NCBI GenBank assembly: GCA_017415165.1 | Contig: JAFQIY010000041.1 | Coordinates: forward strand, 186,001 to 250,000 | Source of the DNA: Oscillospiraceae bacterium | GTDB taxonomy: Bacteria > Bacillota > Clostridia > Oscillospirales > Ruminococcaceae | Direction of reading: 5' to 3' | Length of the DNA: 64,000 nucleotides | Notes under the pieces: generated by a model | The model's database searches: none | Told to the model about the DNA's origin: nothing | Seen by the model: the letters and a program-made list of their open reading frames with translations, nothing else | Shown here: positions 1 to 64,000 of the stretch, one piece after another | Layout: every line of letters begins with the position of its first letter | How positions within the stretch are numbered: position 1 is the stretch's first letter | Position numbers and translations under genes: made by a program

Positions 1-187
1 TTGCCATATAGTCCATATACATTTTGCCGATTTCAACAGATGTTGTATTGAAACGTTGAGCAAGCTTATCAGCTTTGGCTCTAAGTATAGGTAAGCCCTC
101 ATCTAAAGGGACATCCTTTAATTCCAGTTCAACCTCTTTAGCCATCTGTTCAATTGCATTTTCGATAAGATATTTTGAATACGCCAT
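1..187 (-). CDS. Hypothetical protein, N-terminal fragment (runs off the left edge)
   Basis: The reverse strand opens with ATG at 187 and stays open for 62 codons to the window edge. The fragment begins MAYSKYLIENAIEQMAKEVE and looks like a small, soluble, mostly helical, acidic protein; I do not recognise the family. An AAAGGA ribosome binding site lies about nine bases before the start. It is the first full reading frame behind the leader peptide and two attenuator hairpins at 252-385, so its expression is probably conditional. Its neighbours suggest a mobile-element protein. The C-terminus is missing, so no function is offered. Confidence 0.65.
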   Translation of the reverse strand, partial: MAYSKYLIENAIEQMAKEVELELKDVPLDEGLPILRAKADKLAQRFNTTSVEIGKMYMDYMA

Positions 188-251
188 AATTCTAATCCTT
201 TCATTTATATAAATCCGCTAATCTCACTTACGGGATATTCTCTGTTAATGT

Positions 252-310
252 AAAAAGTCAGGGCATATCTCTACATTGGACTTCTCCTTTCCATAGAGTC
301 ACACCCTGAC
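252..310 (-). terminator. Second leader attenuator hairpin
   Basis: On the reverse strand GTCAGGG (304-310) pairs with CCCTGAC (257-263) and is followed by a run of five T (252-256), the form of an intrinsic terminator. A nested stem (CTCTA with TAGAG) fills the loop. The upstream arm encodes the last codons of the leader peptide, so a ribosome at its stop codon (299-301) would cover that arm. The loop also contains AAAGGAG followed by ATG TAG, a start-stop pair. Confidence 0.6.
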
Positions 311-376
311 ATAACAATTGAAATTAAAAAAGGTGACACTGAATAAACCATATCCATACAGATATAGCTTGTCCAT
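299..376 (-). CDS. Leader peptide, 25 codons
   Basis: A short reverse-strand frame starts at ATG 376 and ends TGA at 299. It has an AAGGTG ribosome binding site five bases ahead and a -35/-10 promoter just upstream (410-438). The 25-residue product starts MDKLYLYGYG and is rich in Tyr, Phe, Leu and Val. Its binding site lies in the 5' arm of one terminator-like hairpin and its last codons lie in the 5' arm of a second, so its translation would open both. It therefore looks like a regulatory leader for the gene starting at 187 rather than a functional protein. The signal that would alter its translation is unknown; ribosome-targeting drugs are one possibility by analogy with resistance-gene leaders. 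Confidence 0.6.
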   Translation of the reverse strand: MDKLYLYGYGLFSVTFFNFNCYVRV

Positions 377-385
377 CGTCACCTT
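326..385 (-). terminator. First leader attenuator hairpin
   Basis: On the reverse strand AAGGTGAC (378-385) pairs perfectly with GTCACCTT (330-337) and is followed by T residues. A smaller stem (ATATC/GATAT) sits in the loop. The first arm contains the leader peptide's Shine-Dalgarno sequence and the second lies inside its coding region, which ties hairpin formation to translation. Confidence 0.6.
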
Positions 386-412
386 GACAATCGATTTCGC
401 TTGTGGTATAAT
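384..412 (+). promoter_or_regulatory. Consensus promoter of the rightward small transcript
   Basis: TTGACA (384-389) and TATAAT (407-412) are separated by 17 bases, a perfect sigma-70/SigA promoter. Its -10 box overlaps that of the leftward promoter at 410-438, so the two are probably mutually exclusive. Confidence 0.75.
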
Positions 413-438
413 CTAATGGAATAAGATTACATCGTCAA
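410..438 (-). promoter_or_regulatory. Promoter of the leader peptide transcript
   Basis: On the reverse strand TTGACG (433-438) and TAGATT (410-415) are 17 bases apart. Transcription would begin near 403, giving a 5' leader of under 30 bases before the 25-codon frame. It is weaker than the overlapping rightward promoter by match to consensus. Confidence 0.5.
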
Positions 439-580
439 GGTGTGGTCTATTCACTTTATACATAGTTCTTGATTTTTTACCAGAAAATCAAGGACAATTT
501 TTAATGTGTGGGCAACAATAGCTCACAATCCATATTTACCAAGCCTCTTTAATGTTACCAGCATTAAGGAGGCATTTTTT
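419..580 (+). ncRNA. Candidate small RNA of about 160 nt
   Basis: The stretch begins at the expected start of a perfect promoter and ends at a strong intrinsic terminator (542-580). It has no frame above a few codons. It contains one internal hairpin (CTTGATTTT paired with AAAATCAAG around 470-495). It diverges from the leader-peptide transcript and carries AGGTGTGGTC, which recurs in inverted orientation in a palindrome at 2310-2334. I do not recognise an RNA family. It could instead be the leader of a longer message, but the terminator argues against that. Confidence 0.45.
542..580 (+). terminator. Intrinsic terminator of the small transcript
   Basis: GCCTCTTTAATG pairs with CATTAAGGAGGC with one mismatch and is followed by six T. 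Confidence 0.75.
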
Positions 581-610
581 CCTTTTGGTAGTATACTAAC
601 ATTATACATA

Positions 611-637
611 TTAGCACTCTCAATGTCAATGTGCTAA
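611..637. promoter_or_regulatory. CIRCE-like inverted repeat
   Basis: TTAGCACTC, nine bases, then ATGTGCTAA reproduces the 9-9-9 layout of the HrcA operator CIRCE, with two mismatches in the right arm. It lies about 50 bases upstream of the XRE gene's -35 box, not next to groES or dnaK. It may be a heat-shock operator or an unrelated operator that resembles it. Confidence 0.4.
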
Positions 638-687
638 TTATACAAAAAAATCAAATTTAATTTTATTAAATTCAACTTATTTGAATG

Positions 688-716
688 TTGACATTTTGAT
701 TTGTTTGTGTTATAAT
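688..716 (+). promoter_or_regulatory. Consensus promoter of the XRE regulator
   Basis: TTGACA (688-693), 17 bases, TATAAT (711-716), followed by a CGAGGAG ribosome binding site at 729-735 and ATG at 746. Confidence 0.75.
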
Positions 717-745
717 ATATACACGATACGAGGAGTGTATATATT

Positions 746-1474
746 ATGTCTTTATTTAATCAACGATTCAAGGAATTAAAAGAAGAAAAAGGTGTTATGC
801 TAAAAGACCTTGCTGCTGCACTTGATTATACCAGTTCTAAATTATCATACTATCTTAATAGTAATAACGCTGAACCACCTTATGACACATTGATAAAAAT
901 AGCTGAATATTTTAATGTATCAACGGATTATCTGTTAGGCATTTCAAATTTCAGAAATACTGACCAAGAGATTTCAGCAAGACTAATATCAGAAAGCGGA
1001 AACTCTTCGTGCGATGAAGTTAATATCACATTGGTAGATTTTTCGCATATCTTCAATGAATTATATATTAATCAAGAAGTACATAATCTTTTAGGTTCAT
1101 TTGATAGGATAACATTGCTACGTGAAGTTTTAGATTCATATTTAAATTTTTGTGAGTATGTTGTATGTAATACGACTAAATATAATAAACACAATACAGA
1201 TGAAAAAATGATTAATAACATTATCGATTCTGGATATGAAACAATTTATTATCTCAATGCATTTAGCAATGACATCATTGACGAAATATATGAAAATATA
1301 GATAAAATATATAACAATCCACAAACAGCTACAGTAATAAAAAATAAATTAAAAAAGCATATTAATTTTGAGATATTTCCTTCCAAAGAAACTAAAAATA
1401 ATGTATCATATATATTACAATCATATCTATTAAAAAAATCAAAAATGGACATCAAAATCGAAAAATATAAATAA
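746..1474 (+). CDS. XRE-family helix-turn-helix transcriptional regulator
   Basis: The 242-residue protein has an N-terminal Cro/C1-type helix-turn-helix (about residues 7-62, with LKDLAAALDYTSSKLSYYLN and STDYLLGIS as family hallmarks). A longer C-terminal region of unknown function follows and lacks the Ser/Lys pair of LexA-type self-cleaving repressors as far as I can see. It probably represses or activates element genes, perhaps itself, through the palindromes around it. It has its own consensus promoter and ribosome binding site. Base composition is strongly AT-rich, like the rest of the element. Which promoters it controls cannot be read from sequence. Confidence 0.8.
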   Translation: MSLFNQRFKELKEEKGVMLKDLAAALDYTSSKLSYYLNSNNAEPPYDTLIKIAEYFNVSTDYLLGISNFRNTDQEISARLISESGNSSCDEVNITLVDFSHIFNELYINQEVHNLLGSFDRITLLREVLDSYLNFCEYVVCNTTKYNKHNTDEKMINNIIDSGYETIYYLNAFSNDIIDEIYENIDKIYNNPQTATVIKNKLKKHINFEIFPSKETKNNVSYILQSYLLKKSKMDIKIEKYK

Positions 1475-1758
1475 CTTCTCATATTTCTCCATCTCCAAAG
1501 CAAAATAACCATAAATCCAGCACTCTATTTTCACTCTACAAATTATCTTCTGAAGCACTCACATCTCCAAATTAAAAGAAATACTCTTTTGTATTTCAGC
1601 TAAAAATCCACCTGCTCAAAATCATTATAAATAGTATAGCTGTAATCAAATTTGAATGGGATATTTGCCATTCTTCTGCGTTGTTGGTAAAGTTAGCAGG
1701 TAAAATCTAAAGCACCTGAAATGCCATTCAGATTCGTTAATTTCGATATGATTTGTGA

Positions 1759-2117
1759 GTGTCCGTTGTGGACACACAAAATCAGCCGTCCGAATTTCGG
1801 ACACTTGGTTTTACAACAATTACTTCCTGTTTTAAGTAGTCATTTACAGTAGCATTTTTATTGCTGCGAATTAATCTCTCTTTATAAAAATAGTTTATAT
1901 TTATACATTGGTCATTCCGTACCCCTAGGGTACTAACCAAATCAATTTTTCGTGTTTGAATAGTACCCCAAGGGTACATAAAGTTGTTTAACGTTTTTGT
2001 GGTCTGTCCGTTTTTCGGACTAACCCTAATCACCGTACATAGTGTTCAATCACATTCAAATGTACGAAATCCGTACATCTGAAACAAAATAAACATCAGC
2101 ACTAACCAAAATGGTTA
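1759..2117. repeat. Array of seven unlike short palindromes
   Basis: Seven perfect inverted repeats of about 15-19 bases share geometry but not sequence: 1759-1775 (GTGTCC/GGACAC), 1788-1802 (GTCCGAA/TTCGGAC), 1919-1933 and 1963-1977 (both GTACCC/GGGTAC), 2006-2020 (GTCCG/CGGAC), 2060-2078 (ATGTACG/CGTACAT), 2103-2117 (TAACCA/TGGTTA). All have arms of five to seven and spacers of one to five bases. Arms beginning GTCC or GTAC recur. Confidence 0.7.
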
Positions 2118-2309
2118 ATACTCACTACAAACAAATATTTTCTTTATTCTTTAAGAGAATATTGACAGCTACAGTTAAGCTGATTAACTACCTACAAATC
2201 GTGTATAGTTAAATATTCACTTTATCGGTAAAGGAAATAGTATTCTTCTGTAGGCACTTTCAATACGTTAGTACCTTATTGTTTTTTGATATGTTCAATT
2301 GAACTTTTC

Positions 2310-2334
2310 AGGTGTCGTCAAATTGACCACACCT
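2310..2334. repeat. 25-base near-perfect palindrome
   Basis: AGGTGTCGTCAA and TTGACCACACCT flank a central A, with 11 of 12 positions symmetric. The reverse strand contains AGGTGTGGTC, also found on the forward strand at 439-448 inside the small transcript. Confidence 0.6.
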
Positions 2335-2347
2335 CAATATCTTTGAT

Positions 2348-2426
2348 GTAAACTATACCCCCTATAGGTGTATACGGGTACTTATATTATAGGTACTTAA
2401 ATAGTTTCAATTGTAAACTATACCCC
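2348..2426. repeat. Direct repeat GTAAACTATACCCC, two copies
   Basis: Identical 14-mers lie at 2348-2361 and 2413-2426, and a third diverged copy (GTAAACTATGCCC) lies near 3973. The second copy forms an inverted repeat TAGTTT/AAACTA with the bases just before it. Confidence 0.6.
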
Positions 2427-2447
2427 TCCCCACTATTATAAATAGAA

Positions 2448-2478
2448 ATAGCCATTACCCGTTTTGAGTAATGGCTAT
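2448..2478 (-). terminator. Terminator-like hairpin after the Fic gene
   Basis: ATAGCCATTAC and GTAATGGCTAT form a perfect 11-bp stem eight bases beyond the Fic stop codon. The T-run on the reverse strand is short. Confidence 0.6.
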
Positions 2479-2485
2479 AATTTTA

Positions 2486-3700
2486 TCAATTGGTTTCTGC
2501 TTCAATGTATTTATCCAATTCAGTAAGGTCAAAGCTACAGTACATCAACCTGTTCTGCTTTTGCTTTATCAAGATGTTTTGAGGAATGTTCTTCATATAC
2601 TTATTAATAGTATTGTATGATACTTTTAAATGCTCCTCAAGTTCTTTGAACGATATTCCCCAGTTTGAAAACAATGTTGCCTGAACAAGTACATAATACA
2701 ACTCAAATATTACTTTGTCATTAGTAAACATTTCAGAAAGTGCATTTTCATAATATTCAAGAGCATCTACACGTTTTCTTAATGCTAAACTAAGCTGCTT
2801 TTCGGACATATCGACAATTTCCAAGAACATTTCAACAAATGGAGTTAAGTCTCCCCTATTATTTGGATGATTGCACACTTTGAATGCTTCATAATACTTG
2901 TTGATATTCTCTTTAATTGTATATGAAATACGATAACCAATAAGGTGATTTAGTTCATGAGACAGCATATAGCTACTTATAAAACGGCTTGTTCTTCCAT
3001 TTCCATCATAAAATGGATGAATAAATCCAAATAAATAATGGAATATAGCTGTTCTGATTAATGTATCTATGCTGTCATTATTGAGAATATCAAGTGACTT
3101 TTCCATTATCTCAATAATTTTTGATTCAGGATATAAGCCCTTATGAATTTCTTTTTGAGTTGCTGAATATACACTTACAGAACTTTTTCTAAATATTTTT
3201 CCATCAGGAATGTTTTCAGGATTTGACGTTTTTATTTCATCCAAGAAAATATCATTATAGATATTTCTTATATCCTGACAAGTATTCATAGGTATATGTT
3301 CACCATTAATAAGCAATAAATATTTTTTTACTAATCCCCAAAAACGCTGTTTCTCATTATGTTGTGATAAGTCATTGAGAATGGCATCAATTTCTTTTCG
3401 TGTGCTGTGAACACCTTCAATATTGTTAGTTAAAACAATCTCATCAATAAGACAACGATTTTCAAATTGTCTTATTGCTTTTGGTGGTAATAAGCCATAA
3501 AGATAACAAATCTCTTTATCAGTTCTTTCAATGGATACCATTAATTTATATATATATACTGTTTGGCAAAAGAACGCTTGATATTCTCCGATATTGATAT
3601 TGAACTTAATCGTATCATCTGAAGTGGAACGTCTTTCATATTCTTTTTTATGTTCATTGTTATCTGCATAGAATAACTTATATAAGGACTGCTTTGACAT
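2486..3700 (-). CDS. Fic-domain protein (AMP-transferase type) with winged-helix tail
   Basis: The 404-residue protein carries the Fic motif HPFYDGNGRTSR at residues 228-239, with the catalytic His and phosphate-binding residues intact. An inhibitory-helix motif TNNIEG lies at 91-96 ([S/T]xxxE[G/N]), placing it among N-terminally autoinhibited (class II-like) Fic enzymes, which usually AMPylate proteins. The C-terminus (about 335-390) reads as a DNA-binding winged helix (FKELEEHLKVSYNTINKYM). I chose ATG 3700 over an upstream TTG because GAGAGGTG sits just ahead of it. It stands alone, with an operator-like palindrome between promoter and gene, suggesting autoregulation. Targets are unknown; no antitoxin gene is needed in this class. 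Confidence 0.88.
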   Translation of the reverse strand: MSKQSLYKLFYADNNEHKKEYERRSTSDDTIKFNINIGEYQAFFCQTVYIYKLMVSIERTDKEICYLYGLLPPKAIRQFENRCLIDEIVLTNNIEGVHSTRKEIDAILNDLSQHNEKQRFWGLVKKYLLLINGEHIPMNTCQDIRNIYNDIFLDEIKTSNPENIPDGKIFRKSSVSVYSATQKEIHKGLYPESKIIEIMEKSLDILNNDSIDTLIRTAIFHYLFGFIHPFYDGNGRTSRFISSYMLSHELNHLIGYRISYTIKENINKYYEAFKVCNHPNNRGDLTPFVEMFLEIVDMSEKQLSLALRKRVDALEYYENALSEMFTNDKVIFELYYVLVQATLFSNWGISFKELEEHLKVSYNTINKYMKNIPQNILIKQKQNRLMYCSFDLTELDKYIEAETN

Positions 3701-3803
3701 AATCTCACCTCTCAATATATTTTGATGCCATATGCTTCATTTTATTCATATCAAACTCAAAACGTTAAGTAATTTGAGGTTCAAACTATATGTATAGTAT
3801 TTT

Positions 3804-3834
3804 AAAACTCAAAAATAGGGCGATTTTGAGTTTT
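3804..3834. promoter_or_regulatory. Operator-like palindrome upstream of fic
   Basis: AAAACTCAAAA and TTTTGAGTTTT flank nine bases, an 11-bp perfect inverted repeat just downstream of the fic -10 box. A direct repeat AAGTAATTTGAG lies on each side (near 3772 and 3871). Confidence 0.6.
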
Positions 3835-3842
3835 ATATTTTG

Positions 3843-3871
3843 ATTATATCACTTGCATTTCATATTGTCAA
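3843..3871 (-). promoter_or_regulatory. Consensus promoter of fic
   Basis: On the reverse strand TTGACA (3866-3871), 17 bases, TATAAT (3843-3848). The rest of the gap to the Uma2 gene (3880-4060) shows nothing further except the diverged 14-mer repeat near 3973. Confidence 0.75.
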
Positions 3872-4063
3872 GTAATTTGAGATTTGATTTTTCGATTCGG
3901 TAACGAAAAATTCAGCCGTGAGTAGAGTGGAACTACTACACCTATATACCACATAATCACTTGCTTTTTAAATGTAAACTATGCCCGTGTACCTGCTCCC
4001 TGCTCTGATTACTACCACTGTACACGCTGCACAACGCTATAATTATACTATATAATAGTACAA

Positions 4064-4100
4064 AAAAGGTACAACCATTTTTATTATGGCTGTACCTTTT
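4064..4100 (-). terminator. Terminator after the Uma2 gene
   Basis: AAAAGGTACAGCCA pairs with TGGTTGTACCTTTT and is followed by T residues on the reverse strand; it may also work in the other direction. Confidence 0.7.
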
Positions 4101-4119
4101 ATTATTTGTGTTGTAGTTA

Positions 4120-4674
4120 TTACTGAAGCAAATCACTAATGCAAATTTTTAAAGGCTCTGCATTGTCCTTGTATAAATCAACTGTGATTTCATCATCAAA
4201 ACTATAGAACTCCAAAATATTTGATTTACCATACAAATATACTATAACCTTGTCATTTGTCGGGTCAATTATCCAGTATTCCTTGACACCAGCATTTTTA
4301 TATAGTAGCAATTTATCTTTGTAGTCTCGTTCTGAATTGTTTGGTGATACTATTTCAATTATCCAATCAGGAGCACCATTGTATTTTTGTTCGTCAAAGT
4401 TCTCAGGCTTACACGCTACAAAAATATCAGGTATAACAATAGTATCATCGTTCAACTTTACATCTGTAGGGGCATTAAATACTTCACACTTGCCTTTATT
4501 TTTATTGATGTAATTAGTTATAAAGTTTGTTACCCTTGCCGATATTCTTTGATGCTTTATATTTGGTGACGGTGACATATCTACTATTATGCCGTTGATA
4601 AGTTCGCAAGGCTCTTGTAAATCAAGCTTGTAAAATTGTTCTGCTGTGTATCTTTGTTCGTTTGTCATTGGCAT
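4120..4674 (-). CDS. Uma2-family endonuclease (DUF820)
   Basis: The 184-residue protein matches the Uma2/DUF820 family of PD-(D/E)XK-fold putative nucleases. Visible hallmarks are the N-terminal ELINGIIVDMSPSP block (20-37), the IPDIFV strand with D83, DWIIEIVSP with E107, and a Lys/Tyr helix leading into GVKEYWIIDP (129-138). Length is normal for the family. ATG 4674 follows AAGGAGTGATTTT. It is monocistronic with its own terminator. The family is widespread in cyanobacteria and mobile elements; its cellular role is unsettled, so substrate is not claimed. Confidence 0.85.
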   Translation of the reverse strand: MPMTNEQRYTAEQFYKLDLQEPCELINGIIVDMSPSPNIKHQRISARVTNFITNYINKNKGKCEVFNAPTDVKLNDDTIVIPDIFVACKPENFDEQKYNGAPDWIIEIVSPNNSERDYKDKLLLYKNAGVKEYWIIDPTNDKVIVYLYGKSNILEFYSFDDEITVDLYKDNAEPLKICISDLLQ

Positions 4675-4889
4675 AAAATCACTCCTTTTTGTGATGAAAC
4701 ATTGTTATTTTCTCCTATGATACTATTTAAAATGATGTTTATTATATTGTTTATCTCCTTTATAGTACCATTTAAACAGGCTTACAGCCTTTATTTATAG
4801 GGTTTTGTGCTGATTTTATAGCTATGTTATGTGTTGTAAAAGGAATATGGTGTTATTTGATAACTTTTATTATGTTTTACTCCTTTGCA

Positions 4890-5114
4890 CTAATTTTCTG
4901 AAGAAGTTTCTTCTTCATCTGGTACATATTCCATTATATCCGCAGGCTGACAATCTAATAATTTACATAATTCAATAATCGTTGATGTATTTACATTATT
5001 ATTCTTAACAAGTCTATCAACAATAGTTGGTGAAAAGCCATTTTTACGCAAATCAAATTTTTTTATTTCCTTTATCTCCATTAGTTCAAACAATTTTCTA
5101 TATGAAATTCCCAT
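4890..5114 (-). CDS. Small XRE/Cro-type regulator divergent from ardA
   Basis: A 74-residue single-domain Cro/C1-type helix-turn-helix protein (recognition part FSPTIVDRLVKNNNVNTSTI, then CKLLDCQPADIMEYVP, a common ending in this group) with an acidic tail. It starts at ATG 5114 after GAGGTG. It is transcribed divergently from ardA across a 200-base region with repeated TGTACA sites that include both -10 boxes, so it is a good candidate to repress both promoters. A similar small HTH protein occurs at 36456-36665 in the core genome but in a different operon. Confidence 0.8.
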   Translation of the reverse strand: MGISYRKLFELMEIKEIKKFDLRKNGFSPTIVDRLVKNNNVNTSTIIELCKLLDCQPADIMEYVPDEEETSSEN

Positions 5115-5135
5115 ATATATTCACCTCTATAATTA

Positions 5136-5263
5136 ATTGTACATTAATTATTATTTTTTGTCAAGCGAGTTTATTGTATACAAATGTGTACAATATCAAT
5201 AAAAACAAATGTATATTTTTGTGTACATTACGAATTGTATTTGTGTATCGAATAGTGTACAAT
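5136..5263. promoter_or_regulatory. Divergent promoters with repeated TGTACA operators
   Basis: Leftward: TTGACA (5159-5164) and TACAAT (5136-5141), 17 apart. Rightward to ardA: TTGTAT (5235-5240) and TACAAT (5258-5263), 17 apart. The palindrome TGTACA occurs at 5138, 5187, 5222 and 5256, and TTGTATACAA at 5174-5183. The first and last copies overlap the two -10 boxes, as expected of repressor sites. Confidence 0.65.
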
Positions 5264-5314
5264 AATATCAATGAAACAAACACAAACCAAATAAAAATTA
5301 GGAGGTACACAACT

Positions 5315-5821
5315 ATGACAGCTACAACATTATTAAAGGTATTTATCACAAACTTAGGCAAGTACAACGAAGGTGAGTTAATCGGTGAATGGGTAAGCCT
5401 TCCAGTAGATGAAAGCGAACTTGAAGAAGTTCTGGAGCGTATTGGTATCAATGAACAGTATGAGGAATACTTCATCACAGACTTTGAAACAGAAATTGAC
5501 GGTTTGAACGTTGACGAATACAGCAACATTGAAGAACTTAATGAACTTGCTGAACAGCTTGAAAACCTTGATGAATATGACCTTGAAAAAGTCGGTGCAA
5601 TCATTGAAGCATACGGAGCAGACCTTCAGGAAGCTATTGAAGATATAGACAATTATACATATTACAACGGTAAAACTCTTGAAGAAGTAGCCTATGAAAT
5701 CGTTGAAGAATGTTATGAACTTCCTGAAATTGCACAGCGTTACTTTGATTATGAAGCATTTGCAAGGGATTTAGGTTTTGACGGTTACGAAGAAACAACA
5801 AATGGCGTTATATATCGTTAA
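5315..5821 (+). CDS. ardA: ArdA-family antirestriction protein
   Basis: The 168-residue, very acidic protein fits ArdA, a DNA mimic that blocks type I restriction enzymes while a mobile element enters a new host. Family signatures seen are the GEWVSLPVDESELEEVLERI block early on, the repeated acidic helices, and the closing ARDL region. The start ATG 5315 follows a strong TAGGAGG; longer in-frame extensions upstream would cross the divergent promoter. It leads a rightward run of small genes to about 9.7 kb and is probably controlled by the XRE protein encoded opposite. Confidence 0.9.
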   Translation: MTATTLLKVFITNLGKYNEGELIGEWVSLPVDESELEEVLERIGINEQYEEYFITDFETEIDGLNVDEYSNIEELNELAEQLENLDEYDLEKVGAIIEAYGADLQEAIEDIDNYTYYNGKTLEEVAYEIVEECYELPEIAQRYFDYEAFARDLGFDGYEETTNGVIYR

Positions 5822-5913
5822 TACATAAAGGCTTCTAAAGGGTTGAGCCTATCAGCCCTATTCCAAAGGCTTAAAGCCTTATACATTAACATTATTTTAT
5901 AGGAGGTTGCCAT

Positions 5914-6189
5914 ATGAGCAATATCGAACTTACAAGTAAAATCGAGAACATCAAGACATTACAGACAATGATTGACGAACTCACAGCAGAAATGGAAGCT
6001 GTAAAAGATGAAGTCAAGGCTGAAATGAACGCAAAGGGCGTTGATGAAATGACGGTTTCCTGTTTTAAGGTACGTTACAAGGAAGTTAAGTCCAGCAGAT
6101 TCGACAGTACAGCATTTAAGAAGACACACGCTGACCTTTATGAGCAGTATTGCAAGACTACATTTTCAAAGCGTTTTTCAATCGCATAA
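5914..6189 (+). CDS. Small coiled-coil protein of unknown function
   Basis: A 91-residue protein with an N-terminal amphipathic helix (about 5-42, rich in Glu and Lys) and a basic C-terminal part (KVRYKEVKSSRFDSTAFKKT). It follows a clear AGGAGG. This composition recalls small phage and element proteins found beside recombination functions, but I cannot name the family with confidence. It lies 92 bases after ardA in the same direction. Confidence 0.7.
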   Translation: MSNIELTSKIENIKTLQTMIDELTAEMEAVKDEVKAEMNAKGVDEMTVSCFKVRYKEVKSSRFDSTAFKKTHADLYEQYCKTTFSKRFSIA

Positions 6190-6195
6190 GAAAAA

Positions 6196-6289
6196 GCCCT
6201 TATGCAAGCTACCAACAAGCACAAGGGCATAGCAACTCCCAATCACTACAAAGGGCGGTTACTGTTTAAATTATAGCACTGACCGCCCT
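6196..6289 (+). terminator. Two hairpins between small genes
   Basis: GCCCTT (6196-6201)/AAGGGC (6223-6228) and AGGGCGGT (6252-6259)/ACCGCCCT (6282-6289). Neither has a strong T-run, so these are attenuators or processing sites at best. Confidence 0.4.
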
Positions 6290-6316
6290 ATTAAGTCAAT
6301 AACTTATGGAAGTTTT

Positions 6317-6631
6317 ATGGATAACATTCAGAACGTTATAAACGATACAACAGATATTATTTGCTACATTGAACAAGCAAAAGCAGTTATTTTAGGCATA
6401 CAAGCTATTATGGATAATTTTGATTTCGGTGAATTTAGATTGCTCATAGATGATTTGTATGAAAATAAGCTTAGTACACTTGAAAACAAAATCACAGACA
6501 GTATTTGTGCTATTGATACCCTTATCACTCTTTCACACGATAAAGCCGTACTTGCTTCAGATAAACTTGCAGATATAAAAAGAACTGAAACAAAGGGAAA
6601 ATCAATCAAATCATTGTTATGTCAACACTAA
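6317..6631 (+). CDS. Hypothetical helical protein
   Basis: A 104-residue, mainly helical protein without recognisable motif. Its ribosome binding site is weak (GGAAG about eight bases ahead of ATG 6317). It lies in the collinear cargo run downstream of ardA and has the same AT-rich codon use. No function is assigned. Confidence 0.55.
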   Translation: MDNIQNVINDTTDIICYIEQAKAVILGIQAIMDNFDFGEFRLLIDDLYENKLSTLENKITDSICAIDTLITLSHDKAVLASDKLADIKRTETKGKSIKSLLCQH

Positions 6632-6649
6632 TTAATCGGAGGTTTTACA

Positions 6650-6829
6650 ATGAAGTTTAAAACCCGTGTTGCATACGGTAAGCATAAGCAGAACGGTAAT
6701 GTTTGCGTTATTTGTGCTGATACTGTTGAAGCATCATTGAAAAATCGTATGATGGTTAAAGACTTTGAAAAACAGCTTGCACGGAATAACCCTGAATATG
6801 ATTTAACTTTCAGAATTGAAGAACGATAA
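6650..6829 (+). CDS. Hypothetical small basic protein, 59 residues
   Basis: ATG 6650 follows CGGAGG and the frame closes at TAA 6829. The product starts MKFKTRVAYGKHKQNGNVCV and has two cysteines (CVICAD) but no zinc-ribbon pair. It sits 18 bases after its neighbour and 17 bases before the next gene, whose ribosome binding site is also strong, so it is very likely translated as part of the operon. Function is unknown. Confidence 0.65.
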   Translation: MKFKTRVAYGKHKQNGNVCVICADTVEASLKNRMMVKDFEKQLARNNPEYDLTFRIEER

Positions 6830-6846
6830 CTCAGGAGGTCAATACA

Positions 6847-7287
6847 ATGGAAAAAAGAATCAATATCACAGCATTTGAAATATATCTGCTCAGCTTAATC
6901 AAGATGGAATATATCAACATGGAAAATTCTTTTGTTGGTGACGATGGAAAAATCTATCTCAATCTTAATATGGAGCTTTTACCGACTCCAAAAATTGAAA
7001 TCAAAAAGAGTTACGGACTTACAATAACATACCATTCTGTTAAAGACGTGTTTGAAAAAGGACTTTTTGAAATTTGTATTTTTGAACGCAGTAACTATTA
7101 TATAGTATGCGATAACACAGGCTTACCAATAAATATTAAAGCAAAATCAAGATTAGGTATGCTTGGAGTTCTAAACAGACCTGACATTATTTCAGGTATC
7201 ATAGCAGATATGAGCATCAGCAATCACCCTGACTATGCTAAATATCAGAAGCAATTACAAGAATTTAAAGAAGCTGTAAAGCTGTAA
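6847..7287 (+). CDS. Hypothetical protein, 146 residues
   Basis: A soluble alpha/beta protein of 146 residues beginning MEKRINITAFEIYLLSLIKM, with CAGGAGG ahead of ATG 6847. No known motif is visible. It is tightly spaced with the DUF262 gene that follows (14 bases), which suggests they are cotranscribed and possibly act together, but nothing in the sequence shows how. Confidence 0.65.
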   Translation: MEKRINITAFEIYLLSLIKMEYINMENSFVGDDGKIYLNLNMELLPTPKIEIKKSYGLTITYHSVKDVFEKGLFEICIFERSNYYIVCDNTGLPINIKAKSRLGMLGVLNRPDIISGIIADMSISNHPDYAKYQKQLQEFKEAVKL

Positions 7288-7301
7288 CGGAGGTTTTAAT
7301 T

Positions 7302-8465
7302 ATGGCAAAACGGAAAAATACACAAGCTGAAGAAGTTACTTCAATTATTGAATATAACGGAAAATCCTACACTCTTATGTCCATAGATTTGTCAGCAAAT
7401 CGCAACGTCAAGGAAATCCCTTACAATGTAAAGGAATTTACAGAGAAGTTTGACAACGGCGATATATGCAGAGACCCACTCATTCAGAGAACGGCTGACC
7501 AGTGGAGCAGTGCGAAAAAATCAAAGTTCATTCTTTCCATTCTGCTAAATCGTCCAGTAGGAACAATCCTGACAGCAAAGGGACGTGCGGACAGTAAAAG
7601 CTACACACAGAAAACACTTATTGACGGTTTGCAGAGAAGTACAGCCATAAGCGATTATATCAATAACCGTTTTGCTTTAAGTAAGAATACAGCACCAATA
7701 CGCTGTTGTTATCGTGACGATGACGGTAATATAATAACGGAAAATTTTGACCTTGCAGGAAAGAAATTCAAGGCACTTCCTGACGTTTTAAAGGAAGCTA
7801 TACTTGAATACAGATTGACCGTATATTCATACGAAGGCTTTTCCGATGAGGAACTTGACGATATTGTATTTTGCGTAAACAACGGAAGTTCTTTTAAGCC
7901 ATTTCAAAAGCTGAGAACTGTTTTAGGCTCTGCTATGATGGAATACTTACAGCCTGTTTGTGACGGTGTGTTTTGGGAAAAAGCCGAAAGTATCAAGACA
8001 AAGAATGATGGTGTACTTGGTTGTGTAGTCAGAACTTTAATGCTTTTAAAGGACTTCCCTTTCAAGTCACTTAGCACAAGCGAAATGATTACATTTGCGG
8101 AAGAATTTGCTGAAAGTGGAAGTATTAAAGAAATTGAACAGCTCAACAGCCTTTTCAATCAGCTTGACAGCATTATTCACCGACAGATGGAAGATGAAGA
8201 ATATACTTTCCTTACTCCATGCAATATTCCTCATCTGATTAAGAATCTATATAAGTATAATACAACGGAAAATTTAAGCAACGGAAATTATACAGCGTTT
8301 CTTAATTACTTCCTTACATCGGAAGATTACAAGGAATACAACAGATATTGCTGCAAGCTTGCAAGTGGTGGAGGACTTTATTCCCGTGCTACTGTTGAGA
8401 AAAGACAAGATATTATTGACAATGCACTTGATAACTTTATAAGTGATATGACAAAATCAGCTTAA
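7302..8465 (+). CDS. DUF262-domain protein (ParB-like/GmrS-type)
   Basis: The 387-residue protein has a DUF262 domain at about 40-230. The conserved block is LIDGLQRSTAI (106-116), equivalent to the D-G-x-Q-R motif of this ParB/Srx-like fold, preceded by DPLIQRTADQW and SILLNRPVGTI. DUF262 domains hydrolyse NTPs in GmrSD-type restriction systems and occur widely in element cargo. There is no DUF1524 HNH domain here: the C-terminal half lacks the His-Asn-rich nuclease motif, so modified-DNA cleavage is not supported. It may be a regulatory or defence ATPase. An uncommon feature is Leu in place of the more usual Gln before QR. Confidence 0.78.
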   Translation: MAKRKNTQAEEVTSIIEYNGKSYTLMSIDLSANRNVKEIPYNVKEFTEKFDNGDICRDPLIQRTADQWSSAKKSKFILSILLNRPVGTILTAKGRADSKSYTQKTLIDGLQRSTAISDYINNRFALSKNTAPIRCCYRDDDGNIITENFDLAGKKFKALPDVLKEAILEYRLTVYSYEGFSDEELDDIVFCVNNGSSFKPFQKLRTVLGSAMMEYLQPVCDGVFWEKAESIKTKNDGVLGCVVRTLMLLKDFPFKSLSTSEMITFAEEFAESGSIKEIEQLNSLFNQLDSIIHRQMEDEEYTFLTPCNIPHLIKNLYKYNTTENLSNGNYTAFLNYFLTSEDYKEYNRYCCKLASGGGLYSRATVEKRQDIIDNALDNFISDMTKSA

Positions 8466-8538
8466 TGTTTCGGGGCAATTGAGAAATAGATATTAATATA
8501 ACAGTTGCCCCAAATAATTTTGAAATGAGGTAAAATAT

Positions 8539-8973
8539 ATGATTATTTACAGTGAGAATAAAATTGAAATGGGTCTTTCTGAAATCTGTATTGATGTGGA
8601 AAATGCTCTTAAATATGACAGGACACAAGGGTCTGACGAATTTGCTTTAGACCTCCCCTTTGCAAATAATGATTTAATTATGGAACTTTTAAAAGACGAT
8701 GTTGAAATGTTTGCGATGGAAAATGGTTATTACGGTAATGAGCATACTGACAAGGCTATTAAGTACAAGTCAAGAATTGAGTTTGTATATTTTTTTGAGA
8801 GTGGCACAGCGGAAATAGGTATCTGGATTGAGCCTGTTGATAAGGCTGATGCGGAATTTCTTGATGATGATATGTCTGCAACATGGCTTAATGTTGACCT
8901 TGATGCTACAGATAAAAATTATCTATGTATGTGTCTTGCAGAGATGATTTATAACGCAGAAATAAAGCTGTAA
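8539..8973 (+). CDS. Hypothetical protein, copy 1 of a tandem paralogue pair
   Basis: A 144-residue acidic protein. Its C-terminal half (FVYFF..., then WLNVDLDATDKNYLCMCLAE) clearly matches that of the next gene (FVYYF..., FNVELDDNDRKYLCKSLAK), and both begin MIIY. The two therefore arose by tandem duplication. ATG 8539 follows GAGGT. No known domain is recognised. Confidence 0.7.
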   Translation: MIIYSENKIEMGLSEICIDVENALKYDRTQGSDEFALDLPFANNDLIMELLKDDVEMFAMENGYYGNEHTDKAIKYKSRIEFVYFFESGTAEIGIWIEPVDKADAEFLDDDMSATWLNVDLDATDKNYLCMCLAEMIYNAEIKL

Positions 8974-8987
8974 CGAGGATATTACAA

Positions 8988-9392
8988 ATGATTATTTATG
9001 ATAATGTGAGTGATGAAAAAATATGTATTGAACTTTCAGAACTTGGTATTTGTACCGATTTTGTTTGCTCGTTAAAATTTACAAAATATGAAAAAGATTC
9101 AAACGCATTTGCTTTGTATTTTGAGTTCATAAATTATGACAAGGTAAAAAGATTTATAGATGACTCGATTGCACTCCATATTTTAAGCTCAGGCTTTAGT
9201 CATAGCTATAAACAATTTGACATTGGAATTAGTTTTGTGTATTACTTTAATACAGATACAACTAAAATTAATGTTGATATTACATCATTCGATGAAACTG
9301 AAGAAACTGAAATATATTTCAATGTTGAACTTGATGATAATGACAGAAAGTATTTGTGTAAAAGCCTTGCTAAGATAATTTACAATGCATAA
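8988..9392 (+). CDS. Hypothetical protein, copy 2 of a tandem paralogue pair
   Basis: A 134-residue relative of the preceding gene, 14 bases downstream, with conserved MIIY start, FALYFEF/FALDLPF strand and the C-terminal LxxxDxxYLCxxLAxxIYNA block. The middle has diverged strongly. Function unknown; as with its twin, the fold looks like a compact alpha/beta domain without catalytic signature. Confidence 0.68.
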   Translation: MIIYDNVSDEKICIELSELGICTDFVCSLKFTKYEKDSNAFALYFEFINYDKVKRFIDDSIALHILSSGFSHSYKQFDIGISFVYYFNTDTTKINVDITSFDETEETEIYFNVELDDNDRKYLCKSLAKIIYNA

Positions 9393-9457
9393 AAAAATAA
9401 AGCTGTACAGGGTATCAACACCGATACCCAATACAGCCAAAAGAACGGAGAATAAAT

Positions 9458-9682
9458 ATGCTTGCGTATAAAACAAAACCACGGGAAAAAACAATCAGCA
9501 GAACCACTAATATAAAACGTAAAAAGGCATTATCGGAAAATGCTAAACAAAAGTTGCTTGGAGTAGCTATGATACTGCTTGCCATCCCTGCAATGTGTAT
9601 TACAAATGAGTTTGGTGAGCCTGACGGAACAGCTTCAGTTATGCTTGTATTTATGGGACTCGCTGCACTTATCGCTAAATAA
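9458..9682 (+). CDS. Small membrane protein
   Basis: A 74-residue protein with a basic N-terminal 30 residues and two hydrophobic segments (about 33-48 and 60-74) separated by an acidic loop. It probably has both ends on the same side of the membrane. ATG 9458 follows CGGAG. It ends the rightward cargo run. No function can be assigned. Confidence 0.55.
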   Translation: MLAYKTKPREKTISRTTNIKRKKALSENAKQKLLGVAMILLAIPAMCITNEFGEPDGTASVMLVFMGLAALIAK

Positions 9683-9889
9683 GAAAATATCATTCATCTG
9701 AATGTTAATGTATATTGTGTGACCGTCTGTAATGGACGGTTATGCTTTACATTAAAGCGTAAAGATGAAATCAAGACCCTGTTTACATAACGTAAAACAA
9801 TTCAAAAAACAACTTCATCTTAACGTTATTCAGCGGAAATTTGATATTAAATATAAGGTACACCCTAATTTTACTTTGGAGATGATATA

Positions 9890-10471
9890 ATGAAAATAGC
9901 ATACGTCAGAGTTTCAACAGTTGAGCAGAACGAAGCAAGACAGATTGAAGCTTTGGAGATATACGGAATAGAAAAATGGTTTACTGAAAAGGTATCAGGC
10001 AAGGATACCAACAGACCACAGCTTCAGCAGATGCTTGAATTTGCCCGTGAAGGTGATACAATCTATGTCCATGATTTTACAAGACTTGCAAGAAGCACAA
10101 AAGACCTACTTGACATTGTTGAGCATCTGAAATCAAAGGGTATTCATCTTGTAAGCAACAAGGAAAGTATTGATACATCTACACCAACAGGAAAATTAAT
10201 GCTGACTTTTCTTGCAGGTATAGCTGAATTTGAACGTGAAAATCTGTTGGAGCGTCAGCGTGAAGGTATCGCTATTGCAAAGAGAAACGGCAAATACAAA
10301 GGAAGAAAACCTTTTAAGTCTGACAAATTTGAAACGCTGTATGAGGAATATATAAAACGGAAAATTACAAAAGCTGAATTTGCGTGTCAATTAGGCACAT
10401 CAAGACCAACTTTGAATAAGCTTATCAAGAACTATGAGAAATCCTTGTATTCGGATACCAAATCGAAATAG
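9890..10471 (+). CDS. Serine recombinase, resolvase/invertase type
   Basis: The 193-residue protein has the catalytic domain of small serine recombinases: YVRVST with nucleophile S9 and R7, then TRLARST with R65 and R68, the long E helix ending in LLERQREGI, and a C-terminal Hin-type helix-turn-helix (KITKAEFACQLGTSRPTLNKLI). The length fits resolvases and invertases rather than large serine integrases, so it more likely resolves cointegrates or inverts a segment than integrates the element. ATG 9890 follows TTGGAG. A 94-base inverted repeat lies 60 bases downstream and a GACCGTC/GACGGT pair upstream; either could be a crossover region. Confidence 0.88.
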   Translation: MKIAYVRVSTVEQNEARQIEALEIYGIEKWFTEKVSGKDTNRPQLQQMLEFAREGDTIYVHDFTRLARSTKDLLDIVEHLKSKGIHLVSNKESIDTSTPTGKLMLTFLAGIAEFERENLLERQREGIAIAKRNGKYKGRKPFKSDKFETLYEEYIKRKITKAEFACQLGTSRPTLNKLIKNYEKSLYSDTKSK

Positions 10472-10532
10472 AACATAGATAAAACCTTGTAAATCCCTTT
10501 ATTTTTCTATGTTTTCTGCTGTTTTATAAATC

Positions 10533-10626
10533 TAATACTACAAAATAATGGCTATAATACGTTGTATATTCGGTACAAGCACCTGAAGCAACGTAGAATA
10601 GCCATTTTCTTTGTATTTTAGTATTA
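10533..10626. repeat. Imperfect 94-base inverted repeat (MITE-like or recombination site)
   Basis: TAATACTACAAAATAATGGC... (10533-10564) mirrors 10589-10626 over about 32 bases with a few gaps; the arms share AATGGCTAT/ATAGCCATT, ACGTTG/CAACGT and TAATAC/GTATTA. It lies just behind the recombinase gene. Confidence 0.55.
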
Positions 10627-10791
10627 TAAATGCTGCAAAAGCCTTATAAAATAAGGGATTGGAATGTATCATTCGAGGAAAAGCAAGGTTTTTACTGTGT
10701 TTGAGCGATGTTTTGATGTTGGTTTTGAGTGGTTTTATGATTTTGGGGAATGTGGCGTTTTATCAGGAAATATAAGGGTTTGATGAAGATT

Positions 10792-10899
10792 GTTAAATAT
10801 TTAACATTGTTCGTAAATGTGATAGGATGGTGTTGAATGGATAAAAATGTATATTATCATTCGACAAATATTGACAGTAAACAAACGTGCTGATATAAT
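10792..10899 (+). promoter_or_regulatory. Consensus promoter and upstream palindrome of the two-gene cassette
   Basis: TTGACA (10871-10876), 17 bases, TATAAT (10894-10899), followed by AAGGAGG and the TTG start at 10931. A 14-bp perfect palindrome GTTAAATATTTAAC lies at 10792-10805. The rest of 10627-10790 shows nothing definite. Confidence 0.65.
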
Positions 10900-10930
10900 T
10901 AATATATAAGATTTATAAGGAGGATTTACA

Positions 10931-11698
10931 TTGTCTAAAAAGAAAGAACAAAATAAACCTATAGAGAAATTCCCTACAAATGATAGAGACTACTATTACT
11001 ACTATGAAATTTTTCAATTAGTACAACTCAAAAAATATTATAACGGTATAAATAGCCTCATTTTAGCAGACAAATTAGAAAATAGTGTTTTGAACAAATA
11101 TGAAGCACACAATTATGAGTTATCAAAAGAAGACATATATGTAGAATATAAAAAATATTATGATGATTTCAATTTCTATATTGACGCACTTATCAATAAA
11201 ACCGACATCAACAGTAATGAAGATTTTAAAAATGTTATGGAATATCTTATGTTGACTGTTTGCCAAACAAATCAATTTATTAATCGTTACTTACTTTTAA
11301 AATCTAATAAAGCATTTTATAATTCAAAAATAAAAATTAATGGAAAGAAAGTTTCAGTAAAAAAAATCCTGTCAGAAAATGAATATATAATGTATAAACT
11401 GAATCCTCATTATTTGCCTATAGTAATAAGTAATTTCTCCGTTCCAGCAATATTATTCACATTGTTTTTACTGCTGCTATTTACTGTAATTGCAACCAAA
11501 CATATATTTTGGGCAATTTTATGCTTAGTATATAGTATTTGGTATTTAAAAATGTTATCTAAAATTAGTTATGCTGAAAAACAAAATTCAATTTACTTTT
11601 TTAAGAACAACTATGTTGCTCATCCTTTATCACAGAAAATTAAATTTAAAGATATTACTACTGCAATATCATTGATAAAAGATATTACCTCAAAATAA
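10931..11698 (+). CDS. Two-TM membrane protein of a two-gene cassette
   Basis: The 255-residue protein has a Tyr- and Lys-rich soluble N-terminal part (1-160) and two adjacent hydrophobic segments (about 163-205) with a short C-terminal tail. Initiation is at TTG 10931, directly behind a strong AAGGAGG. The gene has its own consensus promoter and lies 18 bases before an AlbA_2/Schlafen-type gene, so the pair forms one transcript. A membrane effector beside a nucleic-acid- or nucleotide-binding sensor is a frequent layout of anti-phage abortive systems, but the family is not one I recognise and the role is inferred. Confidence 0.7.
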   Translation: MSKKKEQNKPIEKFPTNDRDYYYYYEIFQLVQLKKYYNGINSLILADKLENSVLNKYEAHNYELSKEDIYVEYKKYYDDFNFYIDALINKTDINSNEDFKNVMEYLMLTVCQTNQFINRYLLLKSNKAFYNSKIKINGKKVSVKKILSENEYIMYKLNPHYLPIVISNFSVPAILFTLFLLLLFTVIATKHIFWAILCLVYSIWYLKMLSKISYAEKQNSIYFFKNNYVAHPLSQKIKFKDITTAISLIKDITSK

Positions 11699-11716
11699 CA
11701 AATACGGAGGCTAAAT

Positions 11717-12931
11717 ATGATAAACATAAATAATAAGAGTTGGGATAAACTTCGTTCCTCTGACATTAGAAAATTACTATCGGAAGAATTTGAAGAAAAC
11801 TGTTTTTTGGAATTAAAAGCTGACGATGTTTCACCAGAAAAATTAGCACATGAAATAAGTGCTTTTGCTAATACATACGGAGGATATATATTATTAGGTA
11901 TAAATGATGACAAAACAATTGGTGGATGCAAAAAATGGAATGAACAAAAAATCAATGGAACATTTCATGATAATATAACACCTACACCTAATTTCGATGT
12001 CAAAAAATTTAGATTAAATGATAAAACAATATATGTTATAAAAATAGAAGAAGGAACAATGCCTCCATATATTACCAACAAAGGCGGAATATATGAAAGG
12101 ATTTCGTCAGGGACTTGTAAAATAACAGACTCTATACGTCTATCTCAATTATGTCAGAAAAAAGACAATCACTTAAAAAGGATTAAAGAAAGAATTGAAC
12201 TTGACAAAATAGAATTAAATGTCGGTGAACCTAATAATTTCTGCGGATATATAGATATAGGATTTTCAGTAGTTTGCTCTGAAGCAACAAATTTACAGAA
12301 GAACTTTTTTAATATTAATTTTGAAAAAATAAAAGCGATTTTAGACGAAGCTGCCCCTTATTGCAGTATTTCAAGAGTAGGTCTTTCTTATGTATTTGGT
12401 GTAGGAAAAATTGACATCAAAGATGATAATGGAAATAATTTGTTATTACCAGCAGGGTTACAAAATTTCATTGAAATAATGGCTGATGGAAGTGTCAGAT
12501 GCAGAGTTATTTTAACAAGTGACCATTCTTATAGTGAAAAAGTTAATATATCACATGCTTTTTTCTTTGTACAAGATATTTATAAAAGAATATATATGGA
12601 ATTACTCGGAGAGGATTTTGCAAGAATATTCATACAAGCACATAAATATGAACGAGTAACAGTATTAAAGCAATTTACTCCATATCGCAAATCAGACAAT
12701 CCTATAGATAATCAGCAAAATATAGAGTATTTGGAACAACATCAAAATAAATATGGAAATAATTCAGTACTGGTTGGAAATAGAATACCTACACTTGATT
12801 ATGTATTGATTGACAAACAATTGTTTGATAAGAATAACGAAAAATATGATGCTGAAAATCTATTTCATAAATTATTCTTTTGTTTTAATTACAATTTGGG
12901 ATATATTGATACCCCTCCATATAGAGAATAA
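11717..12931 (+). CDS. AlbA_2/Schlafen-type domain protein
   Basis: Residues 22-145 of 404 match the AlbA_2 (Schlafen AAA_4) domain: EENCFLELKAD with E32 and K34, then HEISAFANTYGGYILLGINDD (a strand-helix block diagnostic of the family), and GGIYERISSGT near the end. These domains bind or cleave nucleic acid in Schlafen proteins and occur in bacterial regulators and defence genes. The remaining 250 residues are of unknown fold. ATG 11717 follows CGGAGG. It ends with a strong terminator at 13018. Together with the membrane protein upstream it forms the last cargo cassette before core genes. Confidence 0.8.
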   Translation: MININNKSWDKLRSSDIRKLLSEEFEENCFLELKADDVSPEKLAHEISAFANTYGGYILLGINDDKTIGGCKKWNEQKINGTFHDNITPTPNFDVKKFRLNDKTIYVIKIEEGTMPPYITNKGGIYERISSGTCKITDSIRLSQLCQKKDNHLKRIKERIELDKIELNVGEPNNFCGYIDIGFSVVCSEATNLQKNFFNINFEKIKAILDEAAPYCSISRVGLSYVFGVGKIDIKDDNGNNLLLPAGLQNFIEIMADGSVRCRVILTSDHSYSEKVNISHAFFFVQDIYKRIYMELLGEDFARIFIQAHKYERVTVLKQFTPYRKSDNPIDNQQNIEYLEQHQNKYGNNSVLVGNRIPTLDYVLIDKQLFDKNNEKYDAENLFHKLFFCFNYNLGYIDTPPYRE

Positions 12932-13017
12932 TCATAAATAATTATTCCATCAACTAACTTCACCCATCAAATAAGCTAATTCAAAGCACAAAACAATCAA
13001 TAACAATACATAAAAAA

Positions 13018-13060
13018 AAGGATAACACAGCCCACAAAGCTATGTTATCCTTAATTTTTT
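13018..13060 (+). terminator. Terminator of the two-gene cassette
   Basis: AAGGATAACACAG pairs with CTATGTTATCCTT (one mismatch), followed by TTTTTT. Confidence 0.8.
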
Positions 13061-13127
13061 TGCCCACCATATCAATAAAAGCTGCCCACCATTTTTATTT
13101 TGGTGGGCAAAATGTGGGCGGTGGGCA
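13061..13127. repeat. Four copies of TGCCCACC, two in each orientation
   Basis: Forward copies at 13061-13068 and 13083-13090; inverted copies GGTGGGCA at 13102-13109 and 13120-13127. Partial copies lie near 13030 and 13114. The cluster sits at the apparent junction between the element and core genome. Confidence 0.6.
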
Positions 13128-13154
13128 ATATTTTACCATATATAGACAAAAAAT

Positions 13155-13190
13155 CTCCCCTTGCAATAAAAATGCAAGGGGAGAATATTT
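13155..13190 (-). terminator. Terminator at the end of the GGGtGRT operon
   Basis: CTCCCCTTGCA and TGCAAGGGGAG form an 11-bp stem; T-runs lie on both sides, so it may serve both directions. Confidence 0.75.
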
Positions 13191-13219
13191 TTATAAAATG
13201 ACGTATTTAAGCCATTTAA

Positions 13220-14221
13220 TTAAGCTTTCATAGCCTCTTCGACAGCAACAGCACAAGCAACAGTAGCACCAACCATTGGGTTGTTACCCATACCGATGAG
13301 ACCCATCATTTCTACGTGAGCAGGAACGGAAGAAGAACCTGCAAACTGAGCGTCAGAGTGCATACGACCCATTGTATCTGTCATACCGTAGGAAGCAGGA
13401 CCTGCAGCCATATTATCCGGGTGGAGTGTACGGCCTGTACCGCCGCCGGAAGCAACGGAGAAGTACTTCTTGCCCTTTTCGTTACATTCCTTCTTATATG
13501 TACCTGCAACCGGGTGCTGGAAACGTGTTGGGTTTGTGGAGTTACCTGTGATGGAAACGTCAACGCCTTCCTTCCACATAATAGCAACGCCTTCTGTTAC
13601 GTCGTTAGCGCCGTAGCAGTTAACCTTGGAACGGAGACCTGTGGAGTAAGCCTTACGGAATACTTCCTTAACTTCGCCTGTATAGTAATCCATTTCTGTT
13701 TCAACGTATGTGAAACCGTTGATACGAGCGATAATCTGTGCAGCGTCCTTACCGAGACCGTTGAGGATAACACGGAGAGGGTTCTTACGAACCTTGTTAG
13801 CCTTTTCAGCGATACCGATAGCACCTTCAGCAGCTGCGAAGGATTCGTGACCTGCGAGGAATGCGAAACATTCTGTTTCGTCTTCGAGGAGCATCTTACC
13901 GAGGTTACCGTGACCAAGTCCAACCTTTCTCTGGTCAGCAACAGAACCAGGGATACAGAAAGCCTGGAGGCCTTCACCGATTGCAGCAGCAGCGTCAGCA
14001 GCTCTTGTGCAGTTCTTCTTGATTGCGATTGCACAACCTACTGTGTAAGCCCACTTTGCGTTTTCGAAACAGATTGGCTGGATGCCTTCTGTAATCTTAT
14101 ATGGGTCAAAGCCCTTTGCCTTACAAATTTCAGCACACTCTTCGATGGAGTTAATGCCGTACTGAGCGAGAACTGCAAGGATCTGCTTTTCTCTTCTCTC
14201 ATAAGATTCAAATAAAGCCAT
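13220..14221 (-). CDS. GGGtGRT protein
   Basis: The 333-residue protein carries the name-giving motif SGGGTGRT at 258-265 and belongs to a family annotated by that motif in anaerobic Firmicutes, usually next to a NifU-like scaffold protein, exactly as here. Cysteines at 33, 51, 63 and 71 and later at 202 could bind a metal cluster. The molecular function of the family is not established; the pairing suggests a role in iron-sulfur chemistry. It follows the scaffold gene by 14 bases, with AGGAGG before ATG, and the pair ends at a terminator. Codon use is biased to a small set, typical of a well expressed gene. Confidence 0.85.
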   Translation of the reverse strand: MALFESYERREKQILAVLAQYGINSIEECAEICKAKGFDPYKITEGIQPICFENAKWAYTVGCAIAIKKNCTRAADAAAAIGEGLQAFCIPGSVADQRKVGLGHGNLGKMLLEDETECFAFLAGHESFAAAEGAIGIAEKANKVRKNPLRVILNGLGKDAAQIIARINGFTYVETEMDYYTGEVKEVFRKAYSTGLRSKVNCYGANDVTEGVAIMWKEGVDVSITGNSTNPTRFQHPVAGTYKKECNEKGKKYFSVASGGGTGRTLHPDNMAAGPASYGMTDTMGRMHSDAQFAGSSSVPAHVEMMGLIGMGNNPMVGATVACAVAVEEAMKA

Positions 14222-14235
14222 TGTAGTGTACCTCC

Positions 14236-14928
14236 TTATTCCTTTCTTGGGTCGATAATCTTAGCAGCGTCTGCTACACGACCGTACTGACCCTGAGCCT
14301 TTTCAAAAGCTGTGTTAGCGTCATCGCCAGCCTTGATGAAGTCCATCATCTTGCCGAAGCTTACAAACTTATAGCCGATGATTTCATTTTCTTCGTTAAG
14401 AGCGATACCTGTTACATAACCTTCAGCCATTTCGAGGTAACGAGGACCCTTAGCGAGTGTACCGTACATTGTACCAACCTGTGAACGGAGACCCTTACCA
14501 AGGTCTTCAAGACCTGCACCGATTGGAAGACCGTCTTCAGAGAAAGCACTCTGTGTACGACCGTAAACGATCTGGAGGAACAGCTCTCTCATAGCTGTGT
14601 TGATAGCGTCACAAACGAGGTCAGTATTGAGAGCCTCGAGAATAGTTCTGCCTGGGAGGATTTCAGAAGCCATAGCTGCTGAATGTGTCATACCGGAACA
14701 TCCGATTGTTTCAACGAGAGCCTCCTGAATAACGCCGTCCTTAACGTTGAGGGAAAGCTTACAGGTACCCTGCTGTGGAGCACACCAGCCAATACCGTGT
14801 GTGAAACCGGAAATATCCTTAATCTCCTTAGCCTTTACCCATTTTGCTTCTTCCGGGATTGGTGCTGCACCGTGAGCTACGCCTTGAGCTACAGGGCACA
14901 TTTTTTCAACCTCATGAGAATAAATCAT
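14236..14928 (-). CDS. Iron-sulfur cluster assembly scaffold-like protein (NifU/IscU-type)
   Basis: The 230-residue protein resembles NifU/IscU N-terminal scaffold domains: conserved cysteines C49 (GIGWCAP), C56 and C77 (ETIGCSGM) lie in the family's spacing, with HSAAMASE afterwards. It is longer than classic IscU by a C-terminal extension. It is the first gene of a two-gene operon with the GGGtGRT protein. AAAGGAG precedes ATG 14928. The association implies that it donates or stores a cluster for its partner, but that is inference from context. Confidence 0.82.
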   Translation of the reverse strand: MIYSHEVEKMCPVAQGVAHGAAPIPEEAKWVKAKEIKDISGFTHGIGWCAPQQGTCKLSLNVKDGVIQEALVETIGCSGMTHSAAMASEILPGRTILEALNTDLVCDAINTAMRELFLQIVYGRTQSAFSEDGLPIGAGLEDLGKGLRSQVGTMYGTLAKGPRYLEMAEGYVTGIALNEENEIIGYKFVSFGKMMDFIKAGDDANTAFEKAQGQYGRVADAAKIIDPRKE

Positions 14929-14957
14929 ATGTACATACTCCTTTCAGAATTTGCTAT

Positions 14958-15026
14958 GTCCCGAAGCTGACTTCAAGGGACTTTCGCATACGCATATATT
15001 ATACAACATTTCGACAGATAAAGCAA
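14958..15026 (-). promoter_or_regulatory. Promoter and leader hairpin of the GGGtGRT operon
   Basis: On the reverse strand TTGCTT (15021-15026), 17 bases, TATAAT (14998-15003). The 5' leader contains a hairpin with GTCCC/GGGAC closing an inner GAAG/CTTC stem (14958-14981). Confidence 0.6.
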
Positions 15027-15087
15027 GAGGATTTTATGAATTAGTGTGATTTTTTTAACAAGAATACACTGACCGGTATATCATTTA

Positions 15088-16194
15088 TTATTCCAACTCA
15101 TCTATAAACGCCTTTACGATTGCACCGCATTCTTCGGGCTTCTGCTCATAAATCAAATGTTCGCCCGCAAGGCACATAACTTTGCAATTCCCCATTTTTT
15201 CAGCATAAGGATAAATCGTATCGTTTCTTGCTTTCTCATATGTTTCAAGAATTTTATTCAGTGTTTCATCATCGTCTTCATATTCAACAGGGCGTTCCTT
15301 CATATCCAATTGATTTATTTCAATCTGACGATTTATCCATTTATTGCATTCAATCAAATCTTCTTTTGTTTCAATACCCCAGCTTGCGCAGATATACAGC
15401 TTTGGTATATCGTTGGTAACAATACCATTAAAAGCAGCCTGTGCATTTTCAGCAAGTTTTGTGTCTTCCGAAACAGGTGCAATAGAGTCGAGTGTCATAA
15501 GCGTAAGTGCATCGCCAAGGTACTGCTCTTCATCTGAATAATTATCGGGATAATGATAGAAATAATCACGCAACACATATCTGCTGAAGCCAATTTTTGC
15601 AAGAAATGCAAGAATTTTGTCACCTGTGCCAATTTCATAAGTTTCTATGTCAGAAAAAGCATTTTCATCAAGTTGAGAGCCGTCAACGAATACAATGGCT
15701 TCTATTTCCTCAGGGTAATTGCTTACCCAGTAATTTGCATACGCACCGCCAATTGAGTGCGGCATAAGAATATATGGAGCTTCAACACCCGCGTTTTTGA
15801 GTGCCTTACGGTAGTCCTCAACTATATATTCGAGGGTCATTTCGTTTTCTGTGTCATCACTGAAGCCGTAACCTGCACGGTCAACGAATACAACAAGATT
15901 ATCTTCTTCAAAACAAGCTGTCATCTGTCTTGCTGCAAGTGAATAATCCGCCATACCAAGTCCTGCAAGACCGACTATTGTGTGCTTACCGTTTTCGTTA
16001 CCGAATTTTGTAACGTTAAGAGAATAATCACCCACTGACACAGGGTTATAATATCCCTTTTCTTTCAGCAAATCAAACTCTTTCTTGCTTTTAACTTTAT
16101 GTACTACAAATGTCAGCAAAACAAACAACACAATAGCTATTAACAATACGATTACAGTGCGCAGTATTATTTTGCCAATGCTTCTCCTTTTCAT
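15088..16194 (-). CDS. Membrane-anchored alpha/beta hydrolase
   Basis: The 368-residue protein has an N-terminal membrane anchor (about 8-32) and an alpha/beta-hydrolase domain outside the membrane. Expected catalytic residues are visible: nucleophile S147 in PHSIGG (GXSXG-like), a strand-end Asp in FVDGSQ and H346 in CLAGEHLIYEQ. The oxyanion region GLAGLGMADYS is also typical. Substrate cannot be predicted; lipase, esterase and acyltransferase activities are all found in the family. It is a single gene with GGGGGG ahead of ATG 16194. Confidence 0.82.
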   Translation of the reverse strand: MKRRSIGKIILRTVIVLLIAIVLFVLLTFVVHKVKSKKEFDLLKEKGYYNPVSVGDYSLNVTKFGNENGKHTIVGLAGLGMADYSLAARQMTACFEEDNLVVFVDRAGYGFSDDTENEMTLEYIVEDYRKALKNAGVEAPYILMPHSIGGAYANYWVSNYPEEIEAIVFVDGSQLDENAFSDIETYEIGTGDKILAFLAKIGFSRYVLRDYFYHYPDNYSDEEQYLGDALTLMTLDSIAPVSEDTKLAENAQAAFNGIVTNDIPKLYICASWGIETKEDLIECNKWINRQIEINQLDMKERPVEYEDDDETLNKILETYEKARNDTIYPYAEKMGNCKVMCLAGEHLIYEQKPEECGAIVKAFIDELE

Positions 16195-16231
16195 ATTTTC
16201 CCCCCACCTGTTACTTTATTGGTATAAAACA

Positions 16232-16260
16232 AAACCGCCTTTCAAACGAAAGACGGTTTA
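16232..16260 (-). terminator. Terminator of the tRNA operon
   Basis: AAACCGTCTTTC pairs with GAAAGGCGGTTT and is followed by T-rich sequence on the reverse strand. Confidence 0.75.
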
Positions 16261-16265
16261 TTTTG

Positions 16266-16343
16266 TGGGGTGGGAGATGGGAATCGAACCCACGACCTTC
16301 GGGACCACAATCCGACGCTCTAACCAACTGAGCTACACCCACC
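16266..16343 (-). tRNA. tRNA-His (GTG)
   Basis: A cloverleaf with anticodon loop TTGTGGT, T-arm GGGTTCGATTCCC, encoded CCA, and the extra G before position 1 that marks tRNA-His. One T-T mismatch lies in the acceptor stem. Confidence 0.95.
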
Positions 16344-16347
16344 ATAT

Positions 16348-16424
16348 TGGCGCGCCTTACTGGACTCGAACCAGTGGCTTACTGCTTAGAAGGCAGTTAC
16401 TCTATCCAGCTGAGTTAAAGGCGC
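16348..16424 (-). tRNA. tRNA-Arg (TCT)
   Basis: Acceptor stem GCGCCTT/AAGGCGC, anticodon loop TTCTAAG, T-arm CTGGTTCGAGTCCAG and encoded CCA. Confidence 0.95.
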
Positions 16425-16429
16425 GTATC

Positions 16430-16503
16430 TGGAGCGGGTGATGGGAATCGAACCCACGCGACCAGCTTGGAAGGCTGGAGTTCTACCATTGAACTACACC
16501 CGC
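16430..16503 (-). tRNA. tRNA-Gly (TCC)
   Basis: Acceptor stem GCGGGTG/CACCCGC, anticodon loop CTTCCAA, T-arm GTGGGTTCGATTCCCAT and encoded CCA. First gene of the three-tRNA cluster. Confidence 0.95.
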
Positions 16504-16631
16504 GTTGCTCTCAACAACGAAATTAATTATATCACAACATCTATCTTTTGTCAAGCCTTTTTCTGAAATTTTCTAAAAAATCTTTGTTTTTTATTTATCG
16601 TATTTTACTATGCATATTATGAGTTAATATA

Positions 16632-16661
16632 CAAAAACTGCTGTGGTTTCCCACAGCAGTT
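16632..16661 (-). terminator. Terminator of the rpsB-tsf operon
   Basis: AACTGCTGTGG and CCACAGCAGTT form a perfect stem followed by TTT on the reverse strand. Confidence 0.85.
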
Positions 16662-16670
16662 GATTTCTTA

Positions 16671-17594
16671 TTAGCCGTTGCCCTTTGCCATCTGTGCAAC
16701 TTCTGCAGCGAAGTCGTCAGCCTTCTTTTCGATACCTTCGCCTCTTTCAAAACGAACGTATTCAACAACTGCAATCTTGCCGCCGAGTTCCTTAGCGGAA
16801 GCGTCGATATACTGCTGAACGGAGAGCTTGTCATCCTTAACGAATGCCTGCTCGAGGAGGCAGTTTTCAGAATAGTACTTGCCAACCTTACCTTCAACAA
16901 TCTTAGCTCTAACCTGTTCAGGCTTGCTTGCCATCTTAGGATCTTCAGCCATCTGAGCCATCATAATGCTCTTTTCGTTTTCGATAACTTCAGCAGGAAC
17001 AGCTTCTCTGTTGAGGTATGCAGGGTTCATAGCTGCAACCTGAAGTGCACAGTCCTTACCAACTGTAAATACCTTATCAGCGTCGAGGTCTGTATCAAGC
17101 TTAACCATTACGCCGATGCTGCCGCCGCCGTGAACGTAAGGAACGAGAACACCTTCAAGTCTCTGGAAACGACGGATTACCATATTTTCTCTGATCTTGA
17201 TGAAGAGGTCCTGGAGAGTTTCTTCAACGCTCTTGTCGCCGCCGCTGATTGTAGCAGCCTTGAGTGCGTCGAGGTCAGCAGGGTTCTTTTCGATTACTGT
17301 CTTAGCAACTGCAGCAACGAAAGCCTTGAACTCGTCATTGTTTGCAGCAAAGTCTGTTTCGATATTTACTTCTACAACAGCACCAACGTTGCCTTCTACT
17401 ACAGAAGTTACGATACCTTCAGCAGCAACTCTTGCGCTCTTCTTAGCCTGTGTTGCGAGACCCTTTTCACGGAGAATCTGTACAGCCTTGTCTGTATCGC
17501 CGTCTGCTTCTTCGAGAGCCTTCTTACAGTCCATCATACCAACGCCGGTAACTTTCATAAGATCTTTAATTTCCTGAACGGATGCCTTTGCCAT
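16671..17594 (-). CDS. tsf: Elongation factor Ts
   Basis: The 307-residue protein is EF-Ts, the nucleotide exchange factor for EF-Tu. The N-terminal domain has KDLMKVTGVGMMDCKKALEE and the DKAVQILREKG helix, followed by the TDFAANNDEF motif that contacts EF-Tu. Length is normal. It follows rpsB in the usual order with a hairpin between the two genes. TAGGAGG precedes ATG 17594. Strong codon bias fits a highly expressed translation gene. Confidence 0.97.
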   Translation of the reverse strand: MAKASVQEIKDLMKVTGVGMMDCKKALEEADGDTDKAVQILREKGLATQAKKSARVAAEGIVTSVVEGNVGAVVEVNIETDFAANNDEFKAFVAAVAKTVIEKNPADLDALKAATISGGDKSVEETLQDLFIKIRENMVIRRFQRLEGVLVPYVHGGGSIGVMVKLDTDLDADKVFTVGKDCALQVAAMNPAYLNREAVPAEVIENEKSIMMAQMAEDPKMASKPEQVRAKIVEGKVGKYYSENCLLEQAFVKDDKLSVQQYIDASAKELGGKIAVVEYVRFERGEGIEKKADDFAAEVAQMAKGNG

Positions 17595-17634
17595 TGTAAT
17601 TCCTCCTAATTTTAGTTCGGTTATATCGAAATTA

Positions 17635-17661
17635 GGGCAGACATTATAACTGTGTCTGCCC
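17635..17661 (-). terminator. Hairpin between rpsB and tsf
   Basis: GGGCAGACA and TGTCTGCCC form a perfect 9-bp stem between the two genes; only a weak T-run follows, so it may attenuate or mark processing rather than end transcription. Confidence 0.5.
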
Positions 17662-17677
17662 GAATTTTACGGAATAA

Positions 17678-18412
17678 TTATTCAGCAGCTTCTTCTGTTG
17701 CTTCTTCAGCAGCAGCTTCTGCAGCTGTTTCACCCTGTCTGCCTTCGATGATAGCGTCAGCCATTGCGCCAGCGATAAGCTTTACTGCACGGATAGCGTC
17801 ATCGTTACCAGGGATAACGTAGTCAACGTCATCAGGGTCACAGTTTGTATCTACGATTGCAACGATCGGAATACCGAGCTTCTTAGCTTCAGCAACAGCA
17901 ATCTTTTCCTTGCGTGGGTCAACGATGAAGAGTGCGCCAGGGAGCTTCTTCATTGTCTTGATACCGCCGAGGTACTTTTCAAGCTTTTCGATTTCGAGCT
18001 GGAGCTTAACAACTTCCTTCTTAGGGAGAAGGTTGAATGTGCCGTCTTCTTCCATCTGGTGGAGCTGTTCGAGTCTCTTGATTCTTCTCTGGATTGTCTT
18101 GAAGTTTGTCATCATACCGCCGAGCCATCTTGCGTTTACATAGTGAACGCCTGCACGGATAGCTTCTTCCTTAACGGAATCGCCAGCCTGCTTCTTTGTA
18201 CCTACAAAGAGAACAGAGTCGCCGTTTTCAGCAACAGACTTGATGAAGTTATAAGCTTCGTCAAGCTTCTTTACTGTCTTCTGAAGGTCGATGATGTAGA
18301 TGCCGTTTCTTTCTGTGAAAATGTATGGTGCCATTTTCGGATTCCATCTTCTTGTCTGGTGACCGAAGTGTACACCAGCTTCAAGAAGCTGCTTCATTGA
18401 TACTACGCCCAT
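17678..18412 (-). CDS. rpsB: Small ribosomal subunit protein uS2
   Basis: The 244-residue protein is ribosomal protein S2, with the family blocks [22 protein letters not shown] and [21 protein letters not shown] clearly present. The C-terminal 20 residues are a Glu/Ala-rich tail ([16 protein letters not shown]). TAGGAGG precedes ATG 18412. It heads the rpsB-tsf operon behind a structured leader. Confidence 0.97.
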
Positions 18413-18449
18413 TTGTAGTTCCTCCTAAAATATGGTTTTTTGATCCTCC

Positions 18450-18555
18450 GCATAGTTTAGCTTAACGGGAGCTTACTTTTGGGAAAGCACCGTCCGTCAA
18501 AAGCTATGCGTGCGAATTGCTTTAATATTATATCATATTCAAAAGCAAATTGCAA
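18450..18555 (-). promoter_or_regulatory. Promoter and structured leader of rpsB
   Basis: On the reverse strand TTGCAA (18550-18555), 17 bases, TATAAT (18527-18532). The transcript leader is closed by GCATAG (18504-18509) with CTATGC (18450-18455), and contains an inner CTTTTGACGG/CCGTTAAGC-like pairing. This is a plausible autoregulatory S2-binding leader, inferred from position. Confidence 0.55.
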
Positions 18556-18591
18556 GCTTTTTTTATTGTCACATTTCCACAATATTGAATT

Positions 18592-18858
18592 TCAGTCAAG
18601 ATTTCGTTTTGTTAATTTTGTATCATCTGCCGAGATAAGTATTGTATCAACACCTACCACTTCTATTTCATCGCAGGTTATAATCAGGTCATCCTCCCTG
18701 CCGAGAAAGCCGAAAAAGCGTGTTCTGCCGTACACTATAAAAGATTTGATTGAGGCCGTTTCGGTTTCAAACTCAACATCGTCCACATAGCCGAGACGTG
18801 CGCCGTTTTTTATGTTTATGATTTCTTTATTCCGCATTTCTGACAGCGTACACTTCAC
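18592..18858 (-). CDS. YlmC/YmxH-family PRC-barrel protein
   Basis: The 88-residue protein is a single PRC-barrel domain of the YlmC/YmxH sporulation-associated family: SEMRNKEIINIKNGARLGYVDDVEFE and the FFGREDDL-like RFFGFLGREDDLIITCDEI block are family hallmarks. It starts with GTG at 18858. Its GGAGGG ribosome binding site lies in the 3' arm of the hairpin at 18865-18900, which may lower its translation. It lies behind mreB. Confidence 0.88.
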   Translation of the reverse strand: MKCTLSEMRNKEIINIKNGARLGYVDDVEFETETASIKSFIVYGRTRFFGFLGREDDLIITCDEIEVVGVDTILISADDTKLTKRNLD

Positions 18859-18864
18859 AAAAAT

Positions 18865-18900
18865 CCCTCCGCAAAGCTTTTATACAGACTATGCGGAGGG
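18865..18900 (-). terminator. Terminator-like hairpin holding the next gene's ribosome binding site
   Basis: CCCTCCGCA and TGCGGAGGG form a perfect 9-bp stem followed by ATTTTTG. The GGAGGG of the downstream gene is the 3' arm. Confidence 0.65.
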
Positions 18901-18914
18901 AAACTTGTACTATT

Positions 18915-19916
18915 CTAAATCATAGATACCTGTTCAAAGCCGTCAAGAAGCTTATCGAGATTTCTGAAAGCATATCTTGTACCCTTTGCTACGCAGGAAA
19001 GCGGGTCATCGGCTATATGGCACGGTACGCCTATCTGTGATGACATAAGCTTGTCGAGTCCGAAAAGGAGTGCTCCGCCTCCTGTGAGGTAAATACCGTT
19101 TTGATAGATATCTCCGACCAGCTCGGGCGGTGTTTTTTCAATTACCGTTTTCACGGCAGCAATCATTTCATTGATGTTATCTATAATTGCCTCATATATA
19201 TCATAGTCGGACAGCTCTATCTGCTCGGGCAGTCCTCTTACGAGGTGACGACCCTTGACAATAAATTTTCTGCTGCCGTCGGGAGAATATATATTTGCTG
19301 CTGCAATTTTTGCATTCTCAGCCATTTTTTCGCCGATAAGAATTCTGTATCTGTTGGATACATATCTGACAATCGCTTTATCAAGCTTATTACCTGCCAT
19401 TTTAACCGATGATTTTGTAACAACACCGTTCATTGACACCACGGCAATATCCGTTGTACCGCCGCCGATATCAACAACCATATTACCGTCCGCACGGGAA
19501 ATATCTACCCCTGCTCCCATAATTGCAGCGACAGGCTCGTCGATAAGATAAACGTGACGTGCGCCTGCATTTTTTGCAGCTTCAATTACTGCACGGCTTT
19601 CCACATCGGTTATGGATGAGGGTACGCACATAACGATATTCGGCATAAAAAGCTGTTTACCCGTAACCTTTTCAATAAAAGCCATAATCATAAGCTTTGT
19701 CATTTTATGGTCGGAAATTACTCCGTCGCTGAGGGGACGGACTACCGTAATATGCTCAGGCGTTCTGCCAACCATTCTGTAGGCTTCATCACCTACTGCG
19801 ATAACCTCATTCATTTTTTTATTGAACGCTACCACTGACGGTTCGTTGAGGACGACACCTTTATTTCCCATAGAAATCATTACGTTTGCCGTTCCGAGGT
19901 CAATTCCTATATCCAT
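18915..19916 (-). CDS. mreB: MreB/Mbl-type rod-shape actin homologue
   Basis: The protein (333 residues from ATG 19916) is a bacterial actin. Phosphate-1 block DIGIDLGTANVMI, DIGGGTTDIAVVS (phosphate 2) and the adenosine loop LTGGGALLFGLDKLM are intact. It polymerises under the membrane and guides cell-wall synthesis; here mreC and mreD are not adjacent. I chose ATG 19916 rather than the in-frame TTG six bases upstream because GGGTGA lies at proper distance. mreB, mbl and mreBH cannot be separated with certainty. It overlaps nothing but follows comF by six bases. Confidence 0.9.
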   Translation of the reverse strand: MDIGIDLGTANVMISMGNKGVVLNEPSVVAFNKKMNEVIAVGDEAYRMVGRTPEHITVVRPLSDGVISDHKMTKLMIMAFIEKVTGKQLFMPNIVMCVPSSITDVESRAVIEAAKNAGARHVYLIDEPVAAIMGAGVDISRADGNMVVDIGGGTTDIAVVSMNGVVTKSSVKMAGNKLDKAIVRYVSNRYRILIGEKMAENAKIAAANIYSPDGSRKFIVKGRHLVRGLPEQIELSDYDIYEAIIDNINEMIAAVKTVIEKTPPELVGDIYQNGIYLTGGGALLFGLDKLMSSQIGVPCHIADDPLSCVAKGTRYAFRNLDKLLDGFEQVSMI

Positions 19917-19922
19917 TAACAA

Positions 19923-20627
19923 TCACCCTTTTCTCTGTGATTTATCAAGTCTTGTCACTGCCGAGACGCAGACGATTACTTTTTCTGCACCCATTTCTTT
20001 CAGCAATCCGGCGCATCGGTTAACCGTTGAGCCTGTTGTCATTACATCATCACATAATATTATTGTTTTTCCATTTAAATCTGCATCACTTCCGTGAAAC
20101 AAATCCTTTACGCGTTCGGCTCTTTCTTCCTCAGAAAGGTGATGCTGTTCTTCATCGCTGTCGATTTTATAAAGAAGATTTTTACCGAACTGTATGTCAA
20201 GGCGTTCACCTATACACTTAGCAAGTATGTCCGCCTGATTATGTCCCCTGTCACGCAATTTACGCTTGCCCATTGGCACGCCTGTAACAAGGTCTGCTTT
20301 ATCAATGTATTTGCACACTGTTTCTGCTGTGTACTCCGCAAGGTTGGACATACCTGTACACTTGAAATCATAAATAGCGCTGCTCACGTTTTCATCGTCA
20401 AAGAACATCGCGGCATAGACATTGTCGAAATTATTATTTTTGCTGCACACGCAAGGGACACCGCCGCACTTATGACATATTTTATCATTTGCAGGAACAA
20501 GCTTGTCTGCACAGCTGCCGCATACCGTCTCATTCCACATAATTATTTCATTGCAGAACGGACATCTGTTAGGATATAATATGTCAAGCAGAAACGCTTT
20601 ACAGCTCTTCAAGAATGGTTTCAGCAT
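19923..20627 (-). CDS. comF: ComF-family phosphoribosyltransferase-like protein
   Basis: The protein has an N-terminal zinc-finger region (CPFC, CGSC, CHKCG, CVC) and a phosphoribosyltransferase domain with the PRPP motif TIILCDDVMTTGSTV near the end. ComF proteins support DNA uptake or strand handling in competent bacteria, although many carriers are not known to be competent. AAAAGGAG lies seven bases before ATG 20627, favouring this start over an in-frame TTG at 20645. Its 5' end overlaps recD2 by 29 bases, so translation is coupled. Confidence 0.9.
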   Translation of the reverse strand: MLKPFLKSCKAFLLDILYPNRCPFCNEIIMWNETVCGSCADKLVPANDKICHKCGGVPCVCSKNNNFDNVYAAMFFDDENVSSAIYDFKCTGMSNLAEYTAETVCKYIDKADLVTGVPMGKRKLRDRGHNQADILAKCIGERLDIQFGKNLLYKIDSDEEQHHLSEEERAERVKDLFHGSDADLNGKTIILCDDVMTTGSTVNRCAGLLKEMGAEKVIVCVSAVTRLDKSQRKG

Positions 20628-22830
20628 TGGCAAGCTCCTTTTCAAGCATATCCTTCAGACAGCTGTAACGCAGGGTACGTCTGTTGTTGTTGACCATAGA
20701 CTCCACAACACGCATCGAGCCGACTATGATAAGCATTTTCTTTGCTCTTGTTACGGCTGTATAGAGCAGATTTCTGTAATACAGCTTTTCAAAGCCGCCA
20801 AGAAGCGGAAGAATTACTGCATTGAACTCACTGCCCTGACTTTTATGGACGGATATTGCATAGGCAAGCTCAAGCTGGTCCAGCATTTCGTAGGAATACT
20901 CCGCAACACGTCCGTCAAAATCAATCAGCACCTTGCTTTCAGCTTTGACTACCTTTAAAATTATTCCAATGTCGCCGTTAAAAATACCAGTACCTTTTTC
21001 TATTCCCTTTGTCCAGATTATGTCGTAGTTATTTTTGACCTGCATTACCTTATCGTCGACACGGAAATTATACAGGATACCTTTCAGCTCCTTCTTCTCC
21101 TTGCAGGGGGGATTTATTGCAAGCTGCAACACCTTGTTCATCTCAACGACGCCAAGTCCGCCTTTTCTTGACGGGCAAAGCACCTGTATATCCTCCGTAG
21201 GCGAAAGCTTGTACGCATTCGGCAGGCGGTTTGTCACAAGGTCAACCACTGTATCTGACGCTGTTTCATAGTCAAGGCGCTGCATAAAGAAAAAGTCATT
21301 ATCGGTCTTTGACAGGTCAGGCTGTTCGCCGTTTACGATTTTATGGGCATTGGTTATGATACAGCTTTCCTGTGCTTGCCTGAAAATCTCGGTAAGCTTA
21401 ACAAGCGGAAGCCGTCCGCAGTCAACCATATCCTTGAGAATATTTCCTGCACCCACAGAGGGAAGCTGGTCGCTGTCCCCGACCATTATCAGGCGGCAGG
21501 ACAGCTTCAAAGCTCTCAGGAGTGCTTCAAAAAGAAGCGTATCTACCATTGACATTTCGTCGATAATCATCACGTCGCAGGCAATAGGGTTGCTGTCGTT
21601 ATGTTTGAAATGGGTTTTGCCGCTGTTGTCAAAGGCTACTTCAAGCATACGGTGGATTGTTTTTGCATCGTAGCCTGTCAGGTCGGAAATTCGTTTTGCC
21701 GCTTTACCCGTTGGGGCGGCAATCATTACTTTCATTCCACGCTGTTCATACAGGGAAATTATGGCTTTGAGGGTTGTGGTTTTACCTGTACCGGGTCCGC
21801 CTGTCAGAATCATAAAGCCTTGTGACAAGGCAAGTGAAATAGCTTTACGCTGCTGCTCGGCATAGGTAATGATTTTGGTTTTTTCTTCTATATCAATAAG
21901 CTTGGTGTAGTCAACCTTTGTATCTTTAAGGCAGCTGCTCATTACGGCAAGTCTGCCTGTTATGTATTGTTCAGCTGTGTAGTAATCACTGAGGTACACA
22001 AACTTACGATTTTCCTTCTCATATATGACAAGGTTATCCTCTTTACACTCATTTTCAAGGCACTCATCAAACAAATGCTCCTCAATTTCAAGAAGCTTGA
22101 TTGCGGTACTTTTCAATCTGTCATAAGGCAGGCAGGTGTGTCCCGAATATGTATTGTTGACGAGGATATGGGTAATTCCTGCCCTGATGCGTCCCTCGTT
22201 ATTCATTGGGTAGCCGATTTTTATAGCCATTGCTTCGGCTTTGTCGAACTCAAGTTCAATGCCGTTGCCGCAAAGCATATAGGGGTTTTCCTTGATAATT
22301 TCAATAGCGTACTGTCCCCACTTTTTCCACGCACTTACAGCGGCTGAGGGTGGGATATTGTACTGAGAAAGAAAAATCATAAGGGCACGTATTCCGAAGA
22401 TACGCTTGAACTCCATTGAGATTTCTTCGACTTTATTTGCTGTAATACCCTTAACCTTTACGAGAAGCTCGGGTTCGTTTTCTATTACTTCGAGGGTTTT
22501 ATCGCCGAACTCGTCAACCAGACGCTTGGCGAGGGTTTTACCGATGCCTTTGAGTACACCTGATGAAAGATATTTCAGAATTGCATTAGTTGTAGCAGGC
22601 ATTTTACGCTGGCAATAATGGGCTTTGAACTGCATACCGAATTTTGCGTGCTTGACGTACTCGCCTGTTACGATAAGTTCTTCGCCTTCCTCGATGTTGC
22701 CAAGCTCTCCGACTACTGTAACGTAGTCTCCCTTTACATCCAAATCAAGAACGATATAGCCGTTATTGGGGTTGGTGAACATTACGGACTCAACAACGCC
22801 TTCAAGTTCCGTTAAGTTGTTTTCATCCAT
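20599..22830 (-). CDS. recD2: RecD2-type ATP-dependent DNA helicase
   Basis: The 743-residue protein has the RecD2 layout: N-terminal OB-like region (VESVMFTNPNNGYIVLDLD), helix-hairpin-helix section (GVLKGIGKTLAKRLVDEFG), then SF1B motor with Walker A GGPGTGKTT, Walker B MIIDEMSMVD, QLPSVGAG and the C-terminal VHKSQGSEF motif. RecD2 proteins unwind DNA 5' to 3' in repair outside RecBCD. The start at ATG 22830 has GGTGGA ahead; a longer frame upstream lacks a binding site. It overlaps comF. Confidence 0.95.
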   Translation of the reverse strand: MDENNLTELEGVVESVMFTNPNNGYIVLDLDVKGDYVTVVGELGNIEEGEELIVTGEYVKHAKFGMQFKAHYCQRKMPATTNAILKYLSSGVLKGIGKTLAKRLVDEFGDKTLEVIENEPELLVKVKGITANKVEEISMEFKRIFGIRALMIFLSQYNIPPSAAVSAWKKWGQYAIEIIKENPYMLCGNGIELEFDKAEAMAIKIGYPMNNEGRIRAGITHILVNNTYSGHTCLPYDRLKSTAIKLLEIEEHLFDECLENECKEDNLVIYEKENRKFVYLSDYYTAEQYITGRLAVMSSCLKDTKVDYTKLIDIEEKTKIITYAEQQRKAISLALSQGFMILTGGPGTGKTTTLKAIISLYEQRGMKVMIAAPTGKAAKRISDLTGYDAKTIHRMLEVAFDNSGKTHFKHNDSNPIACDVMIIDEMSMVDTLLFEALLRALKLSCRLIMVGDSDQLPSVGAGNILKDMVDCGRLPLVKLTEIFRQAQESCIITNAHKIVNGEQPDLSKTDNDFFFMQRLDYETASDTVVDLVTNRLPNAYKLSPTEDIQVLCPSRKGGLGVVEMNKVLQLAINPPCKEKKELKGILYNFRVDDKVMQVKNNYDIIWTKGIEKGTGIFNGDIGIILKVVKAESKVLIDFDGRVAEYSYEMLDQLELAYAISVHKSQGSEFNAVILPLLGGFEKLYYRNLLYTAVTRAKKMLIIVGSMRVVESMVNNNRRTLRYSCLKDMLEKELANAETILEEL

Positions 22831-22864
22831 ATTATTCCACCGCCTTACTACTGAAAATACATTT

Positions 22865-23209
22865 TCAGTATAGCACACTTTCCTCTATATTGCAAACATT
22901 TTCTGAACTTTTTTCGCAATTAATTATAGTATATTTACAGGAACGTTCCATAAGCTTTTCAAAGATATGTATTTTCTCGCTGTCGGCATTGAAATTTATC
23001 AGCAGGACGGTTGCTTCGGGGTACTCATCGGCAAGCTTATAGACAAGGGTTCTCACGATAAGTTCGATATCCTCGGTTTCGTTTGTAACGGGAACAATCA
23101 GCTTACAACGGCTTTTGTATGTGCGGCAGGATTTGACGAGGATTACTCCGTTGATGAGAATTACTGCGGCGGAGATTGTAAACAGTGCGATAAGGCGGAT
23201 TTCAAGCAT
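22865..23209 (-). CDS. Hypothetical single-TM protein
   Basis: A 114-residue protein with one N-terminal membrane segment (3-26) and a cytosolic alpha/beta region (VPVTNETEDIELIVRTLVYK...ATVLLINFNAD) that recalls a small nucleotide-binding-like fold; no family is recognised. ATG 23209 follows AAAGGAG, which lies in the 3' arm of a perfect 11-bp hairpin (23215-23246), so its translation may be limited. It is 34 bases upstream of recD2 and probably shares its transcript. Confidence 0.68.
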   Translation of the reverse strand: MLEIRLIALFTISAAVILINGVILVKSCRTYKSRCKLIVPVTNETEDIELIVRTLVYKLADEYPEATVLLINFNADSEKIHIFEKLMERSCKYTIINCEKSSENVCNIEESVLY

Positions 23210-23214
23210 AAAGA

Positions 23215-23246
23215 CACTCCTTTCACTTTATTTTATGAAAGGAGTG
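23215..23246 (-). promoter_or_regulatory. Hairpin sequestering a ribosome binding site
   Basis: CACTCCTTTCA and TGAAAGGAGTG form a perfect 11-bp stem with a 10-base loop. AAAGGAG in the 3' arm is the binding site of the gene starting at 23209. Confidence 0.6.
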
Positions 23247-23288
23247 GGAAAGTGTGAGTTTTTTATTTTAAAATAGTATATTGGTTTC

Positions 23289-23323
23289 AAGAATGGCATC
23301 AGTTAATTTCCGACGCCATTCTT
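23289..23323 (-). terminator. Terminator overlapping the end of pflA
   Basis: AAGAATGGC and GCCATTCTT pair across the pflA stop codon; a weak T-run follows on the reverse strand. Confidence 0.5.
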
Positions 23324-24067
23324 ATTATCTTTAAGCCGCTGTTTAATGCCGTCCATAATTATATCACGTGCCCTTGCGGCTTCACTTTTATCAAGCGCAG
23401 GCGTATCACCCAAAGGATACTCAATTCCAAGTTGCTCATACTTCGTCTTGCCCATATCGTGATATGGCAGGACATCAAGCGCTTTAAGGGTACGCAGTCC
23501 GCCGATAAAATAGCCAAGCTTACGGAGGTATTCCTCGTCATCGGTTATATTCGGGACAACAACGTGCCGCACCCATAGCTCGACGCCTTTTTCACTGATA
23601 TATTCAGCAAAATCGAGAATTGCGGTATTTTCCTGTCCTGTCAGGTCAAGGTGTTTTTCGTTGTCTATATGCTTTATATCAAGCATTACGATATCGGTAA
23701 CGGCAAGAAGTCTGTCAAATTGTGCAAGGGTTTTATTATCACGGCTGAAGGTTATTCCTGAGGTGTCGAGGCAGGTGTGTACTCCCCTGTATTTTGCTTC
23801 CTCAAAAAGCTCGGTAACAAACTCAATCTGCATAAGCGGTTCACCGCCTGTTACGGTTATTCCGCCGTTGCGCAGGAATTCCTTACAGCTTTCCCAGCCG
23901 TCCATTATTTCGTCCACGGTTACTTCCCTGCCGCTGTCATATGCCCAGGTATCGGGGTTATGACAATATTTACAACGCATAGGGCAGCCCTGCATAAATA
24001 CGACATAGCGTATTCCCGGTCCGTCAACTGTTCCGCAGGATTCTATGGAATGGATATATCCGTTCAT
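23303..24067 (-). CDS. pflA: Pyruvate formate-lyase activating enzyme (radical SAM)
   Basis: The 254-residue protein has the radical-SAM cluster motif CPMRCKYC (C28, C32, C35) and the GGEP motif (VTGGEPLMQ). This enzyme uses S-adenosylmethionine to place the glycyl radical on pyruvate formate-lyase. It is the last gene of the pfl locus, 54 bases after the glycyl-radical subunit. GAGGAAAT precedes ATG 24067. Its substrate glycine here would be on the separate small protein encoded upstream. Confidence 0.94.
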   Translation of the reverse strand: MNGYIHSIESCGTVDGPGIRYVVFMQGCPMRCKYCHNPDTWAYDSGREVTVDEIMDGWESCKEFLRNGGITVTGGEPLMQIEFVTELFEEAKYRGVHTCLDTSGITFSRDNKTLAQFDRLLAVTDIVMLDIKHIDNEKHLDLTGQENTAILDFAEYISEKGVELWVRHVVVPNITDDEEYLRKLGYFIGGLRTLKALDVLPYHDMGKTKYEQLGIEYPLGDTPALDKSEAARARDIIMDGIKQRLKDNKNGVGN

Positions 24068-24089
24068 TTTATTTCCTCACATATACGAT

Positions 24090-24116
24090 AAGGGAACATC
24101 AATCAGATGTTCCCTT
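24090..24116 (-). terminator. Hairpin between the glycyl-radical gene and pflA
   Basis: AAGGGAACATC and GATGTTCCCTT form an 11-bp stem with a five-base loop and no T-run: more likely a processing or stability element than a terminator. Confidence 0.5.
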
Positions 24117-24121
24117 GATTT

Positions 24122-24361
24122 TTACATTGATTTGTGGAATGTTCTGGAGATTACGTCGTCCTGCTGCTCCTTTGTAAGCTTATTGAAGTTTACAGCATAG
24201 CCCGAAACTCTGATTGTAAGCTGAGGATACTTTTCAGGGTGTGCCTGTGCGTCCAGAAGAAGTTCCTTGGTGAATACATTTACGTTGAGATGATGTCCGC
24301 CCTTGCTGACATAACCGTCAAGAAGTTCAATAAGGTTGTCAACCTGCTGATTAGCTGCCAT
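24122..24361 (-). CDS. Glycyl-radical subunit of a split pyruvate formate-lyase (GrcA-like)
   Basis: The 79-residue protein equals the C-terminal domain of normal pyruvate formate-lyase: [10 protein letters not shown] (21-30), [19 protein letters not shown] with radical-bearing G54, and the closing [15 protein letters not shown]. GrcA/YfiD proteins of this kind normally rescue damaged full-length PFL. Here the large PFL gene upstream lacks this domain altogether, so this protein must supply the glycine if the locus makes active enzyme. Start ATG 24361 is preferred because AAAGG lies nine bases upstream; an ATG three codons earlier is too close to it. Confidence 0.9.
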
Positions 24362-24387
24362 AATAACCATCCTTTCTGCATAGTCGG

Positions 24388-24597
24388 TTAAAATTCATCT
24401 TCATATTCTTCGTAATCCATACCTTTATTCAGTGTTGGCTGACAGCAGGCTTTCTGTCCTGTGCCGCAGTCACTGCTTCGGTATGTCTGCACGGTCATTT
24501 CATCTGCGTCATCTGATGCAGTAATGTTAACGTGACCGCCGCCTTCACTCATAAGGCGGTCAAGCATATCCACAAGTTCATTTACTTTGTTATCCAC
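24388..24597 (-). CDS. Small Cys-containing relative of the glycyl-radical subunit N-terminus
   Basis: A 69-residue protein starting with GTG behind AAAGGG. Its first half ([20 protein letters not shown]) lines up with the first half of the next gene ([20 protein letters not shown]), but it then diverges into a Cys-containing stretch ([14 protein letters not shown]) and an acidic tail with no RVSGY motif. It looks like a duplicated linker segment that lost the radical domain. It might help the two PFL parts assemble; that is inference from position only. Confidence 0.7.
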
Positions 24598-24617
24598 AGT
24601 ACCGCCCTTTCGTGATT

Positions 24618-26696
24618 TTAGTTCTTATTTACTTCCTCGCTGAGTCTGTCGAGGTCAAGCTCTCCCATAAACACGGAATTATCCTTACCGAGAGCGTCAG
24701 GCACGATGGAGAATGTATTTGAGATACCGTCCTGAGCGTGCTTGAACGGAAGCTTTGCAACGCTGGCGAGGGAAGCTGTTGCGCCGTGTGTATCACGTCT
24801 GTGCATTGGGTTTGCGCCAGGTGCAAGAGGCTCGCCAATCTTTCTGCCGTCAGGTGTATTACCTGTTTTCTTACCGTACACAACGTTAGAAGTAATGGTA
24901 AGAATTGACATAGTCGGGATACTGTTTCTGTATGTATGGTGACGTCTGATTTTGTCCATAAACTTACGGACGATATTTACTGCAATCTGGTCAACACGGT
25001 CGTCGTTGTTGCCGTACTTAGGGAAATCGCCCTCTACTTCGTAGTCGACAACAATTCCGTTTTCGTCACGGATACACTTTACCTTAGCGTACTTGATTGC
25101 GCTGAGGGAGTCAGCTACAACGGAAAGTCCAGCGATACCTGTTGCAAAGTAACGCTTGACCTCTCTGTCGTGGAGAGCCATCTGGAGCTTTTCGTAGCTG
25201 TACTTATCGTGCATATAGTGGATAACATTAAGTGTATTTACATAGAGGGATGCGAGCCAGTCCATCATATCCTCGTACTTTTCCATAACATCGTCGTAAT
25301 CGAGGTAATCGCCTGTTACAGGGCGGTACTTAGGTCCAACCTGTTCCTTGAGACGCTCGTCCACACCGCCGTTGATAGCGTAAAGGAGACACTTTGCGAG
25401 GTTAGCTCTTGCGCCGAAGAACTGCATTTCCTTGCCCACAACCATTGAAGATACACAGCAGGCAATAGCATAGTCATCGCCGTGGACTGTTCTCATAAGG
25501 TCGTCATTTTCGTACTGTACGGAGGATGACTTGATAGACATTTCTGCACAATAAACCTTGAAGTTTCTCGGAAGCTTTGTAGACCAGAGCACTGTCATAT
25601 TAGGCTCAGGCGCACTGCCGAGGTTTTCAAGTGTATGGAGATAACGGAAGCTGTTCTTGGTAACGAGAGTACGTCCGTCGATACCTACGCCGCCGATTGA
25701 TTCGGTTACCCAAGTCGGGTCGCCTGAGAAAAGCTCATTATATTCAGGCGTACGTGCAAACTTGACCATACGGAGCTTCATAATGAAGTGGTCAACAAGC
25801 TCCTGTGCCTGAGATTCGGAAAGAATTCCCTTTTCGAGGTCACGCTGGATATAGATATCAAGGAATGTGGAGGTACGTCCGAGACTCATTGCTGCGCCGT
25901 TCTGCTCCTTAACAGCTGCGAGGTAGCCGAAATAGAGCCACTGGACAGCTTCCTGAGCGTTTGCGGCAGGCTTGGAGATGTCAAAGCCGTAAATATCACC
26001 GAGTTCCTTGAGTTCCTGGAGAGCCTTAACCTGGTCGGCAAGCTCCTCACGGAGTCTGATATTTTCATATGTCATTCTGACAAGAGATGTATCAATCTGA
26101 TGCTTCTTATCCTGAATAAGTCTGTCCACACCGTAAAGCGCTACACGGCGATAGTCACCGATGATACGTCCTCTGCCGTAAGCGTCGGGGAGACCTGTGA
26201 TAATAGCGGATTTTCTTGCCATTCTCATTTCAGGAGTATACGCATCAAAAACACCCTGATTGTGTGTTTTTCTGTATTTTGTAAAAATCTCCACAACCTC
26301 AGGGTCAACCTCATAGCCGTTTTCGCGGCAGGCATTCTGCGCCATTCTGATGCCGCCGAAGGGCTGGAGAGAACGCTTAAGCGGCTTATCTGTCTGGAGA
26401 CCGACAATTTTTTCGAGGTCCTTATTTATGTAACCTGCGCCGTGAGATGTAATTGTGGAAATAATCTTAGTGTCCATATCAAGAACACCGCCTGCTTCAC
26501 GTTCCTTCTGAAACAGGTCAAGCACCTCTTTCCAGAGCGCCTTTGTTGTTTCGGTAGGTGCGGCAAGGAACGACGAGTCGCCGTCATACGGTGTATAGTT
26601 ATTCTGAATAAAATCTCTTACGTTGATGGAAGTGCTCCAACGTCCGAGCTTAAATCCCGCCCACTGGGAAGGGAGTTCCATAGGCTTCATAAACAT
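24618..26696 (-). CDS. pflB: Pyruvate formate-lyase core lacking the glycyl-radical domain
   Basis: The 692-residue protein is formate C-acetyltransferase through to the end of the barrel: active-site pair C413-C414 (AIACCVSS), [10 protein letters not shown], and late blocks GANPMHRRD and [15 protein letters not shown]. It stops soon after, whereas complete homologues continue about 65-70 residues with the RVSGYAV glycine loop. That part is encoded separately at 24122-24361. The gene starts at ATG 26696 behind AAAGGA. PFL converts pyruvate and CoA to acetyl-CoA and formate and is oxygen-sensitive. Locus order is pflB, small protein, glycyl subunit, pflA. Confidence 0.93.
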
Positions 26697-26736
26697 TCAA
26701 TCCTTTCAAAAAAACAACCATTTCAAACCTATATAA

Positions 26737-26797
26737 ATTATACATCATTTTCCCCCGAGTTACAAGTAGCAAATCAATATTTATCAATATATTGATA
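26737..26797 (-). promoter_or_regulatory. Promoter of the pfl locus and upstream palindrome
   Basis: On the reverse strand TTGTAA (26760-26765), 17 bases, TATAAT (26737-26742). A perfect 16-bp palindrome TATCAATATATTGATA lies at 26782-26797, 17 bases upstream of the -35 box, where an activator could bind. No Rex-type TTGTTA...TAACAA site is seen here, unlike at adhE. Confidence 0.55.
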
Positions 26798-26960
26798 TTT
26801 TTTTCATATTTACCACAACATATTGTTTCTTTCGCACAAATTTGCAGCAGCAAATGTCAAAAGTATTCTCAACTATATATAATGCATATAAAATAAAACA
26901 AGTTGCATCCATTCGAAATTGCAAACTTTGTGAATTTATTATATAAAATTCAAAATTCAC

Positions 26961-26989
26961 TTGCATTGTGACATTATATGTGATATAAT
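26961..26989 (+). promoter_or_regulatory. Promoter of the HD-GYP gene
   Basis: TTGCAT (26961-26966), 17 bases, TATAAT (26984-26989). The rest of the divergent gap holds only AT-rich sequence. Confidence 0.55.
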
Positions 26990-27051
26990 ATTATGTAGTA
27001 AAAAACCAAGTACATCTTTAACACTATTATTTATAGAAAAAGAGGATTATA

Positions 27052-28719
27052 ATGGACAATAATTTATTCAAGAAATCCGATGAAAGCACTACCAGATTTC
27101 TTGCTAATGCCCTGCTTTGCTGTATCGGATTATTTGCGATTTCCTGGGCTCTGAACCAATTGGAGGTTTTTGTAATTGATAAGGCGGCGTTCACAATTGT
27201 TACGCTTGCCTGCGGTATTATTTTCTGCGTGCCCAAGGCTGCGCTGCTGATACGCAGGAAATATGAGGACTGGATGAAGTATGCTGTTATAGTTTCGGCA
27301 ATTCTGGCGATAAATCTTGCTTACAGTGTTCTTACATATCATATGGTAATGATGCTGGCATTCCCGCTTGTTATGTCGGTAATGTACTTTGACCCGAAGC
27401 TTACGCTGTTTACAACAATTTCGTCGGCTTTTATGATGACTGCTTCTCACATAATCAGCTTCTTTATTTCAATTATGGACGATGACCCTCTTGAAAGTCT
27501 GCACGCTATCATAGTATACGGACTTATGCCAAGGCTATTTATTTACTGCTCTTTTGCGCTGATTTGCTTTGTGCTGGGACTTATTACTCAGAAGGTGTTC
27601 CGCAGGCTTGACACACAGAATTCAGAAATTGAACGAAGTAAAAAAGGTCTTGACACTGTTATCAAGGTATCACGTTCTCTTTACGAAGCAACAGATATGG
27701 TTGAGCTTGCAAGCCTTATAAGATACGCGGTTTACACGGTTACAACCGAGATGCAGGGAAACACTGTTGCACCTGTTACGGTTGTTGGTTTCAGGGGTGA
27801 GGACGGTGTATTCCACTACCTTGACAACAATCTTGTCCACGGCACCTGCATTGCAAGGGACGGCAGCCTTGAAACCGTACTTCCGAACACAAAATTTATT
27901 TATCCTATTTCCCGTCAGAAAGTATGGGACGACATTCAGGTACACCGGAATGGAATCGGAATGACTTTCTACGAACAAGGTGAACTGCTTTGCTACATTT
28001 CAATGGAGTTCCCTGTTGACAGTGAGGATACGCTTCTCCACAACACGCTTGAAATTCTTTACAACAACGTAAACACTGCTCTGAGACAGACAAAAATGAA
28101 CAACGACATTTTCAGAACGCAGGAAGCGATTATCCTTTCCTTTGCGGAAATTTCCGAATCCAAGTCCAGACAGACAGGTCAGCACGTTAAACGTGTTTCC
28201 GAATATATGAAGATTATGGCTGCTTATGACGGCTACAGCGAAGAAGAATGCAATGAAATTGCTCTTGCGGCTATGATGCATGACATCGGCAAGCTTATGA
28301 TTCCGCCTGAAATTCTCGAAAAGCCGTCACGACTTACTCCTGAGGAATTTGCTGTAATCAAGAGTCACGTTACCTATGGTGAAGAATTGCTGCACAACTC
28401 TCCGGGTGAAGTTATGACAATGGCAAGGAGAATCGCTTTACAGCATCACGAACGCTGGGACGGACGAGGTTATCTCGGTTATGCAGGTGAGGATATAGAC
28501 TATATCTCACGTTTTGTTGCTGTTGCAGACGTATTTGATGCACTTGTTTCCAAGCGCTCCTACAAGGATGGATGGCCGCCTGATGAGGCTTATGCTGAAA
28601 TTGTCAAGCAGAGGGGGGCACAGTTCGCTCCTCACGCTGTTGATATCTTTGTAAAGAGCTACGACAAAATTCTCGAAATTCTTGCACAGTACCCTGACCA
28701 GGTTGCTCAGTCTGCATAA
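27052..28719 (+). CDS. Membrane HD-GYP phosphodiesterase
   Basis: The 555-residue protein has five or six N-terminal membrane segments (about 15-175), a GAF-like or unclassified middle (about 200-345) and a C-terminal HD-GYP domain. The metal ligands are present: HDIGK, HHERWDGRGY and DVFDALVSKRSYK. HD-GYP enzymes hydrolyse cyclic di-GMP to GMP; here the third letter of GYP is Leu, a tolerated variant in some members. The membrane part probably senses a signal. GAGGAT lies ahead of ATG 27052. It is a single gene followed by the fructokinase promoter. Confidence 0.87.
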   Translation: MDNNLFKKSDESTTRFLANALLCCIGLFAISWALNQLEVFVIDKAAFTIVTLACGIIFCVPKAALLIRRKYEDWMKYAVIVSAILAINLAYSVLTYHMVMMLAFPLVMSVMYFDPKLTLFTTISSAFMMTASHIISFFISIMDDDPLESLHAIIVYGLMPRLFIYCSFALICFVLGLITQKVFRRLDTQNSEIERSKKGLDTVIKVSRSLYEATDMVELASLIRYAVYTVTTEMQGNTVAPVTVVGFRGEDGVFHYLDNNLVHGTCIARDGSLETVLPNTKFIYPISRQKVWDDIQVHRNGIGMTFYEQGELLCYISMEFPVDSEDTLLHNTLEILYNNVNTALRQTKMNNDIFRTQEAIILSFAEISESKSRQTGQHVKRVSEYMKIMAAYDGYSEEECNEIALAAMMHDIGKLMIPPEILEKPSRLTPEEFAVIKSHVTYGEELLHNSPGEVMTMARRIALQHHERWDGRGYLGYAGEDIDYISRFVAVADVFDALVSKRSYKDGWPPDEAYAEIVKQRGAQFAPHAVDIFVKSYDKILEILAQYPDQVAQSA

Positions 28720-28814
28720 AATAATTTTGGCAAAATCACGAAAAAGCCTTGCAATTGTTGAAAAATATGCTATAATATTCATAATGGTGTATTATTTTGA
28801 AAGAGGGGTTACAA

Positions 28815-29777
28815 ATGCCTGATATTATGGCAATCGGTGAAATGCTGGTAGACTTTACTGCTGTTACCGAAGAAAACGGGGATATCTTTTATAAGCAAAA
28901 TCCCGGAGGTGCGCCTGCAAATGTTGCTGTTATGGCTGCAAAGCTCGGTGTTTCAAGCGGCTTCATAGGCAAAATGGGCAAGGATATGTTCGGCACATAT
29001 CTTAAAGAAACTCTTGAAAATGAGGGCGTTGACACTAAAGGTGTAAAGCTTGACAAGGGGTACTCCACTACCCTTGCGTTCGTCCGCAAAAATGAGGACG
29101 GCGACCGTGATTTTGTTTTTTACAGAAATAACAGTGCTGACCTTAACCTCAGCTACAGTGAGGTTAATCTGAAGCTGATTGACAGCTGCAAGCTGCTCCA
29201 TTTCGGTGCGCTTCTGCTTACATCAGAGCCGTCTAAGTCGGCAGTTATCAATACAGTTGAGTATGCTAAACAGCAGGGCAAAATCATTACCTACGACCCT
29301 AACTGGCGTGAGCATTTATGGTCCTCAAGGGCTGAGGCTGTAAAGGCAATGAGAAGCGTACTCCGCTACGTCGACATTATAAAGGTTTCGGAGCTTGAAC
29401 TGCAGATTATTACGGACAGCGGAAATCTGCTTCCGTCAATTGCAAAGCTTCTGAACGAAGGCGTAAAGGTTGTTTGTATTACGCAGGGCGCAAAGGGCTG
29501 TATCATTGCTACAAGAAAAGGTATTGAGCGCTTCCCTACTTTTGATGTGGAAACCATTGATACTCTTGGTGCAGGCGACAGCTTCTTTGGTGCATTTATT
29601 TCGCAGATTATCAAGTCAGGCAAATCTATGGACGAGCTTGATATGAATGACCTGCGTGAGTTTGCGGTGTATGCAAATGCCTGCGGATCGCTGAGCTCAA
29701 CTAAGGTAGGAGCAATTCCTGCTATGCCGACTCACGATGAGATTATGGCGCTTGTTGAAAAGGGAATGAAATATTAA
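28815..29777 (+). CDS. PfkB-family carbohydrate kinase, probably fructokinase
   Basis: The 320-residue protein is a ribokinase/PfkB-family sugar kinase: N-terminal GEMLVDFT, NPGGAPANVAVMAAKLG, and the anion-hole/catalytic motif DTLGAGDSFFGAF with the base Asp. The best match in memory is ScrK-type fructokinase (fructose to fructose-6-phosphate), but other hexose or nucleoside substrates cannot be excluded. ATG 28815 follows AGAGGGG; an in-frame TTG 18 bases upstream includes that site in its coding sequence and is rejected. TTGCAA and TATAAT lie just upstream with a 16-base spacer. Confidence 0.87.
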   Translation: MPDIMAIGEMLVDFTAVTEENGDIFYKQNPGGAPANVAVMAAKLGVSSGFIGKMGKDMFGTYLKETLENEGVDTKGVKLDKGYSTTLAFVRKNEDGDRDFVFYRNNSADLNLSYSEVNLKLIDSCKLLHFGALLLTSEPSKSAVINTVEYAKQQGKIITYDPNWREHLWSSRAEAVKAMRSVLRYVDIIKVSELELQIITDSGNLLPSIAKLLNEGVKVVCITQGAKGCIIATRKGIERFPTFDVETIDTLGAGDSFFGAFISQIIKSGKSMDELDMNDLREFAVYANACGSLSSTKVGAIPAMPTHDEIMALVEKGMKY

Positions 29778-29781
29778 AAGC

Positions 29782-29904
29782 AAGTGCACGGTTTAAGGGG
29801 TGCTCCCTTTTCCAATCCGTAATAAACAAATCAAGGGTATCGAGTTTGCTGCTCGGTACCCTTAATTACTTTTATACGGTCATTACCTTAAATGCCGTGC
29901 ACTT
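29782..29904 (+). other. Nested multi-stem RNA or cruciform element
   Basis: A 17-bp outer stem (29782-29798 with 29886-29904, two-base bulge; AAGTGCACGG with CCGTGCACTT) encloses a CCGTA/TACGG stem and an inner hairpin AAGGGTATCGAG/CTCGGTACCCTT followed by TTAATTACTTTT. The inner hairpin is a likely terminator of the kinase gene. The long outer pairing is unusual for a terminator. Confidence 0.6.
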
Positions 29905-29917
29905 TTGTTGTTTTATG

Positions 29918-29957
29918 AAAATATCCTTACAGCTTTTACACTGTAAGGATATTTTTT
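29918..29957 (-). terminator. Bidirectional terminator
   Basis: AAAATATCCTTACAG and CTGTAAGGATATTTT pair over 15 bp with T-runs both ways; it ends the giant surface protein gene. Confidence 0.85.
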
Positions 29958-29986
29958 GTTATGCGTACTCTTTAAGAGTATTTACT

Positions 29987-32900
29987 TTATGCTGCGGGAA
30001 ATAAGGAACTCATTTTTTCAATTTCAGCAATTTTTTCTGCATATTCTTCAGAGACAATTGCTTCATTGGCAGAACTTAATTCTTCAATGATAATTCCGAT
30101 TGTAAGTGCGCCCTTTGATGTAAGAACAGGATAATATCCTTCAGGCATAGTATTTCCAATCGTAATCAAGCTTGCATCGCCGCACTTTGCCATAAGAACC
30201 TTGCCTGCGTAGTCTTCTGTCAGGGTAACAGGATTACCATTTTCATCAAGAAGTGTTATTGTAAATGGATCACCATATATTGCACCAAGTTTAATCTTAG
30301 ATGCATTCTTATATGGGTAGATAATTTCTGAATTCTCACCAGAAGTCACCACAAATGTTGCAGTAAGACTCGCCTTATCCTCAAGAACTATCTTATTGTT
30401 AAATCCAATGTATTGCACATTTATGCTTCCTGTTACATTTACATAATCAGCGAAAACAGCAATGCCCTTACCTGTTACCTTACCTACATTAATAGCTGAA
30501 TATACAGCAAAATCGTATGTACCAATATTAACATTAATCGGAAGCTCTGCATTTGTTTTTGCATTAATCTTTTTCAGCTGAACATAAGGCGAAATCACTA
30601 AATTACCTGTAGACTTAATATCACCTGTCAGATTAACTGTAACATTACCAGCCGATTCTAATGAATTGAACTCAATAGTACCGTATTTCTTAGCTGCAGG
30701 AAGTGGAAGTGCACCCTTGATTGTTTCATCATGAGCAAGGCATACTGTATAGTAACCTTCAGGATTGTTGATACGGTTGATTTCTGTCATCATATCCTTG
30801 AGACTTGCATACAAGGACGGCTTTCCTTCTTCGTCATCTTCATTCTCATAAGCCCAGAGTATATACATATCATCAGCTATGCCTGCGATAAGCTTATTGC
30901 CCGAACGTACTACTGAATAATCGGAATAATAATCGTCCTCACCGTAAAGCATTACCATATCTATATCGTAATCGCCTGTGATGTTCATTACGTCGAAGTT
31001 ACCGTCAGGGAATTCATATATAAGTTCGCCATCCATAAGTCTTACGCCGAGAGACTGTCCGCCAATGAATGTGCCGACCTTAATTTTTGATGCGTTCTTA
31101 TACTGATATTCGAGAACAGTTTCATCAGATGAGTAAATTTTTGCTGCTGTAAGGCTTGCCTTTTCTCCAAGAACTATCGTGCCGCCGACATTAAGCTCTG
31201 CAACATTTATTTTGCCGCTTATATCTGCACCGCTCCAGAAAGCTGCACCGCCCTTTGCACCATTTACATTGCCTGCATTGATATAATTATATGTAGTAAA
31301 ATAATATGCTCCTGCATTGATATTTATTGGGAGCAAAGCACCTGTCTTTGCGTTCTTTTTCACTACATTAACACCTGCTGAGAACCAAATGTTACCTGTC
31401 AGCTTGATATCACCTGTCAGGTAAAGTGTAACATCTCCTTCGCTTGGTTTAAAGGTAATGGAGTGATACTTCTTAGCTGTCGGGAGAGGAAGTGCACCTG
31501 TAATTTCTTCATTTTCGGAAAGGTAAATGGTATAGTTTCCATTTGCATTTCCAATTCGTGTGATTTCGCTCATAATATCCTTAAGGTTTGCATACAGGGT
31601 TGTATTTCCTGCATCATCTTCAAGGATATACAGCATATTTGTCTGACCTGCGATAAGCTTATTGCCAGAACGGATTACAGAAAGGTCTTCCTGACCCTGG
31701 AGAACGATATTTCCATAGTAGTTACCTGTAATTGCAGCTACTTCCATACCGTTGTCAAAAACAACATTGCTTTCCTTTCCAGGCTCCTTGAATGCAACTG
31801 TAAGCTTATCCTCGCTTGCAAAGCCTGTCTTGCCGATTGTGAACTTCTTGCCATATGTGAGAGTAAGGCGACTTGTTTCAGAGTCAGGAACAGTTATCTT
31901 ATCTGCTGTGAGGTCTCCTAATACAACTGCATCAGGTCCTACATTGAGATTGCCTGTTACGGTAACCTTATCGTTGATTGTTGATGAGTTGATAAGGAGA
32001 TTTGCAGCACTTACGCTGCCTGCAATATCTGTGTTGTCGAAAAGCACACTGCTTTTTGAAGTGATATTTGTAATTTCACTTCCTGTAACATTATAAAGAT
32101 ACAGCATATATGCGCCTGCATTGATTTTATATGCTACAGGATTATAGGATGTACCTGATTTTTTAAGTGCTGAAAGCGCAACGTTTGTAAACATTGTATC
32201 GCCTGTAAGTGTAATTGAATTACCTACAAAAGTAAGGTCTGTTTCAGTGTCTGCCATAATGCTGAGTGCAGCATATGTGCCCTTCTTAGGCATTGTCATA
32301 GCACCGCCGATATCGTAATCGCCGAGAAGCTTGATTACATACTGTGCATTCTTGTTGTTTGCTGCATTTATTGAGCTTACAACATCAGCCCACGTTGCCA
32401 TTTTATACACATTTTCTCCGTCAGGAGAAAGGTAAAGCTTTACGCTTCTGAGGTAAACATTATTGCCTGTTCTGCTTACTGTGTATTCATAAAGCTCATC
32501 AGGACAGGATGCTTCTGCTATCTTGAAGCAAGCAAGATTTGCTGTCTTGGAAGTAAAGAGATGCTGTCCGTCTGTAAATTTGCTTTCACCTGTGAAGGTA
32601 ATTGTTCCGTTGGCATTACCTGTGACAGAAACAGGAGTAAAGCCTTCCTCGTAATAAATTGCTGATGCAGCAACACCTTCAATATCCTTGATTGTTACCT
32701 TGGAAGCACTTGGAACAACAAGCTTGGAGTTTGCTTCCATAACAAGCTTTGTGAAGCTTGCTGTTGCTGCTGTTGTCATAGATGCATTTTCCTTGATTGT
32801 AACTGTTCCAAAGCCTGAAAGCGGAACACAGAGATTATTGTCTGTACCCCATTCAAGAGCAAATTTCGAACCGCCCTTGAGAGTCTTCATAGATGCTGAT

Positions 32901-35900
32901 GTAAAGCCTGTGAGAGAAAGGTTTTTGCTTGCTGTGAGTGTAAATGGCTTACTGCTTTCGAGGGTAATATTTTCAAAAGCAAGATTTCCCTTTGCGGAAA
33001 TAGCTGTATTATTAACAGTAAGAGTTTTGCCTGAGCCTACAAAGGTAATACCAGCTGCCTTTGCTGCCGCAGGAAGAACAAGGTTATTTACGGTTACATC
33101 GTCAAGGAGCGTAACTGTAAATTCCTTATCTGCGCTGCCTGCCGCATTGATAGCCGCAAGGGCGTCCTCCCAGAGAGTGTAGCTTCCGAGATCCTCAACT
33201 ATGATTGAAGCTGAAGCAAATCTGAGTTCATTGTCAACGCGGATAAGTGAAAGATTATCGCCGCTTTCTGTTTTTGCGGATGTAGTAAAGGTGGTTGCCT
33301 TAACAGATGTGTTTGCAACAACAAGAGCTGTCTGTCCGTTTTCAGCGATATTTTCTCTTTTTTCTTTACCTTCATCATCTACACCAATTACAGTACTTGC
33401 AAAAACAGTAATAGGTGTACCGTCTGTTGTAACCTTGCCTGTTATTTCAATCGGCACTTCATACGAAACCATAGAATTTGAACCTGTTGACTTCAGATTG
33501 CCGATTGTAACATTTCCTTCGCCGACTGAAGCAAAGAAGGCATTATCTGACATTGTAAGGTTTGCAATGTTCAAAGCCTTTATATTCGAGTTTATATATG
33601 TCTCATTTTCAAGCACAAGGTTTTTAACAACAACTGTAGCTTCGTTATTGACAAATGATAAAGACGTATTATCAACAGTAATATTCTGTGCAGAAAGAAC
33701 TTCACCTAAAATAAAGTAATAACTCTCGCTGCCGCAAAGTTTCAGCACAAAAGAGCCTGTTGCGATGTCTCCGTGGAATGCTGCACCGTTAAGGAATGTA
33801 AGATTTGTTTTAAGGGTAATATCACCTGTTATATTAAAGCCTGCACCCTCAAAAATAATTTCCTTAGCCTTAGCTGTATTAAATACGCTTCCGCTCAGTA
33901 CGATTGTATCTTCTTCACCTGTATATGTAACAGTATATTTAGCGGTAGATTTTGCTGCTTCATCTATATAAGCGATTGCTTCCTCCAATGTTACTCTTCT
34001 TACTGTCTTTGTTCCGTCAGTAATGGTATAATCAGCAGTGGCTACAGCGTAATAGTAACGTAAGCCTTCTCCGTTATACACCTTTTGGATACCGCATATA
34101 ACATTAGGCTCAACACCTGTATTTACGATATTGAACATATCAACGGAAAAATCATTGTCCGTATAAACAATAGCATAATCGGAAGCATAATCAATACTTG
34201 AAGCATAAATATTGACTATCGGCGCGTTAATCTTGCCGCCAAAATGTATACCTGCATTTTCACCTGTAGCTCCAAGCACAATCTTAGAAGTTGCCTTTGC
34301 GGTGTAATTTACAAAATCAATACTGCCGCTTACAACATTGAATTCAGAATTTTCTCCAAGTGTAAGGTTTGTACCGTATGTGCTGTATAAAAGCTTTACC
34401 GCAGTATTATCAGGAACAGTAATATTCTTAAAATCAATAACGCTTGCAAGCAAATATTCACTTTCCGATGCTTCAAAAGTCAGCGAGCCTGTTTCCGAGC
34501 CGTTGATAACCACAGGAACATAATTAACCATACCATCTCCGAAGGTCAGGGTATGTTCACCTGTTTCAATTGTGTATACAGGCAAAAGTGCATTCTGCTC
34601 AACGCCCTTAACGCCCTTAATGGTTACGTCGGAATTGAGCACCATATTGGAATTGAAAGTAATTGCAAAGCCTGCACCATTGATTGTAAAATCGTATTCA
34701 GGCATAGTTTTGCCGCTATATTCTGCGTCAGCAAGAAGTGTGATTGTTGCATCATCTGCCTTGACAGCACCGATTGCAGCGTCAAGAGTTGCATACACTC
34801 TTCCGCCGATTCTTGCAATGCCGTCTCCTGATTCCATATAGTTTTCTTCGTGATTATCGTAGGAATAAGTTGTGGAGTTACAGGTGTTTACTGAATAAAG
34901 ATAGTCATCTGAAGAAGGCTGCTCAGGAGTATGGGCATTGACAGTACCGTCGCCATATGGTCCGTATGTAAAATCATACGACGAGCCGTCACTGTCTACA
35001 ACATTGAAATAATGGTAATCGTAATCATTATCATTGTCGTCCCATGTTACGTCAACATTATACCATTCGGTTGTACCGCCATTGTCAAGACCTATCTGAT
35101 TCCACGCGTGTCCGCCGCCGTTACCGATACCTGTAACGTAAAGCACCTGAATATCAAGAGCATTCATAAACATCTGGAAGCACTTTGCATAGGATTCACA
35201 TACAGCCTTACCGTCAACAAGCAGACCTGAAATGTCGTGGGCGTGGGCTGCACCCGAAACATAATCCGTAGCCTCGCAAAGATAGTTGTGAATATACCAT
35301 TCCTGAGTATATTCATTACCATACATTGCTGCTTCACTAAGTACCTGCTCAACCTCAGTCATTATCTGATTTTTTACAGTCATTCTGTAATCGCCATCTA
35401 TATAATCGATAGCTGCATCATCAATACCGAAGGCTATACTTGTAGAACCTGAACCACCAGAAGAATAATAACCGTGTCCCATCCAGAAGAACTGCGGATT
35501 ATCTGCTCTGATTGCGACAAAAACTTTAAAAAGGTCAGCGCCGACATCATAATCTGCAACCTCTATTGGTTCAAAATAATAATTATCATAGCTCGAATGA
35601 AGCACTGCATCATATTCAGCCGAAGTATCAATTTTCACCGCTGCTTCATAACAAGAATTGTACACCTTTTTAAGGCTTGTTGAAAGCGCATTATATCCAT
35701 CAAGGCTACTGTACTCACTCTGAGCAGAGTAATAGCTTGGTGCTGTAACACAGGAAATGCTGTCATCGGAAACTTCGTCATCACCGTAATCTTCGTGATA
35801 GTATTCATACTGCATCAGCCCTTCACCTATATATGGAGAGATATAGTGATATATCTCAGGCTCAGCAGCTTCCTCTGCTTCTTCCTCGGATACTTCCTCA

Positions 35901-36265
35901 GCTACCTCAGAAGTATCATCTGTAGTTTCCTCCTCCGAAGTATCTGTTTCATCGGCAGGAATTTCCGTAACGGGAACTGTTGTTTCCTCAGGAACAGCAG
36001 TTTCTGTTGTTTCATCGTCCGAAACATCTGTCGGAACAGTGGTTTCAGCAGGGACTTCTGTTTCGGAAGGTGTTTCCGTGACAGATGTATCTGTTGTTTC
36101 AGATGGCTGAATTTCACTGTCATCGGAATTTTCAGCAACGTCTGTAACTGAAGTTTCCTCGACAGCCATAACTGCTACTTCCGCAATATTGATTCCCGCG
36201 GGAGAAGCAATCATTGAAACCGCCGCCAGCCACGCGGCAATTCTTGCCAACAATTTCTTTTTCAT
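29987..36265 (-). CDS. Giant secreted transglutaminase-like repeat protein
   Basis: The 2,092-residue protein has a signal peptide (1-34, MKKKLLARIAAWLAAVSMIA), a Thr/Glu/Pro-rich linker (about 40-135) and a transglutaminase-like domain at about 300-440 with the expected Cys-His-Asp set (GKAVCESYAKCF, GGGHAWNQI, YNVDVTWDD). The rest is at least six modules, each opening with a helix such as LKDIMSEITRI, a strand TVYLxxDxxI, and LPxxKKYxxITF, then many short strands (beta-solenoid-like). There is no LPXTG anchor, dockerin or terminal TM segment. It may crosslink, cleave or organise the cell surface. AAGGAGG fixes ATG 36265. Confidence 0.85.
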   Translation of the reverse strand: MKKKLLARIAAWLAAVSMIASPAGINIAEVAVMAVEETSVTDVAENSDDSEIQPSETTDTSVTETPSETEVPAETTVPTDVSDDETTETAVPEETTVPVTEIPADETDTSEEETTDDTSEVAEEVSEEEAEEAAEPEIYHYISPYIGEGLMQYEYYHEDYGDDEVSDDSISCVTAPSYYSAQSEYSSLDGYNALSTSLKKVYNSCYEAAVKIDTSAEYDAVLHSSYDNYYFEPIEVADYDVGADLFKVFVAIRADNPQFFWMGHGYYSSGGSGSTSIAFGIDDAAIDYIDGDYRMTVKNQIMTEVEQVLSEAAMYGNEYTQEWYIHNYLCEATDYVSGAAHAHDISGLLVDGKAVCESYAKCFQMFMNALDIQVLYVTGIGNGGGHAWNQIGLDNGGTTEWYNVDVTWDDNDNDYDYHYFNVVDSDGSSYDFTYGPYGDGTVNAHTPEQPSSDDYLYSVNTCNSTTYSYDNHEENYMESGDGIARIGGRVYATLDAAIGAVKADDATITLLADAEYSGKTMPEYDFTINGAGFAITFNSNMVLNSDVTIKGVKGVEQNALLPVYTIETGEHTLTFGDGMVNYVPVVINGSETGSLTFEASESEYLLASVIDFKNITVPDNTAVKLLYSTYGTNLTLGENSEFNVVSGSIDFVNYTAKATSKIVLGATGENAGIHFGGKINAPIVNIYASSIDYASDYAIVYTDNDFSVDMFNIVNTGVEPNVICGIQKVYNGEGLRYYYAVATADYTITDGTKTVRRVTLEEAIAYIDEAAKSTAKYTVTYTGEEDTIVLSGSVFNTAKAKEIIFEGAGFNITGDITLKTNLTFLNGAAFHGDIATGSFVLKLCGSESYYFILGEVLSAQNITVDNTSLSFVNNEATVVVKNLVLENETYINSNIKALNIANLTMSDNAFFASVGEGNVTIGNLKSTGSNSMVSYEVPIEITGKVTTDGTPITVFASTVIGVDDEGKEKRENIAENGQTALVVANTSVKATTFTTSAKTESGDNLSLIRVDNELRFASASIIVEDLGSYTLWEDALAAINAAGSADKEFTVTLLDDVTVNNLVLPAAAKAAGITFVGSGKTLTVNNTAISAKGNLAFENITLESSKPFTLTASKNLSLTGFTSASMKTLKGGSKFALEWGTDNNLCVPLSGFGTVTIKENASMTTAATASFTKLVMEANSKLVVPSASKVTIKDIEGVAASAIYYEEGFTPVSVTGNANGTITFTGESKFTDGQHLFTSKTANLACFKIAEASCPDELYEYTVSRTGNNVYLRSVKLYLSPDGENVYKMATWADVVSSINAANNKNAQYVIKLLGDYDIGGAMTMPKKGTYAALSIMADTETDLTFVGNSITLTGDTMFTNVALSALKKSGTSYNPVAYKINAGAYMLYLYNVTGSEITNITSKSSVLFDNTDIAGSVSAANLLINSSTINDKVTVTGNLNVGPDAVVLGDLTADKITVPDSETSRLTLTYGKKFTIGKTGFASEDKLTVAFKEPGKESNVVFDNGMEVAAITGNYYGNIVLQGQEDLSVIRSGNKLIAGQTNMLYILEDDAGNTTLYANLKDIMSEITRIGNANGNYTIYLSENEEITGALPLPTAKKYHSITFKPSEGDVTLYLTGDIKLTGNIWFSAGVNVVKKNAKTGALLPININAGAYYFTTYNYINAGNVNGAKGGAAFWSGADISGKINVAELNVGGTIVLGEKASLTAAKIYSSDETVLEYQYKNASKIKVGTFIGGQSLGVRLMDGELIYEFPDGNFDVMNITGDYDIDMVMLYGEDDYYSDYSVVRSGNKLIAGIADDMYILWAYENEDDEEGKPSLYASLKDMMTEINRINNPEGYYTVCLAHDETIKGALPLPAAKKYGTIEFNSLESAGNVTVNLTGDIKSTGNLVISPYVQLKKINAKTNAELPINVNIGTYDFAVYSAINVGKVTGKGIAVFADYVNVTGSINVQYIGFNNKIVLEDKASLTATFVVTSGENSEIIYPYKNASKIKLGAIYGDPFTITLLDENGNPVTLTEDYAGKVLMAKCGDASLITIGNTMPEGYYPVLTSKGALTIGIIIEELSSANEAIVSEEYAEKIAEIEKMSSLFPAA

Positions 36266-36348
36266 AGCCAATCCTCCTTGATTAATCAGTGATGAATTAT
36301 CATCGCCTTGCAAAAGTGCGCAAAACGCACAATTTACATTATAAGTTT

Positions 36349-36377
36349 ATTATAGCACTTACGGAATATTTTTTCAA
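36349..36377 (-). promoter_or_regulatory. Promoter of the giant surface protein
   Basis: On the reverse strand TTGAAA (36372-36377), 17 bases, TATAAT (36349-36354). Confidence 0.65.
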
Positions 36378-36406
36378 TATTTTTGTTGTTTTTTTACGTT
36401 TTACAC

Positions 36407-36452
36407 AAAACACCTCTGAACAACTGCATTATTATGTGTTCAGAGGTGTTTT
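36407..36452 (-). terminator. Terminator of the DUF2975 operon
   Basis: AAAACACCTCTGAACA and TGTTCAGAGGTGTTTT form a perfect 16-bp stem four bases beyond the HTH stop codon. Confidence 0.85.
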
Positions 36453-36455
36453 CAA

Positions 36456-36665
36456 TTATTCATCTTTTTTATATTCAAGTATGTCCCCGGGCTGACATTC
36501 AAGCACCTCGCAGATTGCTTCGAGGGTTGAAAAACGTATTGCCTTTACCTTGCCAGTTTTGAGGTTGGACAGGTTTACGTTGGATATGCCTACCCTTTCC
36601 GCAAGCTCATTCAGGGACATTTTTCTATCCGCCATTACACGGTCGAGTCTTAATATAATAGCCAT
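36456..36665 (-). CDS. YozG-like Cro/C1 helix-turn-helix regulator
   Basis: A 69-residue single-domain HTH protein (LNELAERVGISNVNLSNLKTGK, then LEAICEVLECQPGDILEY). Small regulators of this type sit next to DUF2975 membrane proteins in many Firmicutes (as YozG with YoaS in Bacillus), and here it is the last gene of the operon with four of them. AAGGGG precedes ATG 36665. The likely role is control of this operon in response to a membrane signal, by analogy. Confidence 0.85.
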   Translation of the reverse strand: MAIILRLDRVMADRKMSLNELAERVGISNVNLSNLKTGKVKAIRFSTLEAICEVLECQPGDILEYKKDE

Positions 36666-36677
36666 TTTGTTATCCCC

Positions 36678-36734
36678 TTACTGTGCGATATTGCTGTAGA
36701 TTTTATAGATTATCATATACACAAACATATTCAT
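36678..36734 (-). CDS. 18-residue micro-ORF in the DUF2975 operon
   Basis: ATG 36734 follows GAGGTGAC three bases away and the frame closes at TAA 36680. The product, MNMFVYMIIYKIYSNIAQ, is hydrophobic enough to insert in or lie on the membrane. It starts 10 bases after the last DUF2975 gene and ends 12 bases before the HTH gene, leaving just room for a ribosome binding site. The good binding site and tight fit support translation, as a micropeptide or as a coupling device. Confidence 0.5.
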   Translation of the reverse strand: MNMFVYMIIYKIYSNIAQ

Positions 36735-36743
36735 TTTGTCACC

Positions 36744-37226
36744 TCATATTGTTTCGTCGGATTCTTGCTGGAGTTTACAGCCATATTTGAAAGCATAGGC
36801 AATAAGCGTTAAGGTTGTACCAATCCAACAATATGCACTGTAACCTATGAAAAATCCAAATGTTAATCCTCCTAAATCTACCTCCAAAACGGAAAGAGGA
36901 GTTATCAAATATCCTATAAATCCGCCGCCCATAAGAAACAAACTGATATGATTAATATATTTTGCAATTGCAAGTCTGAATGGCGTATCACCGTCTTTAA
37001 GTATTTTGCAGATTTTTGTTAAATACAGCATTGACACCGCAAATGGAGCCAATAACACGGTAAAATGCACGGCAAATCCGATTTTCTTTTCTTGAATTGA
37101 AGCTACCCATAAAACTGCCAATGCTACACTAATCACAATGGACATAACTATTGAGGCAACACGAGAAAGCTTTAGTGTCATCATATAATTCTGCTTTTCT
37201 ATATCTATTGTTTTCTGCTGTTTCAT
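36744..37226 (-). CDS. DUF2975 membrane protein, paralogue 4
   Basis: A 160-residue protein with four membrane segments (about 20-42, 50-72, 92-112, 125-150) of the DUF2975 family. It ends in the tail YGCKLQQESDETI shared by all four copies. GGAGGAAG precedes ATG. In the family the conserved C-terminal motif faces the cytosol and may contact the partner HTH protein; this is inferred. It is the last of four tandem copies and nearest the regulator gene. Confidence 0.85.
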   Translation of the reverse strand: MKQQKTIDIEKQNYMMTLKLSRVASIVMSIVISVALAVLWVASIQEKKIGFAVHFTVLLAPFAVSMLYLTKICKILKDGDTPFRLAIAKYINHISLFLMGGGFIGYLITPLSVLEVDLGGLTFGFFIGYSAYCWIGTTLTLIAYAFKYGCKLQQESDETI

Positions 37227-37238
37227 TTTACTTCCTCC

Positions 37239-37721
37239 TCATATTGTTTCATCGGATTCTTGCTGCAACTCGCATCCATAGCGGAATATATAGGACACGC
37301 AAAGCATTACAAGTCCTGCCGAGAATGGAAGACCCACAAAATTATCGATGTTCCACACACCTGAGCAAACGATGTCATAGATGAAGCCAAGCGGCTCGAT
37401 AAGCATAAAGCAGATACCGATTGTACCTATTCGTTTGCCGTTTTGTTCGGTAAATGGCGAGTCGGATTTACGCACGCCAAGAAGAAGTCTGATTGCGGTA
37501 ACGATTGGCACAATCATATTTGCAAGACTCACAATGGCTAATACGAGATTAAGCGTGATAAGCCAGAACGGCTCGTTTGTGGGGCCTTCAGCGGCGGCTT
37601 CATTCCAGCCAGCCTTGAAGCCTGTTACTGCTGCAATTGCAGATGTTATACAAGGCACTATCAGGTACAATATAAGTATTACAGAAGATATTGTGCAGAT
37701 ACGTTTACATTTTTCTTTCAT
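37239..37721 (-). CDS. DUF2975 membrane protein, paralogue 3
   Basis: A 160-residue four-TM protein with the same end (YGCELQQESDETI). It differs from its neighbours in the external loop after the first TM (VTGFKAGWNEAAAEGPTNEPF). I chose ATG 37721 because GAGGGG lies ahead; an in-frame GTG nine bases earlier overlaps that site. Spaced 13 bases from the next copy. Confidence 0.83.
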   Translation of the reverse strand: MKEKCKRICTISSVILILYLIVPCITSAIAAVTGFKAGWNEAAAEGPTNEPFWLITLNLVLAIVSLANMIVPIVTAIRLLLGVRKSDSPFTEQNGKRIGTIGICFMLIEPLGFIYDIVCSGVWNIDNFVGLPFSAGLVMLCVSYIFRYGCELQQESDETI

Positions 37722-37733
37722 TTTGGACACCCC

Positions 37734-38249
37734 TCATATAGTTTCGTCGGACTCCTGCTGGAGTTTACAGCCGAAATTCATTACATACGACATAATGCCG
37801 AGAAGCAGACCTGTAAAAATATTTCCTAATGCGATAAAAAAGTAATAGTGACATATATCTGAGAAATTCTCAGAAAAAATCGGGGAAACGCTCTGAACAA
37901 TAATACTTGCTATACCGCACACGAGAAGTGCAAGTGCTGCACCTTTCACCTTATCCGCTATATCGTAACGAAATGGTGTTTCGCCGCTTTTGAGTGATTT
38001 GAATATTGCACGTCCGAAATTAAGTGCACTTGTCATACCGAAAAGAAGAATTACGCTGTTCACGAAAAGAACCATTACGTCTTTAAATTCTGCACCCATT
38101 ACGGCTATGACAACAACTACACCAAGCATTATAAGTGCAACAACAACCAGCATCACGATACACAATACTTCAAAAAACTTGCAGACCGTTGCAAATTCTT
38201 TCTTTTCCTTTTCAAGTGTACGCTCGTTGATATCTACTGTTTTGTTCAC
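37734..38249 (-). CDS. DUF2975 membrane protein, paralogue 2
   Basis: A 171-residue four-TM protein ending FGCKLQQESDETI, with GTG start behind AAGGGGG. The segment TSALNFGRAIFKSLKSGETPFRYDIADKVK is the family's central loop (the S/D-G-x-T-P-F motif also present in paralogues 1 and 4). It follows paralogue 1 by 13 bases. Confidence 0.83.
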   Translation of the reverse strand: MNKTVDINERTLEKEKKEFATVCKFFEVLCIVMLVVVALIMLGVVVVIAVMGAEFKDVMVLFVNSVILLFGMTSALNFGRAIFKSLKSGETPFRYDIADKVKGAALALLVCGIASIIVQSVSPIFSENFSDICHYYFFIALGNIFTGLLLGIMSYVMNFGCKLQQESDETI

Positions 38250-38261
38250 ATCAAATCCCCC

Positions 38262-38768
38262 TTATATTGTTTCGTCAGACTCCTGCTGGAGCTTGCTTCC
38301 GTAGTTGAAAATATACGCAATACCCCAGATTATGCTTCCTACTATAATGTACAGTATACCTGTTGCGTCTATAGGTACTTCCTCACGATTTGTCGGCAAC
38401 GCATTTGAATACTGCAAACCATACAGTATAATCGAAGAAATCCAATATACACCGCCGCCGATTACAAAGGTTTCTGCAACGGCTTGTATTCTTCTTGAAG
38501 CTTCAATACAGAACGGAGTTTCCGAGGTTTTCAGTTCCTTGAAAATCAAGCGCAGATAATTAAACACCGTTATCATTATCGCACTGCTCATATACATCAA
38601 TATATAATCCCAAAATATCAGCGTCCCGTCAATAAAGCCGCCGATTGAACCAATTGCAACAAATACTGCTGCTATAACATTTAATATAAGCAGGAAGCCG
38701 AAAACCGTATGTAAATCTTTACATACATTCTGAAAACTCTTTTCGGGGCTTTTTACTTTCTTTTTCAT
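38262..38768 (-). CDS. DUF2975 membrane protein, paralogue 1
   Basis: A 168-residue four-TM protein ending YGSKLQQESDETI, with the central ELKTSETPFCIEASRRIQ loop. ATG 38768 follows GGAGG. It is the first of the four copies and lies 27 bases after the CPBP protease gene, so all are probably on one transcript. Confidence 0.83.
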   Translation of the reverse strand: MKKKVKSPEKSFQNVCKDLHTVFGFLLILNVIAAVFVAIGSIGGFIDGTLIFWDYILMYMSSAIMITVFNYLRLIFKELKTSETPFCIEASRRIQAVAETFVIGGGVYWISSIILYGLQYSNALPTNREEVPIDATGILYIIVGSIIWGIAYIFNYGSKLQQESDETI

Positions 38769-38795
38769 AATAATACCTCCAATAATCCTTATATG

Positions 38796-39650
38796 TTATT
38801 CTGTGATTGCAAGACCTGTTTCGCGGTTTACTTCAAAATAGTTTTCGGTGTACTTCTTATGGAACACCTTTACAAAGTAGATTACGCTGATAATTACCAG
38901 CACGGCATTTACTGCGAGATACTGCCAGCTGTACTGTACGAAGCCGTTTTCATGGGTTGCGTGCTTACCGAAGATTATTTCCAAATCGCAGAAACAAAGT
39001 GCATTATGAATTGCGTGGGTAATCATAGTATAGAGAATATTTCTTGTTTTGCAATAAACATATGCAAAGCACACGCCTGTAATAAACACGTTGATGAAGC
39101 CCTGAATGTTATAGAAATGCGGCAGGGAGAAGAAAATGCCGTTTGCGATACAGATTATCGGCAGGGAGTACGCTCCTCTTGCAAGTTCGCACCATCCGAA
39201 ACGGCAGACAAGCTCTTCAAAGATTGGTGCACAGATTACTGCTGAGATGAAAAGCACGATAAATTCGCCCTCTATTGTATTAGGCTCAACTACCATATGA
39301 TTTTTAAGGACAAGACCAATGAAATGGTCAACGACTTCTCCCAGTCCCCAAGTGAACAGCATAAGCATTACAGGCAAAGCAAAGTCAAATTTCTTTATGC
39401 TTACTGCTTCACGAAGTCTTGTGCCGTGACGCTGTTTTATAAATATACAAATAACAGCAACGGCAGCTAAAAATCCGAATTCTGTCAGTACATTCATTAA
39501 ATTGTCCGAAATTTCATAGTCATCACCTGCAACACATAAGCCGATGACCTGAATGATAATTCCGATAAATAGTGGAACTATAAGGGTAAATGAGAATGCT
39601 ACTCCGCAGAGAAGGGGTTTCTTGATACGTTCTTTTGTTAATGCTTTCAT
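38796..39650 (-). CDS. CPBP-family intramembrane metalloprotease
   Basis: The 284-residue protein has eight or so membrane segments and the CPBP/Abi motifs EELVCRFGW (EExxxR), FSLPHFYN (FxxxH) and HAIHNAL (HxxxN), the metal-binding set of this protease family. Members process prenylated or membrane peptides, confer bacteriocin immunity or act in signalling. ATG 39650 follows GGAGG; the longer frame upstream spans the operator. It heads the operon with the DUF2975 genes and the HTH regulator, which suggests that membrane proteolysis and sensing are linked. Confidence 0.87.
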   Translation of the reverse strand: MKALTKERIKKPLLCGVAFSFTLIVPLFIGIIIQVIGLCVAGDDYEISDNLMNVLTEFGFLAAVAVICIFIKQRHGTRLREAVSIKKFDFALPVMLMLFTWGLGEVVDHFIGLVLKNHMVVEPNTIEGEFIVLFISAVICAPIFEELVCRFGWCELARGAYSLPIICIANGIFFSLPHFYNIQGFINVFITGVCFAYVYCKTRNILYTMITHAIHNALCFCDLEIIFGKHATHENGFVQYSWQYLAVNAVLVIISVIYFVKVFHKKYTENYFEVNRETGLAITE

Positions 39651-39672
39651 ATGATTGTCCTCCAAAAATTTA

Positions 39673-39741
39673 TTTGGTGCCAAATTCTGTTTGGTAAGCT
39701 TACTGTGGTTATAGCATAGCATATCAATTTACGTTTGTCAA
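39673..39741 (-). promoter_or_regulatory. Promoter and operator of the CPBP-DUF2975 operon
   Basis: On the reverse strand TTGACA (39736-39741), 17 bases, TATGCT (39713-39718). Downstream of the start site lies the 12-bp palindrome TTTGGTGCCAAA (39673-39684) with an extra half-site TTTGGT (39690-39695), a probable operator. Confidence 0.55.
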
Positions 39742-39917
39742 TACAAATTTAACGATAAACATTAAATTTTATTCGTTTTTCACAAGTTATTGTTACTGTT
39801 GTTGTATAAATGTGTCATTTTGGCAAAAAGTTTCTGCAATTTGGACATATTGACATTATCAACAACTTATCGTATACTTTATTATATAAAGTGCGAATAG
39901 ATTGGTTGGATTTAAGA

Positions 39918-39994
39918 TTGTTATAAAATTAACAAACAGTTCATTGACGTACGCTTTTGTGTGTGGTATAATGAGATTGTGATAAATTTAACAA
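39918..39994 (+). promoter_or_regulatory. adhE promoter flanked by two Rex-like operators
   Basis: TTGACG (39944-39949) and TATAAT (39967-39972) are 17 bases apart. TTGTTATAAAATTAACAA (39918-39935) and TTGTGATAAATTTAACAA (39977-39994) match the Rex operator TTGTTAANNNNTTAACAA. Rex releases DNA when NADH is high, so adhE should be induced when NADH accumulates. The upstream part of the gap (39742-39910) shows nothing else definite. Confidence 0.75.
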
Positions 39995-40053
39995 TCATTC
40001 AAACCCTATTTCGCACATTCACCTTTAATGGTTTTGAAAGGAAGGATTTTATT

Positions 40054-42693
40054 ATGGCAAAGGAAAAGAAAGCTCCCGTTGCAGAAGAAACAAAGGTTGA
40101 CGCTGCTGCTATGATCAACACCCTCGTTGCTAACGCAAAAATCGCTCTTGAAGAATATATGAAGCTCGATCAGGAACAGGTTGACAAGATTACTGAGGCT
40201 ATGGCTCTTGCAGGTCTTTCCGCTCAGATGGAGCTTGCCAAGATGGCTGTTGAAGAAACAGGCAGAGGTATTTTTGAAGATAAGGTTACTAAAAACATCT
40301 TCTCCACTGAATACATCTGGCACTCTATCAAGCACGAAAAGACTGTTGGCATTATTGAGGACAACGTTGATGAAAGCTATATGGAAATTGCTGAGCCTGT
40401 TGGTATTGTATGCGGTGTTACACCAACTACAAACCCGACTTCCACAACAATGTTCAAGTCCATAATTTGTGCTAAGACAAGAAATCCTATCATTTTCGGT
40501 TTCCACCCATCTGCACAGGAATGCTCCAAGAAGGCTGCTATGATTGTTCGTGACGCTGCTGTAAAGGCAGGTGCTCCTGAACACTGTGTACAGTGGATTG
40601 AATATCCTTCCGTTGAAGCTACAGGTCTGCTTATGAACCACCCTGATGTTGCTACAATCCTTGCAACAGGCGGTCCAGGTATGGTTAAGGCTGCTTACTC
40701 CGCAGGTAAGCCTGCTCTCGGTGTTGGTCCGGGTAACACACCTTGCTACATTGAAAAGTCCGCTAATCTCAAGCAGGCTGTTCACGACCTTATCCTTTCC
40801 AAGTCCTTCGACAATGGTATGATTTGTGCATCCGAACAGGCTGCAATCATTGATGATGAGGTTTACGATGAAGCCGTTGGCTTTATGAAATATCACGGCT
40901 GTTACTTTGCAAAGCCTGAAGAAATCCAGAAAATTCAGGACGTTGTAATTGATGTAAAGAAGATGGCTGTTCAGCCTTGGGTTGTTGGTCAGTATCCTTG
41001 GCAGATTGCTGAAAAGGCCGGTATTACAATCCCTAAGGAAACTAAGGTACTCTGTGTTGAAATTCCTGACACAGACGCTGAAAAGTATCCGCTTGCTCTT
41101 GAAAAGCTCTCCCCTGTTCTTGCAGTTGTAAAGGCTCAGGACAGCGAAGAAGCATTTGAAATGTGTGAAAGAATGCTCCTTCACGGTGCAGGTCACACTG
41201 CTGTTGTTCACTCTTCCGACAACGGTATTATTGAAAAGTACGGCGAGGTTATGAAGGCAAGCCGTATCGTAGTTAACTCCCCTGCTTCCTTCGGTGCTAT
41301 CGGTGATGTTTACAACTCTATGGCTCCGTCCCTTACACTCGGCTGTGGTTCTTACGGTAAGAACTCTGTTTCTGAAAACGTTACTGCAAAGAACCTTGTA
41401 AACAGAAAGAAGGTTGCAAAGAGGAGAGTTAATATGCAGTGGTTTAAGGTTCCCGAAAAGATTTATTTTGAAGCAGGCTCTGTTCAGTACCTTGCAAAGA
41501 TGCCTGAAATTCACAGAGCTATGATTGTTGCTGACCCAGGTATGGTTCAGTTCGGCTACGTTGACAGAGTTATTTACCAGCTCAACAAGAACGCTAATAT
41601 GCCTGTTATTGAAATTTTCAGCGACGTTGAGCCTGACCCTGACCTTACAACTGTAAGAAAGGGCGCTGCTCTTATGAACTCCTTCCAGCCTGACGTTGTA
41701 ATCGCTCTCGGCGGCGGTTCTGCAATGGATGCTGCAAAGGCAATGTGGCTGTTCTACGAAAATCCTGATGCTGACTTCGTTGGTATGTCCCAGAAGTTTA
41801 TGGACATCCGTAAGAGAGTTTACAAGTTCCCTAAGCTTGGCAAGAAGGCTAAGATGGTTGCTATTCCTACAACATCGGGTACAGGCTCTGAGGTTACTTC
41901 TTTTGCAGTAATTTCCGACCGTACAAAGAATATGAAGTACCCACTCGCTGACTACGAGCTTACACCTGACGTAGCTATCGTTGACCCAGAGTTCGTTTAC
42001 ACTGTCCCAAAAGCTTCCACAGCTTTCACAGGTCTTGACGTTCTCACTCACGCTATCGAAGCTTACGTTTCTATCCTTGCCAACGACTTTACAGACGCAC
42101 TTGCACTTCAGGCAATCAAGCTTGTCTTCAAGTATCTCCCTGACTCCTACAAGACTGCTGACCCGACTGCAAGAGAGAAAATGCACAACGCTTCCTGTAT
42201 CGCAGGTATGGCATTCACAAATGCATTCCTCGGCATCAACCACTCCCTTGCTCACAAGCTTGGCGGTGAGTTCCACATTCCGCACGGTCTTGCTAACGCT
42301 TACCTGCTCCCACACGTTATTGAGTACAACGGTGTAACAACACCTACAAAGTTTGCTGCTTGGCCTAAGTATGACCACTACGTTGCACCTGAGCGTTATG
42401 CTGAAATTGCTAAGATGATGGGCTTTGCTCCACAGACTGCAACTAACGAAGAAGGCGTAAAGGCACTTGCTGACGCTGTAAGAAAGCTTATGACAGAGGT
42501 TGGTATTCCGCTCTCCATCAAGGAAGCTGGCGAAAAGGATGCTCGCTCCTACATTGACCCTGCTAAGTATGAGGGTGTACTTGAAACACTTGCTTACAGA
42601 GCATTTGATGACCAGTGCACAACTGCTAACCCAAGACTTCCAAGAATTGAAGAGCTTAAGGCGCTTTATATGAAGGCTTACTACGGTGAGTAA
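40054..42693 (+). CDS. adhE: Bifunctional acetaldehyde-CoA/alcohol dehydrogenase
   Basis: The 879-residue protein is AdhE. Residues 1-450 form the CoA-acylating aldehyde dehydrogenase (catalytic Cys in NGMICASEQ, VGPGNTPCYIE). After a linker (RRVNMQWFKVPEKIYFE) the C-terminal half is an iron-dependent alcohol dehydrogenase (ALGGGSAMDAAKAMW, and metal ligands in GLDVLTHAIEAYVS and FLGINHSLAHKLGGEFHIPHG). It reduces acetyl-CoA to ethanol with two NADH, forming spirosomes in other species. AAGGAAGG before ATG 40054 fixes the start; earlier in-frame codons lie across the promoter. Confidence 0.97.
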   Translation: MAKEKKAPVAEETKVDAAAMINTLVANAKIALEEYMKLDQEQVDKITEAMALAGLSAQMELAKMAVEETGRGIFEDKVTKNIFSTEYIWHSIKHEKTVGIIEDNVDESYMEIAEPVGIVCGVTPTTNPTSTTMFKSIICAKTRNPIIFGFHPSAQECSKKAAMIVRDAAVKAGAPEHCVQWIEYPSVEATGLLMNHPDVATILATGGPGMVKAAYSAGKPALGVGPGNTPCYIEKSANLKQAVHDLILSKSFDNGMICASEQAAIIDDEVYDEAVGFMKYHGCYFAKPEEIQKIQDVVIDVKKMAVQPWVVGQYPWQIAEKAGITIPKETKVLCVEIPDTDAEKYPLALEKLSPVLAVVKAQDSEEAFEMCERMLLHGAGHTAVVHSSDNGIIEKYGEVMKASRIVVNSPASFGAIGDVYNSMAPSLTLGCGSYGKNSVSENVTAKNLVNRKKVAKRRVNMQWFKVPEKIYFEAGSVQYLAKMPEIHRAMIVADPGMVQFGYVDRVIYQLNKNANMPVIEIFSDVEPDPDLTTVRKGAALMNSFQPDVVIALGGGSAMDAAKAMWLFYENPDADFVGMSQKFMDIRKRVYKFPKLGKKAKMVAIPTTSGTGSEVTSFAVISDRTKNMKYPLADYELTPDVAIVDPEFVYTVPKASTAFTGLDVLTHAIEAYVSILANDFTDALALQAIKLVFKYLPDSYKTADPTAREKMHNASCIAGMAFTNAFLGINHSLAHKLGGEFHIPHGLANAYLLPHVIEYNGVTTPTKFAAWPKYDHYVAPERYAEIAKMMGFAPQTATNEEGVKALADAVRKLMTEVGIPLSIKEAGEKDARSYIDPAKYEGVLETLAYRAFDDQCTTANPRLPRIEELKALYMKAYYGE

Positions 42694-42713
42694 TTTATTG
42701 TAATAATTGAAAT

Positions 42714-42747
42714 GTCCGCTATCGATTGGGATAGCGGACGTTTTTTA
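42714..42747 (+). terminator. adhE terminator
   Basis: GTCCGCTATC and GATAGCGGAC form a perfect stem, followed by GTTTTTT. Confidence 0.9.
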
Positions 42748-42755
42748 TTCTATAA

Positions 42756-43277
42756 TTATTTGTTATTACAAAGCTGACAACCAAAACGGCTAAGAAAGGT
42801 ATTATGCTTGTTACAGCGTGGAAAGCCGCATTTAACAGGTTCATCGTCTTGCTTATAACTTATCCATTCTGTTAGTTTTTCACTAATAACATCGTCCTCA
42901 GTCATTCGTTTTATTAAAATCTTATAATCATTCAATGCTTCAAAAAGCCATTCCTCGTTAGGTTCATAGTCAAGCTTATCCCAATCGGTTTTGTTTTTGG
43001 CTGCCTCAATAACATTTATGATAAACTGCTTGTCTTTATCAAATCTTTCCTTATGCCAAGGCATATCCACTATATCAAAATCCACTGAATTTCCAACCAT
43101 TCGCTGGTCATTTTCCGCAAGCCATACTATAAGCTGTTTTTCTTCTTCAGCTTCGGCAAGCTTTGACCCTGCCAGAACAAGAACATTTATAAAAACATCG
43201 GTTAAACCGTTGGACATTGAAATAAATTTCTCATCCTGATTGTGATTTTTATTATCAAAAAAAATGAAATTACTCAT
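42756..43277 (-). CDS. Hypothetical protein with C-terminal zinc-binding cysteines
   Basis: A 173-residue acidic protein from ATG 43277 (AAGGAG ahead). The last 25 residues contain CGFPRC and CQLC around KHNTFLSRFG, a probable zinc knuckle. The rest is helical and of unknown family. It lies convergent to adhE behind its terminator and appears monocistronic. Confidence 0.68.
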   Translation of the reverse strand: MSNFIFFDNKNHNQDEKFISMSNGLTDVFINVLVLAGSKLAEAEEEKQLIVWLAENDQRMVGNSVDFDIVDMPWHKERFDKDKQFIINVIEAAKNKTDWDKLDYEPNEEWLFEALNDYKILIKRMTEDDVISEKLTEWISYKQDDEPVKCGFPRCNKHNTFLSRFGCQLCNNK

Positions 43278-43452
43278 TATATTTCTCCTTACATATAAAT
43301 CCAAGAATATCTGCTACACAAGTGGTATTTTCTGCTAAAATTATAACAACAAATCCTGTATATTTCAAGTGATTAAGATAAATTTGTGAAATTGTTGACC
43401 TGTGTCAATATTGTGTGGTATAATTTTTATATATTACTTACGGAGGTACGCT

Positions 43453-44028
43453 ATGACCACGATTTATTTTGTACGGCACGCAAAGCCTGATAAAACTATA
43501 CACGATGACCGCACGCGTCCTCTTACTGCGGAGGGGCTTGCTGACTCGGAAAGGGTTACGGAATTGCTGAAGGACAGGGGCATTGACCTGCTTATGTCCA
43601 GTCCGTACAAGCGGAGTATGGACACAATCGGCGGACTTGCTGAGGTGCTTGGAATGGAGATTGTTACGGACTATGATTTCCGTGAGCGTGAGGCTGGCGG
43701 CTGGCACGGTGACAATTTTCTGCAATACATTGAGGCACAATGGGCGGACTTCAACTATCATATTATGGACGGTGAATGTCTTGCTTCAGTGCAGGAGAGA
43801 AATATCCGTGCGCTGAAAAAGGTGCTTGCCAAGCACGAGGGCAAGACGGTTGTTATCGGCACACATGGCACGGCTTTAAGCACGATTATCAATTTTTACA
43901 AGCCTGAATATAATTTTAACAGCTTTATGCGGATACTGAATTTTATGCCGTATGTGGTGAAGATGGAATTTGAGGGTGAAAGGTTTATTGGTATGAGCGA
44001 GGAGCTTATTGTAGAAAAGATTTGGTAA
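43453..44028 (+). CDS. Histidine phosphatase (phosphoglycerate-mutase) family protein
   Basis: The 191-residue protein has the RHG-type catalytic start YFVRHAKPD, a second His in GTHGTALS and conserved Arg in SPYKRSMDT, so it belongs to the histidine phosphatase superfamily. Substrate is uncertain; small members act on sugar phosphates or cofactors. CGGAGG precedes ATG 43453. TTGACC and TATAAT with an 18-base spacer lie upstream (43395-43424). It opens a rightward run ending at trmO. Confidence 0.87.
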   Translation: MTTIYFVRHAKPDKTIHDDRTRPLTAEGLADSERVTELLKDRGIDLLMSSPYKRSMDTIGGLAEVLGMEIVTDYDFREREAGGWHGDNFLQYIEAQWADFNYHIMDGECLASVQERNIRALKKVLAKHEGKTVVIGTHGTALSTIINFYKPEYNFNSFMRILNFMPYVVKMEFEGERFIGMSEELIVEKIW

Positions 44029-44040
44029 GTGAGGGATACA

Positions 44041-44595
44041 ATGGACAGAAACACATTAATTAACACTTTAAACAAAATAGCAATATCAAAAAGCTGTGCA
44101 GGCTTTTATTTCAGCTTTGATAATTACTCTTACAATCTTATTCCGCTGAAAGTCAGCAACAAACTTCTGCTTGCTGCACACGATTATGATTTTCTCATCA
44201 ACGGATATAAAATTGCTCGTCTTAAACACATTGAAAAGGTTGATGACAAAAGTGGGAAATACAACGAAATTCTTGAACTTGAAGGAATTAACAAAGGTAT
44301 CGATGTACCTGAAATAAGCATTGAAAATATGCGGTCGGTATGCAAACATTTTCTTGATAAACAACAATATATTTCACTTGAATTTGAGAGCAAAAACTAC
44401 GAATGGAATTTTGCAATCGGTAAGATTGTAAAGCTTACTGACAAGCACATTTATTTTACACATTTTGACAGTATGGGCAATTGGAAAAAGAAATTGCTGA
44501 AAATAAAATATTCTGATATTTTCATTATTCATTTCTGTGACAGGTACACAGAAACTTTTTCAAAGCACGTTACACCACTTGAAGCAAAGGAGTAA
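44041..44595 (+). CDS. Hypothetical protein, 184 residues
   Basis: A soluble alpha/beta protein from ATG 44041 (GTGAGGG ahead). Segments such as KHIYFTHFDSMGNW suggest a WYL- or Sm-like beta-barrel, but no family motif is decisive. It lies between the phosphatase and the Nudix gene with 12- and four-base gaps, indicating a shared transcript. AT content is somewhat higher than in its neighbours. Confidence 0.62.
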   Translation: MDRNTLINTLNKIAISKSCAGFYFSFDNYSYNLIPLKVSNKLLLAAHDYDFLINGYKIARLKHIEKVDDKSGKYNEILELEGINKGIDVPEISIENMRSVCKHFLDKQQYISLEFESKNYEWNFAIGKIVKLTDKHIYFTHFDSMGNWKKKLLKIKYSDIFIIHFCDRYTETFSKHVTPLEAKE

Positions 44596-44599
44596 TTCT

Positions 44600-45091
44600 A
44601 TGCCTGAAATATGGGATTTATATGATAGCAATAAGCAGAAAACAGGTGAAGTTATTGAACGTGAACGGGTACACGAAATTCCAGAGGGGCTTTATCATCT
44701 TGCGGTTGATATATGGGTCAAGACATCTGACGGGCGGTATCTTATCACACAGAGAAGTGAAAAGAAGCCGAGTTACCCTCTTTACTGGGAATGCACAGGC
44801 GGTGCGGTTGTAAGCGGTGAGGAAAGTATTGATGGTGCTGTTCGTGAACTTGCTGAGGAAACAGGACTTCGTGCTGAAAAGGCTGATTTGAAGCTTGTGA
44901 ACACAGTTGTTTACTCCAATTACATTATGGACGTTTATCTTTACGAGCGTGATGTGGATATGTCGGAAGTGGTTTTGCAGGAGGACGAGGTTTGCGGTGC
45001 AAAGCTTGCAACGGAGGCTGAAATTCTTGCTATGATTGAAAATGATGAGTTTGTGGAGCGTGTATGGAAACGCTTTGCAGAGGTAAAATAA
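44600..45091 (+). CDS. Nudix hydrolase
   Basis: The 163-residue protein has a complete Nudix box GGAVVSGEESIDGAVRELAE followed by ETGL (Gx5Ex7REUxEExGU), which binds Mg and hydrolyses nucleoside-diphosphate derivatives. The N-terminal MPEIWDLYDSNKQKTGEVIE resembles isopentenyl-diphosphate-isomerase-like and general Nudix enzymes such as YfcD. AAAGGAG precedes ATG 44600. Substrate cannot be read from sequence. Confidence 0.9.
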   Translation: MPEIWDLYDSNKQKTGEVIERERVHEIPEGLYHLAVDIWVKTSDGRYLITQRSEKKPSYPLYWECTGGAVVSGEESIDGAVRELAEETGLRAEKADLKLVNTVVYSNYIMDVYLYERDVDMSEVVLQEDEVCGAKLATEAEILAMIENDEFVERVWKRFAEVK

Positions 45092-45110
45092 ACAGGATTG
45101 GAACGATAAA

Positions 45111-47648
45111 ATGAAACGATTGGTAATCGGTATGATAGCCCACGTTGACTCGGGCAAGACGACTCTTTCGGAGGCTATGCTTTACTCGGCGGGGGAAATC
45201 CGCAAGCTTGGCAGGGTTGACCACGGTGACGCGTTTCTTGACACTCATTCGATTGAGCGAAGCCGTGGTATTACTGTTTTTTCAAAGCAGGCTGTTATGC
45301 GGTACGGTGACTGCGACATTACCTTGCTTGACACGCCGGGACACGCTGATTTTTCTGCGGAAACTGAACGTGCTTTGCAGGCACTTGATTATGCGGTGCT
45401 TGTTATCAGCGGCACGGACGGCGTACAGAGTCACACGGAAACGCTGTGGCGATTGCTGACGAGATACAGGATACCTGCGTTTATTTTTGTGAACAAGATG
45501 GATATTTCCTCATATGAGCCGTCTGTGCTTATGGGTGGATTGTGCAATCGGTTGGACAGCGGTTGTATTGACTTTTCGGCAAGCCGTGACCGTGACGCAT
45601 TTTACGAAGAAGCGGCGATGTGTGATGAAAGGCTTATGGAGGAGTTTCTTGAAAGCGGTGAGATTTCTCCCGAAAGCTTACGCAGGGCGATTGATGAACG
45701 AAAGATATTCCCCTGCTTTTTCGGTTCGGCACTGAAAATGAGCGGCATTGAGGAATTTCTCAAAGGCTTGGATTTTTACGCTGTACAGAAAGAATATCCT
45801 GCTGAATTTGGTGCAAGGGTGTTCAAGATTACCGAGGAACAGAATGTGCGTCTTACTCATATAAAGATTACGGGCGGAAGTCTGAAGGTACGCTCGGTTA
45901 TCGGCGAGGAAAAGATAAATCAGATACGAATTTACTCGGGCACGAAATTTCAAGCTGTTGACGAGGTATTTGCAGGTGCGGTATGTGCGATTACGGGACT
46001 TGCTCACAGCTATTCGGGACAGGGTCTGGGTGCGGAAAGCAATGCTGACACTCCCCTGCTTGAGCCTGTGCTGACCTACAAGTTAATTCTTCCGCCGAAA
46101 ACGGATTTGCACACGGCGCTCACGCAGATGCGCAAGCTTGAAGAAGAAGACCCGCAGCTTCACGTTGTATGGAATGAGCAGGCTCAGAAAATTCACGTTC
46201 AGCTTATGGGGGAAATTCAGCTGGAAATTCTGAAAACGGTTATTGCTGAGCGTTTCGGATATGAAGCGGAATTCGGCACGGGAAGCATTGTTTACAAGGA
46301 AACTATTTCCGACACGGTTGAAGGTGTGGGGCACTATGAGCCTTTGCGCCATTATGCGGAGGTGCACCTTTTACTTGAACCTGCTGAAAGGGGCAGCGGC
46401 TTGCATTTTGCAAGTGATTGTCACGTTGATGACCTTGACCGCAACTGGCAGAGGTTAATTCTTACGCATCTTGAAGAAAAAACACACGTTGGCGTGCTGA
46501 CGGGCTCGCCTATTACGGATATGAAAATCACGCTTATTGCAGGACGTGCACACCTTAAACACACGGAGGGCGGCGACTTCCGTCAGGCGACTTACCGTGC
46601 TGTACGTCAGGGGTTACGCTCGGCAAAAAGCGTGCTTTTAGAGCCTTGGTACAACTTCACGCTGGAAGTTCCGTCAGAGTCGGTTGGACGTGCTTTGTCC
46701 GATATGCAGAGGTTATCTGCGGAATTTGAGCCGCCCGAAACGCTGGGCGAAACGGCTGTAATAACCGGAAGTGCACCCGTTTCGGAGATGCAGAATTACC
46801 GAAGCGAGGTTATAAGCTACACCCACGGCAAGGGACGCATAAGCCTTATTCTGAAAGGGTATTTCCCTTGTCACAATGCTGAAAAGGTTGTTGAAGAAAT
46901 CGGATACGACTGCGATGGTGACCTTGAAAACACGGCGGACAGCGTGTTCTGCTCGCACGGTGCGGGATTTGTTGTAAAGTGGGACGAAGTACCGTCACAC
47001 GCTCACATAAGCGGACGGAAGGAGCGTACCGAAAGTGCTGACGAGGAAATTACTGTTCAGCAGGTAAGCAGTTACCGTGCGAGAATTGCCGAGGACAAGG
47101 AGCTTATGGAAATTTTCGAGCGTACCTACGGCAAGATAAAACGTGATGAGCGGCACGCTATGCACACGGAAAAGCATATTCCCCAAGCAAAGCCGCACAA
47201 GGCTAAGCCTTTGCCGACGGGTCCCGAATATCTGCTTGTTGACGGGTACAATATTATTTTTGCGTGGGAGGACTTGAACAAGCTGGCAAAGGAAAACCTT
47301 GACCTTGCGAGAACCACGCTGATAAACCGTTTGTGCAACTATCAGGGCTTCAAACAGAATAATGTTATCGTTGTTTTTGATGCGTACAGGGTTTCGGGGC
47401 ATCATCGTGAGGTTGAACAGCATCACAACGTAAGCGTTGTTTACACGAAGGAGTCGGAGACGGCTGACTCTTACATTGAAAAGGTTACGCACGAACTCAG
47501 CAAGTCCCATCGTGTTCGTGTTGCCACTTCTGACGGCACGGAGCAGATTATCATTCTCGGCAATGGTGCGTTCCGTGTTTCGGCGGCAGAATTTGAGGAC
47601 GAAGTCAAGCGTGTTGAGGCGGCTATAAGGGAGATTATAAGCCAATGA
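45111..47648 (+). CDS. Tet(M)-like translational GTPase fused to a YacP/Rae1-type NYN domain
   Basis: The 845-residue protein has an EF-G/Tet(M)-type GTPase (AHVDSGKTT, DTPGH, NKMD) and the domain II-V set of ribosomal protection proteins over residues 1-660. After a basic linker (about 665-703) comes an NYN nuclease domain of the YacP family at 704-845: VDGYN (D711), VVFDAY (D757), TADSYI (D786) and ATSDGTEQ (D808), the acidic set expected for catalysis. YacP/Rae1 in Bacillus cleaves mRNA in the ribosomal A site. Fusion to an A-site GTPase suggests one ribosome-targeted RNase machine. Tetracycline resistance is possible but not shown; true Tet(M) is about 640 residues and lacks NYN. Confidence 0.9.
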   Translation: MKRLVIGMIAHVDSGKTTLSEAMLYSAGEIRKLGRVDHGDAFLDTHSIERSRGITVFSKQAVMRYGDCDITLLDTPGHADFSAETERALQALDYAVLVISGTDGVQSHTETLWRLLTRYRIPAFIFVNKMDISSYEPSVLMGGLCNRLDSGCIDFSASRDRDAFYEEAAMCDERLMEEFLESGEISPESLRRAIDERKIFPCFFGSALKMSGIEEFLKGLDFYAVQKEYPAEFGARVFKITEEQNVRLTHIKITGGSLKVRSVIGEEKINQIRIYSGTKFQAVDEVFAGAVCAITGLAHSYSGQGLGAESNADTPLLEPVLTYKLILPPKTDLHTALTQMRKLEEEDPQLHVVWNEQAQKIHVQLMGEIQLEILKTVIAERFGYEAEFGTGSIVYKETISDTVEGVGHYEPLRHYAEVHLLLEPAERGSGLHFASDCHVDDLDRNWQRLILTHLEEKTHVGVLTGSPITDMKITLIAGRAHLKHTEGGDFRQATYRAVRQGLRSAKSVLLEPWYNFTLEVPSESVGRALSDMQRLSAEFEPPETLGETAVITGSAPVSEMQNYRSEVISYTHGKGRISLILKGYFPCHNAEKVVEEIGYDCDGDLENTADSVFCSHGAGFVVKWDEVPSHAHISGRKERTESADEEITVQQVSSYRARIAEDKELMEIFERTYGKIKRDERHAMHTEKHIPQAKPHKAKPLPTGPEYLLVDGYNIIFAWEDLNKLAKENLDLARTTLINRLCNYQGFKQNNVIVVFDAYRVSGHHREVEQHHNVSVVYTKESETADSYIEKVTHELSKSHRVRVATSDGTEQIIILGNGAFRVSAAEFEDEVKRVEAAIREIISQ

Positions 47649-48322
47649 GAGAGATGAAAACTATTGCACACATAAGAAGTCCGTTTACGGAGAAATTCGG
47701 TATCCCACGTCAGAGCGGATTGACGTCGCTTTGCTCGGAGATTGTTTTTGAGCCTGAGTATCGGGTTGTTGAGGCTTTCCGTGGGCTGGAGGGTTACTCT
47801 CACTTATGGATTTTATGGGAATTTTCTGAGGCTGTGCAGGATGGCTGGTCTCCGACAGTACGTCCTCCCCGTCTTGGGGGCAACACTCGTATGGGTGTTT
47901 TTGCCACACGCTCACCTTATCGTCCCAATCCCATTGGTATGTCCTCGGTCAAGCTGGAGAGGATTGATTTGCACACGGCGGAAGGTCCCGTGCTGTATGT
48001 AAGCGGTGCGGATATTCTTGATGGCACGCCGATTTACGACATCAAGCCGTATCTTGCTTACACAGACTCTCACCCTGAGGCGACGGGCGGTTTTGCATTA
48101 CAGCAGAAAGAGGGCGTGCTGAAGGTGGACTTCCCTGCAGAGTTGCTGGGACAAGTTCCTGCTAAGCTTCGGCAGGGACTGATTGAGATTTTGGCACAAG
48201 ACCCTCGTCCGCAGTATCAGAACTCCCCTGAGCGTATTTATATGATGGCTTTCGGGGGATTTGATGTGCAGTTTCGGGTTGAGGGAGATTTGCTGACGGT
48301 TTGCGGAATTATAAAAAAATAA
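47645..48322 (+). CDS. trmO: tRNA m6t6A37 methyltransferase TrmO
   Basis: The 225-residue protein matches TrmO/TsaA (VirR-like fold): PFTEKFGIPRQSGL, GLEGYSHLWILWEF and the RPPRLGGN...GVFATRSPYRPNPIGMSSVKL signature. It methylates the N6 of t6A37 in tRNA-Thr(GGU), tuning decoding; a tRNA-Thr(GGT) gene occurs at 55840. The ATG overlaps the stop of the GTPase-NYN gene by four bases (ATGA), so the two are translationally coupled and both concern decoding. Confidence 0.93.
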   Translation: MREMKTIAHIRSPFTEKFGIPRQSGLTSLCSEIVFEPEYRVVEAFRGLEGYSHLWILWEFSEAVQDGWSPTVRPPRLGGNTRMGVFATRSPYRPNPIGMSSVKLERIDLHTAEGPVLYVSGADILDGTPIYDIKPYLAYTDSHPEATGGFALQQKEGVLKVDFPAELLGQVPAKLRQGLIEILAQDPRPQYQNSPERIYMMAFGGFDVQFRVEGDLLTVCGIIKK

Positions 48323-48349
48323 GGGTATCCAAGTCGGATACCCTTTTGC
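48321..48349. terminator. Bidirectional terminator between trmO and pduL
   Basis: AAGGGTATCC and GGATACCCTT around AAGTC, with T-runs on both strands, at a convergent gene end. Confidence 0.85.
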
Positions 48350-48362
48350 TATGTAAATCAAA

Positions 48363-48941
48363 TTACATTCTGAAGATTTCGCCTTCGAGAGTTGGTGTAG
48401 CGGAGATAGCGTTTGCTTCGTCTGTATCAATGTGCATTGCACGAGCGAAGGATGGGGATACACGACATACTACGTCGCCGAGGATTGCCTTTCTTCCGTC
48501 TGTATCAACCTTTACATATACAACTTCCTTATCCTGAACGCCGAGTTCTTCTGCGTCAGCAGGTGTAAGGTGGATGTGTCTCTTAGCTACGATAACGCCT
48601 TCGCTGATTTCAACTTCGCCGCAAGGACCAACAAGCTTACAGCCTGCAGAACCTGCTACGTCGCCGCTTTCACGGATTGGTGCGGAAAGACCGATGGAAC
48701 GAGCGTCTGTTGCGGAAAGCTCAACCTGTGTTGCAGGACGAACAGGTCCGAGAATAGAAACGCCAGGGAGGGACTTCTTAGGACCAACAACTTCTACTCT
48801 TTCTTCGCAAGCATACTGACCGGGCTGGGAAAGGTCCTTCTTCTTTGTGAGAACAGCGTCCTTACCGAAGAGGATTTCGAGGTCAGCCTGTGAAACGTGA
48901 ACGTGACGTGCGGAAGTTTCAACGATGAATGTTTTTGACAT
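48363..48941 (-). CDS. pduL: PduL-type phosphate propanoyl/acetyltransferase
   Basis: The 192-residue protein is a PduL phosphotransacylase: both zinc-site motifs are visible, SARHVHVS (10-17) and KRHIHLTPADAEELGV near 120-135, with the central GPVRPATQVELSATDAR block. It interconverts acyl-CoA and acyl phosphate. There is no microcompartment targeting peptide at the N-terminus and no shell gene nearby, so this is a free PduL that can replace Pta in acetate formation from acetyl-CoA made by PFL. Single gene. Confidence 0.93.
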   Translation of the reverse strand: MSKTFIVETSARHVHVSQADLEILFGKDAVLTKKKDLSQPGQYACEERVEVVGPKKSLPGVSILGPVRPATQVELSATDARSIGLSAPIRESGDVAGSAGCKLVGPCGEVEISEGVIVAKRHIHLTPADAEELGVQDKEVVYVKVDTDGRKAILGDVVCRVSPSFARAMHIDTDEANAISATPTLEGEIFRM

Positions 48942-49045
48942 AGTTATTACCTACCTTAAAAATATAATATTTGACATATTATAGTATACTACTTTCGGGG
49001 GAAAAGGTCAAGGGCTGAATTGGAATTTATTTTGAGTGGGTAATT

Positions 49046-49338
49046 TCACTCATTTTCTGTACCTCCATTAAGTGATATTTTTAAGATATTAATTGTTAAA
49101 GTATCATCTTTTAAACCGAAAGACACTTCACCTTTTTCATATTCATAAATCAAAAGCAATGTACCTTGAATAGATGGTGTGCCAAGAATACTTACTATTT
49201 TATCGTAGTTATCATCGAAAGATAAATTATACAATTTTATATCATTTTTTTCAATGAATTCGATGGAAATGACATAGAAATAACGTTGTTATCATTATCA
49301 AAATCTTCAAACTAATTTTTAATATCTTTTACTGTCAT
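49046..49338 (-). pseudogene. Decayed relative of the upstream lipoprotein's C-terminal part
   Basis: ATG 49338 lies two bases after the lipoprotein stop with GGAGG at proper distance, but the frame (MTVKDIKN) meets TAG after eight codons, continues as FEDFDNDNNVISMSFPS, stops again and then needs a frameshift to enter KLYNLSFDDNYDKIVSILGTP. That last part resembles EEIVDILGEPNTI of the neighbouring lipoprotein. It is therefore a pseudogene or remnant of a duplicated domain. The 62-codon frame at 49046-49234 has only a TTG start without binding site. Confidence 0.65.
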
Positions 49339-49339
49339 T

Positions 49340-50011
49340 TTATTTTACCTCCGTATCGTAAATTATGAAAAAGAGATCAATTTCACCATTATTCTCATCA
49401 TCAAATGATATGATAATACGTTCATTTTCAGAAAATGCATATTGATAAATCGTTCCGTCTTCAGAATTAATTGTATTCGGTTCTCCCAAAATATCAACAA
49501 TTTCTTCTTGGGAACTTTGATTTGTAATCCCCATTATATTGAACTGCGGTAACCCTCGGATATTATCCATAAAAAATGCCACTAACGTACTGTTTTCAAT
49601 TTCATTTTCAGTCAAATTTCCATTAAAACTGATTTGTGCAATGTATTTATCGCCAATATATAAATTAACAGTAGTATAATCATAATCAGAAACATATCCT
49701 AAATATTCTGTCATAAATGATGTACCTAATTCCGATAAGGTGCATGGAAGAGTAAAAGTATTATTTTCAATTGATATATTTGATAATAATTCTTCCATTG
49801 TCCAATCTGTAATTTCAAATTTAATAGGGTTGTAAGAGTTTTCAGTTTCTGTCGTCTCAAACGTTTGAGTTTCAGCCTTAACATTCGCTGTCGTTTCACT
49901 AACCACCGCCTCACTCAACGGTGCGGTTTGTTCTGTATTGCCATTCTGACAAGCCGACAGCGACAGGGTTACTGCGATTGCGGCAAAAATGCTTAAAATT
50001 CTGTTTTTCAT
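49340..50011 (-). CDS. Lipoprotein of unknown function
   Basis: The 223-residue protein has a lipoprotein signal peptide with lipobox LSACQ (C21), followed by a Thr/Glu-rich linker (22-60). Its C-terminal part (about 165-220) reads as a small repeat (GITNQSSQEEIVDILGEPN... IISFDDENNGEIDLFF) of a type found in Firmicute surface lipoproteins. It would be anchored to the outer face of the membrane. AGGAGG precedes ATG 50011. A decayed copy of its C-terminus follows directly. Confidence 0.82.
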   Translation of the reverse strand: MKNRILSIFAAIAVTLSLSACQNGNTEQTAPLSEAVVSETTANVKAETQTFETTETENSYNPIKFEITDWTMEELLSNISIENNTFTLPCTLSELGTSFMTEYLGYVSDYDYTTVNLYIGDKYIAQISFNGNLTENEIENSTLVAFFMDNIRGLPQFNIMGITNQSSQEEIVDILGEPNTINSEDGTIYQYAFSENERIIISFDDENNGEIDLFFIIYDTEVK

Positions 50012-50139
50012 TTTGTTCCTCCTTGATGTGAAAATTTTCTACATAAATATTATCACATTACCGCAATAAAATCAATACTTTTTTGAATTTGCGTCTGTTC
50101 GTGCCTAAAATGCCTAAAATAAAAATTAACAAAAAAGTA

Positions 50140-50168
50140 TTGGCAAATCTTTTTCATTGTGCTATACT
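50140..50168 (+). promoter_or_regulatory. fhs promoter
   Basis: TTGGCA (50140-50145), 17 bases, TATACT (50163-50168). Confidence 0.6.
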
Positions 50169-50203
50169 TATATTACGAATTTATTTGCAAGGGGGAACCT
50201 ACA

Positions 50204-51874
50204 ATGCTGACAGACATCGAAATTGCTCAGCAGGCGAAGATGCTGAAAATCGGCAGAATCGCTGAAAATCTCGGTATTTCCGAGGACGACATTGAGCCTT
50301 ATGGTCACTACAAGGCTAAGCTTTCCGAGGAGCTTTTCTCCAAAACTTCCAGCAATCCCGACGGAAAGTTAATTCTCGTTACTGCTATCAACCCTACTCC
50401 TGCAGGCGAGGGCAAGACTACTATTTCCGTTGGTCTTGCTGAATCTATGGCTAAAATCGGCAAGAATGCTGTACTTGCTCTCCGTGAGCCTTCTCTTGGT
50501 CCTGTGTTTGGTATCAAGGGCGGTGCGGCTGGCGGCGGTTACGCTCAGGTTGTTCCTATGGAGGACATCAACCTGCACTTCACTGGCGATATGCACGCTA
50601 TCACAGCTGCAAACAACCTTCTCTGCGCACTTCTTGACAACCATATGCAGCAGGGCAACGCTCTCGGCATTGACCAGCGCCGCATTATGATTGACCGTTG
50701 TCTTGATATGAATGACCGTGCGCTCAGAAACATTGTTGTTGGTATGGGCGGCAAGGTTAACGGTGTTCCTCGTCAGGACAGCTTCCGTATCACAGTTGCT
50801 TCCGAGGTTATGGCTATTCTTTGTCTTGCTTCTGACCTGACTGACCTGAAGGAACGTCTTGGACGTATTCTTGTTGCGTACACCTATGACAATCAGCCTG
50901 TTTATGCTCGTGACCTTGGTGCTCACGGTGCTATGACAGCGCTCCTCAAGGACGCGCTCAAGCCTAACCTTGTTCAGACTCTTGAAAACACACCTGCTAT
51001 TATGCACGGCGGTCCATTCGCTAACATTGCTCACGGCTGTAACTCTGTACGTGCTACAAAGCTTGCTCTCAAGCTTGGCGATTACTGCATTACAGAGGCT
51101 GGCTTCGGTGCTGACCTTGGTGCTGAAAAATTCTTTGATATCAAGTGCCGTTTTGCAGGTCTGAAACCGTCCTGTACAGTTCTTGTTGCAACAATCCGTG
51201 CGCTGAAATACAATGGCGGTGTACCAAAGGCTGAGCTTACAACTGAAAATGTTGAGGCACTGAAAAAGGGTATCGTAAACCTTAAAACTCACATTGAAAA
51301 CATCCGCAAGTTCGGTGTTCCTGTTGTGGTTGCAATCAACCGTTTCCACACTGACAGCGAGGCTGAAATTGCTTACATCAAGGAATTCTGCGCTGAAATG
51401 GGCGTTGAGGTTTCACTTGCTGAAATCTTCGCTAAGGGCGGCGAAGGCGGTACTGACCTTGCTCAGAAGGTTTGCGATGTTATTGCAAAGGGCGAGGCTG
51501 ATTTCAAGCCGCTTTACGATGAAAAGCTGCCTATCAAGGAAAAGCTTACAACGATTGCAAAGGAAATTTACCGTGCAGACGGTGTAAACTTCACTGCACA
51601 GGCTGAAAAGGCAATCAAGGAAATTGAGGCTCTCGGCTTCGAAGAAATTCCTGTTTGTGTCGCAAAGACACAGTATTCCCTTTCCGATGACGCTACAAAA
51701 CTCGGCAAGCCTGAGAACTTCGTGATTACCGTTCGTGACGTCAAGCTTTCCGCTGGTGCAGGCTTTGTTGTTGCTCTCACAGGCGACATTATGGTAATGC
51801 CCGGACTTCCTAAGGCTCCTGCCGCACTCAAGATTGACTGCGACAACAATGGTAATATTTCGGGACTTTTCTAA
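50204..51874 (+). CDS. fhs: Formate-tetrahydrofolate ligase
   Basis: The 556-residue protein is Fhs: P-loop [37 protein letters not shown] and [11 protein letters not shown] are diagnostic. It joins formate to THF with ATP, giving 10-formyl-THF for purine, serine and methionine synthesis, and so can use the formate made by PFL. AGGGGG precedes ATG 50204. It is monocistronic with its own terminator. Codon use is strongly biased, consistent with high expression. Confidence 0.97.
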
Positions 51875-51886
51875 GAGATATGAATT

Positions 51887-51919
51887 CAGGGTACTCCGAT
51901 TGGAGTACCCTGTTTTTAT
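51887..51919 (+). terminator. fhs terminator
   Basis: CAGGGTACTCC and GGAGTACCCTG form a perfect stem followed by TTTTT. Confidence 0.9.
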
Positions 51920-51995
51920 TGATATCTGAAACTTACAACCTGCACCATTCCAGACGCATTTTCATTTTCTTCAAAACTTACAGCCTGCTTGTCAA

Positions 51996-52028
51996 TAAAA
52001 AACGGAACTCACCCAAAGGCAAGTTCCG
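51996..52028 (-). terminator. Terminator of the zinc-ribbon gene
   Basis: CGGAACT and AGTTCCG pair around a 12-base loop; TTTTTT follows on the reverse strand. Confidence 0.7.
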
Positions 52029-52038
52029 CAAAAATCAA

Positions 52039-52317
52039 TTAGTTTTCTTCCTTCATCTTAGCGAAGCAGTCGCTGCAGTATACAGGACGGTCTTCTCTTG
52101 GTCTGAATGGAACCTTAGCTGTGCCGCCGCAGGAAGCACATGTTGCTTCGAACATTTCTCTTTCAGCCTTAACGCTGTTCTTTCTTGCATCACGGCAAGC
52201 CTTACATCTCTGTGGCTCGTTTACAAAGCCCTTTTCTGCATAAAACTCCTGTTCGCCTGCTGTAAAGGTAAACTCGTTGCCACATTCTTTGCATACTAAT
52301 GTCTTGTCTTCGTACAT
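52039..52317 (-). CDS. Zinc-ribbon domain protein
   Basis: The 92-residue protein has two treble-clef-type zinc sites: CKECGNEFTF...RCKACR in the first half and CASCGGTAKVPFRP...YCSDC in the second. This is a known family of small CxxCx(n)CxxC proteins (with the PFRPREDRPVYC block also found in C-terminal cold-shock-like proteins) whose role is unclear, possibly RNA- or ribosome-linked. Start ATG 52317 is behind GTGAGGG; an in-frame GTG lies within that site. Confidence 0.82.
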   Translation of the reverse strand: MYEDKTLVCKECGNEFTFTAGEQEFYAEKGFVNEPQRCKACRDARKNSVKAEREMFEATCASCGGTAKVPFRPREDRPVYCSDCFAKMKEEN

Positions 52318-52347
52318 TTTGATTTCCCTCACTTAAATTATTTTTTA

Positions 52348-52417
52348 GACCTGAGGACGGACTCACACCGACACCTTTGCCTTTACAAACAACGCTCTGG
52401 AGTTAAGCTACTTGGCC
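52348..52417 (-). other. tRNA-like remnant (possible tRNA-Tyr pseudogene)
   Basis: The 70-base gap element reads on the reverse strand as a degenerate tRNA: GGCC/GGTC ends, D-arm-like AGCTTAACTCCAGAGC, an anticodon-arm-like TTGTT-TGTAAA-GGCAA containing GTA, and a T-arm-like GTCGG-TGTGAGT-CCGTC. The acceptor and anticodon stems have mismatches, the anticodon loop is short and there is no CCA. It is thus unlikely to be a working tRNA. Confidence 0.3.
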
Positions 52418-52422
52418 ATATA

Positions 52423-53046
52423 TTAGTTAATGAGCTTATCCTGCGAGAACAGCGTTTTCAGCTTTTTCCTCACACGAAAAACCGCATTATCTACCGTTTT
52501 AATCGGAATATTCAGTATCTCAGAAATTTCCTTATAGGAAAGTCCTGCGAGATACAATCTGAAAATGCTCCACTCCTTTTCAGAAAGAAGCGATGCGATT
52601 TCGTTGTATATTCCCTCAATTTTATCCTTTTCAACGCAAATACTTTCGGGCGTTGAAAGGTCTTCTGCGTCATCCTCAATTATTTCGGAGCAGGCTTCAC
52701 CAAAATTCTTTTTCATCTTGATAACAGCAGATTTAATTCCGTTTGTCACGCAGACATCAGCAAAGCTGGAAAACTTTGCGCCGTGCTCTGTATCAAAAGA
52801 ATTGACAGCATTAATAAATGCAAGAAAGCCTTCCTGTGTCAAATCCTCAGCATCTGCATACTCGGAGGAAAAAAAGCAGGCTCTTTTTCTCACCAGCCGC
52901 AGGTAACGTGAAATCAGCACGGAAACCGCATTTCTGCCGAGTTTATTGTCACGCTCATCGCGGTACACCTTCACAAGTTCGTTATCGCTCAATGGGTTAA
53001 GCACATTAAAATCGGAGTTATTCATTTCTGAACCCACAAGGCTCAT
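52423..53046 (-). CDS. Sigma-70 family RNA polymerase sigma factor (SigH-like)
   Basis: The 207-residue protein has sigma region 2 (LISRYLRLVRKRACFF, YADAEDLTQEGFLAFINAVNSFD) and region 4 (LSEKEWSIFRLYLAGLSYKEISEILNIPIKTVDNAVFRVRKKL). Size and the early LSDNELVKVYRDERDNK block resemble SigH, the stationary-phase/sporulation sigma factor of Firmicutes, but an ECF-like or other alternative factor is possible. ATG 53046 follows GGTGG. No anti-sigma gene is adjacent. Confidence 0.85.
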   Translation of the reverse strand: MSLVGSEMNNSDFNVLNPLSDNELVKVYRDERDNKLGRNAVSVLISRYLRLVRKRACFFSSEYADAEDLTQEGFLAFINAVNSFDTEHGAKFSSFADVCVTNGIKSAVIKMKKNFGEACSEIIEDDAEDLSTPESICVEKDKIEGIYNEIASLLSEKEWSIFRLYLAGLSYKEISEILNIPIKTVDNAVFRVRKKLKTLFSQDKLIN

Positions 53047-53260
53047 TTACTTCCCACCAATCTTAACGGACTTAAAAAAGAACGCAATTCCGCACATCAT
53101 CACTTACATTGTAACCATATTTCCGAGATTTGTCAAGGAAATTAAAAAAATTATCATTTGTTTTTTTATTTTTTGTGAATAAAATCAATAATTCATCTTA
53201 ATTTTTAGTGAGTTTAACAACCTTGATAATTACAATAACGTTCAAAATATACATAATGAC

Positions 53261-53285
53261 AAAAAGGACACTTTTCAGTGCCCTT
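53261..53285 (-). terminator. Terminator after the fumarase-type gene
   Basis: On the reverse strand AAGGGCACT pairs with AGTGTCCTT (one mismatch), followed by TTTTT. Confidence 0.65.
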
Positions 53286-53289
53286 GAAT

Positions 53290-53847
53290 TTATATTTCGC
53301 AGTATTCTGCCCTGCCCTCGCTGAAAATATCTCCGCCGCTGCAATCGTTGCACACGGTTACAGGGAAATTCTCCACATAAAGCTTCTTGACCGACTCACA
53401 GCCTAAATCTTCGAAAGCGACTACCTCACAGCTTTTGATACAGCTTGCTGCAAGCGCCCCTGCACCGCCTATTGCGCAGAAATACACGGCGTTATTGCGT
53501 ACAACTGCGTCACGGACAGCCTGATTTCTTTCGCCCTTGCCTATCATACCACAAAGTCCCTCGTCAAGGAGTCTTGGAGCAAACTTATCCATTCTTCCTG
53601 AGGTTGTCGGTCCGCAGGAACCGATTGGCTTTCCTTCAGGCGCAGGAGTTGGTCCTGCATAATAAATCACGGCATTATTTATATCAATCGGAAGCGGTTT
53701 GCCTTCATTCATAAGTGCATCAAAGCGCTTGTGGGCTGCATCACGGGAGGTATAGACCGTACCTGTCAGAAGAACCTTATCACCTATTTTGAGTTTCGGA
53801 CAATAATCTCTTAATTCCGAAACGTTGATTTCATAGACCTGTGCCAT
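53290..53847 (-). CDS. Class I fumarate hydratase/tartrate dehydratase beta subunit
   Basis: The 185-residue protein is the beta subunit of Fe-S hydro-lyases (fumarase A/B C-terminal domain): LLTGTVYTSRDAAHKR, IYYAGPTPAPEGKPIGSCGPTTSGRMD and MIGKG are diagnostic. The active enzyme needs an alpha subunit carrying the [4Fe-4S] cluster. No alpha gene is next to it: the upstream neighbour is a DivIVA-like gene. The enzyme would hydrate fumarate or dehydrate tartrate. Partner must be elsewhere in the genome or the subunit is orphaned. Confidence 0.9.
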   Translation of the reverse strand: MAQVYEINVSELRDYCPKLKIGDKVLLTGTVYTSRDAAHKRFDALMNEGKPLPIDINNAVIYYAGPTPAPEGKPIGSCGPTTSGRMDKFAPRLLDEGLCGMIGKGERNQAVRDAVVRNNAVYFCAIGGAGALAASCIKSCEVVAFEDLGCESVKKLYVENFPVTVCNDCSGGDIFSEGRAEYCEI

Positions 53848-53873
53848 AAAATGACTTCCTTCTTCAATATTTT

Positions 53874-53903
53874 ATGCTTAACCGACCGAAGCCGATTAAG
53901 CAT
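53874..53903. terminator. Hairpin between the DivIVA-like and fumarase-type genes
   Basis: ATGCTTAA and TTAAGCAT pair with an inner CGACCGAAGCCG loop region; AT-rich ends allow termination either way. Confidence 0.6.
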
Positions 53904-53919
53904 AAAAATACATTTTAAA

Positions 53920-54879
53920 TTACACCTCAGGATTTGCTTCAGCAGCAGCAGCGAGGTTTTCAAGTTCGCTCATATCGAAACCTGCAAATGCCGGCTTAGC
54001 AGCAGGCTTTTCTTCAGCCTTAGGAGCCTCATTAACAACCGGTGTTGGTGCAGGAGCAGGAGCTGGAGCAGGTGCCGGCTTAGCAGCAGGTGCTGCAGAT
54101 GCAGGAGCACTGCCCTTCTTCATAGCATTCTGAGCACTGTCAAGCTGGGCCTTAGCTTCATCGAGTCTGGAAAGGCTCTCGCTGGAGAACATTTCAAGAA
54201 CTTCCTTGAGCTTGATAACATTTTCATCAATCTCAGCAATTTCATCTTCAACCTGCTTTTTAATCTTATCAGCAGCAGCACGCATTTCGGAGCTCTTATC
54301 CTCGGCTTCAGAAAGAATCTTGGAAGCCTTTTCGTCCGCATTTTTAACGATTGTGGAAGCCTTACCGTTAGCGTCATCAACAACCTGATTAGCAAGCTTC
54401 TTAGCATCTTCGTCCATCTTACGGGCATTTTCCTTAGCCTGTGTAACGATGGTATTAGCTGTCTTCTGAGCCTCAAGGAATACGTTACTGAGGTCCATAG
54501 CACTGCTTTCGCCAGCGCTTGAAGCAGCCTTGTTCTTAGCTTCCTGAAGCTGTTCTTCAAGTTCAGCATTCTGAGCCTTGAGAGCTTCGATTTCCTTATC
54601 CTTGTTAGCAAGGTCATCTTCCATAGTCTTCATCTGAAGCTTGAGGGAATCGTTGCTTGTCTGGAGCTCTGTAATCTTAGCCTTATCAGCAGCAAGAAGT
54701 TCTTCATACTTTTCACTGTTATCGCCTGCACCGCCTGCACTTTCAAGCAGAGCCTTCTTTTCATCGAGTTCAGCCTCGAGTGTATAAATCTTGGTATTTA
54801 ATTCGTCAACATAAGCAAGAACGTCCTTCTTATCAAATCCGCCGAAGCTTACCGTTTTGAGGAAACCTGTACCATCCAT
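53920..54879 (-). CDS. DivIVA-domain coiled-coil protein
   Basis: The 319-residue protein starts with the lipid-binding DivIVA turn FLKTVSFGGFDKKDVLAYVDELN, then long coiled coil (about 25-100 and 110-245), and ends in a Pro/Ala-rich segment (APAPAPAPAPTP) with a short terminal helix GFDMSELENLAAAAE that may recruit partners. DivIVA-like proteins mark curved membrane at poles and septa. GGAGG precedes ATG 54879; the longer upstream frame lacks a site. Single gene. Confidence 0.88.
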   Translation of the reverse strand: MDGTGFLKTVSFGGFDKKDVLAYVDELNTKIYTLEAELDEKKALLESAGGAGDNSEKYEELLAADKAKITELQTSNDSLKLQMKTMEDDLANKDKEIEALKAQNAELEEQLQEAKNKAASSAGESSAMDLSNVFLEAQKTANTIVTQAKENARKMDEDAKKLANQVVDDANGKASTIVKNADEKASKILSEAEDKSSEMRAAADKIKKQVEDEIAEIDENVIKLKEVLEMFSSESLSRLDEAKAQLDSAQNAMKKGSAPASAAPAAKPAPAPAPAPAPTPVVNEAPKAEEKPAAKPAFAGFDMSELENLAAAAEANPEV

Positions 54880-55069
54880 TGTGAATACCTCCAAAAACCA
54901 GATAATTTTTTCAGGTGTATTTATCAAAATTACACTTGAACATAGTAGAATTATATCATATATTCAGAAAATTCACAAGTAGATTTTAAAAAATTAGTAC
55001 ACAAAAAATAGTTTAATTTTTTAGTGATTTATAATAATTTTATTAACTGGATTAACAATTCGATTTAAC

Positions 55070-55705
55070 TTAAAGGTTTTCGTTTTCTGATGTGTACTGC
55101 TGTGCTTTAATATAATCTTCAAGTTTTCCGATAAGCTCCAGGATATAAAATCTATATTCGTATTTTTCAGGATTGTTAAGCATTTCCATTTCTTCCGCAG
55201 AAAACACATCGCTGTAATCTTCAATTTCTCCCGAGGCAACAGGTACGCAAAGCGGCGGGAACATCACACACCACCAGTTTTTCCCCTGTGCTTCTCCGAT
55301 TGTTATTCTGAGGGCAGAATACTCTCCCGCTGGCATTGTTACAGAATTGTACACACGTTCAGTGAAATACATTTCGGTAACCTCACACTCGACCTGATAA
55401 TTGCGGTTATTTTCGGCAATAACCTTTTCGGCGGTTGCTTTTATAAAGTCTATGTTTTCTTCGGCGGCAGCTGCTGATTGCTCTGCATTTTCACAATTCT
55501 CAAAAAGATAGGAGCACTCTTCAAGAACAGCGTCACGGACTTTCAGCTTCAATGACTGGTCCGCTTCACTGTCGGAATTTGCAAGGATATGCAGTCTGAA
55601 TACGGTATCGGTTATATTTCCGTAATCCTCCGCAAAGCTGCAGAAGCCTGCACTGAACACAGCTATTATCATTCCAAGAAGCATTGCAAGTTCAAATTTT
55701 TTCAT
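55070..55705 (-). CDS. spoIIR: Stage II sporulation protein R
   Basis: The 211-residue protein is SpoIIR: signal/anchor segment (5-26), FRLHILANSDSEADQSLKLKVRDAVL, and the later ITIGEAQGKNWWCVMFPPLC block. SpoIIR is made in the forespore, secreted to the intermembrane space and triggers SpoIIGA to process pro-sigma E. Its presence shows that the organism, or a recent ancestor, forms endospores. No promoter with clear sigma-F sequence was assigned. Confidence 0.95.
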   Translation of the reverse strand: MKKFELAMLLGMIIAVFSAGFCSFAEDYGNITDTVFRLHILANSDSEADQSLKLKVRDAVLEECSYLFENCENAEQSAAAAEENIDFIKATAEKVIAENNRNYQVECEVTEMYFTERVYNSVTMPAGEYSALRITIGEAQGKNWWCVMFPPLCVPVASGEIEDYSDVFSAEEMEMLNNPEKYEYRFYILELIGKLEDYIKAQQYTSENENL

Positions 55706-55789
55706 TTATTTTCCCTCTCTTTCAGTAAATGAATTATTGAACAAAAGAGGAAAAATTATACACCGACAGATAAAAAATGCAAAAAACTC

Positions 55790-55818
55790 TTGACAAACAG
55801 CATAAAACGAGATATAAT
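55790..55818 (+). promoter_or_regulatory. tRNA-Thr promoter
   Basis: TTGACA (55790-55795), 17 bases, TATAAT (55813-55818), 21 bases before the tRNA. Confidence 0.85.
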
Positions 55819-55839
55819 AATTAAGCACTTGTGAAGTGT

Positions 55840-55915
55840 GCTATCTTAGCTCAGTTGGTAGAGCACATCCTTGGTAAGGATGAGGTCGTCGGTTCAAATC
55901 CGATAGATAGCTCCA
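55840..55915 (+). tRNA. tRNA-Thr (GGT)
   Basis: Acceptor stem GCTATCT/AGATAGC, anticodon loop TTGGTAA, T-arm TCGGTTCAAATCCGA and encoded CCA. It has its own promoter. Confidence 0.96.
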
Positions 55916-55924
55916 TTTAGAAAG

Positions 55925-55997
55925 CCGTCCCCGAGTCTGCATAGGGGGCGGTTCTTCTATCGGTAATGTTTGTCGGACGGGTTTCCCGTCTTTTTTT
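55925..55997 (+). terminator. Two terminators after tRNA-Thr
   Basis: CCGTCCCC pairs with GGGGGCGG (55925-55951), followed by TTCTT; GACGGG pairs with CCCGTC (55976-55990), followed by seven T. Confidence 0.8.
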
Positions 55998-56006
55998 ATT
56001 TTCACA

Positions 56007-57071
56007 CTAATGTATTACAGCTTTCAATTCGTTTTCAAGGTTTTGAACAATGTCATTTACTTTATCAAAGTCAACGTTTTTTATATAGTATGCTTCAAGT
56101 CTGTCGTGCTCTGATTTTGCGCTTACAAGTGATAAAACGGCTTCGTCGCACAGTTCTCTGACGGCAGTTTCGTTGAACCTGACCCTCATTTTGCGCTGAC
56201 GTACAATATTCTTATCGTAAAATCGTCTGAAATTCACAGGCTGTTTTTCGGAAACGTCAAGATTATTAATCGGAGTTGCTGTCAGAAATGCTGTTTTAAG
56301 CTCAGGAATAAAAATGTGCTCAAACCTGCTGCCGCTCAGGATTGTAATAAGGCTTACGCACACATCGTACCCCTTTGAAACGGCGATATCGGTGAAGCTT
56401 CGCAGAAACTTTTCTGAGCCGTAATAAAGATTGTCATTAAGCAGATAAACCGTATAATCCTCAGGTATATTGGTAAGATATCCTTTCGGAGTCAGCGCTG
56501 ACAGCTGACGATACATTATTATACCTTCCTCGCACTCCTGTTTTTTCGGGAGTGTTTTTTTGGCAAGTCTTTCAGTAAATTTCTCCAGTTTTTCTTCATT
56601 GAGAGCCAATTTGCCAAGCTGCATCGTATCCTCTGCAACGGCAGAAAGGGCGGTTACATAGCGGCGGCATATTCCGTGATGATGAAGATAATCGGCGGTT
56701 GCAGAAATTATTTCAGGTTTATTTTTTTGCAGGAGCTTTGAATTCCAGCATACTCCAAGGTCTACAATCTGCTGGACTGCCCCTGGGAATTCGGGGTCAA
56801 AGGTATGGGGGGCGGTACCGTCCACAAGGGCAATTCTGCTTTTTGTGAAAACCACTGCATCGACAGAGTCGGGGTCGCTTGAGCAGTAATAAAACTCTTT
56901 CTCCGCATCAGGAAAAGCCTTTGCAAGTTTTTTCATAAGCGATGATTTCCCTGTTCCGGGTCCGCCTTTGATTATGTAGGTATGATAATCCGTATCAAAA
57001 ACCGTATCTCCGAAACGGGTTTTGAAACCTGTTGGTGATGTTCCTCCAAGAAAATAACGATGATTTTTCAT
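56007..57071 (-). CDS. P-loop ATPase of unknown function (PRK06851-like)
   Basis: The 354-residue protein opens with GGTSPTGF and a Walker A IIKGGPGTGKSSLMKKL at about 34-50, followed by EFYYCSSDPDSVDAVVF and the VDGTAPHTFDPEFPGAVQQIVDLG block typical of a family of Firmicute ATPases sometimes annotated PRK06851. Many members are duplications of this half; here the second half (from about 195) has no second P-loop. Role unknown, often placed near sporulation or DNA genes. ATG 57071. Confidence 0.78.
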   Translation of the reverse strand: MKNHRYFLGGTSPTGFKTRFGDTVFDTDYHTYIIKGGPGTGKSSLMKKLAKAFPDAEKEFYYCSSDPDSVDAVVFTKSRIALVDGTAPHTFDPEFPGAVQQIVDLGVCWNSKLLQKNKPEIISATADYLHHHGICRRYVTALSAVAEDTMQLGKLALNEEKLEKFTERLAKKTLPKKQECEEGIIMYRQLSALTPKGYLTNIPEDYTVYLLNDNLYYGSEKFLRSFTDIAVSKGYDVCVSLITILSGSRFEHIFIPELKTAFLTATPINNLDVSEKQPVNFRRFYDKNIVRQRKMRVRFNETAVRELCDEAVLSLVSAKSEHDRLEAYYIKNVDFDKVNDIVQNLENELKAVIH

Positions 57072-57272
57072 TTAATCAACTCCATTCTTATACTGATTTA
57101 TAATATGTGTTTCATCTCTTTTTGGTGAAAATAACAAGTTTGTAAAGTTGGTCACAAAATTTAACAATTTATTTGGATAAAGTGACAAAATTTCATTTTT
57201 CTCTTTATTTTTAGAAAATTGTATGATATAATGATGAATAATATTTAAACAAGGTAACGGAAGGAAGATTAT

Positions 57273-57941
57273 ATGACCGCATACAGCCACGAACTATGGA
57301 AATCAATTATGGAACGTACTGCAAAAAATCTTGAAGCCAACAATATGAAATGCTATATTGCTGACACTAAGGATGATGTTGTTCCGCTTGTAAAGCAAAT
57401 TATGCAGGAGGGTGACACTGTTGCCTGCGGAGGTTCAATGACTCTTGCTGAATGTGGTGTTACGGAGCTTCTTAAATCAGGTGCATACAACTTCCTTGAC
57501 AGGGACGGCAAGACAGGTGATGAGCTTCAGGCTGTTTTCAGAGGTGCATTCTCTGCTGACTGCTATCTTTCAAGTGCAAATGCAATTACTGAGAATGGCG
57601 AATTATACAATGTTGACGGAAACAGCAACCGTGTTGCGGCTATCTGCTTCGGTCCGAAATCGGTTATTATTGTTGCGGGAAGAAACAAGATTGTCCGCTC
57701 CCTTGACGATGCAATCGTGCGTGTAAAGAGAATTGCTGCTCCGATGAATACTGCACGTCTTGGATGTGAAACCTACTGCAACAGCAAGGGCGAATGTATG
57801 TCACTTGCTTCGGGCGGAAGCTGTATGACAGACGGCTGCAAGAGTGCTTCAAGAATCTGCTGTTCGTATGTTGTTACTGCTCAGCAGCGTATCAAGGACA
57901 GAATAAAGGTTATTCTTGTCAATGAGGAGCTTGGTTTTTAA
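57273..57941 (+). CDS. LUD-domain protein (LutC-like)
   Basis: The 222-residue protein is a LUD (DUF162) family member: GDTVACGGSMTLAECGV, DCYLSSANAITENGELYNVDG and IIVAGRNKIV. LutC-type proteins belong to lactate-oxidation complexes with LutA/LutB, neither of which is adjacent. Seven cysteines in the last third (CETYCNSKGEC, CMTDGC, CC) could bind Fe-S. Stand-alone copies like this are frequent in Clostridia with unknown role. GGAAGGAAG precedes ATG 57273. Confidence 0.88.
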   Translation: MTAYSHELWKSIMERTAKNLEANNMKCYIADTKDDVVPLVKQIMQEGDTVACGGSMTLAECGVTELLKSGAYNFLDRDGKTGDELQAVFRGAFSADCYLSSANAITENGELYNVDGNSNRVAAICFGPKSVIIVAGRNKIVRSLDDAIVRVKRIAAPMNTARLGCETYCNSKGECMSLASGGSCMTDGCKSASRICCSYVVTAQQRIKDRIKVILVNEELGF

Positions 57942-58033
57942 AAATTCACTTTATATTACTCAAGGGCTGCAATAATTAAATCAGCAGTAAATTCAACTCT
58001 AATTTTTGTATGAATTTATCTGTAATAAATTAA

Positions 58034-58067
58034 TTGCAAAAACTCCTGTGATGATTTATAATATAAT
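58034..58067 (+). promoter_or_regulatory. Promoter of a candidate small RNA
   Basis: TTGCAA (58034-58039), 17 bases, TATAAT (58057-58062), with a second TATAAT overlapping at 58062-58067. Confidence 0.5.
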
Positions 58068-58068
58068 C

Positions 58069-58152
58069 AACACAAGGAAATAAAACCCTTGACTCTCTCT
58101 TAAAATATTTTTTATTAAGAAAAACGGACATTTGCTCGATGTCCGTTTTTTA
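58069..58152 (+). ncRNA. Candidate small RNA of about 85 nt
   Basis: Between the promoter at 58034 and the terminator at 58124-58152 (ACGGACAT/ATGTCCGT plus T-run) lies no reading frame. A second weak stem is TTAAAATA/TATTAA-like near 58108-58128. The unit is free-standing in a 353-base gap between the LUD gene and the next gene's promoter, so a small RNA is the simplest reading, but it could be a leftover terminator of the LUD gene. Confidence 0.4.
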
Positions 58153-58223
58153 TTTTTAATTTTTCTAAAGTTTTATTTTTTCCTGCCGATAAATATTTTG
58201 TAAAGATTTTTTGAAAAAAACTG

Positions 58224-58252
58224 TTGAAATTTAAAAAGCATTGTGCTATAAT
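58224..58252 (+). promoter_or_regulatory. Promoter of the dehydratase-like gene
   Basis: TTGAAA (58224-58229), 17 bases, TATAAT (58247-58252), followed by AAGGAG and ATG 58295. Confidence 0.65.
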
Positions 58253-58294
58253 GATTATGAAGGATTATAGTTTTTTAAGGAGCTTCACGTTATT

Positions 58295-59545
58295 ATGGCC
58301 GAACTTATTTACAATGAGCAGGGTCGCTTGCTTTTTACCGAGGAAATGCGCAAGGAATATACTATACTTATTCCGCAGATGCTTCCTATTCACTTTACTC
58401 TGCTTGAAAAGATTTTCAATAATCACGGCTACAAGGTCAAGCTGCTTACTTCAACAGGAAGAAAAATTATTGATGAGGGTCTGAGAAATGTTCACAATGA
58501 CACCTGTTACCCTGCTCTGCTGGTTATCGGTCAGATGATGGACGCTCTCAAGTCGGGCGAATACGATCTGAACAAGACTGCTCTTATGATTACTCAGACA
58601 GGCGGCGGCTGCCGTGCTTCCAACTACATAAATCTCTTGAGAAAGGCACTGAAAAACAATGGAATGGCTCACGTTCCCGTTGTTTCACTGAACCTTTCAA
58701 ATATGGAGAAAAATCCCGGATTCAGTCTTTCAGCAAGTCTGCTGTTTGACCTTATTATTGCTATCTGCTATGCCGATACGCTGATGTGGGTCGGCAATCA
58801 GGTTCGCCCTTACGAAAACAACAAGGGTGATGTTGACAAGCTTATTGACAAGTGGGTTGATGAGCTGATGATCAGAGGTTTTTCTCTCCCCGCTTTCAGT
58901 AAGACTATCCGCGAAATTCTTGTTGATTTCGAAAAAATCCCTTACACAAAATCCGAAAAGGTCAAAGTTGGTATTGTCGGAGAGATTTACATCAAATACG
59001 CACCTCTCGGCAACAACTGTCTGGAGGAATTTCTCCGTGGTGAGGACGTTGAGGTTGTTGTTCCGGGTCTGCTGGACTTCATTCTCTTTATGTGTGACCA
59101 CCATATCGTTGACACACAGCTTTACCACGTCAGATACAAGAAATACATCGGCTCGGGGGCACTTAAACTGTTCCTGAAAAAGATGCAGAACACAATTATC
59201 AGCGCTGTTGAAAAAACCCGTTTCAATCCCCCTGCGCATTTTGAGGAGACAAAGAAAAATGTTCTCCCCTATGTTTCACCTGCTAACAAGATGGGTGAAG
59301 GATGGCTGCTTACGGCGGAAATGGTTGAGCTTGTACACAGCGGCGTAAATAATATTGTTTGTGCACAGCCCTTCGGCTGTCTGCCAAATCACATTGTCGG
59401 CAAGGGTATGATAAGAAAAATCCGTGCCGTTCACCCCGATGCAAATATTGTGGCAATCGACTATGACCCCGGTGCTACAAAGGTAAATCAGGAAAATCGT
59501 ATCAAGCTTATGCTTTCTACTGCTAAGGCAAAGCTTGAAAAATAA
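58295..59545 (+). CDS. 2-hydroxyacyl-CoA-dehydratase-like protein (HgdB/DUF2229 type)
   Basis: The 416-residue protein resembles the C-terminal part of large Clostridial CoA-substrate-specific activase/dehydratase proteins: NDTCYPALLVIGQMM, QTGGGCRASNYINLLRKAL and CAQPFGCLPNHIVGKGMIRKI supply probable Fe-S cysteines. The ATPase (BadF-type) domain normally joined to it is absent and not adjacent, so it acts with a partner from elsewhere or has a separate role. Substrate unknown. It precedes a small cell-surface-like gene by 20 bases. Confidence 0.78.
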   Translation: MAELIYNEQGRLLFTEEMRKEYTILIPQMLPIHFTLLEKIFNNHGYKVKLLTSTGRKIIDEGLRNVHNDTCYPALLVIGQMMDALKSGEYDLNKTALMITQTGGGCRASNYINLLRKALKNNGMAHVPVVSLNLSNMEKNPGFSLSASLLFDLIIAICYADTLMWVGNQVRPYENNKGDVDKLIDKWVDELMIRGFSLPAFSKTIREILVDFEKIPYTKSEKVKVGIVGEIYIKYAPLGNNCLEEFLRGEDVEVVVPGLLDFILFMCDHHIVDTQLYHVRYKKYIGSGALKLFLKKMQNTIISAVEKTRFNPPAHFEETKKNVLPYVSPANKMGEGWLLTAEMVELVHSGVNNIVCAQPFGCLPNHIVGKGMIRKIRAVHPDANIVAIDYDPGATKVNQENRIKLMLSTAKAKLEK

Positions 59546-59565
59546 CACAGAAAGGATGCGGTGCT

Positions 59566-60324
59566 ATGTCTTTGTACGGAATTAACGCTTATACCTCAAA
59601 TTCATATTACAGCTCTCTTCTTGCAGGAAAAAATCAGTCACTTGCCGACTCTCTTTCTTCATTTAATAAGAATGCCTCCAACAGCAATCTTTCCAATATG
59701 CTCAATGCTGTTAAGGTTGACGGAAACACTGATTTGCGTACACTTGCAAGAACGGTTGACCTTGTTCGTTCAAAAAATTATCAGAAAAATCTTACTGAGG
59801 AATTCAGAAAGCAGTTTGCAGGTGAAAATGAATCTGCTGAAGATGTTGAAATCAAGCTTGCTGAAAGCTCCAAGCTTTTAAGCGGTTATGCAGGTGCACT
59901 TGCTTACAACGGCAACACTATAAAAGAGCCTGAGCAGATGCTTGCGGCTGTCAAGGATTTTGCTGAAAGCTACAATGATACTCTTGACGGACTCCAGAAA
60001 ACTGACAGTCTGAAGGCGCTTGAAAAGGGCGTTTCACTCGTAAACACAACAAAGGCTTATGCTCGTACACTTTCAAGAATAGGTCTTAAGGTAGGAAGCG
60101 ACAACCGTCTTACTGTTGATGAGGAAAAGCTCAAGGCTGCACAGCCCGAAACCTTCCGTTCCCTTTTCTCAGGCAATTATTCCTACGCAAGCAAGGTTGC
60201 TGACAAGGCTTCCGACATCAGCCGTGCTGCTGACCTCAAGGCACAGGTTACATACAACGTTAAGGGTAATCTCGATTACTACAACAAGATGGCTGTAAGT
60301 ATGTTCTTGGATGATAAAATTTGA
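59566..60324 (+). CDS. Hypothetical protein with FliD-like C-terminal segment
   Basis: A 252-residue Ser/Asn-rich helical protein without signal peptide. Its C-terminal segment IGLKVGSDNRLTVDEEKLKAA...FRSLFSG resembles the end of FliD hook-associated proteins (LGI..DGKLTVDEEKLKAAL...V..LF), and FliD-type proteins also end in coiled coil. No flagellar gene is adjacent and the N-terminus does not match. AAAGGATG precedes ATG 59566. It may be an exported adhesin-like relative; this is a guess. Confidence 0.6.
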   Translation: MSLYGINAYTSNSYYSSLLAGKNQSLADSLSSFNKNASNSNLSNMLNAVKVDGNTDLRTLARTVDLVRSKNYQKNLTEEFRKQFAGENESAEDVEIKLAESSKLLSGYAGALAYNGNTIKEPEQMLAAVKDFAESYNDTLDGLQKTDSLKALEKGVSLVNTTKAYARTLSRIGLKVGSDNRLTVDEEKLKAAQPETFRSLFSGNYSYASKVADKASDISRAADLKAQVTYNVKGNLDYYNKMAVSMFLDDKI

Positions 60325-60328
60325 TTGC

Positions 60329-60359
60329 AATCCCCGTGTCTGTGATACGGGGATTTTTG
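60329..60359 (+). terminator. Terminator
   Basis: AATCCCCGT and ACGGGGATT form a perfect stem followed by TTTTG. Confidence 0.85.
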
Positions 60360-60417
60360 TTGCATTGTTACGAATAATATGGTATAATAACAGTAACCAA
60401 ATTTTTCGGAGGTTATT

Positions 60418-61251
60418 ATGGACAACGAGGAAATTATTTTTAATCCCGAAATGCCCCTTGCACATTACGAAAAGGGACACAAAAGATTTCTGAATTACAG
60501 GTTTTCTGTTTCGTTCGGTACAGCTATTATAATCGCTGCGTTTATTCTGGGCTTTCTCAGCGTAATGTATTCACCTGCGGCTATGGCTGTTTTCTTTGCA
60601 ACGGGAATTCCGTTTTCGCTGCTTTCGCTTATCGGCTGCTATGCAAGGCGTCCGAAGTTTTGTCTGTTTTCTGTTCCGTTGGCGCTTGTTGCAGGCGTTA
60701 CGGCTATAACGGGAGGAGAAGCAATTTCCATCTTTGCTTTGCTTGCTTATGTTGTTTCTGCACTTACCGTTTTCAGAGCTGCACACGATATTTCGGCTCT
60801 TGTTGAAATCAAGGACTTACCAGGATATCCTATGTTCGATGCTTCACTTGATGATGCAAGCTTTGCGGCAATGGATGAAATGGGTGCGGATGAAATACTT
60901 GCCGATGAGCCTGTTGTTTATGAGGAAGTACGCGGTAAACGTTTCATTGCACCGTTAGAACCGTCGGAGGATATGGATGAAATTTTCACGGAGGGTATGG
61001 CGGTTACTGAGGAAGAAAAACAGCTTACTGCGTATGAACGTGAAACTGTCAAGGAGGTAAGCGATGTTCCTGAGGATTTGCGTGACGAGGTTGCGCAGAG
61101 TCTTGGGCATCTTGCTCCTAATCTTGCGGAATATGAAGAAGCGGCGGCTAATGAGCGTGGGGAAAATTCCTACCGTGCTTATGAGAAAATGATGAAGGTT
61201 CAAGAAGGCAAGAATAACAGTAATATTTCCGATGTGGATTTGTTCGGATAA
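60418..61251 (+). CDS. Hypothetical membrane protein with acidic cytosolic tail
   Basis: The 277-residue protein has three or four membrane segments at about 30-115 (TAIIIAAFILGFLSVMY, AVFFATGIPFSLLSLIGCY, LVAGVTAITGGEAISIFALLAYV) and then a long, very acidic soluble tail to the end. CGGAGG precedes ATG 60418. No known domain is visible. It is flanked by terminators and is its own transcription unit. Confidence 0.68.
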   Translation: MDNEEIIFNPEMPLAHYEKGHKRFLNYRFSVSFGTAIIIAAFILGFLSVMYSPAAMAVFFATGIPFSLLSLIGCYARRPKFCLFSVPLALVAGVTAITGGEAISIFALLAYVVSALTVFRAAHDISALVEIKDLPGYPMFDASLDDASFAAMDEMGADEILADEPVVYEEVRGKRFIAPLEPSEDMDEIFTEGMAVTEEEKQLTAYERETVKEVSDVPEDLRDEVAQSLGHLAPNLAEYEEAAANERGENSYRAYEKMMKVQEGKNNSNISDVDLFG

Positions 61252-61256
61252 AATTT

Positions 61257-61287
61257 ATGGGTACTCTGAAAAGAGTACCCATTTTTT
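61257..61287. terminator. Bidirectional terminator
   Basis: ATGGGTACTC and GAGTACCCAT form a perfect 10-bp stem followed by TTTTTT; serves both convergent genes. Confidence 0.85.
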
Positions 61288-61291
61288 AATG

Positions 61292-61579
61292 TTATCCAGG
61301 TCCAAAAACGCCTGTCCAAAAGAAACTCAAATAAATAATTAACCAAAGTATATACAAAATAACATATCCAACTAATTGAGCAATAACAAGCAATACCTTT
61401 TTGACCTTTGATTTGTTCAAGATTGCCATAGCCTTTATTGTAAAAACAATTATAGCTACACCGCCTATTAAATATAATCCCCTAAACAGCATTAATAAGC
61501 CGTCAGCAAAAACGGCAGTACAGGAGATAAGGAAAAGCACAAAGGATATAAGTTCGTATTTCTTAAAATATTCATTCAT
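61292..61579 (-). CDS. Hypothetical small membrane protein
   Basis: A 95-residue protein with three hydrophobic segments (about 10-30, 34-52, 60-88). No family recognised. It starts with ATG 61579 behind AGGAGT and lies 24 bases downstream of metH in the same direction, so it may be read from the metH transcript. AT content is above that of metH. Confidence 0.6.
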   Translation of the reverse strand: MNEYFKKYELISFVLFLISCTAVFADGLLMLFRGLYLIGGVAIIVFTIKAMAILNKSKVKKVLLVIAQLVGYVILYILWLIIYLSFFWTGVFGPG

Positions 61580-61603
61580 ATTATTTGACTCCTTGATGCT
61601 GAC

Positions 61604-63994
61604 TTACTCCGCATAAATCTTCTTGGCAATATCAACTGTTTCCTTTGCGTCCTTTGCATAGTAGTCGGCGCCGATTTTTTCGGCATATTCGGGGGTAAGA
61701 ACTGCTCCGCCTACTACGATTTTGCAGGGGACGTTCTTTTCGTGGAGAAGCTTGATTGTGTCCTCCATTGCGCCGAGGGTTGTGGTCATAAGTGCGGACA
61801 GGCCAACAAGCTTTACGCTGTGGGAAACAGCCGCTTCAACAACTGTTTCGGGTGGGACATCCTTGCCGAGGTCGATTACGTCAAAGCCGTAATTTTCAAG
61901 GAGCACCTTGACGATATTTTTGCCGATATCGTGGATATCGCCCTTTACGGTTGCAAGTACAACCTTGCCCTTGCTGACAGTTTCGCCGCCTGCTGACATA
62001 TGGGATTTGATTACCTCAAATGCGGCTTGTGCAACGTTTGCCGCCATAATAAGCTGTGGCAGGAAGATTTTGCCTTGTTCAAACTCTGCACCTGCTTTGT
62101 CAAGTGCGGGGATAAGCATATTGTCAACGATGTCCATTGTATCGTGGGTTTTAAGCAGTTCCTCGGTAATTTTTGCGCCCTCGGATTTAAGTCCGTTTGC
62201 GATTGCCGTTGGCAGGTCGGTTACTCCGCTTTTCTGCTGGACAGGTGCGGATGAGGTACTACTCATTGAGGTTGTCATACTGCTTTCGGCATAAGCGGCG
62301 ATAAACTCGCTTGCGTTTTCGTCGATGTTTGTCAGCAGCTTATATGCACGGACTGCACCTGTCATAAGTGCGGCGTTAGGGTTGATAATCGGCAGGTCAA
62401 GTCCGTTCGTGAGCGCCATTTGCAGGAAGTTGCAATTCACAAGCTCACGGTTTGGCAGACCGAATGAGATATTAGAAACACCGAGGACGGTTTTCAGTCC
62501 GAGGTCAGTTTTTACTCTATGGAGGGCGTTGATTGTTTCCATAACGGCTTTCTGCTCGGCAGATGCGGTCAGGGTCAGGCAGTCGATGAAAACGTCACGC
62601 TTAGGGATACCGATTTTCTGTGCACGGTCAAGGATTTTCTCTGCAATTGCGAAACGTCCGTCGGCTGTTTTCGGGATACCGCCTTCGTCAAGGGTGAGTC
62701 CCACAACTGCGGCGCCGTACTTCTTAACGAGAGGGAGGATTGCTTCGAGTGAGCCTTCTTCTCCGTTTACAGAGTTAACGATTGGCTTACCGTTATAGAT
62801 ACGGAGTGCTGCTTCGAGGACGTCAGGACGTGTTGAGTCAAGCTGCAAAGGCAAATCTGTTACGGACTGGATTGCCTTGACAACCTTGACCATCATTTCC
62901 TTTTCGTCGATATCGGGCAAACCGACATTAACGTCGAGAATATCTGCGCCTGCTTCAATCTGCTGGATAGCCTGATTGAGAATATAGTCGATATCTCCCC
63001 TTTTCAGTGCTTCCTTAAACAGCTTTTTACCTGTTGGGTTGATACGCTCGCCGATAATTCTCGGCTGGTTGATTTCAACAGTTTTTGCAGGTGTACAAAC
63101 TGCGGCTTCAAGCTGCACTTCTGGTCTGGTGTACTTCATACCGTCAAGCTTTTTCACAACTGCACGGATAAAATCGGGGTTTGTTCCGCAGCAGCCTCCA
63201 ACAAGCTTTACGCCGTATTTTACGAGGTTCACATAGCTTTCGGCAAATTCTTCGGGGGTTATATCGTATGTATTTGTTACAGGGTCGGGCAGACCTGCGT
63301 TTGCTTTTACAACGATTGGCAGGGTTGTCCACTTGGAAAGCTCGGCAACAACAGGCTCAAGCTCTCTTGGTCCGAGGGAGCAGTTTACGCCGATTGCGTC
63401 AACACCGAGACCTTCGAGGGTGATTGCCATTGAGGAGATTGCACAGCCTGTAAAGGTACGCATATTCTGCTCAAATGTCATTGTACAGATTATGGGCAGG
63501 TCGCAGTTTTCCTTTGCGGCAAGGACTGCGGCTTTAAGTTCATAGAGGTCGGTCATTGTTTCGAAAACAACAACGTCGGCTTCCTTGCCTGCTTTAATCT
63601 GCTCACGGAAAATGTCGTAGGCATCCTCAAAAGAGAGTGTTCCTGTGGGTTCAAGAAGCTGTCCGATTGGTCCGATATCGAGGGCAACGAGAGCCTTGTC
63701 CCCTACTGCATTTTTGGCGTTTGCAATTGCGGCGGGGATAATTTCGGCTACGGATTTGCCTGTTTCAGCAAGCTTATAGCGGTTTGCTCCGAATGTATTT
63801 GCGTAGACAAGCTGTGAGCCTGCGGAAACGTATGCACTGTGAATTTCGGTAAGCCATTCGGGCTTTGTAAGGTTAAGAAGTTCGGGTACTCCGCCTGTTT
63901 CGAGTCCCTTTGACTGGAGCATTGTGCCCATTGCGCCGTCAAGGAAAACAAACTCGTTTTCCGACAGCAATTTATAGAATTTTTCCTTTTTCAT
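61604..63994 (-). CDS. metH: Cobalamin-dependent methionine synthase without activation domain
   Basis: The 796-residue protein has the homocysteine-binding domain (LDGAMGTML at 18-26, zinc cysteines in IGVNCSLG and GGCCGTNP), the methyl-THF domain (GERINPTGKKLFKEALKRGD), a helical cap behind a Ser/Thr-rich linker, and the B12-binding domain (GDIHDIGKNIV, where His ligates cobalt, with VGGAVLTPEYAEKIGAD). Reactivation domain of about 340 residues found in E. coli MetH is absent, as is usual in Clostridia, where a separate protein does that job. It converts homocysteine to methionine. Start ATG 63994; binding site lies outside the window. Confidence 0.95.
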   Translation of the reverse strand: MKKEKFYKLLSENEFVFLDGAMGTMLQSKGLETGGVPELLNLTKPEWLTEIHSAYVSAGSQLVYANTFGANRYKLAETGKSVAEIIPAAIANAKNAVGDKALVALDIGPIGQLLEPTGTLSFEDAYDIFREQIKAGKEADVVVFETMTDLYELKAAVLAAKENCDLPIICTMTFEQNMRTFTGCAISSMAITLEGLGVDAIGVNCSLGPRELEPVVAELSKWTTLPIVVKANAGLPDPVTNTYDITPEEFAESYVNLVKYGVKLVGGCCGTNPDFIRAVVKKLDGMKYTRPEVQLEAAVCTPAKTVEINQPRIIGERINPTGKKLFKEALKRGDIDYILNQAIQQIEAGADILDVNVGLPDIDEKEMMVKVVKAIQSVTDLPLQLDSTRPDVLEAALRIYNGKPIVNSVNGEEGSLEAILPLVKKYGAAVVGLTLDEGGIPKTADGRFAIAEKILDRAQKIGIPKRDVFIDCLTLTASAEQKAVMETINALHRVKTDLGLKTVLGVSNISFGLPNRELVNCNFLQMALTNGLDLPIINPNAALMTGAVRAYKLLTNIDENASEFIAAYAESSMTTSMSSTSSAPVQQKSGVTDLPTAIANGLKSEGAKITEELLKTHDTMDIVDNMLIPALDKAGAEFEQGKIFLPQLIMAANVAQAAFEVIKSHMSAGGETVSKGKVVLATVKGDIHDIGKNIVKVLLENYGFDVIDLGKDVPPETVVEAAVSHSVKLVGLSALMTTTLGAMEDTIKLLHEKNVPCKIVVGGAVLTPEYAEKIGADYYAKDAKETVDIAKKIYAE

Positions 63995-64000
63995 TGACAG

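Follow-up and report, generated by a model that had tools for sequence, protein, structure and literature searches.

The locus studied here raises the question of whether a pyruvate formate-lyase (PFL) whose glycyl-radical loop lies on a gene of its own is an obligate two-chain enzyme, or whether the small protein is a spare for a full-length enzyme encoded elsewhere. Many anaerobes rely on PFL for making acetyl-CoA and formate. An initial annotation of the window, that is, of the whole stretch of 64,000 nucleotides from an Oscillospiraceae bacterium, had described a PFL ending just before the loop, with the loop on a separate 79-residue gene upstream of the activase gene, and had considered the small protein obligatory.

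Gene layout of the split locus

On the minus strand, the genes follow the order PFL core, 69-residue open reading frame (ORF), GrcA3, and activase. The features of the locus are as follows:

24618..26696, minus strand: PFL core subunit, 692 aa, with the catalytic cysteine pair and no glycyl-radical loop (TIGR01255)
24388..24597, minus strand: third component (middle protein), 69 aa, GTG start, with a glycyl-domain-like N terminus and a cysteine tail
24122..24370, minus strand: glycyl-radical subunit of the GrcA3 type, 82 aa, with the loop RVSGYAV (NF038360)
24089..24117, minus strand: hairpin with a 12-pair stem, between the radical-subunit and activase genes
23303..24067, minus strand: PFL-activating radical SAM enzyme (activase), 254 aa (TIGR02493, 295.7 bits)

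The core matched TIGR01255 with 1147.1 bits (equivalog cut-off, 994.2) over model positions 1 to 666 of 744, and positions 664 to 744 were matched by the small GrcA3 ORF; the C-terminal glycyl-radical domain expected on the same chain is absent from the core and is encoded by the separate ORF instead. That ORF scored 164.9 bits against the GrcA3 family NF038360 (curated cut-off, 158), and an alternative ATG at position 24361 would give a protein of 79 rather than 82 residues. When both chains were aligned to E. coli PFL, the core covered residues 7 to 681 and GrcA3 residues 683 to 759, with no overlap, indicating that the cut takes away the whole glycyl domain and not the loop alone; the removed part includes the strand HLNVNV (about residues 704 to 709 in E. 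coli). The split between core and radical subunit described in the initial annotation is therefore real, although the core stops before the entire domain (at about residue 681) and not just before the loop. The loop RVSGYAV does lie on a separate gene upstream of the activase gene (24122 to 24370; 82 aa, or 79 aa with the ATG start), and the window GrcA3 would receive its glycyl radical from the activase. The catalytic cysteines C413 and C414 of the window core correspond to C418 and C419 of E. coli PFL, an adjacent pair that is invariant across 40 aligned cores; this numbering of E. coli PFL, and the action of GrcA on C419, follow PMC12338860.

The third gene, at 24388 to 24597 between the core and GrcA3, was absent from the initial annotation, as was the mutual exclusivity of this component and cysteine tails on the core, described below. 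Regarding the hairpin at 24089 to 24117, the RNA of the coding strand has a predicted energy of -19.5 kcal/mol (z score, -4.3), and 0 of 200 shuffled sequences were as stable. A scan lists it as terminator-like on the plus strand, where a T-run follows the hairpin; none follows it on the coding strand. Possibly, it could limit read-through into the activase gene. Elsewhere in the window, 29987 to 36313 on the minus strand encodes a protein of 2108 aa; its core is transglutaminase-like, and the long rest of the chain gave no other Pfam matches above cut-offs.

Distribution of the split and of full-length PFL

The window genome (2.62 Mb) is 93% complete. A search with the glycyl-radical domain model PF01228 gave two matches, one being GrcA3 and the other the end of the core (model positions 2 to 50, before the loop), and no full-length PFL was found in this 93% complete genome, of which about 7% may be unassembled by the completeness estimate. 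Among 119 sampled genomes of the family Ruminococcaceae, 18 carry a standalone GrcA3 above the cut-off, and the core lies upstream of GrcA3 at all 18 loci. None of these 18 genomes has a full-length PFL; a second, weak match (63 to 67 bits; frames of 828 to 860 aa) was seen in three of them and presumably corresponds to other glycyl radical enzymes. Of the 101 non-split genomes in the family sample, 53 have a match in a long frame (at least 100 bits; 439 to 930 aa) and 48 have neither form. Within the window's genus, a standalone GrcA3 occurs in 5 of 21 genomes and other matches at 1e-25 in 0 of 21, suggesting that the trait is patchy. In a phylum-wide sample, a standalone GrcA3 was found at 1e-43 in 2 of 398 genomes, one being the window's.

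A scan of named genomes with one standalone GrcA3 as the query provided a further set of loci (L051 to L130). Since these are the best 80 of the 584 relatives found for that query, they give no prevalence. In these best 80 of 584, GrcA3 is standalone at 79 loci (frames of 79 to 152 aa) and at one (L128) it lies within a PFL of 747 aa. Carriers of the split in this set (best 80 of 584) include Ruminococcus albus KH2T6, R. bicirculans 80/3, Claveliimonas bilis, Kineothrix alysoides, Veillonella sp. R32, Lancefieldella rimae, and metagenome-assembled genomes (MAGs) of Gastranaerophilales. The activase gene lies close behind GrcA3 in many, not all, of the family loci and the named loci (best 80 of 584). 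An error of assembly or sequencing that split a single gene, which the initial annotation had listed as a possible refutation, was ruled out by these loci: the same split recurs in 17 other genomes of the family, which makes a frameshift or a misassembly untenable, and separate ORFs at 18 of 18 family loci and 79 of 80 named ones (best 80 of 584), R. albus KH2T6, R. bicirculans 80/3, and C. bilis among them, leave such an error next to no probability.

The same genomes bear on the possibility that the small GrcA serves only for repair, like its E. coli counterpart, with a full-length PFL as the main enzyme. The name of the protein family, autonomous glycyl radical cofactor, would fit such a role, and a full-length PFL together with GrcA3 occurs in 3 of 79 named split genomes (G540, G547, and G558; from the best 80 of 584). 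Nevertheless, no full-length PFL was found in the window genome, in any of the 18 split family genomes, or in 76 of the 79 named ones (best 80 of 584). Furthermore, the N-terminal extension of GrcA/YfiD (about 60 residues) is absent from the window protein, which starts at the domain. For the window genome, a repair role is contradicted unless a full-length gene lies in the unassembled 7% or so, and we regard it as highly improbable in general. That the small protein is obligatory is thus well supported, both by the search for a full-length pflB in the genome itself and by the survey of its relatives.

Many of the genomes are MAGs, in which a missing gene may be an assembly gap. This is perhaps the explanation for genome G576 (locus L112), in which two copies of GrcA3 were found and no PFL match at 1e-100. 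GrcA3 without a core in the fetched locus was seen at L087, L111, L112, L113, L120, L126, and L127 (Gastranaerophilales MAGs and Kineothrix); in the genomes of L087, L111 to L113, L120, and L127, this GrcA3 is one of two copies. At L087, L112, L113, and L120, a nearby ORF on the opposite strand has a C terminus that by eye resembles a Crp/Fnr regulator. Other loci show their own particularities: the split PFL of R. bicirculans (L066) lies on a record named chromosome II, at L039 an ORF of 311 aa separates grcA3 from the activase gene, and the core of L065 is interrupted by a frame change within the contig.

To place the cores, a tree of 97 sequences (430 columns; quick search, midpoint root, SH-aLRT support) was built without five short cores (<300 aa) of the 89 linked to a GrcA3. 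Twelve full-length PFLs of the family separate, with support of 100, from 84 split cores plus the full-length L128. The latter lies inside the split clade (support, 94) on a long branch and has no cysteine tail, a placement that suggests that this full-length enzyme arose by re-fusion.

Radical subunits of the GrcA3 type were also observed on viral contigs (L140 and L142 to L152; 19 to 333 kb) as standalone proteins of about 76 to 95 aa. Overall, 17 of 18 viral loci are standalone, L153 being a full-length PFL; L151 is truncated where its contig ends, L154 and L155 are longer and YfiD-like, and several contigs share sample numbers. At L148, GrcA3 begins 2 bases after an anaerobic ribonucleotide reductase gene, and at L146 it lies near matches to the tail-fibre attachment/RNA ligase and polynucleotide kinase families. 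The presence of such a subunit on large viral contigs hints that supplying one can pay off in the host.

A cysteine element in two architectures

The middle protein has no glycine loop and ends in a C-terminal cysteine tail (15 residues). In an alignment of 28 members, D13, H22, C44, C51, and P54 (window numbering) are invariant. In a set of 12 members from the family, C44, C51, and P54 are invariant and H22 nearly so, with variation at D13 and H22; a further middle protein of the family (L034) is without the proline. A profile of the protein also matched the N termini of GrcA3 proteins at profile positions of about 7 to 39, mostly at 1e-5 to 1e-8 (extremes, 5e-4 and 2e-8), suggesting that its first half resembles the opening helix and strand of the glycyl domain. 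The likeness covers the first third of that domain, and the middle protein departs from it after the strand. No family for it was found in Pfam or NCBIfam: the window protein had no Pfam match, PF01228 was matched by 1 of 28 members (at 0.0033), and the best NCBIfam match was GrcA3, in 16 of 28 members (best, 5.3e-6). A PDB search with the profile gave chance-like matches, of which the best, at 5e-4, was to a designed protein and had no segment that passed by itself, and no match was found in a plasmid search with the R. bicirculans protein.

The middle protein was found in 14 of the 18 split family genomes and in 0 of the 101 others (at 1e-8), and the remaining four split genomes are exactly those whose core carries a fused cysteine tail. 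The protein was called at a profile score of >40; a divergent one with cysteines, in a Subdoligranulum record, scores 30 to 33, so that others may be missed. In one family genome (G111, locus L046), the middle protein lies away from the split locus, on a different contig and next to a gene judged by eye to be deaminase-like, and this intact copy argues for action in trans.

The likeness to the first third of the glycyl domain might also be expected if the middle ORF were a functionless, decaying remnant of the original domain. Indeed, it has diverged more than its neighbours: relative to its congener at L040, it is 59% identical, with 0.19 nonsynonymous differences per site, versus 0.053 for the core and 0.043 for GrcA3. 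However, the synonymous change is 0.81 and saturated, against which the nonsynonymous change is low, and decay would hardly account for residues invariant across 28 members, for a distribution that follows the split genomes, for an intact copy away from the locus, or for a core tail, frequently bearing the same motif, that takes the place of the protein elsewhere. A remnant is therefore very unlikely, and the middle ORF was rejected as either remnant or chance on its conservation, its linkage to split genomes, its divergence pattern, and the shared motif.

We then compared 98 loci, namely, the 80 named ones (best 80 of 584), 17 from the family, and the window. In this set (including the best 80 of 584 named), one locus is full length, 8 have no linked core and were left unclassed, and 89 have a linked core. 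Two architectures were distinguished. In form A, the core's own C-terminal tail bears at least two cysteines; in form B, the cysteines lie on the separate small protein. With the best 80 of 584 named loci included, 39 of the 89 linked cores have form A, 47 have form B, none has both, and 3 fit neither. The three exceptions are L096 (Veillonella), with a single tail cysteine, and L046 and L107, with neither form in the locus. Put in terms of the core tail, any cysteine occurs in 0 of 47 form B cores, and two or more occur in 39 of the 42 others (including the best 80 of 584 named). Fisher tests on these counts, which include the best 80 of 584 named loci and ignore kinship, gave 4e-22 and 5e-15. 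Few independent events underlie the exclusivity: on well-supported branches, there are only three independent pairs, of which two to three, according to how they are paired, go in opposite directions and none in the same (median p, 0.25); the number of independent pairs rises to 11 when unsupported branches are counted. By parsimony, the two forms interchange in 10 changes on the core tree, of which the starred branches force two to three.

As for the sequence of the element, the motif C..P[TN] is present in 45 of 47 small proteins and in 26 of 40 cysteine-bearing core tails, and in 0 of 47 core tails of form B and 0 of 13 full-length C termini (both comparisons include the best 80 of 584 named). 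A looser motif, C.{1,3}P[TN], is absent from 11 of the 40 cysteine-bearing core tails (including the best 80 of 584 named), and the spacing of the core-tail cysteines varies (CC, CxC, CxxC, Cx4C, and others). The profile of the middle protein finds no helix-and-strand part in the core-fused tails, so the cysteine tail is the part common to both forms. On two Gastranaerophilales loci (L101 and L102), GrcA3 itself ends in SCGC, which places a cysteine pair on the radical subunit.

The core of L107 ends directly after the last conserved motif and has neither form, and its genome (1.3 Mb) gave no match to the middle protein beyond the N terminus of GrcA3. Likewise, a Collinsella aerofaciens record (899,693 bases) with pflB and grcA3 shows no core-tail cysteine and no middle protein. 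Together with the single cysteine of L096 and the tailless core of PDB entry 38la, these cases suggest that the element may be dispensable; it is common but perhaps not universal.

Proposed working of the enzyme and known systems

Sequence data establish that the PFL is split, that this split is conserved, and that a full-length PFL alongside it is nearly always absent. We consider it likely that the locus encodes an obligate two-chain PFL, with a cysteine element at the usual docking place of the glycyl domain; the element would guard the site while its thiols would keep the active-site cysteine pair reduced. The core would hold the substrate, CoA, and the catalytic cysteine pair and could not work alone, because the glycyl-radical domain is a separate, exchangeable protein. 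The activase would charge GrcA3, which would dock on the core in trans; docking, activation, and catalysis in trans are expected by analogy with E. coli YfiD acting on cleaved PFL. The cysteine element would occupy or guard the vacated site where the missing domain would begin, placed there by its covalent link to the core in form A and, in form B, by a helix and strand borrowed for docking, and would hand the site over to GrcA3. Its two thiols, a putative redox-active pair near C418/C419, may keep the latter pair reduced, as we infer from its position, the mutual exclusivity of the two forms, and the conservation of its cysteines. The role of the element might be that of a guard or placeholder, a dithiol, or a docking aid.

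Experiments on the E. coli enzyme bear on the last of these. According to PMC8683613, E. coli PFL truncated after residue 695 has wild-type activity once activated, yet this core (1 to 695, lacking 696 to 759) shows no detectable YfiD binding by isothermal titration calorimetry, and its glycyl radical content is 32-fold below that of cleaved PFL, in which residues 696 to 733 are retained. The same paper indicates that PFL residues 696 to 733 and YfiD residues 1 to 60 matter for binding. Given these results, a natural core that ends near 681, even earlier than the 1 to 695 core, probably needs a replacement for residues 696 to 733; as GrcA3 also lacks the YfiD extension, another part would be expected to take over that function or position, and the cysteine element lies at this very point. 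From the same YfiD biochemistry (PMC8683613), the proposal in the initial annotation that a replaceable radical subunit renews only the oxygen-damaged part is plausible.

The cysteine element might then serve mainly in docking or recognition of the radical subunit or activase, replacing PFL 696 to 733 and YfiD 1 to 60, with cysteines that are structural or metal binding. The importance of both E. coli segments for binding (PMC8683613) agrees with this, as do a GrcA3 too short for the N-terminal half of YfiD, a natural core without 696 to 733, and the resemblance of the middle protein to the start of that region. However, what the two architectures share is the cysteine tail and not the helix and strand, and the varying cysteine spacing is unlike a fixed metal site; we give docking as the main role a substantial chance, though one short of even. 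More tentatively, and as a somewhat doubtful extension, a two-cysteine tail, whether on the core or on the glycyl-domain mimic, might be a dithiol placeholder dedicated to naturally split PFLs, enter the barrel in the absence of the radical subunit, keep the cysteine pair reduced or quench leftover radical, and be displaced by the charged subunit. If so, the enzyme would exchange its radical part and come with a parking brake of its own, comparable in function to the swinging dithiol arm of ribonucleotide reductase. Returning to the two-chain enzyme with a guarding cysteine element, the latter is previously undescribed, and because it is small, conserved, and interchangeable in cis and trans, its role is testable with purified proteins. 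If the radical domain is exchangeable, models of oxygen sensitivity, repair, and formate cross-feeding based on E. coli would not be directly applicable to the groups concerned, which would be Ruminococcus, many Clostridia, and some Actinomycetota.

The split has not gone entirely unnoticed, given that NCBI names GrcA3 and that PDB entries 38la and 38lb match split cores. By score, the window radical subunit is a member of NF038360, whose name implies a repair cofactor, whereas the window protein appears to be the sole PFL radical subunit; RefSeq also annotates grcA3 beside pflB in Collinsella. Both PDB entries (formate acetyltransferase) are the best PDB matches of the window core by sequence, and neither is among the 33 PDB sequences matched by GrcA3 at 1e-5. 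38lb has a C-terminal cysteine tail that aligns with that of Lancefieldella rimae, and 38la aligns as a tailless core to within two residues of its end and may be a truncated construct. As both align as split cores, some group has probably made split cores already; no paper on split PFL was found among open-licence PMC papers.

The closest known systems are E. coli PflB with YfiD/GrcA and phage T4 Y06I, which belong to the same enzyme family and use the same type of activase. Like GrcA3, YfiD/GrcA and Y06I are small glycyl-loop proteins that complement a core without the loop. However, the core that they complement is a full-length enzyme that has suffered oxygen damage, with the small protein as an optional partner, whereas the window core is born without the domain; moreover, the window GrcA3 lacks the N-terminal half of YfiD, and a separate cysteine element is present. 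In 4-hydroxyphenylacetate (HPA) decarboxylase and benzylsuccinate synthase, small cysteine-bearing subunits with more cysteines bind iron-sulphur clusters and accompany full-length enzymes; like the cysteine element, they are small cysteine-bearing partners of glycyl radical enzymes. In class I ribonucleotide reductase, a related barrel enzyme, a C-terminal cysteine pair re-reduces the active-site cysteines, and this dithiol arm offers an analogy, rather than a demonstrated homology, for the possible function of the cysteine tail.
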